A stretch of DNA of 44,967 nt from an uncultured Elusimicrobia bacterium (GTDB lineage: Bacteria; Elusimicrobiota; Elusimicrobia; UBA1565; UBA9628). Shown one piece after another: positions 1 to 44,967 of this stretch. The notes under the pieces are model-generated. The model saw nothing but the letters and a program-made list of their open reading frames with translations, was not told where the DNA came from and did not search any database. The DNA lies in assembly GCA_903881545.1 (NCBI GenBank), contig CAIRTQ010000024.1:1-44967 (forward strand), given 5' to 3'. The number at the start of each line of letters is the position of its first letter. Within the stretch, counting starts at the first letter, position 1. Made by a program: the position numbers and the translations under genes.

Positions 1-1140
1 GGCGGCAAGGAGAACGTGCTCTACGTCCACGTGACCCTCATCCCCTTCCTCAAGGCCTCCGAGGAGCTCAAGACCAAGCCCACCCAGCACAGCGTCGGCA
101 AGCTCCGCGAGATCGGGATCAATCCGGACATCATCATCTGCCGCACCGAGAAGCCGCTCAACGACGACATCAAGGCCAAGCTGAGCCTGTTCTGCAATGT
201 GCCGCGGGAGTCGGTCATCGAGGCCCGCGACATGGCCAGCATATACGAGGTCCCGCTGGTCCTGCACCAGCAGGGGCTCGACGATCAGATCATCCTGCGT
301 CTGCGCCTGCGGCATCGAAAATCCCACAGGCACACGCATTCCAAGGACCTGCAGGCCTGGACCGCCATGGTCGATCGCCTGAATCGGCCCCGGCGCGAGG
401 TCACCATCGCCCTGGCCGGGAAATACACGGACTACAAGGACGCCTACAAGTCGGTCAGCGAGGCCCTGGTGCACGGCGGCATCGCCAACGAGGCGCGCGT
501 CAACATCCGTTTCGTCGAGACGACCGCTCCGGGCTTCGAGCGCCAGTTTTCGGATGTCGGCGGGATTCTGGTGCCGGGAGGGTTCGGCGACCGAGGCATT
601 ACAGGCAAGATCGCGGCGGCGCGCTTGGCGCGCGAGTTGCGCATCCCATTCCTGGGCCTCTGCCTCGGGCTGCAGGTCGCGGTCATCGAATTTACGCGCA
701 ACGTGCTCAAGCTTGCCGGCGCCAACTCCACCGAGTTCGACGCGCGCACGCGCCATCCGGTCATCGACCTGCTGCCCGAGCAGAAGGGCGTCCAGAACAA
801 GGGCGCGACCATGCGGCTGGGCACCTATAAGTGCGCGGTCCGCAAAGGCAGCTTGGCGCACCGGGCCTACGGAGCGAGCGTCGTGCGCGAACGGCATCGT
901 CACCGCTATGAGTTCAACAACAAGTACCGCCGCAGGCTTGAGGCCGCGGGCCTGTCCGTTGCCGGCGTCTGCGCGGAGAAGGACCTGGTAGAGATCGTCG
1001 AACTGCGCGGCCATCCGTGGTTCGTGGCTGTGCAATTCCATCCAGAATTCAAGAGCCGGCCGGAGCGCCCGCATCCGCTCTTCCGGGATTTCGTCGCCGC
1101 GGCCCTGGCCCATTGCGCCGCTCCCTCTCATGAAAACTAA
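1..1140 (+). CDS. pyrG: CTP synthase, C-terminal part (5' end outside window)
   Basis: CTP synthase makes CTP from UTP, ATP and glutamine in the cytoplasm. The reading frame is open from base 1, so the N-terminal part of the amidoligase domain lies upstream of the window. The visible part holds the end of the synthetase domain (the stretch around KTKPTQHSV and INPDIIICR is typical) and a complete class I glutamine amidotransferase domain. The nucleophilic Cys sits in GLCLGLQ (codon 661-663), and the His/Glu pair in QFHPEF (codons 1039 and 1045). The next gene, kdsA, starts inside the last 11 bases, so the two are probably co-transcribed. This links CTP supply to Kdo activation, since CMP-Kdo synthesis uses CTP. 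The pyrG-kdsA order recurs in many Gram-negative bacteria. Confidence 0.96.
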   Translation, partial: GGKENVLYVHVTLIPFLKASEELKTKPTQHSVGKLREIGINPDIIICRTEKPLNDDIKAKLSLFCNVPRESVIEARDMASIYEVPLVLHQQGLDDQIILRLRLRHRKSHRHTHSKDLQAWTAMVDRLNRPRREVTIALAGKYTDYKDAYKSVSEALVHGGIANEARVNIRFVETTAPGFERQFSDVGGILVPGGFGDRGITGKIAAARLARELRIPFLGLCLGLQVAVIEFTRNVLKLAGANSTEFDARTRHPVIDLLPEQKGVQNKGATMRLGTYKCAVRKGSLAHRAYGASVVRERHRHRYEFNNKYRRRLEAAGLSVAGVCAEKDLVEIVELRGHPWFVAVQFHPEFKSRPERPHPLFRDFVAAALAHCAAPSHEN

Positions 1141-1984
1141 ATCCATCCGCGTGAAGATCGGACGGGTGGTCTTCGACAACGCGAGCCCCGCGGCCTTCAT
1201 CGGCGGGCTTTGCGCCATGGAGTCGGAGGCAACCCTGCGGCGCGTCGGCCGGGCCCTCAAAGCGGAATGCTCCCGACAGGGCGTCGGCTTCGTGCTCAAA
1301 TGCTCGGCGGATAAGGCCAACCGGACCTCGGTCGACGCTTTTCGCGGGCCCGGGTTTAAAATCGGGCTCCAGATACTGGCGCGCGTCGCGCGGAGCCTGA
1401 ACGTCCCCTGCCTGACCGATGTCCACGAGCCCGCCCAAGCCGCCCTGGCGGCCCGTTATGTAGACGTCCTGCAGATACCGGCTTTTCTATGCCGCCAGAC
1501 GGAGATGCTCCTGGCCTGCGGGCGCACGGGCAAGCCCATCAATATCAAGAAGGCGCAGTCCGCTTCCCCTTGGGATATGGCGCACGCGGTGCGCAAGATA
1601 GAGTCCACGGGCAATCGCCAGATACTCCTCACGGAGCGCGGGACGACCTTCGGCTACGGCAACCTGGTGGTGGACATGCGCGGTTTGGCCGTCATGCGCG
1701 AGCTCGGCTATCCCGTGATATTCGACGCGACCCATGCCGTGCAGTCCCCGGGCAGCCTGGGGAGCGCCACGGGAGGGGATCGGCGCTTCGCCTGGCCGCT
1801 GGCCCGAGCGGCGACGGCCGTGGGCATCGCGGGGGTCTTCTTCGAGACCCATCCTCGGCCAGACCGGGCCCTTTCCGATGGCCCGAACTCCCTGGCGCTG
1901 AAAGACGTGCCGGAATTCCTCCGGCAGATACGCCGGATAGACTCGGCGGCGAAGGCTTTCCGCCGGCAGAAGGAGCGCCCATGA
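1130..1984 (+). CDS. kdsA: 3-deoxy-8-phosphooctulonate synthase (Kdo-8-P synthase), metal-dependent type
   Basis: The enzyme condenses phosphoenolpyruvate with arabinose 5-phosphate to give Kdo-8-phosphate for lipopolysaccharide inner core. The 284-residue length is normal. Family signatures seen are LKCSADKANRTS (about 57-67), TDVHE (96-100), QIPAFLCRQT (115-124), TERGTTFGYGNLVVDMR (168-184), FDATHAVQ (198-205) and SDGPN (249-253). GGLCAMES has Cys28 at the position that is Cys in metal-dependent enzymes (Aquifex type) and Asn in the metal-free E. coli enzyme. The other expected ligands, His202, Glu239 and Asp250, are present. The start overlaps pyrG by 11 bases, and the stop overlaps the next ATG as ATGA, which suggests translational coupling. 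Confidence 0.95.
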   Translation: MKTKSIRVKIGRVVFDNASPAAFIGGLCAMESEATLRRVGRALKAECSRQGVGFVLKCSADKANRTSVDAFRGPGFKIGLQILARVARSLNVPCLTDVHEPAQAALAARYVDVLQIPAFLCRQTEMLLACGRTGKPINIKKAQSASPWDMAHAVRKIESTGNRQILLTERGTTFGYGNLVVDMRGLAVMRELGYPVIFDATHAVQSPGSLGSATGGDRRFAWPLARAATAVGIAGVFFETHPRPDRALSDGPNSLALKDVPEFLRQIRRIDSAAKAFRRQKERP

Positions 1985-2310
1985 AATGCCTGAATTGCGG
2001 CCAAGAGAACAAGGATGCGGCCAAGACCTGTAAGAAATGCGGCCGGGACCTCACGATACCCCCGGCCTGGTTTCCTGACGCGCGCTGGCACCTCCGCACT
2101 CTGGCCATCATCTATGCCTGCATCATCGTAGCCTACTTCGGTATCAGCTATCTGCTGCGCCGCCTGCCCCGTCCCTACAAAATCCGCCATATACCGGAAG
2201 AGATGACGCCTTGGCTGCGCCACGGAAACAAACACATCCCCGAGGACCAACTGCAAGCGCCGCCGCCGGCAGCCCCGGCCGAGGCGGCCACACATCCATC
2301 TCAAAAATGA
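1981..2310 (+). CDS. small zinc-ribbon, single-pass membrane protein
   Basis: A 109-residue protein of unknown function. It begins with a four-Cys zinc ribbon of the zinc_ribbon/DUF type (CLNCG at about 3-7 and CKKCG at about 18-22). A hydrophobic segment at about 45-62 probably crosses the inner membrane, and a proline/alanine-rich tail ends the protein. It overlaps kdsA by ATGA and lptC by four bases, so it belongs to the Kdo/Lpt operon. It sits where kdsC or kdsD often lie but resembles neither. A role in envelope assembly is inferred from position only. Confidence 0.75.
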   Translation: MKCLNCGQENKDAAKTCKKCGRDLTIPPAWFPDARWHLRTLAIIYACIIVAYFGISYLLRRLPRPYKIRHIPEEMTPWLRHGNKHIPEDQLQAPPPAAPAEAATHPSQK

Positions 2311-2837
2311 TCCTCCCCCCCTCGCGCAGCGTCCTGGTCTTGGCCCTTGCGCTCATCGCGGCGGGAGCTGGATGCCGTCGGATCGCGGGCAATGCGGCCA
2401 CGCCCCTACAGATCATGGAGGATTTTACCCTCCGGCAATCCGAACGCGGAGTCCTCATCTGGGACCTGCAGGCGCGCACCGCGGTCCTGCACGAGGAAAT
2501 GGGAGATGCCAATCTCTCCGAACCGCGCATGCAGTTCTACCGCGGCGGCAAGGTGGCATCAAAACTGAGCGCCCTCAACGGGCGCGTGCTCATGGACACG
2601 CACGATGTCTGGCTTTCTAGTTCCGTAGTCGTGGACGCCGTCGAGGAGCGCGCCGTCCTGCAAACCTCGACTTTGGCCTATTCATCCAAGAGCAACCTGT
2701 TCACCACCGACGCGGAAGTCCAGATCCACCGGCCAGAGGGCGACCTCCAAGGCCGGGGCATGGTGGCCAAACCGGACCTTTCGGAACTCCACATCTTCCA
2801 TCAAAGGTCGCTGGTGCGAAAAAAGGCGGCTGGATGA
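2307..2837 (+). CDS. lptC: LptC-like lipopolysaccharide export protein, probable lipoprotein
   Basis: A 176-residue protein, taken from the ATG that overlaps the preceding stop. It has an N-terminal hydrophobic stretch ending in AAGAGC, a lipobox-like site with Cys at about 23. The rest is a beta-rich domain of the LptC/OstA type: repeated phrases such as GVLIWDLQARTAVL, FYRGGKVASKLSALNGRVLMDTHDVWL and LYFTTDAEV-like strands. LptC normally sits in the inner membrane next to LptBFG and hands LPS to LptA. The call rests on beta-jellyroll character and position directly before lptA-like and lptB genes, since LptC is poorly conserved in sequence. A lipoprotein anchor in place of the usual transmembrane helix would be a variation. 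Confidence 0.75.
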   Translation: MILPPSRSVLVLALALIAAGAGCRRIAGNAATPLQIMEDFTLRQSERGVLIWDLQARTAVLHEEMGDANLSEPRMQFYRGGKVASKLSALNGRVLMDTHDVWLSSSVVVDAVEERAVLQTSTLAYSSKSNLFTTDAEVQIHRPEGDLQGRGMVAKPDLSELHIFHQRSLVRKKAAG

Positions 2838-3568
2838 TGATCTGGCTATGGCTCCTTCTGACCGGGCCGGCTTCGGCGCAGACCGCGGCTCCCGCCCCTA
2901 GCGCGGCGGCCGCGGCCGGAAGCGTGGTGCGCAGCAAGGAATGGGTCGTCAGACGCAAACCGCACCGGGAGGAGGAGTTCATCGGTGATGTGAGCTATCG
3001 CTCCGGGCCGGACCACTTCAATTCGGACTGGGCGCTCTACCGCGCCGAAAACCAGACCTGGCAGGCCCGGGGGCGGATCCGAATGCAGCGCGGCCTCAAG
3101 TCCGGGGACATCGTCGTGGCGAACGGCGAGACCGCCCAATACGACCAAAAGACGAAGCGCGGCGCCCTGGTTGGCGCGCACGGCGGGCCCGTGGCTTTCG
3201 AACGGATCGTCTCCACCGGCTCACCGGATTTCGGTTCGGCCCTTCGGCTCGACTGGACCGGCCAGCAGAGAGCGCGCCTGACCGGCGGCGTTCATATTTG
3301 GGGTCCTCGCATCGAACTCTGGGGCCTGGAAGCCGTATATACGGCCGGAGTCGTTTCCACGGCGACGGCGCCTTCCGTACGCGGGGATGAGGGGACGCTG
3401 ACCGTTTCCGGCGGCCGGCCAGTCCTGCGGCTGCTGCAAGGCGACTGGACGGGTGCCGTGCAGGCGGACCGGCTCACCGGCAAGCAGAACCCCGACCGCC
3501 TCTACGCGGACGGCAAGGCCCGGGGCTGGATCCAATTCAAGAAAAAGTTATCGAGCATCATACGATGA
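2834..3568 (+). CDS. lptA: LptA/OstA-like periplasmic LPS transport protein
   Basis: A 244-residue protein with a signal peptide (about 1-16, ending ASAQ). Its OstA-type beta-jellyroll repeats show as FNSDWALYRAENQTWQARG, GDIVVANGETAQYDQKTKRG and VQADRLTGKQNPDRLYADG. In the family such repeats stack into the periplasmic bridge that carries LPS from LptC to LptD. The start ATGATG overlaps the lptC stop. The stop overlaps the lptB start (ATGA, 3565-3568), giving the lptC-lptA-lptB order common in Gram-negative bacteria. At 244 residues it is longer than E. coli LptA (about 185), leaving room for extra repeats. Confidence 0.8.
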   Translation: MMIWLWLLLTGPASAQTAAPAPSAAAAAGSVVRSKEWVVRRKPHREEEFIGDVSYRSGPDHFNSDWALYRAENQTWQARGRIRMQRGLKSGDIVVANGETAQYDQKTKRGALVGAHGGPVAFERIVSTGSPDFGSALRLDWTGQQRARLTGGVHIWGPRIELWGLEAVYTAGVVSTATAPSVRGDEGTLTVSGGRPVLRLLQGDWTGAVQADRLTGKQNPDRLYADGKARGWIQFKKKLSSIIR

Positions 3569-4284
3569 AACTGAGCGCAAAAGAAATCAAGAAGTCCTAT
3601 GGCGAACGCCAAGTAGTCAAGGGCGTGTCTCTGACCGTTTCCTCCGGCGAGATCGTAGGCCTGTTGGGACCCAACGGCGCGGGCAAGACCACGACCTTCT
3701 ATAGCCTCGCCGGATTCCTGCGGCCGGAATCCGGATCCATTTTCTTCGACGACGAGGATGTGACGACGATGCCCATGTACCAGCGGGCCCGGCATGGCCT
3801 CGGTTATCTGGCCCAGGAGCCGACGGTCTTCCGGGGCCTGACCGTGGAACAGAACCTGCGCGCGGTCCTGGAACGCACGCTCCCCAGCCGTCTGGAGCAG
3901 ATGCGGCGGGTCAAGGCCCTGCTCGAGGAGTTCGGCCTCTGGGAACTACGGCGGCAGAAGGCCTGGACTCTCTCCGGCGGAGAGAAGCGGCGCCTGGAAG
4001 TGGCCCGCGCGATGATCAACGAGCCTAAGATCATCCTGCTTGATGAGCCCTTTGTCGGCATCGACCCCATCACGATCGGAGATCTTAAAGTGCTCATTTC
4101 CCGCCTCAAGGACCGGGGCATCGGAATACTGATCACGGACCATAATGTGCGCGAAACGCTCCCGATCATAGAGCGGGCCTATCTGATGTTCGACGGCAAG
4201 ATCCTGGTCGAAGGCAATTCCCAGCAACTGCTCGAGGACCCGAAGGCGCGGGAGCTCTACCTCGGGCTCGATTTCAAGATATGA
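3565..4284 (+). CDS. lptB: LPS export ABC transporter ATP-binding protein LptB
   Basis: A 239-residue ABC ATPase that powers LPS extraction from the inner membrane with LptFG. It has Walker A GPNGAGKT (35-42), signature LSGGEKRR (136-143), Walker B IILLDEP (156-162) and the H-loop in TDHNVRE (His193). The signature LSGGE followed by KRRLEVARA, and the phrase LLDEPFVGIDP, are typical of LptB rather than of amino-acid ABC ATPases. The start overlaps the lptA-like gene by ATGA. It ends the plus-strand operon; the neighbour is convergent. No rpoN follows, although it often does in other bacteria. The membrane partners LptF and LptG are not in the window. Confidence 0.93.
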   Translation: MKLSAKEIKKSYGERQVVKGVSLTVSSGEIVGLLGPNGAGKTTTFYSLAGFLRPESGSIFFDDEDVTTMPMYQRARHGLGYLAQEPTVFRGLTVEQNLRAVLERTLPSRLEQMRRVKALLEEFGLWELRRQKAWTLSGGEKRRLEVARAMINEPKIILLDEPFVGIDPITIGDLKVLISRLKDRGIGILITDHNVRETLPIIERAYLMFDGKILVEGNSQQLLEDPKARELYLGLDFKI

Positions 4285-4312
4285 GCGCCTCGGAAGAGGG
4301 GCTCAGGCGCTC
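4283..4312. terminator. hairpin between convergent lptB and TPR genes
   Basis: GAGCGCCT (4283-4290) and AGGCGCTC (4305-4312) form a perfect 8-bp stem around a 14-base loop. The stem overlaps the lptB stop codon and the 3' end of the opposing gene. There is no T-tract on either side, so it is only a candidate bidirectional terminator or mRNA 3'-end stabiliser. Confidence 0.35.
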
Positions 4313-5343
4313 CCGCTCCGATTTCTGGCTTCAGGTAAAGAGTTCCAGATGGGTGTGTGTGTCCCGGCCCGGCGCGCGCGCCGCACGGCGCGCGCGAAGA
4401 GCCCCTCGGCCTCGGCCGTCCGCCCCAGCGCATGAAGCAACCCCGCCAGAGAGGTTTCGCAAAGCACGACCCCTCGCGTCTCCCCCCCGCGCGCAAACGC
4501 AGCCAGAGCCAAGCGTAGGCTCTTCTCGGCTGCGGGCAGCTTCCCCTGCCGCAGGTAGATCTGGCCCAGCCCCCAGTCCACATAGGCTAAATCCACAGGG
4601 TCCTCCAGCCGGCGGTAAAGCCCGTGAGCCCGCCGATAATGGCGTTCCGCCTCCCTCACATCGCCACGCTGGCGCAGGACATTGGCCAGGCCGCAATGGG
4701 CATAAGCCAAGGCAAAAATGTCCCCGCTGCCTTCCACTGCCCGGAGCGCCGCCGCATAATGGCGCCGCGCCTCAGTCAAACGACCTTGGATGCGGGTCAC
4801 TCCCCCCATGCCGAACAGCGCATAAGCAACGCCCGCCGCATCGGAGGCGCGCCGCGCCAGGCGCAGACTCTCACGGAACGCCCGCCGGGAATCCTCCAAG
4901 CGGCCGCAAAAACGCAAAGCACCGCCGATCGCCCACAACGCGAACCCCGCCCCGGCCCAGTCCTTCCGTTTCCGGAACCGCGCCAAGTGGCGCTCTAACC
5001 GCACCAGACTGATACGATAGCGACCGGCGGCGCGGTCGATCAAAGCGCCCTCTAAATCCATCCGCTCTTGAATCTCACGGCTGGCCTTCACAGCCGCAGC
5101 CTTGCGACCAAGGTTCCAGAACCGCCGCGCCTCGGCCGTTTCACCCAGGCTGCGCAGGCACGAGACCAAGCCAAGACAGGATTCGAGCCAAAGGTCCTGA
5201 TCCCCGCCCGCAGGCCGCTTAAGAACATCCCGGTATCCCGCGGCAGCGCGCGATAAGAAACCAGCGCCGCGCAATCGTTCCGCTTGAAGGAACGCTTGTT
5301 CCTGACGCCGATCGGAGGACACGCCGTTTCTAACTCTATTCAT
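4303..5343 (-). CDS. tetratricopeptide-repeat protein
   Basis: A 346-residue, Ala/Arg-rich protein made almost wholly of TPR-like helical pairs (for example AYALFGMGGVTRIQGRLTEA and YVDWGLGQIYLRQGKLPAAE). It has no signal peptide and no enzymatic domain that I can see. TPRs bind protein partners, and the long 40-residue spacing resembles the TPR_12/MalT-type arrangement. The ATG overlaps the stop of the upstream ceramidase-like gene (ATGA, 5340-5343), so the pair is probably translated together. Its function is unknown; a chaperone or regulatory role for the hydrolase is speculation from context. Confidence 0.8.
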   Translation of the reverse strand: MNRVRNGVSSDRRQEQAFLQAERLRGAGFLSRAAAGYRDVLKRPAGGDQDLWLESCLGLVSCLRSLGETAEARRFWNLGRKAAAVKASREIQERMDLEGALIDRAAGRYRISLVRLERHLARFRKRKDWAGAGFALWAIGGALRFCGRLEDSRRAFRESLRLARRASDAAGVAYALFGMGGVTRIQGRLTEARRHYAAALRAVEGSGDIFALAYAHCGLANVLRQRGDVREAERHYRRAHGLYRRLEDPVDLAYVDWGLGQIYLRQGKLPAAEKSLRLALAAFARGGETRGVVLCETSLAGLLHALGRTAEAEGLFARAVRRARRAGTHTPIWNSLPEARNRSGSA

Positions 5344-6794
5344 GGATGATCTCCCAGGAGCCCTTCGGCCGTGTGGACGATGATGCCTGTAGCCGCGGGA
5401 CCGATGGAATTGGTCTCCTCGTAATGGTCTCCGGGCAGGCGCGGCAGCATAAGACGATTGTCACGAATCTTAAAGTCATACTTCGGGACTAGGTACCCGA
5501 TCTCATCATTGGCCAACCCCACGACCATGGGCAAGGGCCGTCGGATGAAGTCCTTTAGGTAAGGCGGCCGCGGAGCGGCGGCGAGATCAGGCGGATCTGC
5601 GTTTTCGGGCTTGACCAGGGGATGGCCGGAGCGATAACGGCCGTCATAACCACCGATGACGAGCTCAGGGAAGGCCTCGCCAGGGATGCCCAAAAGGCGA
5701 GCCGGCCCCATATCCAGCACGGAAACCTCGGTCTCGATCCAGGGCCGGGCCTCCGGACTCAGCACCCCCAGGACCTGGCGCAACGCCAGCCAATAAGCCT
5801 GCCAGCCCGCCAGAGGACGGCCAGCGGAATCGAAAAGCCGATGGCCGAAGGTGAGCGCCGGCAGAGCCAGGAGGTAGCGAGAATTCTCGATCGGGACAGG
5901 CACCAAGCGGGAATGGAAATCCAAGGCCGGATGCTCCTGCCGCAGAGACGCTCCGGCCAGGCCGCGCAGGGCCGCGCCCGCGACCGCGGTGCCGATGCGG
6001 CTGGCCTCCGCGAAGCCGTCCCGGCCCAGAACCCGCTCCGGAGTGAGCAGGCCTCCGATGGCACCGTTGAAGAACAAGCAGGTCCCGCCCCTCTCCCGTT
6101 CCACCTTGCCGCACAAAAATCCGGGGAAATCCGCCGTGATGAGAAGGTTATCCCGGCCCAGGACCTCCGCATGGCAGGACCAATTCACGATGGTCGCGAC
6201 GCTGCGGCCGTTCCGGTCGCTGAATTCGAGCGCCGCCAGGTCAGAATCGAGGATCACCGGGTCCCGGTTGTCCCGACAAAGCCCTTGGGGATCCAGGCGC
6301 CCATGCCAGCCGGTCAGGCGGACTTCCCTTAGATGCGCCTCCAGATCCCGCAAAGCGGCGGCCACCCGGTCCCTGGTCCGCCGCTGCCATCGCTTATTCA
6401 CTCCCGAAGCTCCCGGCCATGGACCCCAAAAGCCCAGGGTGTCCGGCCCGGAATGATTATGAGTGGCGGCCACGAAGAGGTGGTGGTCAGGCCCGTTGAA
6501 CCCCGACAGGCGGCGGAGGTCCTCCACATCATTCCTGTAGAAGCCCAGCAGATCCAGGGACGCCAAGGCCACGACCCGCGGCCCGTCCTTGAGCACGAGC
6601 AGATGCGCATAAAGAGGGTCATGGACACCGGACGGCCGGCGCCCTTTCGCCCCGAAGCCGGCCAAATACACGCCGCGCCTCTCAGCGGATGGAGTGATGT
6701 CTATCTTCCCGGCGGCCGCGCTCAGGCCCCAGGCCTGAGTTCCCAAGCCGGCGGCCGCCAGTACGAGGCACGCCAAGCTAGCGGCTTTGGCCAT
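5340..6794 (-). CDS. exported neutral/alkaline ceramidase-family hydrolase
   Basis: A 484-residue protein with an N-terminal signal peptide (about 1-23). It matches the ceramidase N-terminal domain family, in which a zinc enzyme cleaves the amide bond of ceramides. Metal-ligand candidates are all visible: ATHNHSGP (His112/His114), NWSCHAE (His208), IPGEAFPE (Glu373) and NDEIGYL (Tyr434). The nucleophile loop is different. Ceramidases have a Ser in an N-x-GD-x-SPN loop, while here it reads FFNGAIGGLLTPE (242-253), with neither Ser nor Asp. It may therefore act on another substrate or by another mechanism. An AAGGAG ribosome site lies 10 bases before the ATG. It is translationally coupled to the TPR gene downstream. 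Confidence 0.78.
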   Translation of the reverse strand: MAKAASLACLVLAAAGLGTQAWGLSAAAGKIDITPSAERRGVYLAGFGAKGRRPSGVHDPLYAHLLVLKDGPRVVALASLDLLGFYRNDVEDLRRLSGFNGPDHHLFVAATHNHSGPDTLGFWGPWPGASGVNKRWQRRTRDRVAAALRDLEAHLREVRLTGWHGRLDPQGLCRDNRDPVILDSDLAALEFSDRNGRSVATIVNWSCHAEVLGRDNLLITADFPGFLCGKVERERGGTCLFFNGAIGGLLTPERVLGRDGFAEASRIGTAVAGAALRGLAGASLRQEHPALDFHSRLVPVPIENSRYLLALPALTFGHRLFDSAGRPLAGWQAYWLALRQVLGVLSPEARPWIETEVSVLDMGPARLLGIPGEAFPELVIGGYDGRYRSGHPLVKPENADPPDLAAAPRPPYLKDFIRRPLPMVVGLANDEIGYLVPKYDFKIRDNRLMLPRLPGDHYEETNSIGPAATGIIVHTAEGLLGDHP

Positions 6795-6882
6795 AGCGGC
6801 AGATCTCCTTAAGCGGGCACTTCAGATACAGCGGCTTGTTCTTGTGGCGATAGACAGCCCGTGGCTGCGGGGAAGGACTCAT
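6778..6882 (-). CDS. possible 34-residue protein upstream of the ceramidase-like gene
   Basis: A short frame from an ATG at 6882 ends 17 bases inside the ceramidase-like gene and contains that gene's AAGGAG site. The product is basic and has two Cys (KCPLKEIC). I do not recognise it. It could be a leader peptide coupled to the hydrolase, or chance. The ATG has GGACTC rather than a clear ribosome site near it. Confidence 0.22.
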   Translation of the reverse strand: MSPSPQPRAVYRHKNKPLYLKCPLKEICRYGQSR

Positions 6883-6940
6883 GATGACCGCCGCTGCGTG
6901 GTCATCTATTTGGCGACATAATCGAATGCCGGCCAGAATA

Positions 6941-7468
6941 TCATGCGGGCGCGAACACGACGCGGGAACTCCGCGCATGTTCCCGGGCCAGACGCACATA
7001 GAGCGCGGCGGAGCGCTTCAGCCCGGCAATCTCCGCGGCGGTCAGCCGCCGCTTGATCTGCGCGGGCAGGCCGAGCACGAGTGAACGCGGCGGCACGCGC
7101 ATGCCCTTGGGCACGAGCGCTCCGGCCCCGATCAGGCACTGCGCTCCGATGCTGCATTCCAGCACGGTGGCGCCCATCCCGATAAGGCAGCCGTCGCCGA
7201 TGCGCGCGCCGTGGATGACGGCTCCATGGCCCACCGTGACCCCGCGCCCGATGCGGGCTGGCCGCCCGTGATCCGCGTGCACGACCGCCAGGTCCTGGAT
7301 GTTGCTGCGCGCGCCCACCGAAATGGCGGCCACATCTCCGCGCAGGACGGCCAGGGGCCAGACCGACGCCTCCGCGCCCAGAGCGACACGACCGATGACC
7401 TCCGCGCTATCGTGCACGAATGCGGTGGAATGAATCTGCGGCTGGCGCGCCCCGAAAGTGCGAATCAT
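6941..7468 (-). CDS. gamma-carbonic anhydrase family protein (left-handed beta-helix)
   Basis: A 175-residue hexapeptide-repeat protein of the YrdA/PaaY/gamma-carbonic anhydrase family. Many members bind zinc and some hydrate CO2. Isoleucine-patch repeats run through the protein (VIGRVALGAEASVWP, GCLIGMGATVLECSIG). The expected metal His residues are His64 (VVHADHG), His81 and His86 (VGHGAVIHGA). The C-terminal helix follows the LGLPAQIKRRLT boundary typical of the family. I chose the internal ATG at 7468 because MIRTFG matches family N-termini and because a promoter lies immediately upstream (7476-7504), which excludes the longer frame. The gene is divergent from nadB. Catalytic activity is not proven by sequence. 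Confidence 0.85.
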   Translation of the reverse strand: MIRTFGARQPQIHSTAFVHDSAEVIGRVALGAEASVWPLAVLRGDVAAISVGARSNIQDLAVVHADHGRPARIGRGVTVGHGAVIHGARIGDGCLIGMGATVLECSIGAQCLIGAGALVPKGMRVPPRSLVLGLPAQIKRRLTAAEIAGLKRSAALYVRLAREHARSSRVVFAPA

Positions 7469-7475
7469 TTGATAG

Positions 7476-7504
7476 ACTTTAGCATTCCCACCCGGAGCAG
7501 TCAA
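7476..7504 (-). promoter_or_regulatory. sigma-70-type promoter of the gamma-carbonic anhydrase gene
   Basis: On the minus strand TTGACT (7504-7499), a 17-base spacer and TAAAGT (7481-7476) precede the ATG at 7468 by only 7 bases. Transcription would begin at or next to the start codon, giving a leaderless or nearly leaderless mRNA. Confidence 0.5.
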
Positions 7505-7518
7505 AATCCAATTCAGGC

Positions 7519-9108
7519 ATGAAACTCACCTCTGATTTCCTGGTCATTGGCAGCGGATTGGCAGGCCTGCTCAGCGCCCACAAGCTTTCCGCCTTGGGGA
7601 CAGTCCACCTGCTGACCAAGAAAGAAGTGTCTGAGTGCAACAGCAACTACGCCCAAGGCGGCATCGCCGCGGCCATCGGCCGGGACGATTCTCCCGCCAG
7701 CCACGCGGAAGACACCATCAAGGCGGGGGCAGGCCTGTGTGACGAGGCGATCGTGCGCTTGGTGGCGGATGAAGCTCCGGCCCGGATCCGAGAACTCCGC
7801 GAACTTGGGGTTCGCTTCTGCGAGAAGGACGGCGTCATGGATCTAGGATTAGAGGCGGCCCATTCGCATCGCCGCATCCTGCATGCGGGAGATGTCTCAG
7901 GCCGAGAGATCATCCGCGCCCTGGTGCAGCGTTGCCAAGAGGACGCCAACATCCGGATTTTCGAAAACCACATCGCGGTCAATCTTATTCGGGACGGCCA
8001 AGGCGACTGCTGCGGCGCCTACGCCCTGGAACGCGCGAGCGGAGTGGTCCACACATTCGCGGCCCGGGCCACGGTCCTGGCCACGGGTGGAGCGGGCAAG
8101 GTCTACATCTACACCTCGAACCCTGACGTGGCCACTGGTGACGGCATGGCCATGGCCTGGCGAGCTGGCGCGGTCCTGGCCGACATGGAATTCGTGCAGT
8201 TCCATCCCACATGCCTCTATCATCCTCAAGCCAAGTCCTTTCTGATCTCGGAGGCCTTGCGCGGCGAGGGCGGGCGTCTCATAGACAGCCGCGGCCGCGC
8301 CTTCATGTCCGACTACGATCGCCAGGGCGACCTTGCGTCGCGCGATATCGTCGCACGCGCCATCGATGCGGAGCTCAAGCGCACGGGCGCTGAGTGCGTG
8401 TTTCTCGACATGACGCATAAGACGGCGGGCTATCTCCGCGGGCGATTTCCCAACATCTACGACAAATGCCTTTCGTTCGGCGTGGACATGGCCGTCTCGC
8501 CCATACCCGTGGTCCCAGCGGCGCACTTCTTCTGCGGCGGGATCCGGACTGATGCGGACGCCGCCACTTCCATCCCGCGCCTTTTTGCCGTGGGCGAAGT
8601 GGCGCATACGGGCCTCCACGGAGCCAATCGGTTGGCATCGAACTCACTGCTGGAGTGCTGCGTCTTCGCGCACAGGCTCTCCCTGCGCCTCAAGGCGCGC
8701 CGGGACGAATGGGCAGGACACGATATCCCGCCGCCGCCGGACTGGAACCCCGGACGGGCCGTGAAATCAGAAGAAGCCGTGGTGATCGCGCAGAACTGGG
8801 ATGAGATCCGTCGCCTCATGTGGAACTATGTGGGAATCGTGCGCTCCGAAAAACGCTTGGAACGCGCCTTGAATCGGATGCGCCTCCTAAACCGCGAGAT
8901 AGAACAATATTACTGGGACTTCCTATTGACTTCAGATTTGATTGAACTGCGAAATATCGCGGTGGTCGCCACAGCGGTCATCCACTCGGCCATGGCGCGC
9001 CGGGAGTCCCGCGGGCTGCACTACACCCTGGATTTCCCCGAATCGGCGGAGGCGGGGCGCCAGCACACGCTGATCTCGCAACGCGACTTCCCTGACCCCG
9101 ACCGTTGA
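7519..9108 (+). CDS. nadB: L-aspartate oxidase
   Basis: A 529-residue flavoprotein that oxidises L-aspartate to iminoaspartate, the first step of de novo NAD synthesis with NadA. Seen in the sequence are the N-terminal dinucleotide fold (VIGSGLAGLLSA, about 9-20) and NSNYAQGGIAAA. Further on are AHSHRRILHAGDVSGREI, the flavin/substrate segment EFVQFHPTCLYHP, the GANRLASNSLLEC motif and a C-terminal helical domain ending near HYTLDFPE. These separate NadB from succinate dehydrogenase flavoproteins, together with the standalone context. Length is normal. The gene stands alone between a divergent gamma-carbonic anhydrase and a convergent HNH gene; nadA and nadC are not in the window. Confidence 0.95.
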   Translation: MKLTSDFLVIGSGLAGLLSAHKLSALGTVHLLTKKEVSECNSNYAQGGIAAAIGRDDSPASHAEDTIKAGAGLCDEAIVRLVADEAPARIRELRELGVRFCEKDGVMDLGLEAAHSHRRILHAGDVSGREIIRALVQRCQEDANIRIFENHIAVNLIRDGQGDCCGAYALERASGVVHTFAARATVLATGGAGKVYIYTSNPDVATGDGMAMAWRAGAVLADMEFVQFHPTCLYHPQAKSFLISEALRGEGGRLIDSRGRAFMSDYDRQGDLASRDIVARAIDAELKRTGAECVFLDMTHKTAGYLRGRFPNIYDKCLSFGVDMAVSPIPVVPAAHFFCGGIRTDADAATSIPRLFAVGEVAHTGLHGANRLASNSLLECCVFAHRLSLRLKARRDEWAGHDIPPPPDWNPGRAVKSEEAVVIAQNWDEIRRLMWNYVGIVRSEKRLERALNRMRLLNREIEQYYWDFLLTSDLIELRNIAVVATAVIHSAMARRESRGLHYTLDFPESAEAGRQHTLISQRDFPDPDR

Positions 9109-9119
9109 TCGTCTGGCGG

Positions 9120-9611
9120 CTACGGCGGGCGGGCCTTCTCCGCCGATCCTCCGAACATGCGCCGGGCGTATATCTGGTTGTGGACGCGGCAAAGAAGCCG
9201 GATGTTACCGGGGTCGTGCGACCTGCCACCCAGGGCCCACGGGATACGATGGTCGAATTCCAGCCCGCTGCGCTCAGGGCAACGTGCGCCATCCGGGGTC
9301 TTGAACACGCACTGCCCGTTATCCCGCCGCCAGACCTCATCCTTGACCCACTGCGGGATGCGGCGGGTCTCGGTGCTCGCGGTGATACGCCCCGATTGAC
9401 GCTTCAAACGGCGTATTTTTTCAAGCCGGCACGAGGGATCCCTCTTGTCGAGGAATGCGTCCAGCACCTCGGCCAAGATGTCCTCCAGCCTTCCGGCCGG
9501 GCACTTGCGCCAGAGGACCGCGCGCGCCCGCTCGAGCTTGCGGAGCAGGGATCCGTCTCCGGTGAAGGAGAAGACGATGCGGTCAGGAACACCTGAATTA
9601 TTCAGACTCAT
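9120..9611 (-). CDS. HNH endonuclease domain protein
   Basis: A 163-residue protein with a helical N-terminal part and a C-terminal HNH (beta-beta-alpha-metal) nuclease domain. The domain runs from WRRDNGQCVF through LEFDHRIPWALGG to DPGNIRLLCRVHN, giving the Asp-His, Asn and His of the motif. Two Cys either side (NGQC, ARC) may structure the fold. Similar small HNH proteins with an RRIP-x-WV-x-EVW-x-RD lead-in are scattered as single genes in diverse bacteria, especially soil and deltaproteobacterial genomes. They are often in lineage-specific positions. There is no toxin partner, intron or phage gene next to it. The substrate is unknown. Confidence 0.85.
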   Translation of the reverse strand: MSLNNSGVPDRIVFSFTGDGSLLRKLERARAVLWRKCPAGRLEDILAEVLDAFLDKRDPSCRLEKIRRLKRQSGRITASTETRRIPQWVKDEVWRRDNGQCVFKTPDGARCPERSGLEFDHRIPWALGGRSHDPGNIRLLCRVHNQIYARRMFGGSAEKARPP

Positions 9612-9703
9612 TCAATCCTAAGGCCTTTCCCGGTATCAGCCCGGCCTCAATTTAAATACGATCGGGCCCCGGAATAGTTCCATTCGCACACCTCCGAATT
9701 CGA

Positions 9704-9709
9704 TATAAT
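9704..9709 (+). promoter_or_regulatory. -10 element of the uvrA promoter
   Basis: A perfect TATAAT lies 42 bases before the uvrA ATG in an AT-rich patch of otherwise GC-rich DNA. No convincing -35 is visible (TTCGCA at 15 bases is the best). No SOS-box-like palindrome was recognised nearby. Confidence 0.45.
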
Positions 9710-9751
9710 GGGAACCCCAGTCAGGGCGCAACCAGCTCTCCGAGTCGAACC

Positions 9752-12601
9752 ATGGACAATATCGTCATACGCGGCGCGCGCCAGCATAACCTCAAGAACA
9801 TCAGCTTGACGCTGCCGCGCGGCAAGCTTATCGTGGTCACCGGTCTTTCCGGGTCAGGCAAGTCCTCCCTGGCCTTCGACACCCTTTACGCCGAGGGCCA
9901 GCGCCGCTACGTGGAGAGCCTCTCGGCCTATGCCCGCCAGTTCCTGGAGATGATGGACAAGCCGGACGTTGACCTCATCGAGGGGCTCTCTCCCGCCATC
10001 TCCATCGAGCAGCGCAATCCTTCCCGTAATCCCCGTTCGACCGTCGCGACCGTGACCGAAATATACGACTATTTGCGCCTGCTCTATGCCCGCGCCGGGA
10101 TCCCGCACTGCCCCGAATGCGGCAAGCGCATCCAGAAGCAGTCGGCCCAATCCATCGTCAATGCCATCATGCGCGAGCATGACGGCTCGTCCGTGGTCGT
10201 CTATTCGCCCTTGGTCCGGGGCCGCACCGGGACCTATGAAGACCTTTTTAAGCGGCTCAAACGCTCGGGCTTCGTGAGCGTGCGCGTGGACGGCAAGCCC
10301 CTGGACCTCGACTCCATCCCCAAGCTCTCCCGCTACCAGAAGCATACCATCGAGCTTTTTGTGGACAAACTCCGCGTCACGAGCGATGAGCACCAGCGCA
10401 TCGCGGATTCCATCGAGATCGCACTCAAGGAGTCAAAAGGATTGGTCCGCGTGGAGCCTGCCGGCGACCCCAAGGCCGGCAGCATCATGAGCGAGCACCA
10501 TGCCTGCCCGGACTGCGGGGTAAGCCTGCCCGAACTCGAGCCGCGGCTATTCTCCTTCAATTCCCCCTACGGCGCCTGCCCGGATTGCGGCGGCCTGGGC
10601 CACAAGACGGAAGTGGAGCCCAAACTGGTGGTGGCAGATCCCGGTCTATCCATCGCCGAAGGCGCCGTGACGGCTTGGACCGACCCGGTCACGACGCGCA
10701 CCAACCGCTGGAAGAGATCCTGGTCCGGCTATTACACGGAGATCCTCGACCAAGTCTGCCGGCAGCAGGGGATAGATCAGAAGCGGCCGTGGCGGGATCT
10801 GCCTGAAGAGCAAAGGGAAATAGTCCTCTATGGCGGCGGCACCTATAAGCCATCCTGGGCAAAGAATGACCAGGACTTCGAAGGGGTCGTCCACAACCTG
10901 GAACGCCGTGTCTCCGAATCTGAGTCGGATTTCGTGAAGGCCGCCATCGCCGACCGCTTCATGCGCAAGAAGGTCTGCCCCTCCTGCTCCGGGGCGAGAC
11001 TCAAACCCGAAGCCCTGGCCGTCAAGATAGGAGACCTGGGCATTTCGGAGTTGACTCGGCTCTCAGTAACCAAAGCACAGACTTTCTTCTCAGGGCTTAC
11101 CCTGGACGAAAACCGTAAGACGATCGCCAAGCAAGTGCTCAAGGAAATACGAGCTCGGCTGGAATTCCTGAGTTCCGTGGGGTTGGAATACCTGACCTTG
11201 GACCGGGCCTCCGAGACCTTGGCCGGAGGCGAAGCCCAGCGCATCCATCTCGCCACCCAGATCGGATCGGGCCTCACGGGTGTGCTTTATGTCCTCGATG
11301 AGCCGTCCATTGGCCTGCACCCGCGCGACAACTCGCGTCTCCTGACGACCCTCAAGCGCCTGCGCGACCTGGGCAACACATTGGTGGTCGTGGAGCATGA
11401 CGAGGAGACCATCCGCTCGGCGGACTGGATCGTGGACTTAGGTCCGGGCGCAGGGATCCACGGAGGCCAAGTGGTGGCGCAAGGGACTCTGAAGGACATA
11501 CTGGCCGAACCCAAATCTCTCACCGGCGCGTATCTTAACGGCAAGGCTCCGCCCCGGTCCCGGCCGCCCCGACGCGAGCCCAGCGGCCATCTATTCATCA
11601 AGGGCGCGCGCCAATTCAACCTCAAGAATATAGATGTGGACATTCCGCTCGGGTTGCTGGTCTGCGTGACCGGCGTCTCCGGATCGGGCAAGTCCACCTT
11701 GGTCCATGAAGTCGCCTACAAAGCCTTGGCACGCAAGCTCTACGGCGCCAAGGAAGAACCTGGCGCGCACCAGGCGCTCGTGGGCGCGGATCGCCTCGAC
11801 AAGGTCATCGTGGTGGATCAATCCCCCATCGGCCGGACTCCCCGGTCCAATCCGGCCACCTACACCGGCCTGTGGGCGCCCATCCGGGAAATCTATTCCA
11901 TGCTGCCCCAGTCCAAGGCGCGCGGCTACAAACCAGGGCGCTTTTCCTTCAACGTCAAAGGTGGCCGGTGCGAGAACTGCCAGGGCGATGGGACCCTGCG
12001 CATCTCCATGCAGTTCCTTCCGGATGTCTACGTGCAGTGCAACGAATGCCACGGAGCTCGTTTCAACGACGAGACCATCACAGTCCGCTATAAGGGCAAG
12101 AACATCGCGGAGCTCCTGGCCATGAGCGTGGAAGAAGCCCAGGGCTTCCTCTCCGCGCATCCCACCATCTGTCGCACCCTCAGGACCCTCACGGATGTCG
12201 GCCTGGGCTACATCGCCTTGGGCCAGAGCTCGACCACCCTCTCTGGAGGCGAGGCCCAGCGCGTCAAGCTCGCCGCGGAACTTTGTCGCCGGGCTACGGG
12301 CCGCACCCTCTATATCCTAGACGAGCCGACCACGGGCCTGCACTTCGCTGACGTGGACAAGCTGCTGGAGGTGCTCCACCGCTTGGTCTCGGGCGGCAAC
12401 ACCGCGCTGGTCATCGAGCACAACCTGGAGGTCATCCGCCAGGCGGATTGGATAGTGGACCTCGGGCCGGAAGGCGGAGAACGGGGCGGAGAAGTCGTGG
12501 CCTGCGGCCGGCCCGATGAAGTCGCAAGGAACGCCGCCTCGCACACAGGGAGATATCTGAGGACCGGCGGGCCGCACGGACCTATTCGCGCAGGGATTTG
12601 A
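9752..12601 (+). CDS. uvrA: excinuclease ABC subunit UvrA
   Basis: UvrA is the damage-sensing ABC-family dimer of nucleotide excision repair; it loads UvrB at lesions. The 949-residue length is normal. Two ABC modules are complete: Walker [10 protein letters not shown] near the N-terminus and GVSGSGKST in the second half, with signatures LAGGEAQRI and LSGGEAQRV. Zinc-binding Cys pairs are at CPECG, CPDCG...CPDCGG, CPSC and CENCQGDG...CNECHG. The signature-domain phrase [21 protein letters not shown] is diagnostic. Its last 20 bases overlap the 3' end of the convergent peptidase gene. No other uvr gene is in the window. Confidence 0.98.
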
Positions 12602-13505
12602 ACCCCTTCATCGGGGTGAACTGAGAGGGTGCGAAAGAATCCTTGCTGCCTTCGCTGAATGACTCCTCGTGCGAGGCGTCCGCGAGGGCTCGGCGCACTT
12701 TGGCGTGCATATCCGTCCGGCCCAGCCAATGGCGCCAATCCTTTTCCAGAGAGTCCAGGCCGTTATAGCGATAGGCGAGCCACAGGCATCGCTCCAAACT
12801 CCGGCCTTCGCGCAAATGCATGCAGAAATTCTTGAACTGCAGGCTCTGATACTCGTGATAAAGGAAATAGACCATGGAATAGGCTTGGATATACCAATCC
12901 CCGATGGCGGCCTTGTTGTCCAGATCCTTGGTCGGGCTCAAGGCGAAGAATCTCTGCATGGGCAGAAAGCTCTCGGGCTTGGCCAGGACCATGCTCTGGA
13001 ACCAGGGGGAGCGCTCTGGATGCTCGGGAGTATCGTTCTCCTCCATCATGGCCAGACCCTCGTTGATCCAAGCCGGGGGCGGCACCTTGCTCGCCTCATG
13101 CCAGTATCCCTCGAAGAGCAGGTGCGTGGATTCATGACTAATGACGCGCAGCAAGACCTTCCGGTCGGCTTGGTCCGGAACGGCTACGCTGCGACTTGCG
13201 AAGAGGGCCAATCCGTTAGACCAAGTCGGAGGCTCGAATTCCCCCGCCAGATAGGACCGGGTGGTCTTGTAGAGGTAGAGCTTGATGCGCTCCTTGCCCA
13301 TCCAAGGCGAGAGCCAGCCCAAGTCCATACGCAAACGGCTATGCATCCGTTCCAGATTCATGATGAATCCGGCCGGGAGCCAGGCCAGCTCGTATATCAC
13401 AGCAAAATGCGGGGAGTCGGTCTCATGCCACCCCCCGCCTTTCTCCCGGGATTCTCCAACGCTGGCGAAGCAGAGAATCAATCCAACGAACATGGCGCGC
13501 ATCAT
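12582..13505 (-). CDS. exported peptidase-MA-like gluzincin metallopeptidase
   Basis: A 307-residue protein with an N-terminal signal peptide (about 1-18). It carries a zincin HEXXH motif, HESTH (His124, Glu125, His128), followed by a downstream Glu in WINEGLA (Glu149). That is the gluzincin arrangement of the peptidase MA/DUF1570 families. The opening phrase W-x-ETDSPHFAVIYE is also typical of those families, whose N-terminal domain begins with a short beta strand. It probably acts in the periplasm or at the surface; no substrate can be named. Two ATGs stand in tandem at 13505 and 13502. The gene is divergent from hpnJ across an AT-rich 91-base gap and overlaps the end of uvrA. Confidence 0.8.
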   Translation of the reverse strand: MMRAMFVGLILCFASVGESREKGGGWHETDSPHFAVIYELAWLPAGFIMNLERMHSRLRMDLGWLSPWMGKERIKLYLYKTTRSYLAGEFEPPTWSNGLALFASRSVAVPDQADRKVLLRVISHESTHLLFEGYWHEASKVPPPAWINEGLAMMEENDTPEHPERSPWFQSMVLAKPESFLPMQRFFALSPTKDLDNKAAIGDWYIQAYSMVYFLYHEYQSLQFKNFCMHLREGRSLERCLWLAYRYNGLDSLEKDWRHWLGRTDMHAKVRRALADASHEESFSEGSKDSFAPSQFTPMKGFKSLRE

Positions 13506-13528
13506 AATCAGTTTACCAGAATATCGTG

Positions 13529-13557
13529 TTGTTTTATATCATTTTTTTTAATAAAAT
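13529..13557 (+). promoter_or_regulatory. candidate hpnJ promoter in an AT-rich divergent gap
   Basis: TTGTTT (13529-13534), a 17-base spacer and TAAAAT (13552-13557) lie 39 bases before the hpnJ ATG, which is preceded by a GAGGG ribosome site. The 13506-13596 gap is far richer in A/T than its surroundings. It also holds a minus-strand TATAAA (13538-13533) that could serve the peptidase gene. Confidence 0.4.
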
Positions 13558-13596
13558 AATTAACAATCGCAATCATAATCCCACAAAGAGGGCAAC

Positions 13597-15069
13597 ATGG
13601 GCACACTGCGGACGCTGTTTCTGAATCCTCCCTCCTACGCCGGATTTGACGGCGGCGCCGGCGCACGCTATCAAGCCAGCCGAGAAGTGCGGTCTTTCTG
13701 GTACCCCACCTGGCTCGCTCAGCCCGCGGCCCTTATCGCGAACTCCAAGCTCATCGATGCGCCGGCCGACGACCTCGGGCTGGAACAGGTCCTACAGATG
13801 GCCAAGGGCTTTGAACTCTGCATCATCCACACCTCCACGCCATCATTCGATAACGATGTCCGCGTCGCCGGAGCGCTGAAGAAAGCCAGCCCGGACATGA
13901 TCATCGGGTTCGTGGGGGCGCATGTCGCGGTATTACCCGCGGCCGCGCTGCGCGCCGCTCCCGTATTGGATTTCGTGGCCCGAGAAGAGTACGACTATGC
14001 CCTTCTCGAAGTCGCGCAGGGCCAGCCTTGGGAGACTGTGGCGGGCATCAGTTTTCGGCGGGACGGCGTCATACGCCACAATCCGGACCGGGCGCTGATC
14101 CAGGACCTGGACGCCTTGCCCAGCGTCTTGGACGTCTACAAACGAGACCTGAAGATAGAAAATTACTATAACGGCTATCTATTGCATCCCTACCTTTCCC
14201 TCTACACCGGCCGCGGCTGTCCAGCCCGCTGCACCTTCTGTCTTTGGCCGCAGACCGTCAGCGGACGGACCTATCGGACCCGCAGCGCCGCCAGCGTGAT
14301 CGCGGAGATGTCGCGCGCCCGCGCTCTCTTCCCTGAGGTCAAGGAATTCTTCATCGATGACGACACTTTCACCGCGAACCTGCCCCGGGCCGCTGAAATC
14401 GCCCGAGGCCTGGGCCGGCTCGGATTGGTCTGGTCCTGCAACGCCCGCGCTAACGTCCCCTACGACTACCTGAAATTGTTCAAGGAGAACGGCCTGCGCG
14501 TGCTGCTGGTAGGCTATGAGTCGGGAAATCAACAGATACTCAACAACGTCAAGAAGGGCCTGCGCGTCGACATAGCGGAGGAATTCACCCGGAATTGCAG
14601 CAAGCTCGGCATACTCGTGCACGGCTGCTTCATCTTGGGTTTGCCCGGCGAAACCAAGGAGACCATCTCCGAATCCATCAGGTTCGCTTGCCGCCTTAAT
14701 GTCGACACCATCCAGGTCTCCATCCCCGCCCCCTACCCCGGCACGGAGCTCTACCGGCAGGTCATGGCCAACAAATGGTATGAGCCTTCCGCCCTCGTGC
14801 GCAACGACGGGACTCAATCGTGCGCCCTCTCTTACCCGAATCTCTCCGCCGCCGACATACAGGCTGGCGTCAAGCGCTTCTATACGCGCTTCTACGGCCG
14901 GCCCACCCCCATCTGGCGCATGCTCGTGCGCATGGCCCGGGACCCCGAGGAAAGGCGCCGCCGTCTGCGCGAGGGGCGGGAATTCCTGCGCTATCTGCGC
15001 GGCCGTAGCCCGGACCCTGCGGCCTGCGGCGAAGATCGCCCACAGGCGCGGGATTCGGTGCCCGTCTAG
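13597..15069 (+). CDS. hpnJ: B12-binding radical SAM protein HpnJ
   Basis: A 490-residue radical SAM enzyme with an N-terminal cobalamin-binding-like domain (about 1-150) and a radical SAM core. The 4Fe-4S motif CPARCTFC (Cys208, Cys212, Cys215) follows YTGRGC, and the FIDDDTF and GFILGLPGET-type stretches come after. The combination GRGCPARCTFCLWPQTVSG is the HpnJ subfamily hallmark. In Burkholderia, HpnJ is needed to convert glucosaminyl-bacteriohopanetetrol to the cyclitol ether, a sugar-ring contraction. It is followed after 12 bases by hpnI, with convergent hpnK beyond, so the complete HpnI-HpnK-HpnJ head-group set is present. The start ATG has a GAGGG ribosome site. Confidence 0.93.
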   Translation: MGTLRTLFLNPPSYAGFDGGAGARYQASREVRSFWYPTWLAQPAALIANSKLIDAPADDLGLEQVLQMAKGFELCIIHTSTPSFDNDVRVAGALKKASPDMIIGFVGAHVAVLPAAALRAAPVLDFVAREEYDYALLEVAQGQPWETVAGISFRRDGVIRHNPDRALIQDLDALPSVLDVYKRDLKIENYYNGYLLHPYLSLYTGRGCPARCTFCLWPQTVSGRTYRTRSAASVIAEMSRARALFPEVKEFFIDDDTFTANLPRAAEIARGLGRLGLVWSCNARANVPYDYLKLFKENGLRVLLVGYESGNQQILNNVKKGLRVDIAEEFTRNCSKLGILVHGCFILGLPGETKETISESIRFACRLNVDTIQVSIPAPYPGTELYRQVMANKWYEPSALVRNDGTQSCALSYPNLSAADIQAGVKRFYTRFYGRPTPIWRMLVRMARDPEERRRRLREGREFLRYLRGRSPDPAACGEDRPQARDSVPV

Positions 15070-15081
15070 GACGGGCGCGGC

Positions 15082-16296
15082 ATGATCTGGCGCGGCGCGT
15101 TCCTCCCAACCGCAGTAACTGCGGTTGGGGCGGCCAAGACAGCATTGGTCTGCCTCTCTTATGCCACTCTTGCGTTCGGCATCGTGTTCGCCCTGGCCAG
15201 CATCGCGGGCGCAGCTTGGCTGTTGCGCCGCGCGCGCGCCCGTCCGGCCGGAGCGATATTGCCTCCTGTCACCATCCTAAAGCCCCTGAAAGGCGCGGAG
15301 CGCGGCCTCTACGAGAATCTAGCCAGTTTCTGCGAGCAGGATTATCCCACGCTGCAGATACTCTGCGCCGTGGGCAGCGCCGACGACGCCGCGCTGCCGG
15401 TGGTTGAGCGCCTGCGCCGAGATTTCCCGCATCTAGACATAAGGGTCATCGTGTCCGACGGCAGCATCGGCAGCAACCCGAAGGTCAACAACATCTCCAA
15501 CGCCTATCCGTTGGCCAAGCACGAAATCCTGTTGCTGTCAGATTCGGATATCCGCGTACCGCGCGACTTCCTAAGGCGGGCCGTCGCCCCTTTTACTGAA
15601 GCGCGGGTCGGTCTGGTGACCTGTTTCTACCGTTCGGTCGCCGCGCCAGGTCTTTGGGGGCCGCTGGAGGCCTTAGCGGTCAACGCACAGTTCCTGCCCC
15701 AGGCCATGCTCGCCGGTGCCGCGGGCCTGCGCTTTGCCATGGGCGCCGCCACCTTGGTGCGCCGCAGAGTTTTTGAACGGGCTGGCGGTTTTGCGGCGCT
15801 GGCCAACCGCCTCGCCGATGACTTCGCCCTTGGCGAGATCGTGACCGCGGCCGGCTTCCGCATTGAATTCTGCGACCTCGTCATCGAATCAATCTGCGCC
15901 GAGGCAAGCCGTCTGGGCGACATCTTCCACCACCTCGTGCGCTGGCAGCGCACCGTGCGCCTTTGCAATCCGGCCGGGTACTGCGGATGCGCGATTCTGC
16001 ACGGATTCTCTCTGACGACTCTCACGCTGGCGCTATTCGGCTGGAACGCACGCTTGGCGACGCTGGCGGCAGTCCTGCTGGGGGCGAAAGCCCTGGCCGC
16101 CGTAGTCCTTCAGAGAATGGCCGGAGCGACCGTAAGCCCAGCCGCCTTGCTCTGGCAGGCGCCAAGTGAATGGCTGGCCTGCGCGGCTTGGCTCGCGGGT
16201 CTTGCGCCAGGCGAGGTCGTCTGGCGCGGCCAACGCTACCGCCTCATCTCCCAAGGTCGACTTATCCCGCTGGATGCGTTGGTTACCGAACCCTGA
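15082..16296 (+). CDS. hpnI: hopanoid glycosyltransferase HpnI
   Basis: A 404-residue membrane-bound family 2/21-type glycosyltransferase related to ceramide glucosyltransferase. It is predicted to transfer N-acetylglucosamine to bacteriohopanetetrol. One N-terminal membrane segment (about 20-50) is followed by the catalytic domain: PPVTILKPLKG, VGSADD (D1), LLSDSDIRVP (D2), ADDFALGE (D3) and HLVRWQRTVR (the QxxRW-like motif). Hydrophobic segments sit at the C-terminus. The annotated ATG has no strong ribosome site, and an 11-bp perfect hairpin (15105-15129) lies in codons 8-16. A start downstream of it, such as the TTG at 15145, is possible because the family's membrane helix begins about there. 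Confidence 0.9.
   Translation: MIWRGAFLPTAVTAVGAAKTALVCLSYATLAFGIVFALASIAGAAWLLRRARARPAGAILPPVTILKPLKGAERGLYENLASFCEQDYPTLQILCAVGSADDAALPVVERLRRDFPHLDIRVIVSDGSIGSNPKVNNISNAYPLAKHEILLLSDSDIRVPRDFLRRAVAPFTEARVGLVTCFYRSVAAPGLWGPLEALAVNAQFLPQAMLAGAAGLRFAMGAATLVRRRVFERAGGFAALANRLADDFALGEIVTAAGFRIEFCDLVIESICAEASRLGDIFHHLVRWQRTVRLCNPAGYCGCAILHGFSLTTLTLALFGWNARLATLAAVLLGAKALAAVVLQRMAGATVSPAALLWQAPSEWLACAAWLAGLAPGEVVWRGQRYRLISQGRLIPLDALVTEP
15105..15129 (+). promoter_or_regulatory. perfect 11-bp hairpin at the 5' end of hpnI
   Basis: CCCAACCGCAG (15105-15115), loop TAA and CTGCGGTTGGG (15119-15129) form a perfect stem-loop. It lies just after the annotated hpnI start and 36 bases beyond the hpnJ stop. 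There is no T-tract after it, so it is not a classic terminator. It could damp read-through or translation between hpnJ and hpnI. Confidence 0.6.
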
Positions 16297-16304
16297 CCGG
16301 GCAG

Positions 16305-17117
16305 TTACCGGGGACTCAAGAGTTCGATGAGCTCTTCCTGAATGACCTGTTTCACGCGCGGGCTGGAGAGCGTGAGCAACTCGGTGATGCTGCGGTGGGT
16401 CGGCGTCGGGCGCCCGCGGACCTGGGAGGCGGGTTCGGCGGACGGATGGAAATAGATCTCGGTCGTTCCTTCCGGCAGACGACGCAGGAGCCAAAGCACG
16501 TAATCCTCGGTCATCATCCCGGAACGGAGCAATCCGTAGCAACGCGGCATGCTTACGCCCCGGGCCGTCCATTTGAGGAACAGCCCCAAGCTTGCAAAGG
16601 TTCCGGCCAGCGTGGCTTGGCGCAGTGAGAATAGAGGGCTATAACCACCTGCCCCATCAGTCTTGGCATAGGCCAAGCTGGGCTCGAGCTCGCCGGCGGG
16701 CCAGCGGATGCGGCCTATCCCATAACGCTGGGCCAGGCGCGCCATGACCGGGAAGACCGCAGGATGCACATGGGCATGGCAATGGCTATCCAGGTGGGTC
16801 GGGATCAAGCCGAATCCAAAAAAACGCTCTATCTGTCTCGCCAGGTTCTCCTCCATGCGCCGCCTGCCGGACCGATCCCAGACGAGACGCAGTCCCCAGG
16901 AAGCCGGGGCGCTGTCACAGAGGACCAGATGCACTCCGACGCCCAAGCCGGGCAGTCCGCGGGCCTTGGTTGCGGCGTCCTCGGCGGCGGGAGCGTCAAC
17001 CATGAGGCTGGCGAAGCGCAGGACGCCCTCTTGGTGAGCCCGGACCACGGCGTCATTGACTTCCCGGCTGGCGCCGAAGTCGTCTGCGGTCATGATGAGT
17101 ATGCGGGGCGTTTTCAC
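16305..17117 (-). CDS. hpnK: hopanoid deacetylase HpnK (YdjC/ChbG family)
   Basis: A 270-residue YdjC-type deacetylase. In hopanoid producers HpnK removes the acetyl group from the N-acetylglucosaminyl hopanoid made by HpnI, before HpnJ acts. Family motifs are MTADDFG (about 9-15, catalytic Asp pair) and THLDSHCHAHVHPAVF (metal His residues), with a C-terminal EIYFHP. I chose the GTG at 17117; the family start lies only a few residues before TADDFG, and the GTG overlaps the stop of the upstream pilin-like gene (GTGA, 17114-17117). It is thus the last gene of the minus-strand pilin operon while its pathway partners hpnJ-hpnI are on the plus strand, ending 8 bases away. Confidence 0.9.
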   Translation of the reverse strand: MKTPRILIMTADDFGASREVNDAVVRAHQEGVLRFASLMVDAPAAEDAATKARGLPGLGVGVHLVLCDSAPASWGLRLVWDRSGRRRMEENLARQIERFFGFGLIPTHLDSHCHAHVHPAVFPVMARLAQRYGIGRIRWPAGELEPSLAYAKTDGAGGYSPLFSLRQATLAGTFASLGLFLKWTARGVSMPRCYGLLRSGMMTEDYVLWLLRRLPEGTTEIYFHPSAEPASQVRGRPTPTHRSITELLTLSSPRVKQVIQEELIELLSPR

Positions 17118-17482
17118 TGGGCTAGCTGGAAGGGCGGCGGCGCGCTGACGGACAGCGTGCAGCTGGGATAGGTCCCGGTAACGGTCACCGTGACGGCGCC
17201 GCCCGGGCTACCCATGCTATAAGTACAATTGCAAGTGTTGACGGGCCCCCCCCCGCTAAAGCCCTCAGCGCTGAGGTCTATACAGGTCTGCTTCGCGGCA
17301 GCCCAAGCGGTCATGACGGCATTGTAGGCGCCGTTGGCCGACATGGTCGCGGCGGCGCTCTGCTTGGCGCGGGCGTTGTAAGTGGCTCGCAAAAGGAGCA
17401 TGCTCAGGAGCCCGGCACAAATGACAGACACGATGACCGCGGTGACCAGGACCTGGATCAAGACGCTGCCCTTTTTCATCAT
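17114..17482 (-). CDS. minor pilin-like protein (PilX/GspK-type N-terminus without Glu5)
   Basis: A 122-residue protein with a short basic leader (MMKKG), a hydrophobic helix (SVLIQVLVTAVIVSVICAGL) and a small globular part. A prepilin peptidase would cut after the Gly. The fifth residue of the mature form is Gln rather than the usual Glu, as in tip-type pseudopilins such as GspK, which suits a tip or initiation subunit. The globular region has four Cys (TCIDL, TCNC, SC), enough for two disulfides. The ATG at 17482 overlaps the preceding stop by one base. A run of nine C (17246-17254, coding-strand G) lies in a Gly-rich stretch. It ends in the hpnK start. Confidence 0.75.
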   Translation of the reverse strand: MMKKGSVLIQVLVTAVIVSVICAGLLSMLLLRATYNARAKQSAAATMSANGAYNAVMTAWAAAKQTCIDLSAEGFSGGGPVNTCNCTYSMGSPGGAVTVTVTGTYPSCTLSVSAPPPFQLAQ

Positions 17483-18141
17483 CAATCCGCCGTATCGCTG
17501 TAGGCTTTTTGCATATTGATCGTGCTATTGACATGCAAGGCCGTGGCCAATGGCGCGTTGGCGGTCGGAGCCGCGCCCACGTTGAACTGCACCTGCACGC
17601 TGCCGTCGTTGTTGCGAGTGAAATAATTGACGGCGCCGCTCAGAGGCGAGACGTTTTGGGCCACGACATCGTAGCTCCCGCTTCCGCAGCTAGGCAGCGC
17701 CATGGGGCACGCCGCGTCTGAGGAAGGATTCGGCGGGCTGCCGTAGCGCAACAAGCTGGCGTTCTTATTCCCGCTTAAGGTCGCCACGCAGTAGTAGAAA
17801 TTCGTGACGCAACAGGAAGAACTGGCGGCCGAACAGGTGCAATTGCGGATCTTCCCGGTGCCTGTCAGATTGTATTGCTGTATCGAAAAGTTGCTGCATC
17901 CACTCAATGAGGCGGAGGTCCCACCGGGAATCGGCGCGGGCACGGAACTGGCATTTTGGATCTCCTTGTTCATCCGGTCCAAGGCGATCAAGGCCCAATC
18001 GGAATTGCCCCCCCGGGTACCCGACTCCATCTGGAATCTAACCATCTGCGAGGCGATTCCGATGATGCCCACGAGGACCAAGGTGGAGAGCACCAAGGCG
18101 ATGAGGAGCTCTGTCAGGCTAAAACCGCGTCGAGAGGTCAT
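17482..18141 (-). CDS. PilW-like minor pilin, cysteine-rich
   Basis: A 219-residue prepilin. The class III leader MTSRRG is followed by FSLTELLIALVLSTLVLVGI, with Glu5 in place for prepilin peptidase processing and assembly. The globular part has eight Cys, several close together (CTC, SSCC, YYC), suggesting disulfides, and ends in a beta-rich segment. The arrangement after a PilV-like and before a PilX-like gene matches minor pilin clusters of type IV pili (PilV-PilW-PilX). The start chosen is the ATG at 18141, which gives the canonical leader and overlaps the upstream stop (ATGA). A frame extends further upstream but only through the neighbouring gene. Confidence 0.82.
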   Translation of the reverse strand: MTSRRGFSLTELLIALVLSTLVLVGIIGIASQMVRFQMESGTRGGNSDWALIALDRMNKEIQNASSVPAPIPGGTSASLSGCSNFSIQQYNLTGTGKIRNCTCSAASSSCCVTNFYYCVATLSGNKNASLLRYGSPPNPSSDAACPMALPSCGSGSYDVVAQNVSPLSGAVNYFTRNNDGSVQVQFNVGAAPTANAPLATALHVNSTINMQKAYSDTAD

Positions 18142-18707
18142 TGGACTGGCTCCAACCAGAACACGCTCACGTTTATCACGGGCTGGCAATTGTTCGGCAG
18201 CGGGAACGCCGGAGTCCCCCCTCCGGCGCAGGGCCAATAGACAAAGTATTCAACGCAGGCTGGGCCGCTCGCGCCGCCGGGACATGAGGCTTCGCCGCTC
18301 TTGAGCCCAGCGTTTATGATGGCGGCAGGAGGCAGGCCAGGGCCGGTAACGACATGCGAACCGCCGGCCAGGGCCCACACGGTGCCCTGGCTGTCTGAAT
18401 AGCCGGCCCAATTCAGGCTCCAGCTAGCCAGGCCCGGCCCTCCGCCAGAAGGCCCGGCGATGATCGTATTCGTCGGATCCGCGGTGACGTAAGCGGATAG
18501 TTTTTCCTGCAAGGATCGCGAAGCCTGAACCGCGACCAAGCTGTGGTCGATCTTGTTGGAGGCCACCTTATTGCTCAGGGCGACGCTGAACACGGAAGCG
18601 ATCATCACGCACGACAACAACATGGCCACTACCACCTCGATGAGCGTGTAGCCTGGTCTCCCCTTCATAACCTTACCCGGTGCCCGAAGCAACTTCCTGG
18701 CCATCAT
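18138..18707 (-). CDS. PilV-like minor pilin
   Basis: A prepilin whose processing site is KGRPG before YTLIEVVVAMLLSCVMI, with Glu5 present. It has a globular domain of about 150 residues holding four Cys and a Gly/Pro-rich middle. The ATG at 18707 overlaps the major pilin stop (ATGA) and gives a leader of 19 residues. The internal ATG at 18668 would give a 6-residue leader (MKGRPG) closer to the norm, so the start is uncertain. The protein is followed by PilW- and PilX-like genes with overlapping stops and starts, so the four prepilins form one tight operon. Minor pilins prime assembly and often form the pilus tip. Confidence 0.8.
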   Translation of the reverse strand: MMARKLLRAPGKVMKGRPGYTLIEVVVAMLLSCVMIASVFSVALSNKVASNKIDHSLVAVQASRSLQEKLSAYVTADPTNTIIAGPSGGGPGLASWSLNWAGYSDSQGTVWALAGGSHVVTGPGLPPAAIINAGLKSGEASCPGGASGPACVEYFVYWPCAGGGTPAFPLPNNCQPVINVSVFWLEPVQ

Positions 18708-19270
18708 TGACTCGGCGTAGGAGGATCGTTTCCTCCCGCGGCGCAAGCGCCAGTCGCGCCGCTGGGTTCACAAGTGACTTGGCCGAATACATCCATGACG
18801 TAGCCCCATTGCGTGTACGGGGTATTGCTGGTCCCTGGAGAGGCTCCATTGACGCGCATGACGCAGGCTGTCGCATTGTTCCCCGTGCCCGATCTTTTCC
18901 CGCAAGGGCAAGTCCCGGTAACGCCGTCACAGGCATAGGCATTGTAGGCCATGCTATTGAAGTCGTTGGACGCCAGGTACTTGCAAGCGACGAGATTGCA
19001 CACAGGGTCGGGACCGGCGCCCGGCGCGCAGGTCCCCACGGTGTTGCAGTCGTTGGTCAAGTGACCGGCCGTATAGACGCCGTTGTGATCGACGGCATAC
19101 ATCTTATTCGCCGAGGCCACCATCCTCACCAACCCGGCGGCCGAGTCCGCCTTGCTGTTTTCCATGCTTTTCAGGTACTGGGGTATGGAAAAAGCCGCAA
19201 GAATGCCAATGATGAGGCATACGACGAGCAACTCAACAAGGGTAAAGCCTTGACGGTGCTTTCGCGGCAT
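18704..19270 (-). CDS. pilA: major type IV pilin-like protein, cysteine-rich
   Basis: A 188-residue prepilin with leader MPRKHRQG and mature N-terminus FTLVELLVVCLIIGILAAFS, Glu5 present. The IPQYLKSMENSKADSAAGLVRM stretch is the usual alpha-1 extension of type IVa pilins. The globular domain has ten Cys (one more is in the hydrophobic helix), which is many for a pilin and points to several disulfides. It is the first of four consecutive prepilin genes and has its own predicted promoter with a leader of about 160 bases, consistent with high expression. The AAGGGGG ribosome site is 8 bases before the ATG. Assignment as the main subunit rests on position and N-terminal quality. Confidence 0.82.
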   Translation of the reverse strand: MPRKHRQGFTLVELLVVCLIIGILAAFSIPQYLKSMENSKADSAAGLVRMVASANKMYAVDHNGVYTAGHLTNDCNTVGTCAPGAGPDPVCNLVACKYLASNDFNSMAYNAYACDGVTGTCPCGKRSGTGNNATACVMRVNGASPGTSNTPYTQWGYVMDVFGQVTCEPSGATGACAAGGNDPPTPSQ

Positions 19271-19282
19271 AACCGTACCCCC

Positions 19283-19384
19283 TTAACCCGAATTCCTCAT
19301 TCTGAAGTGGGGAATACCAAAGAAGTCTCTTCCTCTACAACTACAGTCCCGAAGGAGACCCACTAAACCGATTGCGCGTTCCAT
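19283..19384 (-). CDS. possible 33-codon leader ORF upstream of the major pilin gene
   Basis: The minus strand between the predicted pilin promoter and the pilin ATG contains an ATG (19384-19382) with a perfect AGGAGG (19395-19390) five bases before it. The frame is closed by TAA at 19285-19283, 12 bases before the pilin ATG. The 33-residue product is Arg/Phe-rich with two Cys and resembles nothing I know. Its ribosome site is better than that of most genes here. It could be a regulatory leader peptide, or chance in an untranslated leader. Confidence 0.35.
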   Translation of the reverse strand: MERAIGLVGLLRDCSCRGRDFFGIPHFRMRNSG

Positions 19385-19437
19385 GCGGGCCTCCTGTTCC
19401 AGCAAGGTGCCGCGTACGCAAAGCTGCCTCTCTTAGG

Positions 19438-19466
19438 AGCATAAGGCCAATGTGCGACAATGTCCA
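19438..19466 (-). promoter_or_regulatory. candidate promoter of the pilin operon
   Basis: On the minus strand TGGACA (19466-19461), a 17-base spacer and TATGCT (19443-19438) lie about 170 bases before the pilin ATG. The rest of the 253-base gap (19271-19523) holds the leader ORF described separately and an AT-rich patch next to the pilC stop. No sigma-54 (GG-N10-GC) match was found. Confidence 0.4.
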
Positions 19467-19523
19467 GTTAAGAATAGGCTGATTTTAGATAAATTTTGGT
19501 AAAAGGAAACAGAGGGCACGAGA

Positions 19524-20741
19524 CTAATGCGAACCCACGCTGGTCAGTTTGAATATGGGCAGGAACACCGCCAGCACGATGACTCCGACCACGCCGCCGA
19601 TACCCACCACCAGGATGGGGTCGATGATGGCCGTAAAGCGCCGCGTGAATTGATCGATCTGTTCACGATAGAAAGCGGATAGAGTGACCAGCATGTCCGG
19701 GAGCTTGCCCGATTCCTCACCCATGAACATCATCTCGGTGACCAGGGCCGGCAGGACTCCGGTCCGGCGGAAGGCCGCAGAGATGGATTTTCCAGCCGCT
19801 ACATCGTTACGGACCGAACGCAGGAGGCGCTGGAAGATGATATTGGCGCCAAACACCCCCTCCAAGACAGTAATGGCGTTGAGGATGCTCACGCCGCTCT
19901 CGATCAAAGTGGATAATGTAGTCAGTAGGCGCTCCACCAGCATGTTCTTGGCAAAGGCACCGAAGAAGGGCGTACTGAAGATAAGGTTCCACTTCGTGAT
20001 TTGTCCGGGCTCGGTCGCGGTATAGGCGCTCCAAATGAACCAGATGCCCACCACGACGACGATCAAGGGGGCCAAGTGGTGGACCAGCAGGTTGGACACC
20101 AGGATGATGGCCGCCGTCAACGGAGGCAGTTGCACCCCGAACTGGCGGAAGATATCAGCAAAGACGGGCACGATCTTAATGATAAAAAATGCCAGCACGC
20201 CTAACGATATACAGCACAGGACGGCGGGATAGGCCATAGCCGTGATAATCTTGCCCTTGAGCTCCGCCTGGGCGCCGATGTAGGACCCGATCTGCCTGAG
20301 GACCTTAGGCAATTGGCCGCCCATCTCTCCGGCCTGGACGAGGGAGATCCAAAGACTACTGAAAGCCTTGGGATGTCTCTCCAGCGCCTTATAGAGCGCC
20401 ATCCCCCCCGCCACGTCCTTGGTCACCTGGGCCAGGGCAAAATGCAAGGTCTTGGAGGCGGAGTGCTCACCGAGCAATGACAGGGCACGCACCAGGGGAA
20501 CGCCGCCGTTGAGGAGCGTCGATAGTTGCTCCGCGAAAAATATAAGGTCGCGCGCGGCGACCCTGCCGGCCCCCGGGGCCTGCGTGCCCGGCGTGCGCAC
20601 CGTGCGCTCCACGGAAATGGCAAGGATAAAGTAGCCTTTGCCTTGGAGGACGGCGATGGCCTCATTTTCATCACCGGCTTCCACGGCCCCGGAACTCGTT
20701 TCGCCTTTGCTGTCTTGGACTGTGTAATTGAATCGGCCCAT
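19524..20741 (-). CDS. pilC: type IV pilus/type II secretion inner-membrane platform protein PilC
   Basis: A 405-residue GspF/PilC-family protein, the inner-membrane platform that passes energy from PilB to pilin assembly. Two repeated cytoplasmic helical domains (about 70-190 and 270-390) are followed by membrane segments: AMAYPAVLCCISLGVLAFFIIKIVP, IIVVVVGIWFIWSAY and the C-terminal IIDPILVVGIGGVVGVIVLAVFLPIF. ERHPKAFSSLWISLVQAGEMGGQL is the family signature. It starts 22 bases after the PilB stop. A Gly/Ala region with a C7 run is present. It is a normal, intact member. Confidence 0.93.
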   Translation of the reverse strand: MGRFNYTVQDSKGETSSGAVEAGDENEAIAVLQGKGYFILAISVERTVRTPGTQAPGAGRVAARDLIFFAEQLSTLLNGGVPLVRALSLLGEHSASKTLHFALAQVTKDVAGGMALYKALERHPKAFSSLWISLVQAGEMGGQLPKVLRQIGSYIGAQAELKGKIITAMAYPAVLCCISLGVLAFFIIKIVPVFADIFRQFGVQLPPLTAAIILVSNLLVHHLAPLIVVVVGIWFIWSAYTATEPGQITKWNLIFSTPFFGAFAKNMLVERLLTTLSTLIESGVSILNAITVLEGVFGANIIFQRLLRSVRNDVAAGKSISAAFRRTGVLPALVTEMMFMGEESGKLPDMLVTLSAFYREQIDQFTRRFTAIIDPILVVGIGGVVGVIVLAVFLPIFKLTSVGSH

Positions 20742-20763
20742 ATCTTTAGATGTTCAAACGGAG

Positions 20764-22518
20764 CTACTCATCGATAGTCACGCTTTGGATGTCCTCGAAC
20801 GCCGTCAGGCCGGCGATGACTTTGCGCCAGCCGCTGGCGCGCAAGTTCCACATGCCGGCCCGAACTGCGGCCTCGCGCAACCGGGCCAAGTCGCCCCCAT
20901 GCTTATAAATGATCTCCCGCATCTCCGGAATGACCCGGTAGACCTCATAGATTGCGGTGCGGCCTAGAAAACCCGTGTGCGCGCACTTGTCGCAGCCCCG
21001 CGGCTCGAAGAAAGCGATCTTATTCGGATCAGGCGAAGGATTGAGGAGAGATTCCCGTATGCACATCTCCACGTCCTTGGGATCGGGCTGGTGCGGCTTC
21101 TTGCAATGCGGACAGAGCTTGCGCACCAAGCGCTGGGCAGCCACCACGGCCAGGCTGCTGGACAGCAGGAACCGCTCGATGCCGAGGTCGATAAGGCGCA
21201 CGACGGCGGAAAGAGCGTCGTTGGTGTGCAGCGTCGAGAGGACCAAGTGGCCCGTCAAGGCCGCGCGCAGGCAGGTCTGGGCGGTCTCCTGGTCGCGCAC
21301 CTCTCCCACCAGGATGACGTCCGGATCCTGGCGCAGGAACGAGCGTAAAGCCGCGGCGAAGGTAAGCCCGATATTGGCGCGCACCTGGACCTGATTGATC
21401 CCCTCCAGCTTGATCTCCACCGGGTCCTCGATGGTCATGAAGTTGAGCTCGGGGGTGACGATGGTGCTCAGGACGGAATAAAGCGTCGTGGTCTTGCCGG
21501 AGCCGGTCGGCCCGGTGAGGAAGAGCAGACCATGGGGCAGGCTCGCGCCTTCAAGGAAGTCCTGTTTCTGACGCGGCTCGAAGCCGATCTTGTCGATATT
21601 GAGCTCGACCGCCCCCTTATCGAGGATGCGCATGACCACCTTCTCGCCGTACACCGTCGGGCAGATGGAGACGCGCAGGTCGATGTTCCGGTTCTGCACC
21701 TTGATGGAGAAGGTGCCATCCTGGGGCAGGCGGCGCTCCGCGATATCAAGCTTGGAAAGGATCTTGATGCGGGAGATCACGCCCAAGAAGTCCTTCTTCA
21801 AAGGCGCCGGGCGCTCGTAGAGCACGCCGTCTATGCGGAAACGCAACATCACCCGTTCGTCGTAGCTCTCCACATGGATATCCGAAACGCGCTCGGTGAT
21901 GGCCTGCTTGAGGATCGCATTGACCAGGGAGATGACGTCCGCGCCCTGGGCGCCCTGGATCGCCTGGTCCAGGTCCACCCGGCCCCCCCCCGCGTCCTCC
22001 ATCTCAACGACTTCCTCGACACCGCCGGCCATGCCGCCGCCGGCAGCCATGGACTTCTCAATGAAAGTGCCGCCGCCCTGGTAGAAGTCGTCGATGGCCT
22101 TGAGGATCTGCGCCCGGCTGGCCACGAAAGGCTGTATCTCCAGGCCGGAAGTAAGCAGCTTGAGGTTATCGAGCAGCATCATGTCATCGGGATTGGGCAT
22201 GGCCACCGCGAGGACCGACTCGTCGAGGAACAAAGGCAGGACGCAATGCTCCCGGGCGTAGGCCTCGCTGATGATCTTCTCCAGGTTCTGCCCTTTCTCG
22301 ACGCGGAGAATCTTATTCTCGCGCGAGGCGTACGGGATGCCGCGCTGCTTGGAGATGGCGCGGGCCAGGCCGTCGTCCGTGGCAAAGCCCAGCTTGACCA
22401 CGGCCTCGCTGAAGGAGCAGCGCGAGGCGACGGCCAGACGGGTGGCCTTCTCCTTTTGATCCACGGTGATGACGCCGCTGGTAACGAGGATGTCGGCTAG
22501 TTCCTGTTTCTCAGACAT
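20764..22518 (-). CDS. pilB: type IV pilus assembly ATPase PilB (GspE family)
   Basis: A 584-residue extension ATPase. An N-terminal MshEN/GspE-N domain (about 1-150; LPLF-type repeats such as HCVLPLFLDES) is followed by a Gly-rich linker (about 158-182) and the secretion ATPase core. The core has Walker A GPTGSGKT (336-343), the Asp box MTIEDPVE, Walker B DPDVILVGEVRD (398-409), the His box LSTLHTND and a zinc-binding tetracysteine (CPHC and CDKC). MshEN domains in relatives bind cyclic di-GMP, so that may also apply here. A good TTGACA/TATACT promoter is directly upstream. The linker contains a nine-base C run. No retraction ATPase pilT is in the window. Confidence 0.95.
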   Translation of the reverse strand: MSEKQELADILVTSGVITVDQKEKATRLAVASRCSFSEAVVKLGFATDDGLARAISKQRGIPYASRENKILRVEKGQNLEKIISEAYAREHCVLPLFLDESVLAVAMPNPDDMMLLDNLKLLTSGLEIQPFVASRAQILKAIDDFYQGGGTFIEKSMAAGGGMAGGVEEVVEMEDAGGGRVDLDQAIQGAQGADVISLVNAILKQAITERVSDIHVESYDERVMLRFRIDGVLYERPAPLKKDFLGVISRIKILSKLDIAERRLPQDGTFSIKVQNRNIDLRVSICPTVYGEKVVMRILDKGAVELNIDKIGFEPRQKQDFLEGASLPHGLLFLTGPTGSGKTTTLYSVLSTIVTPELNFMTIEDPVEIKLEGINQVQVRANIGLTFAAALRSFLRQDPDVILVGEVRDQETAQTCLRAALTGHLVLSTLHTNDALSAVVRLIDLGIERFLLSSSLAVVAAQRLVRKLCPHCKKPHQPDPKDVEMCIRESLLNPSPDPNKIAFFEPRGCDKCAHTGFLGRTAIYEVYRVIPEMREIIYKHGGDLARLREAAVRAGMWNLRASGWRKVIAGLTAFEDIQSVTIDE

Positions 22519-22533
22519 AGGATTTCCCCAGCA

Positions 22534-22561
22534 AGTATAGTGCCCTATCGGCCATTGTCAA
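22534..22561 (-). promoter_or_regulatory. sigma-70 promoter of pilB-pilC
   Basis: On the minus strand a perfect TTGACA (22561-22556), 16-base spacer and TATACT (22539-22534) precede the pilB ATG at 22518. The predicted start is only about 9 bases before the ATG. It allows pilB-pilC to be expressed separately from the upstream pilM-pilQ genes. Confidence 0.6.
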
Positions 22562-22577
22562 GCCCTCTGCGGTATGC

Positions 22578-24269
22578 CTAATCGCTCACGATGGTCGGCG
22601 TCAAGAAGATGACCAGGTCCATGTTGGAGCGCGCGCCTTGGCTGCTGGTGAATAGCCATCCGATGATCGGGATGTAGCCCAGCAGCGGCACCTTGCGCAC
22701 CGTCTTGTTCTCGACCGAGCGCAGCAACCCGCCCATGACCAGTGTCTGGCCGTTGCGCACGCGCACCAGGCTCGAGGCGCCCCGGGTGACGGGGTCGTAG
22801 ACAGGATTGCTCGCCGTCGATATGGGAGACGCATGGATGTCGGTGTAGCTAGGCTGCACCAGCATGGTGATATAGCCGTCTTTGTTGACCTGCGGCGTCA
22901 CTTTCAGGATCAGGCCAGTACTATAGCGCTCCGCCGCGGAGACCGAGTTGGTGAGGGAGCTCCCTCCCGAATTCTGGATCATGTGCCCTACAGCCTGTTG
23001 GCTGGCGACCTGTATGATCGCCGACTTATTGTTAAGAGTCATGATCTTCGGCTTGCTCAGGTAGCGCGCCTGGGAATTAGAGACCAGCGCCCTCAGGATA
23101 ATCTGTAATTGGCTCAGATTTAAGATGCCAAGCTGGACGCTGTTCCCAAGGAGATTGGTGCTACCGCTGTTGCTGCCGCTGGTCGAGCCCCCCAAGGTGC
23201 TGACCCAGTTGTTGACCGGATCGAAGAAATGGGTGGCCTTGATGTTGTTGGTGATGTTGAACGGGAAGGCCACGTCTCGCATGCCCGCGTTGAACTGTCC
23301 CAACGACCCGTCCGAGCCGCCCCACTCGAGACCGAGGTTGTTGATTTTGTCCGTGTCGATCTCAACGATCTGGGCCTCGATCATAACCTGGGGGGCCTTC
23401 TTGTCGAGTTCCGCGATAATCTGTTCGACCTGCGGAAACACCTCCGGGATGTCGGTGACCACGATAGAATTAGTGCGCGGCTCAAGCGCAACCTCCCCGG
23501 TCTTGGTCAAAACGCTGTGCAGAACGCTGACGAAAGAAACCGCGCCAGAGCTCCCCCCCCCTGTGGCCGCGCCCCCCCCACCGGTGCCGGCACCTGCGAT
23601 GCCCCCCCCACTCCCGCTGGACGCATTGGATGTGGGCGTAATGGCGGCCGCGTCCGATGCGCTGTCGCCGAGAGGGATCAACGGTATGTAGGAGAGCTGA
23701 TAGATGCGGGTAATCACATTCTCGATCGCCTTGGACCGCGGCGCCACGATGTAGGTGTTGCTGTGCCCTATCTGCTGGTAGGTCAGACCCTTGATCTCGA
23801 GCAGCACTTGCAGAGCCTCGGCCACGGTCACGTTCTGTAGGAAGGCCGTCACCCGTTTACTTTCGAGTCCCTCGGTGACGATGAAGTTGACGTGGGCTTG
23901 CGCCTGGATGGTGTCAAGAAATGTCTCCAGCGGAGCGCCCTTGACGCGCACCGTGACCCGGGTCTGCAAGGGCGACACCGGGGCCGCGGCGGCTGAAGGG
24001 CGGGCCGGGGCGGAAGTGCCGATCTGCACGCCTTGGACATTGCGCGACGCGGCCGCCTCGGACGCCAGACCCGCTGGAGCCGCCTCGATCGGCGCCCCTC
24101 CCGTTGCGGGACTTTCCGAAGACTGCGGCTGCACCTGCGGATTGGCTTCAGGCTCTCCGTAGCGCCTCTGCGCTGCGGCCGGCGGCGCCGCCTGCACAAG
24201 GACGGATAATGCCAGCGCAATCGCCGTCGCGCTTTGCAGAATGCTGGGTCTGCGCTGTGCCTTCATCAT
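22578..24269 (-). CDS. pilQ: type IV pilus secretin PilQ (GspD family)
   Basis: A 563-residue outer-membrane secretin forming the pilus exit channel. It has a signal peptide (about 1-33), a Pro/Gln/Ala-rich stretch and an STN-type domain (VTVRVKGAPLETFLDTIQAQAHVNFIV). N-domains with the usual NSIVVTDIPEVFPQVEQIIAELDKKAPQVMIEAQIVEI follow, then the beta-barrel secretin domain ending VPLLGYIPIIGWLFTS and DLVIFLTPTIV. A very Gly-rich linker (about 220-250) is coded by C-runs of 9, 8 and 8 bases within 57 bp. I chose the ATG at 24269 because GGGGGAAG precedes it; an in-frame TTG at 24284 is weaker. No dedicated pilotin was recognised. Confidence 0.92.
   Translation of the reverse strand: MMKAQRRPSILQSATAIALALSVLVQAAPPAAAQRRYGEPEANPQVQPQSSESPATGGAPIEAAPAGLASEAAASRNVQGVQIGTSAPARPSAAAAPVSPLQTRVTVRVKGAPLETFLDTIQAQAHVNFIVTEGLESKRVTAFLQNVTVAEALQVLLEIKGLTYQQIGHSNTYIVAPRSKAIENVITRIYQLSYIPLIPLGDSASDAAAITPTSNASSGSGGGIAGAGTGGGGAATGGGSSGAVSFVSVLHSVLTKTGEVALEPRTNSIVVTDIPEVFPQVEQIIAELDKKAPQVMIEAQIVEIDTDKINNLGLEWGGSDGSLGQFNAGMRDVAFPFNITNNIKATHFFDPVNNWVSTLGGSTSGSNSGSTNLLGNSVQLGILNLSQLQIILRALVSNSQARYLSKPKIMTLNNKSAIIQVASQQAVGHMIQNSGGSSLTNSVSAAERYSTGLILKVTPQVNKDGYITMLVQPSYTDIHASPISTASNPVYDPVTRGASSLVRVRNGQTLVMGGLLRSVENKTVRKVPLLGYIPIIGWLFTSSQGARSNMDLVIFLTPTIVSD
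23553..23609. repeat. three C-tracts (9, 8 and 8 bases) in the pilQ Gly linker
   Basis: Runs at 23553-23561, 23572-23579 and 23602-23609 are G-tracts on the coding strand. Similar nine-base runs occur in pilB (21983-21991) and the PilX-like gene (17246-17254). Such tracts can slip and switch frames in other bacteria. Here all copies are in frame. Confidence 0.7.
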
Positions 24270-24285
24270 ATTGTCTTCCCCCAAA

Positions 24286-25083
24286 TCACCGGCTCAATCG
24301 CTTAGAAAACTTCTTATTCTTCCACTGAAAAAGCACCGACTGCGAATTGATGCGCACCACCTTGACCGACCCGACCGAGGTGTTCACCAGATCGCCTTCG
24401 CTTGCCATTTCTCCGTTCACGATGGCCCGGTTTCCGCCATCGGCGGTTACGATGCCTTGCAGATCGATAGTCCGCTCGACATTCGGTTGAGCCTTCGCCT
24501 TCGGGCTGGAGCGAATGACCCGGTTCCGCAGCTCTTCCTTGGCAAGGTTCTTCTCCGTTTCCATTTGGTCCAGCTTGACTTGGTCATAAGGGGAAAGTGT
24601 CGGATCCCGCCAGGCCTGGGCAAGACCTTCGGGACTTCCCGCGGAGGCCGCGCTCTCAGCGGGCACCGCCGGCATCACCGCCTTGGGAGAAGGCGCCGGA
24701 CCAGCGACCGCTGGCGCGAGAGGCTCTGCCTTGGCCGGCGCCGCGGACGCGCCTGGACCCGGGCGCCCGAGCGACGCGCCCGGCGCAGTGGCCTTCGGCG
24801 TCGCCCGCACGAGCGCCGCGGGATCGCTCTGCAACGGCGCCGGCGTCAAGGGGCCCTTATTACGGCCCGACACCTGAGTCTCGGAAGGAATGGGATTGAC
24901 CAATCTATTCTTGTTCGGCGCGGGAGCGAAAGGCCCGCCATCCGGGATCCGGACGCGGACCTTATGGCCGAATTCCTGCTTTTTGGCCTTGTCCAGGTGC
25001 CCATACCATTGATAGAAAAGCACGCCGGGCACCGCCAGGGCGAGCGCCAGGATGAGCCAACCTGCCGATGTCTTCGCCGCCAT
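24286..25083 (-). CDS. pilP: PilP/GspC-like pilus assembly protein
   Basis: A 265-residue bitopic protein. An N-terminal membrane helix (WLILALALAVPGVLFYQWY, about 9-27) is followed by a long Pro/Ala-rich linker (about 50-150) and a C-terminal beta domain (about 200-265, IVTADGGNRAIVNGEMASEGDLV...VKVVRINSQSVLFQWKNKKF). That domain resembles the PilP/GspC homology region, which contacts the secretin from the periplasm. It lies between PilO-like and PilQ genes, exactly where pilP falls in pilMNOPQ operons. PilP is usually a lipoprotein, while here a helix anchors it, as in GspC. The assignment rests on fold-like pattern and position. Confidence 0.72.
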   Translation of the reverse strand: MAAKTSAGWLILALALAVPGVLFYQWYGHLDKAKKQEFGHKVRVRIPDGGPFAPAPNKNRLVNPIPSETQVSGRNKGPLTPAPLQSDPAALVRATPKATAPGASLGRPGPGASAAPAKAEPLAPAVAGPAPSPKAVMPAVPAESAASAGSPEGLAQAWRDPTLSPYDQVKLDQMETEKNLAKEELRNRVIRSSPKAKAQPNVERTIDLQGIVTADGGNRAIVNGEMASEGDLVNTSVGSVKVVRINSQSVLFQWKNKKFSKRLSR

Positions 25084-25084
25084 A

Positions 25085-25666
25085 CTAGTAACGCTCCGTG
25101 AAGATGACCGTGCTGAAAACGCAATTGACGGTGTTATTCCCTATCGGAGTCGAGTTCTTGGTGATATCCACCCTGGAAATATGGATCGATGGCTTGCTCG
25201 CCTCCAGCCGCGTCAATAGAGCCATTAGTTCCGAGAACTTCACATTCATGCCGATGCTGAGATTCTGGGTGACAATGCCATGAACATCTTCTTCATTGGG
25301 GGCCGGGAACTGGCTGGCGACGATGTTCTCCGAGCGCAGGGCCTCCTTGACCGTATCCGAGAGCCAGTTGGCGCGGTCTTTGGGCAAGGGCAGCCTGGAA
25401 TAAGCGACAAGGAGTCGATTCTTGACCTGATTGTAGTCATCGGCGTGGCGCGCCATGAGTCGCGCCTGGGACAACTCACCATCCAAATGCGCCAGCTTAC
25501 GCATGGCCGGGGTATAGATCAAAAGGTAAGCCGCAAAGGGCAACGCCAGGCTCAAAGCCAAGGCGCGCCCGAAACGGTTGGCGCCTTTGTCTTTAAAAGT
25601 GCCGCAGACGACCCGGATTTCATCCTGGATGGTCTCGACGACACGATTAAAGTCTATCTTTTCCAT
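25085..25666 (-). CDS. pilO: PilO/GspM-like pilus assembly protein
   Basis: A 193-residue inner-membrane protein with a short cytoplasmic N-terminus, one hydrophobic helix (ALALSLALPFAAYLLIYTPAM, about 35-55), a coiled coil and a ferredoxin-like periplasmic domain (about 100-193). SIGMNVKFSELMALLTRLEASKPSIHISRVDIT is a typical PilO phrase. PilO partners PilN to form the alignment complex linking PilM and PilP. It lies 4 bases after the PilM-PilN fusion and one base before the PilP-like gene. The sequence is diverged, so the assignment depends partly on order. Confidence 0.78.
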   Translation of the reverse strand: MEKIDFNRVVETIQDEIRVVCGTFKDKGANRFGRALALSLALPFAAYLLIYTPAMRKLAHLDGELSQARLMARHADDYNQVKNRLLVAYSRLPLPKDRANWLSDTVKEALRSENIVASQFPAPNEEDVHGIVTQNLSIGMNVKFSELMALLTRLEASKPSIHISRVDITKNSTPIGNNTVNCVFSTVIFTERY

Positions 25667-25670
25667 CTCT

Positions 25671-27311
25671 CTACCTTAATCCGCCCGTGACCGTGAAGTC
25701 AGTGCGAGCGGCCATCTTATCCGACCACCCGTCCGGAGACAGCGCGGCTTCAGCTTGCGCCAGCGAAGTATCTGAATGTATCGCGACCTTGAGGATTGGG
25801 AACAACTTGCCCAGGACAGGCGTCTTCGCCAGCCGCTCCCTGAATTGGTCTGCCATATCCTGCTCGTGCGCCGTGTCCTCCGAGTGGGCATGGCCCGCCA
25901 GGGTCAAGGAAACTTTTCCGGCCCCCTCTTTGCCGAAGGGCAGGCTGATCGCTATTTTGTTAAGCCACGCGCGCTCGGGCAAGCTGTCGACTAAGTCCTT
26001 GAAGACGGCCATCATCCTGGGGCGGCCCTCGTTGCAGAGTCCCTGCGTCACATCGGCCTGCTCTTCCATCTTCTGGAACATCTGCACGACGGCATTCTCC
26101 GACTTGCCGCGCAGGACATCCTCGCTGACTGGGTCAGACTTGAATTTTCTCGTTTCGAGGGCCCGGTATTGATAGATCGCCATCTTGAAGAATCCCAGGA
26201 ACAGAAAAAGCAGGGTCAACAGGCTGCCACCGGCCAGAATCCCGCGAGCCGCCCTCCGCTCGTCCTCCGTAACCCTCCCCACCGCGCCAAGGTCCAGCGT
26301 AATGGGGCTGGAGACTTGAAAACGCAACGAAGCGCCGACCGCCGCGTAGCCGCCCCAATCTCCCCCCTTTACGTGAAGCAGGCCGGCGATGTCCTGGATG
26401 TCGACCGGCAATCCCAGTTCTCGGCCGAAGGCCTCCTTCCAGGACTGGAGGTTGCGGCTTGTGCCGCTGACGTAGACCTTGCCCACGCTGCGAATCGCCA
26501 GCTGCTTTTGAGCGAACATGAGGCAGCCGCCGAGGTCCAGCTTGCGCTGCTCCGCTAGCTCCGCCTCTTCGCCCAGGAACACTTCGCGGAAGAAGACCGG
26601 GAAACCTTGGTCCGCGATGAGTATGCGCACATTGCCGCCGTCGAAATGCACCTGACAATGCGTCCCGCGCAATGCCCCCTTATCCAGGGCCTGCCAAAGC
26701 TTGAGCGCGGAGCATGGCGCAACCTCCATGCCGGCGATGGTCAATCCCAAGCCCTCCAGCATCGCGGCTATGTTGGCCAGGTTCTGTCTCTGCGTCACCG
26801 CGACCAGGACCCCCAACCGGGGCCGGCCTCCGGTGGCCGCGGGCAGTTGCGCGCACTGGTAATCATATCCGAGCAGGTCGAAAGGGATTGGAATGTATTT
26901 CTTCGCCTCCACCGGCACGGCCGATTTCAAGAACCGGCGCTCGATGGATGGCATGATGAAATAACGCAACAGGCCCAGATGGTGAGAAAGCGTGACCATG
27001 ACGCGCTTGCTGTTCCATCGGTATTGGGACATGGATTGGCGGATCAATGTCCCGAGCTTCTGGTTCTCCGTGAGAAAGCTGGTGTTGAGCGTCGCGGTCC
27101 CGCCCGATGCCGCGCCGGAGCCCTTGGCCGCATGTTCCGGGACCGGCACTGGGATGCGCACCAAATGGTCCACAGCGACTTGACCCGACTTGCCTAGGCT
27201 GGTCTGGGCTATATATATGGTTTCGGGACTCAGGAACATGCCCAGGGTGGAACCCGCCTTCGGGGCGGTCCGTCCGAACGCCAGATTATCAATCAAGGCA
27301 TCCCAATTCAT
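25671..27311 (-). CDS. PilM-PilN fusion (GspL-like) pilus assembly protein
   Basis: A 546-residue protein joining two normally separate pilus proteins. Residues about 20-340 look like PilM, the cytoplasmic actin-like ATPase: LGMFLSPETIYIAQTSL, MPSIERRFLKSAVPVEAKKYIPIPFDLLGYDYQ, and VYVSGTSRNLQSWKEAFGRELGLPVDI near the C-terminal end of the actin fold. One membrane helix at about 360-378 (LAGGSLLTLLFLFLGFFKMAI) follows, then a PilN-like periplasmic part with a coiled coil and a ferredoxin-like domain (about 430-546). The layout equals GspL of type II secretion. No separate pilM or pilN exists nearby. The ATG overlaps the upstream stop (ATGA). Confidence 0.85.
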   Translation of the reverse strand: MNWDALIDNLAFGRTAPKAGSTLGMFLSPETIYIAQTSLGKSGQVAVDHLVRIPVPVPEHAAKGSGAASGGTATLNTSFLTENQKLGTLIRQSMSQYRWNSKRVMVTLSHHLGLLRYFIMPSIERRFLKSAVPVEAKKYIPIPFDLLGYDYQCAQLPAATGGRPRLGVLVAVTQRQNLANIAAMLEGLGLTIAGMEVAPCSALKLWQALDKGALRGTHCQVHFDGGNVRILIADQGFPVFFREVFLGEEAELAEQRKLDLGGCLMFAQKQLAIRSVGKVYVSGTSRNLQSWKEAFGRELGLPVDIQDIAGLLHVKGGDWGGYAAVGASLRFQVSSPITLDLGAVGRVTEDERRAARGILAGGSLLTLLFLFLGFFKMAIYQYRALETRKFKSDPVSEDVLRGKSENAVVQMFQKMEEQADVTQGLCNEGRPRMMAVFKDLVDSLPERAWLNKIAISLPFGKEGAGKVSLTLAGHAHSEDTAHEQDMADQFRERLAKTPVLGKLFPILKVAIHSDTSLAQAEAALSPDGWSDKMAARTDFTVTGGLR

Positions 27312-29110
27312 GGCTGCCCCCCGCCTACCAATCGGACCGCGATCCTCGGCATCCCGCCGTCCGAAACGCTGGAGCGCACTTGGATCCTCTTGGGCTCGAT
27401 CTGGTATTTATTGATGAGCTGACCCGCGACCAACTGCGCGCGCCTCTCGGCCAAAGCTTTAGCGTCCGTCTCCGACGTATCGGCAAAGCCCGTCAATTCG
27501 ATGGTCTTGGCCGCGTCTGCGGCCGCGGCCGCGGCAGCTTGTTCGAGCGTCCGCTTTCCCTCCGGCGTCATCCGATGGGTGCCGGCCTTGCAAGACACCT
27601 CGAAAGCGCCCCCCGCGGCCGGCCGAGCCGTAGGCTCGCCCGGCGCCTTCGGTTTGGGCCGATCCTGCGCTTTGGCCTTGCGCCGAGGAGGCGCCCGGCG
27701 TACGCCAGCAACCCGTACCGTCGGTTGCAGCCGCGGCGTCAGCTCGACGGATTTAACCTGGGGGGCTTCCTCTATCACGATGGGCGGCTTCTGTGTTTGG
27801 GGAGATGGAAGCGGCGAGGCTTGGGCCGGCGCCGCCGGAGACGGAGGGACCACCACTGGTTTAGCTGGGACTTCCCCGCCGATTTGAATCCAGCGATGCA
27901 GCGTGCGGATCCGATTCTTGCCGTCCGTTGCCGTCAAGACGCACTCGTAGCGCCCAGGAGCAAGCAGGGCGCCGAAATGGTTCAGCCGCCCGTTCCAGTA
28001 GTCCTGATGATACACGGGCCCCCCGCCCACGAGTTCGTGGAGCGGCACCGAGCCGCCCGCAGTGGGCCTGTTGAGCTGGTATCTCCAAGACGCCAAGCCC
28101 GCAGGCGGGTCAGAAACGGAGAACTCAATGACGGCGCCTTCTCCTCGATCCGGCCGAAAGGCCTGCGGATAAGCTCCCAAAGTGATGGGCGGTCCAGATT
28201 CTTCCCCCAGCGAGCTCTCCATCTCCAGATCCAAGGGGCGGTTATAATTGAAGAGGAGGACTACGCCCTTGAAATCCTGGAGGGCCTTAGGCATGTCGAC
28301 ATGGGTATTCAAGAGATTGACCTTGACGCGCGGAGCCGCGATGCCGGCGGAGAACAGGTCGGCGCTGATCCCCATGCTCTGCCGCATTTCCAGGAATTTG
28401 GAGTCCCCATCGGCGGCCCCCTCGGGCAAGATGACGACCTGCGCGTTATGCAAGCTAAAGATCATTCGCGTCAAAGCGTCGAGGATCCTGGTCGCGCCCT
28501 TGGTAAAATTAATGCCTGCAGCAAAAAGCAGTGAGGACGGGATGGCGATGGCCCTCGGAGAGCCGTCGTCCAGCATCAGGACCCGGATCGCCTCGTAGGA
28601 TCTGATGTCCTTGAGGCTGGTCTCAAGCATCTGGCGCAACTTGACGTTGACCTCCTTCCGGATCAAATCCTTGCCAGGCAGCGGCAGGTCTGATGTCCCG
28701 CGTTGCGCCGGAACGGGCTCGCTGCCAGGCATCGCTCTGGAGGCCTCCCCCGTCGCCGCACCGGCGCTTTCGCCCTGCGCCGCGCCAGAATCGGACGACG
28801 CCCCAGGATGGCCCAGCTCCGCCGTTGCGGCGGCGGGCTTCTGCACTTCCTTGGCCAGCGGGTTCATCCGGTGCGTGATTAGATTAAGATACTCATTGGC
28901 CGTAACCCGTTCGGAAGGAGCGCCCTTGCTCAGGATTTCCAAGAAACGGTCCATGGCCTGCATGTCGTCTCCGCGTTCATAGAACATGACGGCCTTCTGT
29001 AATTGACGGCTCTGGCCGGAAGCGGGACTGCCTTCCTCAATATCCTGCCCACCTGCCGCGGCCGCAAAGACCGCGACGGCAGCGAAGGTCCCGACTAACC
29101 GGATTCTCAT
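27308..29110 (-). CDS. OmpA-domain periplasmic protein at the head of the pil genes
   Basis: A 600-residue exported protein (signal peptide about 1-22, ending AAAAGGQ). It has a short TPR-like helical segment (LQKAVMFYERGDDMQAMDRFLEIL), a low-complexity Pro/Ala region, a middle part I cannot name and a C-terminal OmpA/MotB-like peptidoglycan-binding domain (about 515-600). The domain shows IELTGFADTSETDAKALAERRAQLVAGQLINKYQI. The domain's usual Asp and Arg contacts to peptidoglycan appear as FAD and LAERR. It may tether the pilus machine to the cell wall, a job done by FimV- or TsaP-type proteins elsewhere. I take the ATG at 29110, which gives a clean signal peptide; upstream frame codons are non-ATG. 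Confidence 0.75.
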   Translation of the reverse strand: MRIRLVGTFAAVAVFAAAAGGQDIEEGSPASGQSRQLQKAVMFYERGDDMQAMDRFLEILSKGAPSERVTANEYLNLITHRMNPLAKEVQKPAAATAELGHPGASSDSGAAQGESAGAATGEASRAMPGSEPVPAQRGTSDLPLPGKDLIRKEVNVKLRQMLETSLKDIRSYEAIRVLMLDDGSPRAIAIPSSLLFAAGINFTKGATRILDALTRMIFSLHNAQVVILPEGAADGDSKFLEMRQSMGISADLFSAGIAAPRVKVNLLNTHVDMPKALQDFKGVVLLFNYNRPLDLEMESSLGEESGPPITLGAYPQAFRPDRGEGAVIEFSVSDPPAGLASWRYQLNRPTAGGSVPLHELVGGGPVYHQDYWNGRLNHFGALLAPGRYECVLTATDGKNRIRTLHRWIQIGGEVPAKPVVVPPSPAAPAQASPLPSPQTQKPPIVIEEAPQVKSVELTPRLQPTVRVAGVRRAPPRRKAKAQDRPKPKAPGEPTARPAAGGAFEVSCKAGTHRMTPEGKRTLEQAAAAAAADAAKTIELTGFADTSETDAKALAERRAQLVAGQLINKYQIEPKRIQVRSSVSDGGMPRIAVRLVGGGQP

Positions 29111-29167
29111 GGATTTCACGATGCAAGTTGTGCCTCGGTGCAATCGTAATAAAAGGCCATTACTGAT

Positions 29168-31774
29168 TTATTTCGGCCCCAAGGCCCGAAGGCCCTCGCG
29201 TGCCGTCGCATTTCCAGGATCGAGGTCGAGGACCGCGCGCAGTTGGGCAGCTGCTTCCCGATTGCGTCCTAAGGAGTGGTAGGCGTGGGCAAGGTTGATC
29301 AGGGCCGCGACATGTCGCGGCTCTTTGGCCACGACCCATTCCATCTGCGCGACTGCATCCGCAGGTCGGCCCGCCACCAGTAGCAGGCTGCCGGCAAGGA
29401 ATCGCGCTTTAGTCATCTCCGGAAACCGCGCGGCCAGACGCAGAGCCAAATCCAGAGTGGCCGCCGAGTAATCTCCCCGGTTCACTTGAGATTCGAGGCC
29501 GCGCAACCGCGCCACGCCCTCCAGCACGGCCGGCTTAGGCCGGCCCGATTTTGCCGCCGCGACCAGGATCCCTTGTTCCGAAGCCGCCATGTCCGGCGCG
29601 AGGACCAAGGCCCGGGAATAAGCCGCTATGGCCTCAGGCCAGCGTCTTTCCAGCGCATAGAGATATCCCAAATTATGCCAGTGTTGAGGCACTCCCGGAA
29701 AAAAATGCGTGCCCCGCTCCAGCAACTCTTGGGCCTGCGCGCCGTTACGGACGGGGTCCTGCAACCAGATGGCGCCCAAGCTGTTGTATATGTCCGGGGA
29801 TAGCGGGTTGATCCGCCAAGCCATAAGGTAGTAATCCAGAGCCCGCCTCGGGTCCTGGAGCCGGCCCGCCTTGATCGTGCCGATGTTGAAATAAATCTCG
29901 TCGTAACCGGCGTTAGCCCGCAGAGCTTCGGCATAGGTGCGCTCCGCTTCCGCGAATCGCTCGGAACGGGCGTAGACGTTGCCCAATTCATAAATGGCAT
30001 TGACCTCCGGAGGCCCCCAGTCCCGCGCAGCTTCGAGTTTCTTGACCGCCAAAGGCAAAACCCCTTGCCGCAAAAGCTTGTATCCTGAAAAATAGTCCAC
30101 CTCGCGGTTCCAGACACGGAACCATTGCCACGAAACGACTAACGCCAGCGCTACTCCCGCCGCGGCCAAGACTCCGGCTGCAGCAGGGGAGGACACGGAC
30201 CGCCATCGGCCCCTGACGGCGGCGGCGCCCTCAGGAGCCACCGACCCCATCACTAGGCCGGCCATCCACCAATAGATGAAACCGGGAACGGCAAAATGCA
30301 GGGACACATTGAGTAGGTTGTCCAGCCACATCCCGATCGCCCCAGCCGCAGCAGCCAAAGCGAAGCTGGGCAGCCGGCCGCGGGCCGCCGCCCAGCGGCG
30401 CGTGACTGCGATGAAGGTCACCCACATCCAGCAGGCTATCCCCAAGCCCAGCAGCCCGGTCTGCGACCATATTTCGAGTATCTCGTTGTGGGCGTTGTTC
30501 GCGTGCGTGCGCAGCGCCGCGAATAGGTCGATGCAGTTGAGAAGATGCCCTTGGTAGAAAGGATAGAAGAGCTCGAAAAGGCCCCACCCCTTGCCGGTCA
30601 ATGGATTCTCGGCGCCCATCAACCAAGCGCAGCCCCAAATGAGCAGCCTTTGATAGAGCGGACTGTAATGAAGGTCGATCTTGGCGGCTTGGCTCATCTC
30701 CGTGATGCGGCTGACCACGCTCGGCGTGTAGCCTGCGGAGATGGAGCTCGCCGGCCACAGAAGGACTAATGCCAACCCCGCCCCGGCCAATAGACCGCAG
30801 GGCTTGCGGCTCCGGGCCACGCTGCGGCGCACATCCGGAGAAACCGCTAAAAGCAGGACTGCGGCCAAGGCGCCCACCCATGAAGAACGGGTCATGGTGC
30901 AGAGCAGCGCCCCTTCCAAAGTCAGGGCCGTCACGCCATACGCGATGCGGCGGCCGGGCGAGCGCGCTTCGATGAAAGAGACCACGGCGACCGGCAACAG
31001 GGCGACATTATATGACGAGAGGAAGTTGGGATTGCCGAAGGACGATACCGAACGGCCGCCATAAGGATTAAGCACGTTGGGCCATATGGATTCAATATTA
31101 AAATACTGGAAGATGCCGTATGCCGAAGCCAGGAAACCGGCGGCCAGAGCGAGGTGCAAAAAGTCCGTCACCCTCCCGCGCCGGCAGAGCCAGAACGCCG
31201 CAATCAAACCCGTGGCCCAGAGCAGTCCCCCATAGGGATCCCACGCCTGCGCCCACGTGTCCGCAGATGAGATCCCGGCGCTTCGCATCTGCGGAAAAGC
31301 CAGCCAGAGCCCCCCCCACGCCAAGGTGAATAGGGCCCACCAGCCCAGGGACACCGGGGCGCCGCCGGGGGCGCCAATCCGCAGGGAATCATTCCGCGGG
31401 GCCGCGTCCCAAGGAACTGCGGCCGAAAGATAGAACGGCACTAAAGAATTGAAAAGAAGGAACAAGGCGCTGCGTGAGCCTTCATTGACTATGGCGGGGC
31501 GATAGAAAGCACGGTGCCCGAAATAGGCGACCGTCCAGCTTGCGGCGCACGCGGCCAAGAGCGCCAGCCAGGGCGCGTCCAGCGGCGTGCGCGGGACGCG
31601 CAAAGGTTCGCGCGCCAAGGGCCCGCGAATCAGCCATGCCGCAGCAGCCGTGGCCAGCACGACGTTGAGCAGGCATATCTGGGCGACATAGGGATTGCGC
31701 GTCAGGTTGGTGAAGAACAACAAGGGACAGACGAAATGCGCGACAACGAGACAAAACGTCACCAGGCCGGTCAT
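29168..31774 (-). CDS. O-antigen ligase/PglL-type O-oligosaccharyltransferase-like membrane protein with C-terminal TPRs
   Basis: An 868-residue protein. The first ~545 residues form about 12-14 membrane segments and include the Wzy_C ligase loop with HNEILEIWSQTGLLGLG, where the catalytic His of WaaL/PglL-type enzymes sits. TPRs follow at about 570-865 (YELGNVYARSERFAEAERTYAEALR and others). This architecture occurs in protein O-oligosaccharyltransferases and in lipopolysaccharide ligases; sequence alone does not separate them. It lies 57 bases upstream of the pil genes on the same strand, so pilin glycosylation is a reasonable guess. A C8 run occurs in the membrane part. The ATG at 31774 has a GGAG site close by. 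Confidence 0.8.
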   Translation of the reverse strand: MTGLVTFCLVVAHFVCPLLFFTNLTRNPYVAQICLLNVVLATAAAAWLIRGPLAREPLRVPRTPLDAPWLALLAACAASWTVAYFGHRAFYRPAIVNEGSRSALFLLFNSLVPFYLSAAVPWDAAPRNDSLRIGAPGGAPVSLGWWALFTLAWGGLWLAFPQMRSAGISSADTWAQAWDPYGGLLWATGLIAAFWLCRRGRVTDFLHLALAAGFLASAYGIFQYFNIESIWPNVLNPYGGRSVSSFGNPNFLSSYNVALLPVAVVSFIEARSPGRRIAYGVTALTLEGALLCTMTRSSWVGALAAVLLLAVSPDVRRSVARSRKPCGLLAGAGLALVLLWPASSISAGYTPSVVSRITEMSQAAKIDLHYSPLYQRLLIWGCAWLMGAENPLTGKGWGLFELFYPFYQGHLLNCIDLFAALRTHANNAHNEILEIWSQTGLLGLGIACWMWVTFIAVTRRWAAARGRLPSFALAAAAGAIGMWLDNLLNVSLHFAVPGFIYWWMAGLVMGSVAPEGAAAVRGRWRSVSSPAAAGVLAAAGVALALVVSWQWFRVWNREVDYFSGYKLLRQGVLPLAVKKLEAARDWGPPEVNAIYELGNVYARSERFAEAERTYAEALRANAGYDEIYFNIGTIKAGRLQDPRRALDYYLMAWRINPLSPDIYNSLGAIWLQDPVRNGAQAQELLERGTHFFPGVPQHWHNLGYLYALERRWPEAIAAYSRALVLAPDMAASEQGILVAAAKSGRPKPAVLEGVARLRGLESQVNRGDYSAATLDLALRLAARFPEMTKARFLAGSLLLVAGRPADAVAQMEWVVAKEPRHVAALINLAHAYHSLGRNREAAAQLRAVLDLDPGNATAREGLRALGPK

Positions 31775-31816
31775 GACTCCGGTTGAAACGGGTTCAAAAT
31801 GATTCTCCTCGGAGCG

Positions 31817-31841
31817 AAAACGGCGCCGGCGTTGCGCCGGC
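31817..31841 (-). terminator. hairpin downstream of tRNA-Thr
   Basis: GCCGGCG (31825-31831), loop TTG and CGCCGGC (31835-31841) form a perfect 7-bp stem. Reading on the minus strand it is followed by GCCG and then TTTT (31820-31817). It is about 20 bases past the tRNA 3' end and so probably ends the tRNA transcript before the ligase-like gene. Confidence 0.5.
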
Positions 31842-31860
31842 CTGATATCGAGAAAGCGTC

Positions 31861-31932
31861 AGCCGGAGAAGGGACTCGAACCCTCAACCTATCGCTTACG
31901 AAGCGATTGCTCTACCATTGAGCTACCCCGGC
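31861..31932 (-). tRNA. tRNA-Thr (anticodon CGT)
   Basis: The minus strand folds into a full cloverleaf: 7-bp acceptor GCCGGGG/CTCCGGC (one G-U), D arm GCTC/GAGC with GG in the loop, anticodon stem ATCGC/GCGAT with loop TTCGTAA, and T arm GAGGG/CCCTT with TTCGAGT. The anticodon CGT (31900-31898) reads ACG, threonine. The CCA end is not encoded (GAC follows). The discriminator base is T. Confidence 0.96.
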
Positions 31933-31986
31933 ATCATGCAGCGCTTCTGCTGGGCGCTAGTACGGCGTCACAAAATCAGGCGCATA

Positions 31987-32015
31987 ATGATATAAGAATT
32001 CGAAGAACCGCGCAA
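31987..32015 (-). promoter_or_regulatory. candidate tRNA-Thr promoter
   Basis: On the minus strand TTGCGC (32015-32010), a 17-base spacer and TATCAT (31992-31987) lie about 55 bases before the tRNA 5' end. The -10 matches 5 of 6, the -35 3 of 6. The rest of the 31933-32071 gap shows nothing else recognisable. Confidence 0.35.
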
Positions 32016-32071
32016 ATCCTGGGACATCTTCCCTTTTATGGTACGGATGCGCGCGCCAAGGCTCAAGGCGA

Positions 32072-33898
32072 TCAGCGCTTATGCCTTAAGGCAAGCTGGA
32101 GGTTCCTGCTGGCCTGCGCGTTATTGGAATCTATCTCCATTTCCAAGCGGAACTGCGCGATAGCCTCGTCCAATCGGCCCTGCCTGGCAAGGCACGAGCC
32201 CAAATTCAAATGCAATCCGGGGCGGCTCCCATCGATGATGACCGCGCGCCGAAACTGCTCCACCGCGTCCTGAAGATGGCCCTGAGCGGCCAGCGCGATG
32301 CCGAGGTTCGCCAGACACTCGACATCGTCAGGCCGAATCGCTAGCGACTCAGCGTACCAACTGGCCGCATCGGAAGATCTTCCCTGCGCCAACAGGAGAT
32401 TCCCCTTGGCGCGCAGCGCGGCGCTGAGGTTGTACAAAGTGTCCTGGTGGCGCGGACTGATGGCCAGGCCTTTGCGGTATTCCTGGATCGCCTCGTCGAA
32501 CCGCCCTTTTTCCACCAAGGCGACTCCCAAGTTCATATGGGCCATGGTGAATTCGGGGTCGTGCGATATCGTGTATCGCCACAAGCCCTCGGAATCATGC
32601 CAGACATCGATCTGCCGCCAAGTCAGAATGGCAAGCCCGCAGAGCAACATCCCTGCCAGAATCAGGGCCGGCTTCGCCAGGGCGCGCGCGCCGCGCAGAA
32701 GTCGGCCCATAGCGCCACCGACCAAGACAGCCCAGCCCAGGCAGGAAAGGTAGGAATAGCGGTCAGCCACCAACTGCGAGCCGAACTTGAACACGCCGGC
32801 CATAGGGGCCAATGTCACCAGGTAGAACACCCAGACTGCAAGAACCCCCGGGTAGGATCTCCTGGCCGCGAACGCTCCCATGCTGATTCCTGCGATGATG
32901 CCGGCACACAGCAAGATGTCCGGCGAGGACAGCCCGATATCCGCCGTTGCTTTATAGGCGGGCAAGAGGCCCAAAGGCAGCAGCGTCTTCCAAATGTAGA
33001 ACACATAGCCATAGCACGCCTGCGCCGCGCGGGCGGATACGGGCAGGCGCTCCAAAGAGGGCACGAAGGCGGAATTAGCTTGCCCCCCGACCCCGACCAC
33101 GGCGATCAGCAGGGCCGGGAGAAGGCAGATCATCTTTTCCATCAATATCGTCCGGGCGGGCGGCTTCAACCAGGTCGTGGGATTGCCCGGCAGCCTGCGC
33201 AAAGGATAGACATCCAACAACAGCAAGATGGCCGGCAGGGTAACCCCGCTTCCTTTCCCCAGCAATGACATCACGAACGCGACGACAGAGCAGCCCTTGA
33301 GCCGACGGCGCCGCGTGAAGTCCTGTTCTACGGCGGCGCTCAAGTAGGCCCACATCGCTAGAAGATAAAACAGGCCAGAAACGACATCTCGGCGCTCGGT
33401 GATCCAGGTCACGGACTCCACGCGCAATGGGTGGATCGCAAAGAACAGGGCGCCTGCGGCGGCCGCGACTGTCACGGCGCCGTCATCTGCCCGGGTAAAG
33501 GCCGGTAGCGCCCTCCTCAGAAGGAGGCGGCACACGCCGTAAAAAACCGCAGCGTTGGCGGCATGGAAGAGGATGTTCGTCAAATGATAGCCGAATGGAT
33601 CCATGCCCCATACCCTGAAATCCAGCGCGTAAGTGATCCAGGTCAAGGGCATATAGAGGCCCATCCAAGTACTGCCGAACATCCAGCGCAGATGGGCCCA
33701 GCTGAATCCGCGATAATGGGGGTTGTTGAGCAGCAGCATGGGGTCATCGAAATTGACGAACCCGTTCCTCAGAGAAGGCGCGAAGACCGCCAGCGCTAGG
33801 AGAGCCACGGCAACCGGAGGCAACCACTCCCTCAGATGGCTGGGGGTCCGGGGAGCAGAGTGGGCTTGCGACTGCCGCGAAGGATGCCTAGTGTCCAT
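32072..33898 (-). CDS. TMTC-like GT-C membrane protein with TPR domain (copy 1)
   Basis: A 608-residue protein with about 10-11 membrane segments (roughly 30-420) and a C-terminal TPR domain (about 435-605). The first loop holds FVNFDDPMLLLNNPHYRG, whose adjacent acidic pair is the usual GT-C catalytic motif. The stretch PLTWITYALDFRVWGMDPFGYHLTNILFHAANA, the HPLRVESVTWITERRDV box and the ADRYSYLSCLG box match bacterial relatives of eukaryotic TMTC O-mannosyltransferases. It likely uses a polyprenyl-linked sugar to modify proteins in the periplasm; this is family knowledge, not shown here. A close paralogue lies at 41989-44166. The ATG at 33898 is chosen over an upstream TTG. Confidence 0.82.
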   Translation of the reverse strand: MDTRHPSRQSQAHSAPRTPSHLREWLPPVAVALLALAVFAPSLRNGFVNFDDPMLLLNNPHYRGFSWAHLRWMFGSTWMGLYMPLTWITYALDFRVWGMDPFGYHLTNILFHAANAAVFYGVCRLLLRRALPAFTRADDGAVTVAAAAGALFFAIHPLRVESVTWITERRDVVSGLFYLLAMWAYLSAAVEQDFTRRRRLKGCSVVAFVMSLLGKGSGVTLPAILLLLDVYPLRRLPGNPTTWLKPPARTILMEKMICLLPALLIAVVGVGGQANSAFVPSLERLPVSARAAQACYGYVFYIWKTLLPLGLLPAYKATADIGLSSPDILLCAGIIAGISMGAFAARRSYPGVLAVWVFYLVTLAPMAGVFKFGSQLVADRYSYLSCLGWAVLVGGAMGRLLRGARALAKPALILAGMLLCGLAILTWRQIDVWHDSEGLWRYTISHDPEFTMAHMNLGVALVEKGRFDEAIQEYRKGLAISPRHQDTLYNLSAALRAKGNLLLAQGRSSDAASWYAESLAIRPDDVECLANLGIALAAQGHLQDAVEQFRRAVIIDGSRPGLHLNLGSCLARQGRLDEAIAQFRLEMEIDSNNAQASRNLQLALRHKR

Positions 33899-33941
33899 CA
33901 AGTTGGATGGTGGCCGGTATATGACTAGCCTTCCACGCTCC

Positions 33942-35127
33942 TCACCGCACGACCGGAAAGGAGCGGTCCTTAGCCCGGGCGCGAGTCATGGTGACGTTGG
34001 CGTCGCGGATATCTCCTTTCTCATCGAAAGCGATGGCTCCTGATATTCCCTCGTGGCGGGATCCCTGAATGGCGGCGACCAGCCCGGCCCGGTCCGGCCC
34101 AGCGCGCGCCAGGGCCTCGATCACGATGTGCGCGGCCTCGTAGCCAAGATGGTCGAATGGCCGCACACCCTCGGACTTGCCGGTCCATCGGGCTCGATAG
34201 TCCGCCAAGAATGGCCCTGATGCGGAGAACGACTCGACCGGAAGGCCCCCCATGCTCAGGTACGCGCCGTCGGCGGCCGAGCCGGCCACATCAAAGAGCG
34301 CCGGCGTTCGGGCGCCATCCCCGGAACAAAACACCGCCGGGTAACGCTCCTGCCTCATCGCCCTGAGTATAAGCCCCGCCTCGGGATACCTGCCACCGAA
34401 GAACAGGCCCTCTGGCCTTCCCGCCCGCAAGCGCTTAAGCGCCGCGCGCGGATCGCGGGTCCCGACCGGGACAATGGCTTCGGCTGCAACCTTGCCGCCC
34501 AGACTCACGAAGGTCTTTCGGAATATATCGGCCAACCCTCGGCCGTAGAGCGTGCCGTCGTGCGCCACGGCCATGCGCCGTTTGCCCAGCCGCGAGCGCA
34601 TGAACCTTGCGGCGAAAGCCCCCTGGACATCATCAGTCGGAACAAGCCGAAAGATGACGCGGGCGCCCCGCCAGCCGGGACGCAATTGCGCCCGAGTGAG
34701 GTCGGTGCTGGTGGAGGCGGGGGATATCATGACCAGCGGGGTTTGCGCGTAGACCTGCGCCGCGCTTGCGGAGCAGTCGGAATCGTAGTGCCCTATCACG
34801 GCCACGATGCGGGGATCGTCCACGATCAGATGGGCCACGTTGTATGCCTCGACCGGATCGGCTCGGTCGTCAAAAGCAGCGACCTGGACTCGGAAGGGCA
34901 ATCTCCCCCGGGCATTGGCTTGCTCCACGGCCAGGATCACGGCGCGTCTCAGGCCCTGGCCCTCGCTGGCCAAATCTCCGGTCAGGGGGCAGCGCCACCG
35001 CGATGCGGACGACCTTCTGCCGGGAGCCGCATCCTGCCACCGCCACGATCCCGCCCATAGTGACGGAACAGACCCATAAGGCAGTGCGGAGCCTAACGCT
35101 TCTCTTGGGGATTATTGCCGACATCAT
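33942..35127 (-). pseudogene. branched-chain amino-acid ABC transporter substrate-binding lipoprotein, frameshifted
   Basis: Two overlapping frames together make one periplasmic-binding protein of the LivJ/Peripla_BP_6 family. The N-terminal frame (from ATG 35127 or 35124) has a signal peptide and lipobox (AVAGC) and reads VVRIAVALP, then loses homology. The -1/+1 neighbour frame begins DLASEGQGLRRAVILAVEQANA and continues to the end: AVIGHYDSDCSASAAQVYAQ, ISPASTSTDLT, LVPTDDVQGA. The switch falls in a five-base G run (34985-34989, C on the coding strand). Removing one base gives the textbook ALPLTGDLASEGQ and an intact 393-residue protein. It may be a true decay, a slippage site or an assembly error. 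No LivHMGF permease or ATPase gene is adjacent. Confidence 0.85.
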
Positions 35128-35140
35128 CAAAAGGTGTCCC

Positions 35141-35169
35141 ACTATAGCCAAATCCGCGGCGCGTTGCAA
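35141..35169 (-). promoter_or_regulatory. promoter of the amino-acid-binding lipoprotein gene
   Basis: On the minus strand TTGCAA (35169-35164), an exact 17-base spacer and TATAGT (35146-35141) precede the ATG at 35127. The predicted start is about 7 bases from the ATG. The -35 hexamer is the same six base pairs used on the plus strand by the shc promoter. Confidence 0.55.
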
Positions 35170-35193
35170 CCCGTCGAAGCATTCAAGTATAAT
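35164..35193 (+). promoter_or_regulatory. shc promoter, near-leaderless
   Basis: TTGCAA (35164-35169), an 18-base spacer and a perfect TATAAT (35188-35193) sit 8 bases before the ATG at 35202. Transcription should begin about 35200, so the shc mRNA would have essentially no leader and no ribosome site. Confidence 0.6.
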
Positions 35194-35201
35194 TTTTGAT
35201 C

Positions 35202-37301
35202 ATGATAAGAAGAATAGTTCCAGAATGGCTGGTGCCGCTGGAACGCACTTATCGAAAACCGAAGGATTGGGCGGACAATCTCAAGCCGGCCCTCGTCGCG
35301 CCCCCCTCTCATCCGGACATCCCGAACGAACTGCGGCACAGCATCCGGATGGCCCAGGAGGCGGTGCTGCGTTCCCAGGACAAGGAAGAGGGCTTTTGGT
35401 GCGCCGACCTGAAGGCCGACACGACCATCGCCTCCGATACCATCATGCTCCTCAATTTTCTGGGCCGGGGCAATTCCGTCAAGGTCCGCAAGCTCGCCAA
35501 CCATCTCCTTAACGAACAGCTCCCCTGCGGCGGCTGGCCCATCTTCCGCAACGGCCCGGCCGAGATATCGGCCACGGTCAAGGCCTATTGGGCGCTCAAA
35601 TTCGCAGAACATTCCCCCAACGAACCGCGCATGGCCGCGGCGCGGCGGCGCATCCGGGAACTGGGCGGCATCCACAAGGTCAACACCTATCTCAAATTCT
35701 ACATGGCCATCTTCGGCCAATATGACTGGCGCGGCGTTCCCTCCATCCCGCCGGAGTTGATGCTCTTTCCAAAGTGGTTCTATTTCAACATCTATGAGAT
35801 GTCCTCCTGGACCCGCGCCATCGTGGTGCCGCTCTCCATCGTCTGGGCCTATCAGCCGGCCATCCCCTGCCCCCCCAAAGCCGTCTTGAATGAACTATTC
35901 CCGGATTCCCGCCGGCATGTTACGCTCAAGGACGCCGTCGAGCCGCACCGGCTCGCGTCTTGGACCAGCTTCTTCCTGATCTGGGACCGGCTGCTCAAGA
36001 CCCTGGAAGGCCGCGGCGGGCGTTGGATACGGGTCTGGGCCTTGCGCTTGGCCGAAGACTGGATGCTGGAACGCTTCCAAAACTCCGACGGCCTCGGCGC
36101 CATCTATCCGAGCATCGTCAACTCCATCATGGCCATGAAGTGTCTGGGCTACCCCGACACGGACCCCCGCCTGGTGGAGCAGCTCCAGCACCTCGACCGC
36201 TTGGAACTGCCCGACCCCGACGGAAAATCCACCCAATGGCAGCCCTGCCGATCCCCTGTCTGGGATACCGCCATCTCGGTCATCGCCTTGGCCGAGTCCG
36301 GCCTGCAGCGGGACCACCCTGCTTTGGTCGCCTCCGCCAAATGGCTCATCTCCAAGGAAATCAAGACCGCCGGGGACTGGAAGGTGACCAACCCCTCCGG
36401 CCCCGTGGGCGGATGGGCCTTCGAGTTCAACAATGCCTTCTACCCCGATATAGACGATTCGGCCATGGTCATGCTTGCCCTGCGCCATGTCCATATGGAC
36501 GAACAGGCCGCGCACCTTAGAGAAAAGGCCTGCTTGCGGGGTCTCAATTGGCTCTTGTCCATGCAATCCAAGACCGGCGGCTGGGCCGCCTTCGACAAGG
36601 ACAACACCAAGGTCATCCTCACCAAAATCCCCTTCGCTGACCACAACGCGATGATCGACCCCCCTTGGGCCGATGTCACCGGCCGCGTGCTCGAATTCCT
36701 GGGCTACATCGGCTACGACCAGGACTTCCCGGCGGTGGCCCGAGCCGTGCGCTTCCTGCGCCGGGAGCAGGAGGAAGACGGCTCCTGGTTCGGCCGTTGG
36801 GGCGTCAACTACATATATGGCACCTGGCAAGTCCTGCGCGGGTTGGCCGCCATCGACGAGGACATGTCGCAGCCTTATGTCCAGCGCGCCGTGGAATGGC
36901 TCAAGTCCGTTCAACTGCCGGATGGCGGATGGGGCGAGACCTGCGCAACCTACCACGACCCTTCCCTGAAGGGCAAAGGGCCGGCCACTCCTTCGCAGAC
37001 GGCATGGGCCATCATGGGGCTCATGTCCGCGGGCGTCTACGATGAATCCGTGTGCGGCGGCGTGGAATATCTGGTCCGCACCCAGAAAGAGGACGGCACC
37101 TGGGATGAAAGCGAGTGCACGGGCACGGGTTTCCCCAAAGTCTATTACCTGGAGTACACCATGTACCGCAACTACTTCCCTCTCCATGCCCTCGGCGTCT
37201 ATCAGTCGGCCCTGGGCGTAGCGTTACGCGACGGCACGGCCCGCGCCGCCGCGCCGAACGGGGATGCCTTGTTCCCTTCGGGGAAAGGCATCGGCGCCTA
37301 G
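35202..37301 (+). CDS. shc: squalene-hopene cyclase
   Basis: A 699-residue type II triterpene cyclase that folds squalene into hopene/hopanol, the first hopanoid-specific step, at the inner membrane. The catalytic acid motif DIDD (Asp416-Asp419) is intact. QW repeats are clear: QSKTGGWAAFDKDN, QEEDGSWFGRWG, QLPDGGWGE and QKEDGTWDESECTGTGFP, the last being the usual C-terminal signature before YYLEYTMYRNYFPLHALG. It has Pro-rich N-terminal residues and is longer than the roughly 630-residue Alicyclobacillus enzyme, like proteobacterial HpnF. I chose ATG 35202 over the TTG at 35196 because the -10 element lies directly upstream. It is followed after two bases by hpnH. Confidence 0.97.
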   Translation: MIRRIVPEWLVPLERTYRKPKDWADNLKPALVAPPSHPDIPNELRHSIRMAQEAVLRSQDKEEGFWCADLKADTTIASDTIMLLNFLGRGNSVKVRKLANHLLNEQLPCGGWPIFRNGPAEISATVKAYWALKFAEHSPNEPRMAAARRRIRELGGIHKVNTYLKFYMAIFGQYDWRGVPSIPPELMLFPKWFYFNIYEMSSWTRAIVVPLSIVWAYQPAIPCPPKAVLNELFPDSRRHVTLKDAVEPHRLASWTSFFLIWDRLLKTLEGRGGRWIRVWALRLAEDWMLERFQNSDGLGAIYPSIVNSIMAMKCLGYPDTDPRLVEQLQHLDRLELPDPDGKSTQWQPCRSPVWDTAISVIALAESGLQRDHPALVASAKWLISKEIKTAGDWKVTNPSGPVGGWAFEFNNAFYPDIDDSAMVMLALRHVHMDEQAAHLREKACLRGLNWLLSMQSKTGGWAAFDKDNTKVILTKIPFADHNAMIDPPWADVTGRVLEFLGYIGYDQDFPAVARAVRFLRREQEEDGSWFGRWGVNYIYGTWQVLRGLAAIDEDMSQPYVQRAVEWLKSVQLPDGGWGETCATYHDPSLKGKGPATPSQTAWAIMGLMSAGVYDESVCGGVEYLVRTQKEDGTWDESECTGTGFPKVYYLEYTMYRNYFPLHALGVYQSALGVALRDGTARAAAPNGDALFPSGKGIGA

Positions 37302-37303
37302 AG

Positions 37304-38377
37304 ATGCCATCCCCTTTACCCCTACAGTTGGCCGTCTTCCGCTATGTCCTCGGCCACAAGATACGCCGGACGCCGCGTTTCCCTCTCGTGCTCATGCTCG
37401 AGCCGCTCTTCGCCTGCAATCTGGAATGCGCTGGCTGCGGCAAGGTGCAGCACCCGCCCGAAATCCTCAACAAGCGCCTCTCTCCGGAAGAGTGTTGGAA
37501 GGCGGCCGAGGAGTGCGGCGCGCCCGTGGTCTCTATTGCCGGCGGAGAACCGCTCATCCACCCTCAGATCGACGACATCGTCAACGGCCTAATCAAACGC
37601 GGCAAGTTCGTCTTCCTGTGCACCAACGCCCTCCTTTTAGAGCGCAGCCTGCACCGCTTCAAGCCCAGCAGCCACCTCATCCTCTCGGTCCATTTGGACG
37701 GCCGGGAGTCGGTGCACGACAAGATCGTCTGCCGGGAGGGAGTGCACCGGACCGCGGTTTCCGCCATCAAGGCGGCCAAGGCCCGGGGCTTCCGGGTCAT
37801 GACCAACTCCACCATCTTCCAGGGCCAGGACCCGGAGGAGTTCCGCCGTTTTTGCGCGGAGTTGGCGGCCCTGGGAACCGACGGCATCATGATAGCGCCC
37901 GGCTTCGCCTACGGCAAGGCCAAGGACAAGGGACTCTTCCTCAGGGTCGAAGAGACCAAGGCCTGGTTCCAAAAGGCTCTGAAGGACTGGCGCAAGATGG
38001 GCTGGGATTTCAATCATAGCCCGTTCTATCTGGATTTCCTCGAAGGCAAGCGCGATTACGATTGCACGCCCTGGGGCCTGCCCCTGCGCAACGTCCTGGG
38101 TTGGCAGAGGCCTTGTTATCTGTTCGAAGAAGGCGGCTACGCCAAGACTTACCAGGAACTGCTCGACTCCACGCCTTGGGAGAAATACGGCCGGGCCGCG
38201 AAGCATCCGGCCTGCGCGCACTGCATGTCCCATGTCGGGTTCGAGCCGTCATCCGTGGTCGACGCGTTCTCTTCCCCCCGCAAGTTCCTGGAATTGGTCT
38301 GGGACTTCGCGACCATCCGCGGCCCGCGCAAGGCTCAAGCGGCTCATCCCGCTCGGCAACCGGAGCCAAAAGGCTGA
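37304..38377 (+). CDS. hpnH: adenosyl-hopene transferase HpnH (radical SAM)
   Basis: A 357-residue radical SAM enzyme that adds a 5'-deoxyadenosyl group to hopene (diploptene), starting the extended C35 side chain. The cluster motif is CNLECAGC (Cys38, Cys42, Cys45). GEPLIHPQID and the C-terminal Cys-rich region (YGRAAKHPACAHCMSHVGFEPS) are typical of the family. The opening PLQLAVFRYVLGHKIRRTPRFPLVLMLEPLFACN is diagnostic. The ATG lies two bases beyond the shc stop, with the stop and start of neighbours tightly packed, so shc-hpnH-hpnA are probably one transcript. Confidence 0.97.
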   Translation: MPSPLPLQLAVFRYVLGHKIRRTPRFPLVLMLEPLFACNLECAGCGKVQHPPEILNKRLSPEECWKAAEECGAPVVSIAGGEPLIHPQIDDIVNGLIKRGKFVFLCTNALLLERSLHRFKPSSHLILSVHLDGRESVHDKIVCREGVHRTAVSAIKAAKARGFRVMTNSTIFQGQDPEEFRRFCAELAALGTDGIMIAPGFAYGKAKDKGLFLRVEETKAWFQKALKDWRKMGWDFNHSPFYLDFLEGKRDYDCTPWGLPLRNVLGWQRPCYLFEEGGYAKTYQELLDSTPWEKYGRAAKHPACAHCMSHVGFEPSSVVDAFSSPRKFLELVWDFATIRGPRKAQAAHPARQPEPKG

Positions 38378-39426
38378 TGGACGCCGCCTTCGTCACCGGC
38401 GGCACCGGGTTCGTGGGCGCCAACCTCGTGCGCCTGCTCCTGGAAAAGGGGCTTCGGGTCAAGGCGCTGGTCCGCAAGAACAGCAACCGCAAGAATCTTG
38501 ATGGCCTCGATCTGGAGCTTGTTGAGGGCGATCTGCTTGACCAATCGGCTCTGCGCGCCGGTTGTTCCGGAGCCCGCTACGCCTTCCATGTGGCCGCCGA
38601 TTACCGCATCTGGGTGCCGGACCCCGCGGCCATGAACGCGGCCAATGTCCAGGGCACGGTCAATGTGATCCAAGCCGCGGCTGCGGCCGGAACGGAACGG
38701 ATCGTCTATTGTTCCAGCGTGGCCGCCATCAAGCCTCCGCACGACCGCATCCCAGTGGATGAGCGTTCTTACTACGCGGGCGCGGCAGAGATTCCCGGCG
38801 TCTACAAGCAATCAAAATTCCTGGCGGAAATGGCCGCGCTGGACCTGGCTCGGCAAGGCCATCCCGTGGTGGTGGTCAACCCGGCGGCGCCCGTCGGGCC
38901 GTTCGATATCAAGCCCACGCCTACGGGCCGGATCATCCTCGACTTCCTCAACGGCCGGATGCCTTCCTACATAGACACGGGGCTTAATGTGGTCCATGTG
39001 CGCGATGTGGCTATCGGCCATTGGCTAGCCGCGGAGAAAGGCCGCGTCGGACAACGATATATCCTGGGCGGAGAAAACCTGACCTTCAAGCAAATCTTGG
39101 GCATACTTTCTGAGATCACCGGCTTGCCTGCGCCGCGCTTCAAAACGCCTTACGCAGTCGCCTATGCGTTCGCCACAATCGATACCGCCTGGTCCAGGCT
39201 CACGGGCGGCGAACCGCGGGCGCCTCTCGACGCGGTCCGCATGGCCAGGCATTTCATGTGGTATGATTCTGAGAAAGCTGTCCGGGAGTTGGGCTATGCC
39301 CCAGTCCCGGCCAAGCGGGCCTTGGCTGATGCTGTAGCATGGTTCCAGGCTAATGGCTATGTCAAGATGGCCGTTGGTAGAAAATCGGTGCCGGTCTCTA
39401 AGCATATTACAAGCGAGGCTGAATGA
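38377..39426 (+). CDS. hpnA: hopanoid-associated NAD-dependent epimerase/dehydrogenase HpnA
   Basis: A 349-residue extended short-chain dehydrogenase. The N-terminal NAD(P) motif TGGTGFVG (8-15) is followed by the SSVAAIK and GVYKQSKFLAE stretches; the latter holds the usual Tyr-x3-Lys pair. VVVVNPAAPVGPFDIKPTPTGRIILDFLNGRMPSYIDTGLNVVHVRDVA is the HpnA signature. Its precise reaction in hopanoid side-chain synthesis is unproven. The ATG overlaps the hpnH stop (TGATG). The 36-base gap after it leads into small genes that do not belong to the pathway and separate hpnA from hpnG. Confidence 0.94.
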   Translation: MDAAFVTGGTGFVGANLVRLLLEKGLRVKALVRKNSNRKNLDGLDLELVEGDLLDQSALRAGCSGARYAFHVAADYRIWVPDPAAMNAANVQGTVNVIQAAAAAGTERIVYCSSVAAIKPPHDRIPVDERSYYAGAAEIPGVYKQSKFLAEMAALDLARQGHPVVVVNPAAPVGPFDIKPTPTGRIILDFLNGRMPSYIDTGLNVVHVRDVAIGHWLAAEKGRVGQRYILGGENLTFKQILGILSEITGLPAPRFKTPYAVAYAFATIDTAWSRLTGGEPRAPLDAVRMARHFMWYDSEKAVRELGYAPVPAKRALADAVAWFQANGYVKMAVGRKSVPVSKHITSEAE

Positions 39427-39462
39427 AACTCAAAACACAGAGAGTTACTGCATAAGGGACTA

Positions 39463-39714
39463 ATGGCCAAGATCGAGCGCGTCGTGCGAATCAGAAGCCT
39501 CGACGCTATCGACGAGGCCGCGGAGCTGGCCGCCTACCGCAAAGGCTGCCTCGCGCTGCTTCCAGAAGAGCGCATTGCGACGATGCGCGCGCTCTCCAGA
39601 CGCATCATTTTGCTTAACCCCGACAACCCTCGTTCTCCCCACATCGAGAAAGGCATTTTTCGTATCATCCATGACCCCTTCGGCGCAGGCGCGGCCGAGC
39701 GGAAGGGGACATAA
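39463..39714 (+). CDS. small protein, probable antitoxin-like, first of a pair
   Basis: An 83-residue protein I cannot name with certainty. Its LALLPEERIATMRALSRRIILLN segment resembles the second small protein (PPEERVEAVGFLSRNLYFL) and the antitoxin-like proteins that carry YWLSRPPEERL and sit beside nucleotidyltransferase genes of AbiEii type. It therefore looks like a diverged relative. The ribosome site AAGGGAC is close to the ATG. It overlaps the next gene by TAATG. It interrupts the hopanoid genes and is less GC-skewed in codon choice than they are. Confidence 0.55.
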   Translation: MAKIERVVRIRSLDAIDEAAELAAYRKGCLALLPEERIATMRALSRRIILLNPDNPRSPHIEKGIFRIIHDPFGAGAAERKGT

Positions 39715-39938
39715 TGCAATTTAGAATGCGCAAGGACATCTCCCGCCGGGTGCCGGTGCGGCGACCACAAGCCGAACAGGATGCGGACGACCTCGCCTAT
39801 TGGCTCTCGCGCCCTCCAGAGGAGCGCGTCGAAGCCGTCGGCTTCTTATCGCGCAACCTGTACTTCCTCCAGCATGGCCGCGATCTTCCGCGGCTCGATA
39901 AGACGGTTGGCCACAGGGTAAGCCGACATGACGCCTGA
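39714..39938 (+). CDS. small antitoxin-like protein (YWLSRPPEER family)
   Basis: A 74-residue protein with a basic N-terminus and a core AYWLSRPPEERVEAVGFLSRNLYFL. That core resembles a widespread family of roughly 70-100-residue proteins encoded just before nucleotidyltransferases in presumed toxin-antitoxin pairs (AbiEii/MNT-like). The usual C-terminal RLQRVYRIVK is here DKTVGHRVSRHDA, close to the expected end but altered. A GGAAGGGG site precedes the ATG. The expected partner nucleotidyltransferase is missing; only a 30-codon fragment follows. Probably a remnant. Confidence 0.6.
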   Translation: MQFRMRKDISRRVPVRRPQAEQDADDLAYWLSRPPEERVEAVGFLSRNLYFLQHGRDLPRLDKTVGHRVSRHDA

Positions 39939-40020
39939 ACAAAATATACACGCCGATTTTAAGAATTTGCGCGATATCGAAGCGCTGGACGCGGGACATA
40001 CCCAGGGGCCGAAGCAATGA
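39928..40020 (+). pseudogene. 30-codon remnant, possibly of a nucleotidyltransferase
   Basis: A short frame from ATG 39928 overlaps the preceding gene by 11 bases and the hpnG start by four (ATGA). Its opening HADFKNL resembles the N-terminus, and LRDIEALDAG the C-terminal KDLADIEAL, of nucleotidyltransferases that pair with the upstream antitoxin-like family. It may be what is left after an internal deletion. It could equally be a chance leader coupled to hpnG. Confidence 0.3.
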
Positions 40021-40700
40021 GCCCGCTCATTTTAATCGCCGCCGCCACGCGCTGGGAGGCCGCGCCTCTTGTCCGGCGTCTGCGGCTCAAGCCCGCCACG
40101 CCAAACCGTTTCGAAGGTCCTGTCGGGAATGGTTCCGTGGTCTTGCTTCAGACCGGCGTCGGGCCGGCCCGCGCCTCCGAGGCCTTGAGCGCGCTGAAAG
40201 AACAGAGATTCTCCCTCATCCTGAGCACAGGTTACGCCGGGGCGCTCCAAACAGACCTGCGCGCCGGCGCCGTCATCGCCGACCTGCCCGAGGCGTTTGA
40301 CGACGCGGCCCTGCGTTCGGCCGCCGCCTCCGCAGGTCTGGACCTCCGGTTCGGCCGAATTACGCATTCCGACCGCGAACTCACGCGCCCCGATGAGAAG
40401 CTGGCGCTTGGAAAAGAGACCGGGGCCTGCGCTGTGGACATGGAAACGGCGGTCCTGCGCGATTGGGCCCGGCCGCTCCAGATCCCGGTCTGCGCCGTTC
40501 GCATCATCAGCGATGCCGCAGACGAACACCTCCCCAGCGGATTTCCGGCCGACGACAACCTGAGCGCCCAGTGCGCCTACGCGTTGCGCCATCCCCTTGA
40601 ATTGCCGGTCCTGGCCGTCCTGGCATTCCGGCAATGGCGCTCCATGCCGCGCTACAGCCTCTTTCTGGAAAAGTATCTTTCCTCCCTGGGGGAACCGTGA
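40017..40700 (+). CDS. hpnG: hopanoid-associated phosphorylase/nucleosidase HpnG
   Basis: A 227-residue protein of the purine nucleoside phosphorylase superfamily. HpnG removes adenine from adenosylhopane to give ribosylhopane or its phosphate. Seen are an N-terminal beta-strand ILIAAATRWEAAPLVRRL, the TGVGPARA and STGYAGAL stretches, and the superfamily ribose-binding motif AVDMETA. An Asp follows in RIISDAADEHLP, the usual base-binding loop. The start ATGA overlaps the short upstream remnant. Its stop overlaps the ispA GTG start (GTGA). Length fits the family. Confidence 0.9.
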   Translation: MSPLILIAAATRWEAAPLVRRLRLKPATPNRFEGPVGNGSVVLLQTGVGPARASEALSALKEQRFSLILSTGYAGALQTDLRAGAVIADLPEAFDDAALRSAAASAGLDLRFGRITHSDRELTRPDEKLALGKETGACAVDMETAVLRDWARPLQIPVCAVRIISDAADEHLPSGFPADDNLSAQCAYALRHPLELPVLAVLAFRQWRSMPRYSLFLEKYLSSLGEP

Positions 40701-41608
40701 CCACCTTGCTCCAACGCTACCTTGAAACCACTTCCCGCCGCGTAGACGCGGTCCTGGACCGGCTTCTTTCGCCCAAGTCCGAGGAGCCCGCGGCCATCCG
40801 CAAGGCCATGCGCTATTCCCTCTTCGCGGGCGGCAAGCGCCTGCGGCCTTGCCTGGTCGCGGCCGCGGCCGAGTGCTGCGGCGGCCGGGCGGCCCGGGTC
40901 CTGAAGGCCGGCGCGGCCATCGAGATGATCCACACTTATTCCCTGATCCACGACGACCTGCCCGCAATGGACGACGACAACCTGCGCCGCGGCAAGCCCA
41001 CCAGCCACAAGGTCTTCGGCGAGGCGCTGGCCATCCTGGCCGGCGACGGCCTGCTGACCTTGGCCTTCGAGACCGCGGCACAAAGCGCCCAAGACTGCGA
41101 CCTGGGCTCCAAGGCCACGGCCGAACTCATCCGCGTCATCGCGGTAGGCGCCGGCACCTCCGGCATGGTGGGCGGCCAAGCCGCGGACCTTTCTGCCGAG
41201 CGCTGGCAAGGCCGCCTAGCGCGCGGCCGCGCTCGCAGCTTGCTCGAATACATCCATCTCCACAAAACCGGCTCCCTGATTACGGCCAGCCTGGAGGCCG
41301 GAGCCATCCTGGCGGGCGGTTCGCCGGCCGCACGCCGGCGCCTGCGCGCCTACGGCCGCGCCATCGGGCTCTCCTTCCAGATCGCCGACGACATTTTGGA
41401 TGTGGTCGGAGACAAGAAGAAGCTCGGCAAGAAGGGCTCGGACGCCGCCAACCGCAAGCTCACGTTCGTTTCGCTCTACGGCCTGGAAGAAGCGCGCGCC
41501 AAGGCCGAGTCGCTGACCCGGGAAGCCCACCGTCAACTGCGCTCCTTCGGCAGCCGCGGCCAGGTGCTCCATGACCTGGCCGACTACATCATCGCAAGGG
41601 ACAGGTAG
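40697..41608 (+). CDS. ispA: farnesyl/geranyl diphosphate synthase (polyprenyl synthetase)
   Basis: A 303-residue trans-isoprenyl diphosphate synthase, probably making farnesyl diphosphate, the precursor of squalene. First Asp-rich motif DDLPAMD (86-92) with the RRG that follows it, and second DDILD (231-235), are intact. LFAGGKRLRP, SLIHDD and GLSFQIADD are typical of bacterial IspA. Chain length (C15) is inferred from the family and hopanoid context. I chose GTG 40697, preceded by GGGGGAA and overlapping the hpnG stop, so expression is tied to the hopanoid genes. No dxs follows, although it often does. Confidence 0.93.
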   Translation: MTTLLQRYLETTSRRVDAVLDRLLSPKSEEPAAIRKAMRYSLFAGGKRLRPCLVAAAAECCGGRAARVLKAGAAIEMIHTYSLIHDDLPAMDDDNLRRGKPTSHKVFGEALAILAGDGLLTLAFETAAQSAQDCDLGSKATAELIRVIAVGAGTSGMVGGQAADLSAERWQGRLARGRARSLLEYIHLHKTGSLITASLEAGAILAGGSPAARRRLRAYGRAIGLSFQIADDILDVVGDKKKLGKKGSDAANRKLTFVSLYGLEEARAKAESLTREAHRQLRSFGSRGQVLHDLADYIIARDR

Positions 41609-41668
41609 GACGGTGGACGCGGCGCGCTAGAATTCATGACCATCAGATTGCAGGGAGGAACACAACCC

Positions 41669-41971
41669 ATGAGCGAAGAAACCAAGACCTTGACCAAGGA
41701 AGACTACGCCGTCGATACGCCGGCGGCTCCCCCGGCCGATGTCACCAAGGGAGAGACCGACATCAAAAAGATCCCGCAGCGCCGCCCCCCCAAGGACGGC
41801 CCCTGCAAACGCTGCGGCCAGGACAAGCCCCTCAACCGCCTCATGCTCTGCTATCCCTGCTGGGTCAAGACTGAGTTGGAAAAGCACGACTGGCGGGAAG
41901 GCATGCCTCATCCGGATTGGTGCCGCTGCGAAGGGATCAAGGACCACTCTCGAAAATCGGACGGGAACTGA
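41669..41971 (+). CDS. small Cys-rich zinc-binding protein of unknown function
   Basis: A 100-residue protein. An acidic, Thr/Ala/Pro-rich N-terminal half is followed by a Cys cluster, CKRCGQ, CYPCW and WCRCEG, giving six Cys likely to bind one or two zinc ions. I recognise no family beyond a treble-clef or ribbon-like pattern. The start at 41669 has a clear GGGAGG site 9 bases before it; an upstream in-frame ATG at 41636 lacks one. It follows ispA by 60 bases on the same strand. No function is proposed. Confidence 0.65.
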   Translation: MSEETKTLTKEDYAVDTPAAPPADVTKGETDIKKIPQRRPPKDGPCKRCGQDKPLNRLMLCYPCWVKTELEKHDWREGMPHPDWCRCEGIKDHSRKSDGN

Positions 41972-41988
41972 GGCCGGGCGATAGCCGC

Positions 41989-44166
41989 TTGAAGGAAGTT
42001 TCCGCCGGTATTCCTGGGCGCCGGACCGCGTGGCTTGCCCCCACGCTGGTCGCTCTGGCGACCATCGCCGTCTTTTCCGGCGCCCTGCGCAACGGGTTCT
42101 TGAATTGGGACGACAATGTCAACTTCCTAACCAACCCGCATTACCGCGGCCTGGGCTGGGCCAACCTGCGCTGGATGTTCACCACCCTGCACCTGGGCCC
42201 CTACCAGCCGCTCAGTTGGCTGACATGCGCCCTGGATTATCTCCTCTGGGGCATGAACCCCATCGGCTATCATCTGACCAATGTCCTGCTGCACGCCGCC
42301 AATGCCGTGATGTTCTATGAGGTATCGTTGTGGTTCCTGTCCCGTGCGCCCGTTCCATCCGCTGGCCCCGGCCTGTCTCCCCGCGTCGCCGCAGCCTTGG
42401 CGGCGCTCCTGTTCGCCCTCCACCCTTTAAGGGTGGAATCCGTCGCCTGGATCACGGAGCGCAGGGATGTCCTTTCCGGGCTCTTCTACCTGTGGGCGGC
42501 ATACGCTTACCTGCGCCAGCACGAAGTGCTGGGCCGGTCCGACAGAGGATGGCAGCTCCAGTGTTGGGCCGCTTTTGCGCTCGCGCTCTTGGCCAAGGGC
42601 ATCGTCATCACCTTGCCCGCCGTCCTGCTCGCCCTGGATTTCTATCCTTTACGCAGGCTGCCCAGCGAGGCCAGACGCTGGTTCGATGCGAACTGCCGCC
42701 ATGTCTGGCTGGAAAAGCTGCCATTCCTGGCGCCCGCCCTGCTCATCGCTCTGGTCGGAATTATTGGACAGCGGCACGCGCAGGCAGTCCTCGCGGAAAG
42801 CTCCGCCGCGCATGCCGCGAAGGCGTGCTATGGCCTGGCCTTCTATCTTTGGAAGACGATCTGGCCCGCCGCTCTGTGCCCGATGTATGAGTCTCCTCTG
42901 CCGCTGGACCCCCTCGCTTGGCCGTTCTTGCTCAGCGCCGCAGCGGTCGCGCTCATCACTTGGCGCCTGTTCCTATGTCGCAAACGCTGGCCGGCCGGCC
43001 TGACGGCTTGGGTCTGCTACGCTGTCACATTGTCTCCTGTCCTCGGCCTTATCCCCTTCGGTCCGCAACTGGCGGCGGACCGGTACAGCTACCTGGCTTG
43101 CCTGCCGTGGCCGCTCTTGGCCGCATCGGGCTTCACCTGGGCCTGGCCGAGGGCCAAGGCCAGGGGCCGCGCCGCGCTTGGCCTTGCCGCAGTCATGGCG
43201 CTCGCAAGCCTGGCTGGCCTTACCTGGCGGCAGATTGGGTTCTGGCGCGACTCGGCGTCGTTGTGGAGCCGAGTCCTCGATGTTCGCCCTCGGACTGAAA
43301 TAGCCCATGTGAATCTCGGCATCGCGCTGGCCGAGCAAGGCAAGGGGGATGAAGCAATCTCCCATTACCGGGAAGCTCTGAGCATCCGGCCGGACCATGC
43401 CGAGGTTCTTGGCAATTGGGGGCTTGCCCTGGCCGGCCAGGGCAAGGTGGAGGAGGCGATTGCGCAGTACCGCGAGGCCCTGAGGCTCAAACCTTTATAC
43501 GCCGAAGCCTGCAATAACTGGGCGAACGCCTTGAAACAGGCCGGCCGGATGAAAGAGGCTACCGCGCAGTACCGTGAAGCGTTGCGGCTCAAGCCAAATT
43601 TCCCTGAAGCGCGCGCCAACCTGGCGCTGGTCCTGGCTGGGCAGGGCAAGGCGGAGGAGGCAATCGCGCAGTACCGGGAGGCTCTGCGGCTCGACCCGGG
43701 CGATGCGCGGGCTCAAGAGAACCTGGCCGCGGCTTTGGCCGGACAGGGCAAAATGGCGGAGGCGATCGCGCATTACCACGAAGCTTTGCAGCTGGCCCCC
43801 GGCCGCGCCGCGGCGCACAACAACCTGGGCCAGGCATTAGCCGTACAAGGCCAGCTGGAAGAAGCGGCCAGCCATTGCCGGGAAGCCCTAAGGCTCCAGC
43901 CGGACCTGGCCGAGGCCCATTTCAACCTGGGCAATATCCTCGCCGTGCAGGCCAAGGCGGAGGAGGCGGCCGCGCAGTATCGTGCCGCCTTGCTCATCAA
44001 GCCCGCCTTCGTCGACGCGCATAACAACCTGGGCATCGTCCTGTTCAAACAGGGCAAGCCTGAGGACGCGCGGCGGGAGTGGCAGGAAACGCTGAGGCTC
44101 GACCCGCGACGCGAGTCAACGCGCCGGAATCTGGAGATCCTGCGGCGCGAGCTCGGCAAACAGTAG
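41989..44166 (+). CDS. TMTC-like GT-C membrane protein with long TPR domain (copy 2)
   Basis: A protein of about 725 residues, clearly paralogous to the gene at 32072-33898. Shared blocks are FLNWDD...NPHYRGLGWANLRWMF, GYHLTNVLLHAANA, HPLRVESVAWITERRDVLSG and ADRYSYLACL. About 10 membrane segments come first, then eight or so 34-residue TPRs with near-repeated EEAIAQYREALRLKP, whose DNA also repeats. The FLNWDD acidic pair fits a GT-C active site. No ATG exists before the first helix; I use the TTG at 41989, with an earlier TTG at 41917 overlapping the zinc protein as an alternative. The TPR region is longer than in copy 1, consistent with repeat expansion. Confidence 0.8.
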   Translation: MKEVSAGIPGRRTAWLAPTLVALATIAVFSGALRNGFLNWDDNVNFLTNPHYRGLGWANLRWMFTTLHLGPYQPLSWLTCALDYLLWGMNPIGYHLTNVLLHAANAVMFYEVSLWFLSRAPVPSAGPGLSPRVAAALAALLFALHPLRVESVAWITERRDVLSGLFYLWAAYAYLRQHEVLGRSDRGWQLQCWAAFALALLAKGIVITLPAVLLALDFYPLRRLPSEARRWFDANCRHVWLEKLPFLAPALLIALVGIIGQRHAQAVLAESSAAHAAKACYGLAFYLWKTIWPAALCPMYESPLPLDPLAWPFLLSAAAVALITWRLFLCRKRWPAGLTAWVCYAVTLSPVLGLIPFGPQLAADRYSYLACLPWPLLAASGFTWAWPRAKARGRAALGLAAVMALASLAGLTWRQIGFWRDSASLWSRVLDVRPRTEIAHVNLGIALAEQGKGDEAISHYREALSIRPDHAEVLGNWGLALAGQGKVEEAIAQYREALRLKPLYAEACNNWANALKQAGRMKEATAQYREALRLKPNFPEARANLALVLAGQGKAEEAIAQYREALRLDPGDARAQENLAAALAGQGKMAEAIAHYHEALQLAPGRAAAHNNLGQALAVQGQLEEAASHCREALRLQPDLAEAHFNLGNILAVQAKAEEAAAQYRAALLIKPAFVDAHNNLGIVLFKQGKPEDARREWQETLRLDPRRESTRRNLEILRRELGKQ

Positions 44167-44202
44167 CGCGGCCCGGCCGCCACCCCTGTTAGGGCTCCCT
44201 TC

Positions 44203-44228
44203 CTTCAGGCCCTCAGCGCTGACTGAAG
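44203..44228. terminator. hairpin between the convergent TMTC-like gene and orn
   Basis: CTTCAG (44203-44208) pairs with CTGAAG (44223-44228) around an inner palindrome TCAGCGCTGA (44213-44222) that includes the orn stop. There is no T-tract, so terminator function is tentative. Confidence 0.3.
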
Positions 44229-44758
44229 ACCGTGCGCCGGTAGTGCGCAAGCTCGGCGATGGACTCACGGATGTCCGCCAGCGCCTCATGGTGCTTGGCC
44301 TTGGCGTAGACATAGCGCTCGCCGGGATACCAGCGCCACGCCAGTTCCTTTATAGTGCTGACATCTATGGAACGATAGTGGAAGTAGTTATAAAGGAGAG
44401 GCATGTACCGGACCAGGAAGCGCCGGTCCTGGCCGATGGTATTGCCGCACAAGAGCGCCTTGCCTGGAGGGCACCAATGGGCCGCGAATTCCAAGGTCCG
44501 GGCCTGGGCGTCGGCCATGGTGGCCGCGGACTTGCGCGCGCGCTCGGTCAGTCCCGAGCGGCCGTGCTGTTCCACGCACCAGGGATCCATCCCGGCGAGC
44601 ACCTCGTCAGGCTGGTGGATGGCGAGGCTGGGGCCCTCAGCCAGCTCGTTGAGCTCGCCGTCGGTGACCACGGTGGCGATCTCCAGGATGGTATCCCGCT
44701 CCGGGTCCAGTCCTGTCATTTCCAGGTCCAGCCAGACCAGGTTCTTGTCGCTTTCCAT
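44213..44758 (-). CDS. orn: oligoribonuclease
   Basis: A 181-residue DEDDh 3'-5' exonuclease that degrades 2-5-mer RNA and pGpG, the end product of cyclic di-GMP breakdown. Motifs are [10 protein letters not shown] (Asp11, Glu13), [16 protein letters not shown] (second motif Asp) and [11 protein letters not shown] (His/Asp of motif III). [16 protein letters not shown] is a hallmark of Orn. It is essential in many bacteria that lack other nanoRNases. The ATG at 44758 fits the family start. Upstream, 44759-44831 contains a CCGGCG/CGCCGG inverted repeat but no clear promoter, and an insertion-sequence end begins 74 bases away. Confidence 0.96.
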
Positions 44759-44831
44759 AATATATTACCGGCGCCTGACGGCAACGCCGGCAATAATAGC
44801 AAATCAAAAGCGCTATGAGCTCGGCCGCGCT

Positions 44832-44891
44832 TCAACTCACGTAAGATGTTACCGAAATCCAAGCCGTCAACTCATCTAAGATGTTACCGAA
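44832..44891 (+). repeat. two 25-base direct repeats at the left end of an insertion sequence
   Basis: Copies at 44832-44856 and 44867-44891 are identical except for two bases and share the core TAAGATGTTACCGAA. They are spaced 35 bases apart, just before the start of a transposase-like frame. Paired sites like these are usual transposase-binding sites at element ends. Confidence 0.65.
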
Positions 44892-44924
44892 CGGCCCCAG
44901 CGGGTTTGGGGCAGTTTTGGGGGC

Positions 44925-44967
44925 ATGGGGATGAGTCCGAAGGCCAGGAGAGAATACGTGAGAGAGA
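44925..44967 (+). CDS. integrase-type transposase, first 14 codons (runs off window)
   Basis: From ATG 44925 (or 44931) the frame reads MGMSPKARREYVRE to the last base of the window. SPKARREY is the usual beginning of rve-core integrase transposases of IS481-like type, whose N-terminal helix-turn-helix follows. The rest of the gene and the right end of the element lie outside. It is oriented away from orn and would be the only transposon in this window. Confidence 0.6.
   Translation, partial: MGMSPKARREYVRE

Follow-up and report, generated by a model that had tools for sequence, protein, structure and literature searches.

A conserved pair of divergent promoters in Elusimicrobia predicted to share one palindromic -35 hexamer

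Overlapping promoters that stand back to back between divergent genes form a classical category. A more narrowly defined group, the bidirectional promoters described by Warman, Grainger and colleagues (PMC12825309; for Salmonella plasmids, PMC10268837), is characterized by a shared -10 element and by transcription starts that lie 7–25 bp apart. Here we describe a locus between shc and a lipoprotein gene on contig C24 of a 2.94-Mb draft genome, whose G+C content is ~62% in a sample and whose named relatives are Elusimicrobia metagenome genomes. The stretch analyzed, which we call the window, is 44,967 nucleotides long. The locus resembles the promoters of Warman and Grainger in that one element would be used both ways, polymerase binding would be exclusive and divergent mRNAs are predicted. 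In contrast to those promoters, the element in common is the -35, the two -10 elements are separate (35141-35146 and 35188-35193) and the predicted starts are ~66 bp apart, which places the locus outside the definition of that group. With the classical promoters it shares divergent genes, overlapping polymerase sites and possible competition, whereas the overlap here consists of a single, perfectly palindromic -35 hexamer that is conserved across genera. The locus is best described as a conserved pair of overlapping divergent promoters with a predicted shared -35; the category is already known, and the shared -35 is the variation. A limited search of the open-access literature, in which the sign in '-35' is not searchable, found no described case of a shared -35. 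It would be a natural example, conserved in evolution, of divergent promoters that have the -35, not the -10, in common.

Promoter boxes and flanking genes

The features of the locus are summarized in Table 1. Re-reading the coordinates gave exactly the boxes and spacers of the original prediction, and its gap of 74 bases agrees with the start codons on either side. Each strand carries a -35/-10 pair whose spacing (18 and 17 bp) falls within the 16–18 bp of sigma-70-type promoters, and the two pairs overlap, as in overlapping divergent promoters of this type. Only 4 of the 6 bases of TTGCAA agree with the E. coli -35 consensus, which counts against its use as a shared -35. No other hexamer starts with TTG on both strands, so a shared -35 with a TTG core could only be TTGCAA.

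We propose that two housekeeping-sigma promoters lie back to back with this one hexamer common to both, the lipoprotein promoter being TTGCAA/17/TATAGT and the shc promoter, in exact register with it in two genera (g1 and g11), TTGCAA/18/TATAAT. RNA polymerase would dock in one orientation at a time, which would leave one docking site for two genes. Taken as a whole, this arrangement of two divergent promoters on a single -35 is in our judgment likely.

Table 1. Positions of the genes, promoter boxes and predicted starts in the window.
Feature	Position	Strand	Evidence or remark
Periplasmic binding-protein-like lipoprotein gene	33942..35127	-	Pfam Peripla_BP_6; frames compared with intact relatives
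Five-base run (G on plus, C on minus), frame change of lipoprotein gene	34985..34989	-	compared relatives read through in one frame
Gap between the divergent genes	35128..35201		74 bases; ATG of shc at 35202 (plus), ATG of lipoprotein gene at 35127 (minus)
Lipoprotein gene, predicted transcription start	~35134	-	
TATAGT, lipoprotein gene -10	35141..35146	-	spacer 17 bp; 5/6 columns invariant in 6 genomes
TTGCAA, self-complementary -35 hexamer, predicted for both directions	35164..35169	.	invariant in 6 genomes; lipoprotein -35 in 11
TATAAT, shc -10	35188..35193	+	spacer 18 bp; 8 bp to ATG; invariant in 6 genomes
shc, predicted transcription start	~35200	+	
shc, squalene-hopene cyclase, 699 aa	35202..37301	+	TIGR01507 730 bits; Pfam SQHop_cyclase N and C
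hpnH, adenosyl-hopene transferase, directly after shc	37304..38377	+	TIGR03470 467 bits
hpnA, hopanoid-associated sugar epimerase	38377..39426	+	TIGR03466 460 bits

Since hpnH and hpnA come after shc, the shc promoter probably heads a hopanoid operon. The gene on the minus strand, which has a second ATG at 35124, had been taken for an amino-acid-binding lipoprotein. This specificity was not borne out: all that lies behind it is the general fold-family match (Peripla_BP_6), and the score against the NCBIfam branched-chain amino-acid model is far below the cut-off. The frame of the lipoprotein signal peptide and lipobox (VAGC) differs from that of the mature protein. The remaining 343 codons of the gene form an open frame, which indicates that the frame break is either a recent event, making the gene a pseudogene, or an assembly error.

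Conservation and history of the hexamer

To locate the layout elsewhere, the pattern TATA-N16-18-TTGCAA-N17-19-TATAAT and a reversed control were searched in 56 genomes of the order. The pattern matched six times, in six different genomes belonging to genus g1 (G000, G003, G004 and G006) and genus g11 (G016 and G022), and every match lies within the shc/lipoprotein gap; the reversed control gave no match in the same 56 genomes. With the pattern relaxed, 782 kb of the window's genome contained a single occurrence, and four control hexamers placed in the relaxed pattern gave none. In the alignment of the six genomes, 17 of the 18 box columns are invariant compared with 2 of the 35 spacer columns (Fisher p = 9e-11, a value that ignores phylogeny). 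Between g1 and g11, the three boxes are identical at 17–18 of 18 positions and the spacers at 10–12 of 35, which is close to random, so shared descent alone is a poor explanation for the conservation of the boxes. The shared -35 arrangement is beyond chance.

The original prediction had proposed a comparison of related gaps, and TTGCAA and both -10 boxes are indeed conserved together in these six genomes of two genera. It had also held that loss of the hexamer or of one -10 in close relatives that keep the divergent pair would speak against the idea; these six genomes show no such loss, but in other relatives the divergent pair stands in a different register. A single origin of the shared form for g1 and g11 was not upheld, the deep branches of the tree being poorly separated. 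A general class of such promoters throughout the phylum was dropped. Most of the other matches fall within coding frames or come from AT-rich genomes, and the phylum-wide excess over the control is about as expected, because TTGCAA is five times commoner than the control core (83 versus 17 in the sample). The two-way pattern is also found with no long open frame across it at L226, L230, L231, L234, L239, L240 and L243 in other Elusimicrobiota, where it may be due to chance in AT-rich DNA.

TTGCAA stands 17–18 bp from the lipoprotein -10, in the position of its -35, in 11 of the 12 relatives that have a recognisable TTG-type promoter for this gene; no such promoter was recognisable in nine further relatives. 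Five relatives keep it for the lipoprotein gene where shc does not share it, namely three g10 genomes, in which the shc TATAAT is merely 12 bp away, G012, whose shc TATAAT is at a distance other than 18 bp, and G009, in which the gene is away from shc. In two g1 genomes whose lipoprotein gene is not beside shc (G005, and G002, which now has a tRNA-Thr gene upstream of shc), TTGCAA is absent and the shc TATAAT is retained. Judged from this distribution, TTGCAA is probably the ancestral lipoprotein -35, with the lipoprotein promoter as the older user; in g1 and g11, the promoter of shc seems to have fallen into register with this hexamer.

Two other upstream arrangements were seen. The divergent pair stands in other registers in G012 and in G008; in the latter (L009 near 1380-1500) the promoters overlap such that TTGATA, the -35 of the lipoprotein gene, extends into the -10 of shc. 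The lipoprotein genes of genus g9 and of two close MAGs (L015, L030, L070, L025, L042 and L072) have another conserved block upstream of them in common, TGGACA...CAATGAGGCATAATC or a close variant of it.

TTGCAA might be the -35 of the lipoprotein promoter only, in which case the perfect -10 would suffice for shc and the spacing of 18 bp would be an inherited coincidence. Such a reading accommodates the five relatives that keep TTGCAA without sharing it, as well as the many relatives whose shc promoters have no recognisable -35. However, the spacer on the plus strand is 18 bp long in all six shared-layout genomes despite a nearly random spacer sequence between the genera, and the six shc promoters lack the TG extension that is present in many other relatives. 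Moreover, the shc promoters of four other relatives carry TTGAAC or TTGAAG with a spacing of exactly 18 bp. The constant spacer and these alternative hexamers support the use of TTGCAA by shc, and we consider it unlikely, though not negligibly so, that the lipoprotein promoter is the only user.

Competition for the shared hexamer

RNA polymerase covers a promoter from about -55 to +20, so the two sites of the shared -35 arrangement would overlap by ~45 bp and could not be filled simultaneously. The occupancy of one orientation at a time, as originally predicted, thus follows from the geometry. A shared site would result in graded competition, in which each rate declines smoothly as the other rises, and not in two stable states. 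Among five E. coli bidirectional promoters, competition was absent at basal activity and became clear once one direction was activated (PMC12825309). By analogy with these promoters, which share a -10 and not a -35, we expect that the two promoters would fire mostly independently at ordinary activity and interfere only when one of them is strongly activated, in which case a very strong promoter would hold down the other. The locus lends itself as a clean test bed for asking whether a common docking site is by itself enough to bring two genes into competition.

The original prediction went further and described a mutual-exclusion switch that needs no regulator, in which sharing would have been selected so that the cell picks either hopanoid synthesis or the lipoprotein. 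No DNA-binding regulator recognisable by Pfam or NCBIfam profiles is encoded by either adjacent gene. A switch would fit the geometry, which bars double occupancy, and the conservation of the shared form in two genera; however, it would have neither feedback nor memory, and a common site yields competition instead of a bistable choice. The five E. coli promoters, with their lack of basal competition, also argue against it, as does the broken frame of the lipoprotein gene in the window. Furthermore, other relatives retain the gene pair without the shared register: g10, G012 and G008 place the promoters differently, which suggests that sharing is not needed. Since the lipoprotein promoter, in addition, keeps TTGCAA where shc does not use it, the palindrome does not evidently appear to have been selected as a switch. 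We consider a selected switch of this kind very improbable. It is likewise improbable that the palindromic -35, conserved for two promoters, was selected so that polymerase competition by itself would reciprocally control the hopanoid operon and the lipoprotein. Should competition prove weak, as we expect, the striking symmetry of the locus need not imply regulation.

That TTGCAA is an operator through which a dimeric regulator co-controls both genes, and not a -35, is barely credible and was rejected: the hexamer is palindromic and invariant, as is one adjoining base (C), but its distance from the lipoprotein -10 is a promoter-like 17–18 bp in 11 genomes, in one of which the gene is away from shc, and in relatives the palindrome ends at the hexamer.

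Leaderless start of shc

Leaderless genes whose -10 adjoins the open reading frame have been described in Deinococcus-Thermus (PMC12340547) and surveyed in other phyla (PMC3160421), and their -10 promoters can be boosted by a -35 placed 17 bp upstream; the main text of neither paper mentions Elusimicrobiota. Like these genes, shc has a TANNNT element a few bases upstream of its start codon and lacks a Shine-Dalgarno sequence in TTTTGATCATG; the 8 bp between its -10 and the ATG fall within the ~6–9 bp required of leaderless genes. For most relatives of the family, the distance between the shc TATAAT and the start codon is 6–12 bp. With transcription starting ~7 bp past the -10, the shc mRNA is predicted to begin at the ATG or within 2 bases of it and to be translated leaderless.

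The same placement of the -10 recurs in the genome. Among 876 gene starts in 1.41 of the 2.94 Mb, called by a simple script such that the counts are approximate, 38 have a strong -10 at 5–9 bp, compared with ~7 expected per equal bin. Of these 38 starts, 36 have no Shine-Dalgarno sequence and 18 have a TG extension. A TTG precedes the -10 by 17–18 bp in 9 of the 38, versus 0–1 at any other single spacing, in support of this promoter grammar. Leaderless starts thus look like a real class in this genome, although, unlike in the published cases, a minority one. For Elusimicrobiota, an almost entirely uncultured and little-known phylum, these counts provide a promoter grammar as well as evidence, at the sequence level, for a class of leaderless genes.

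The hopanoid genes are flanked by membrane proteins with TPR repeats, at 32072-33901 on the minus strand and at 41917-44166 on the plus strand, which are alike as compared by eye only.
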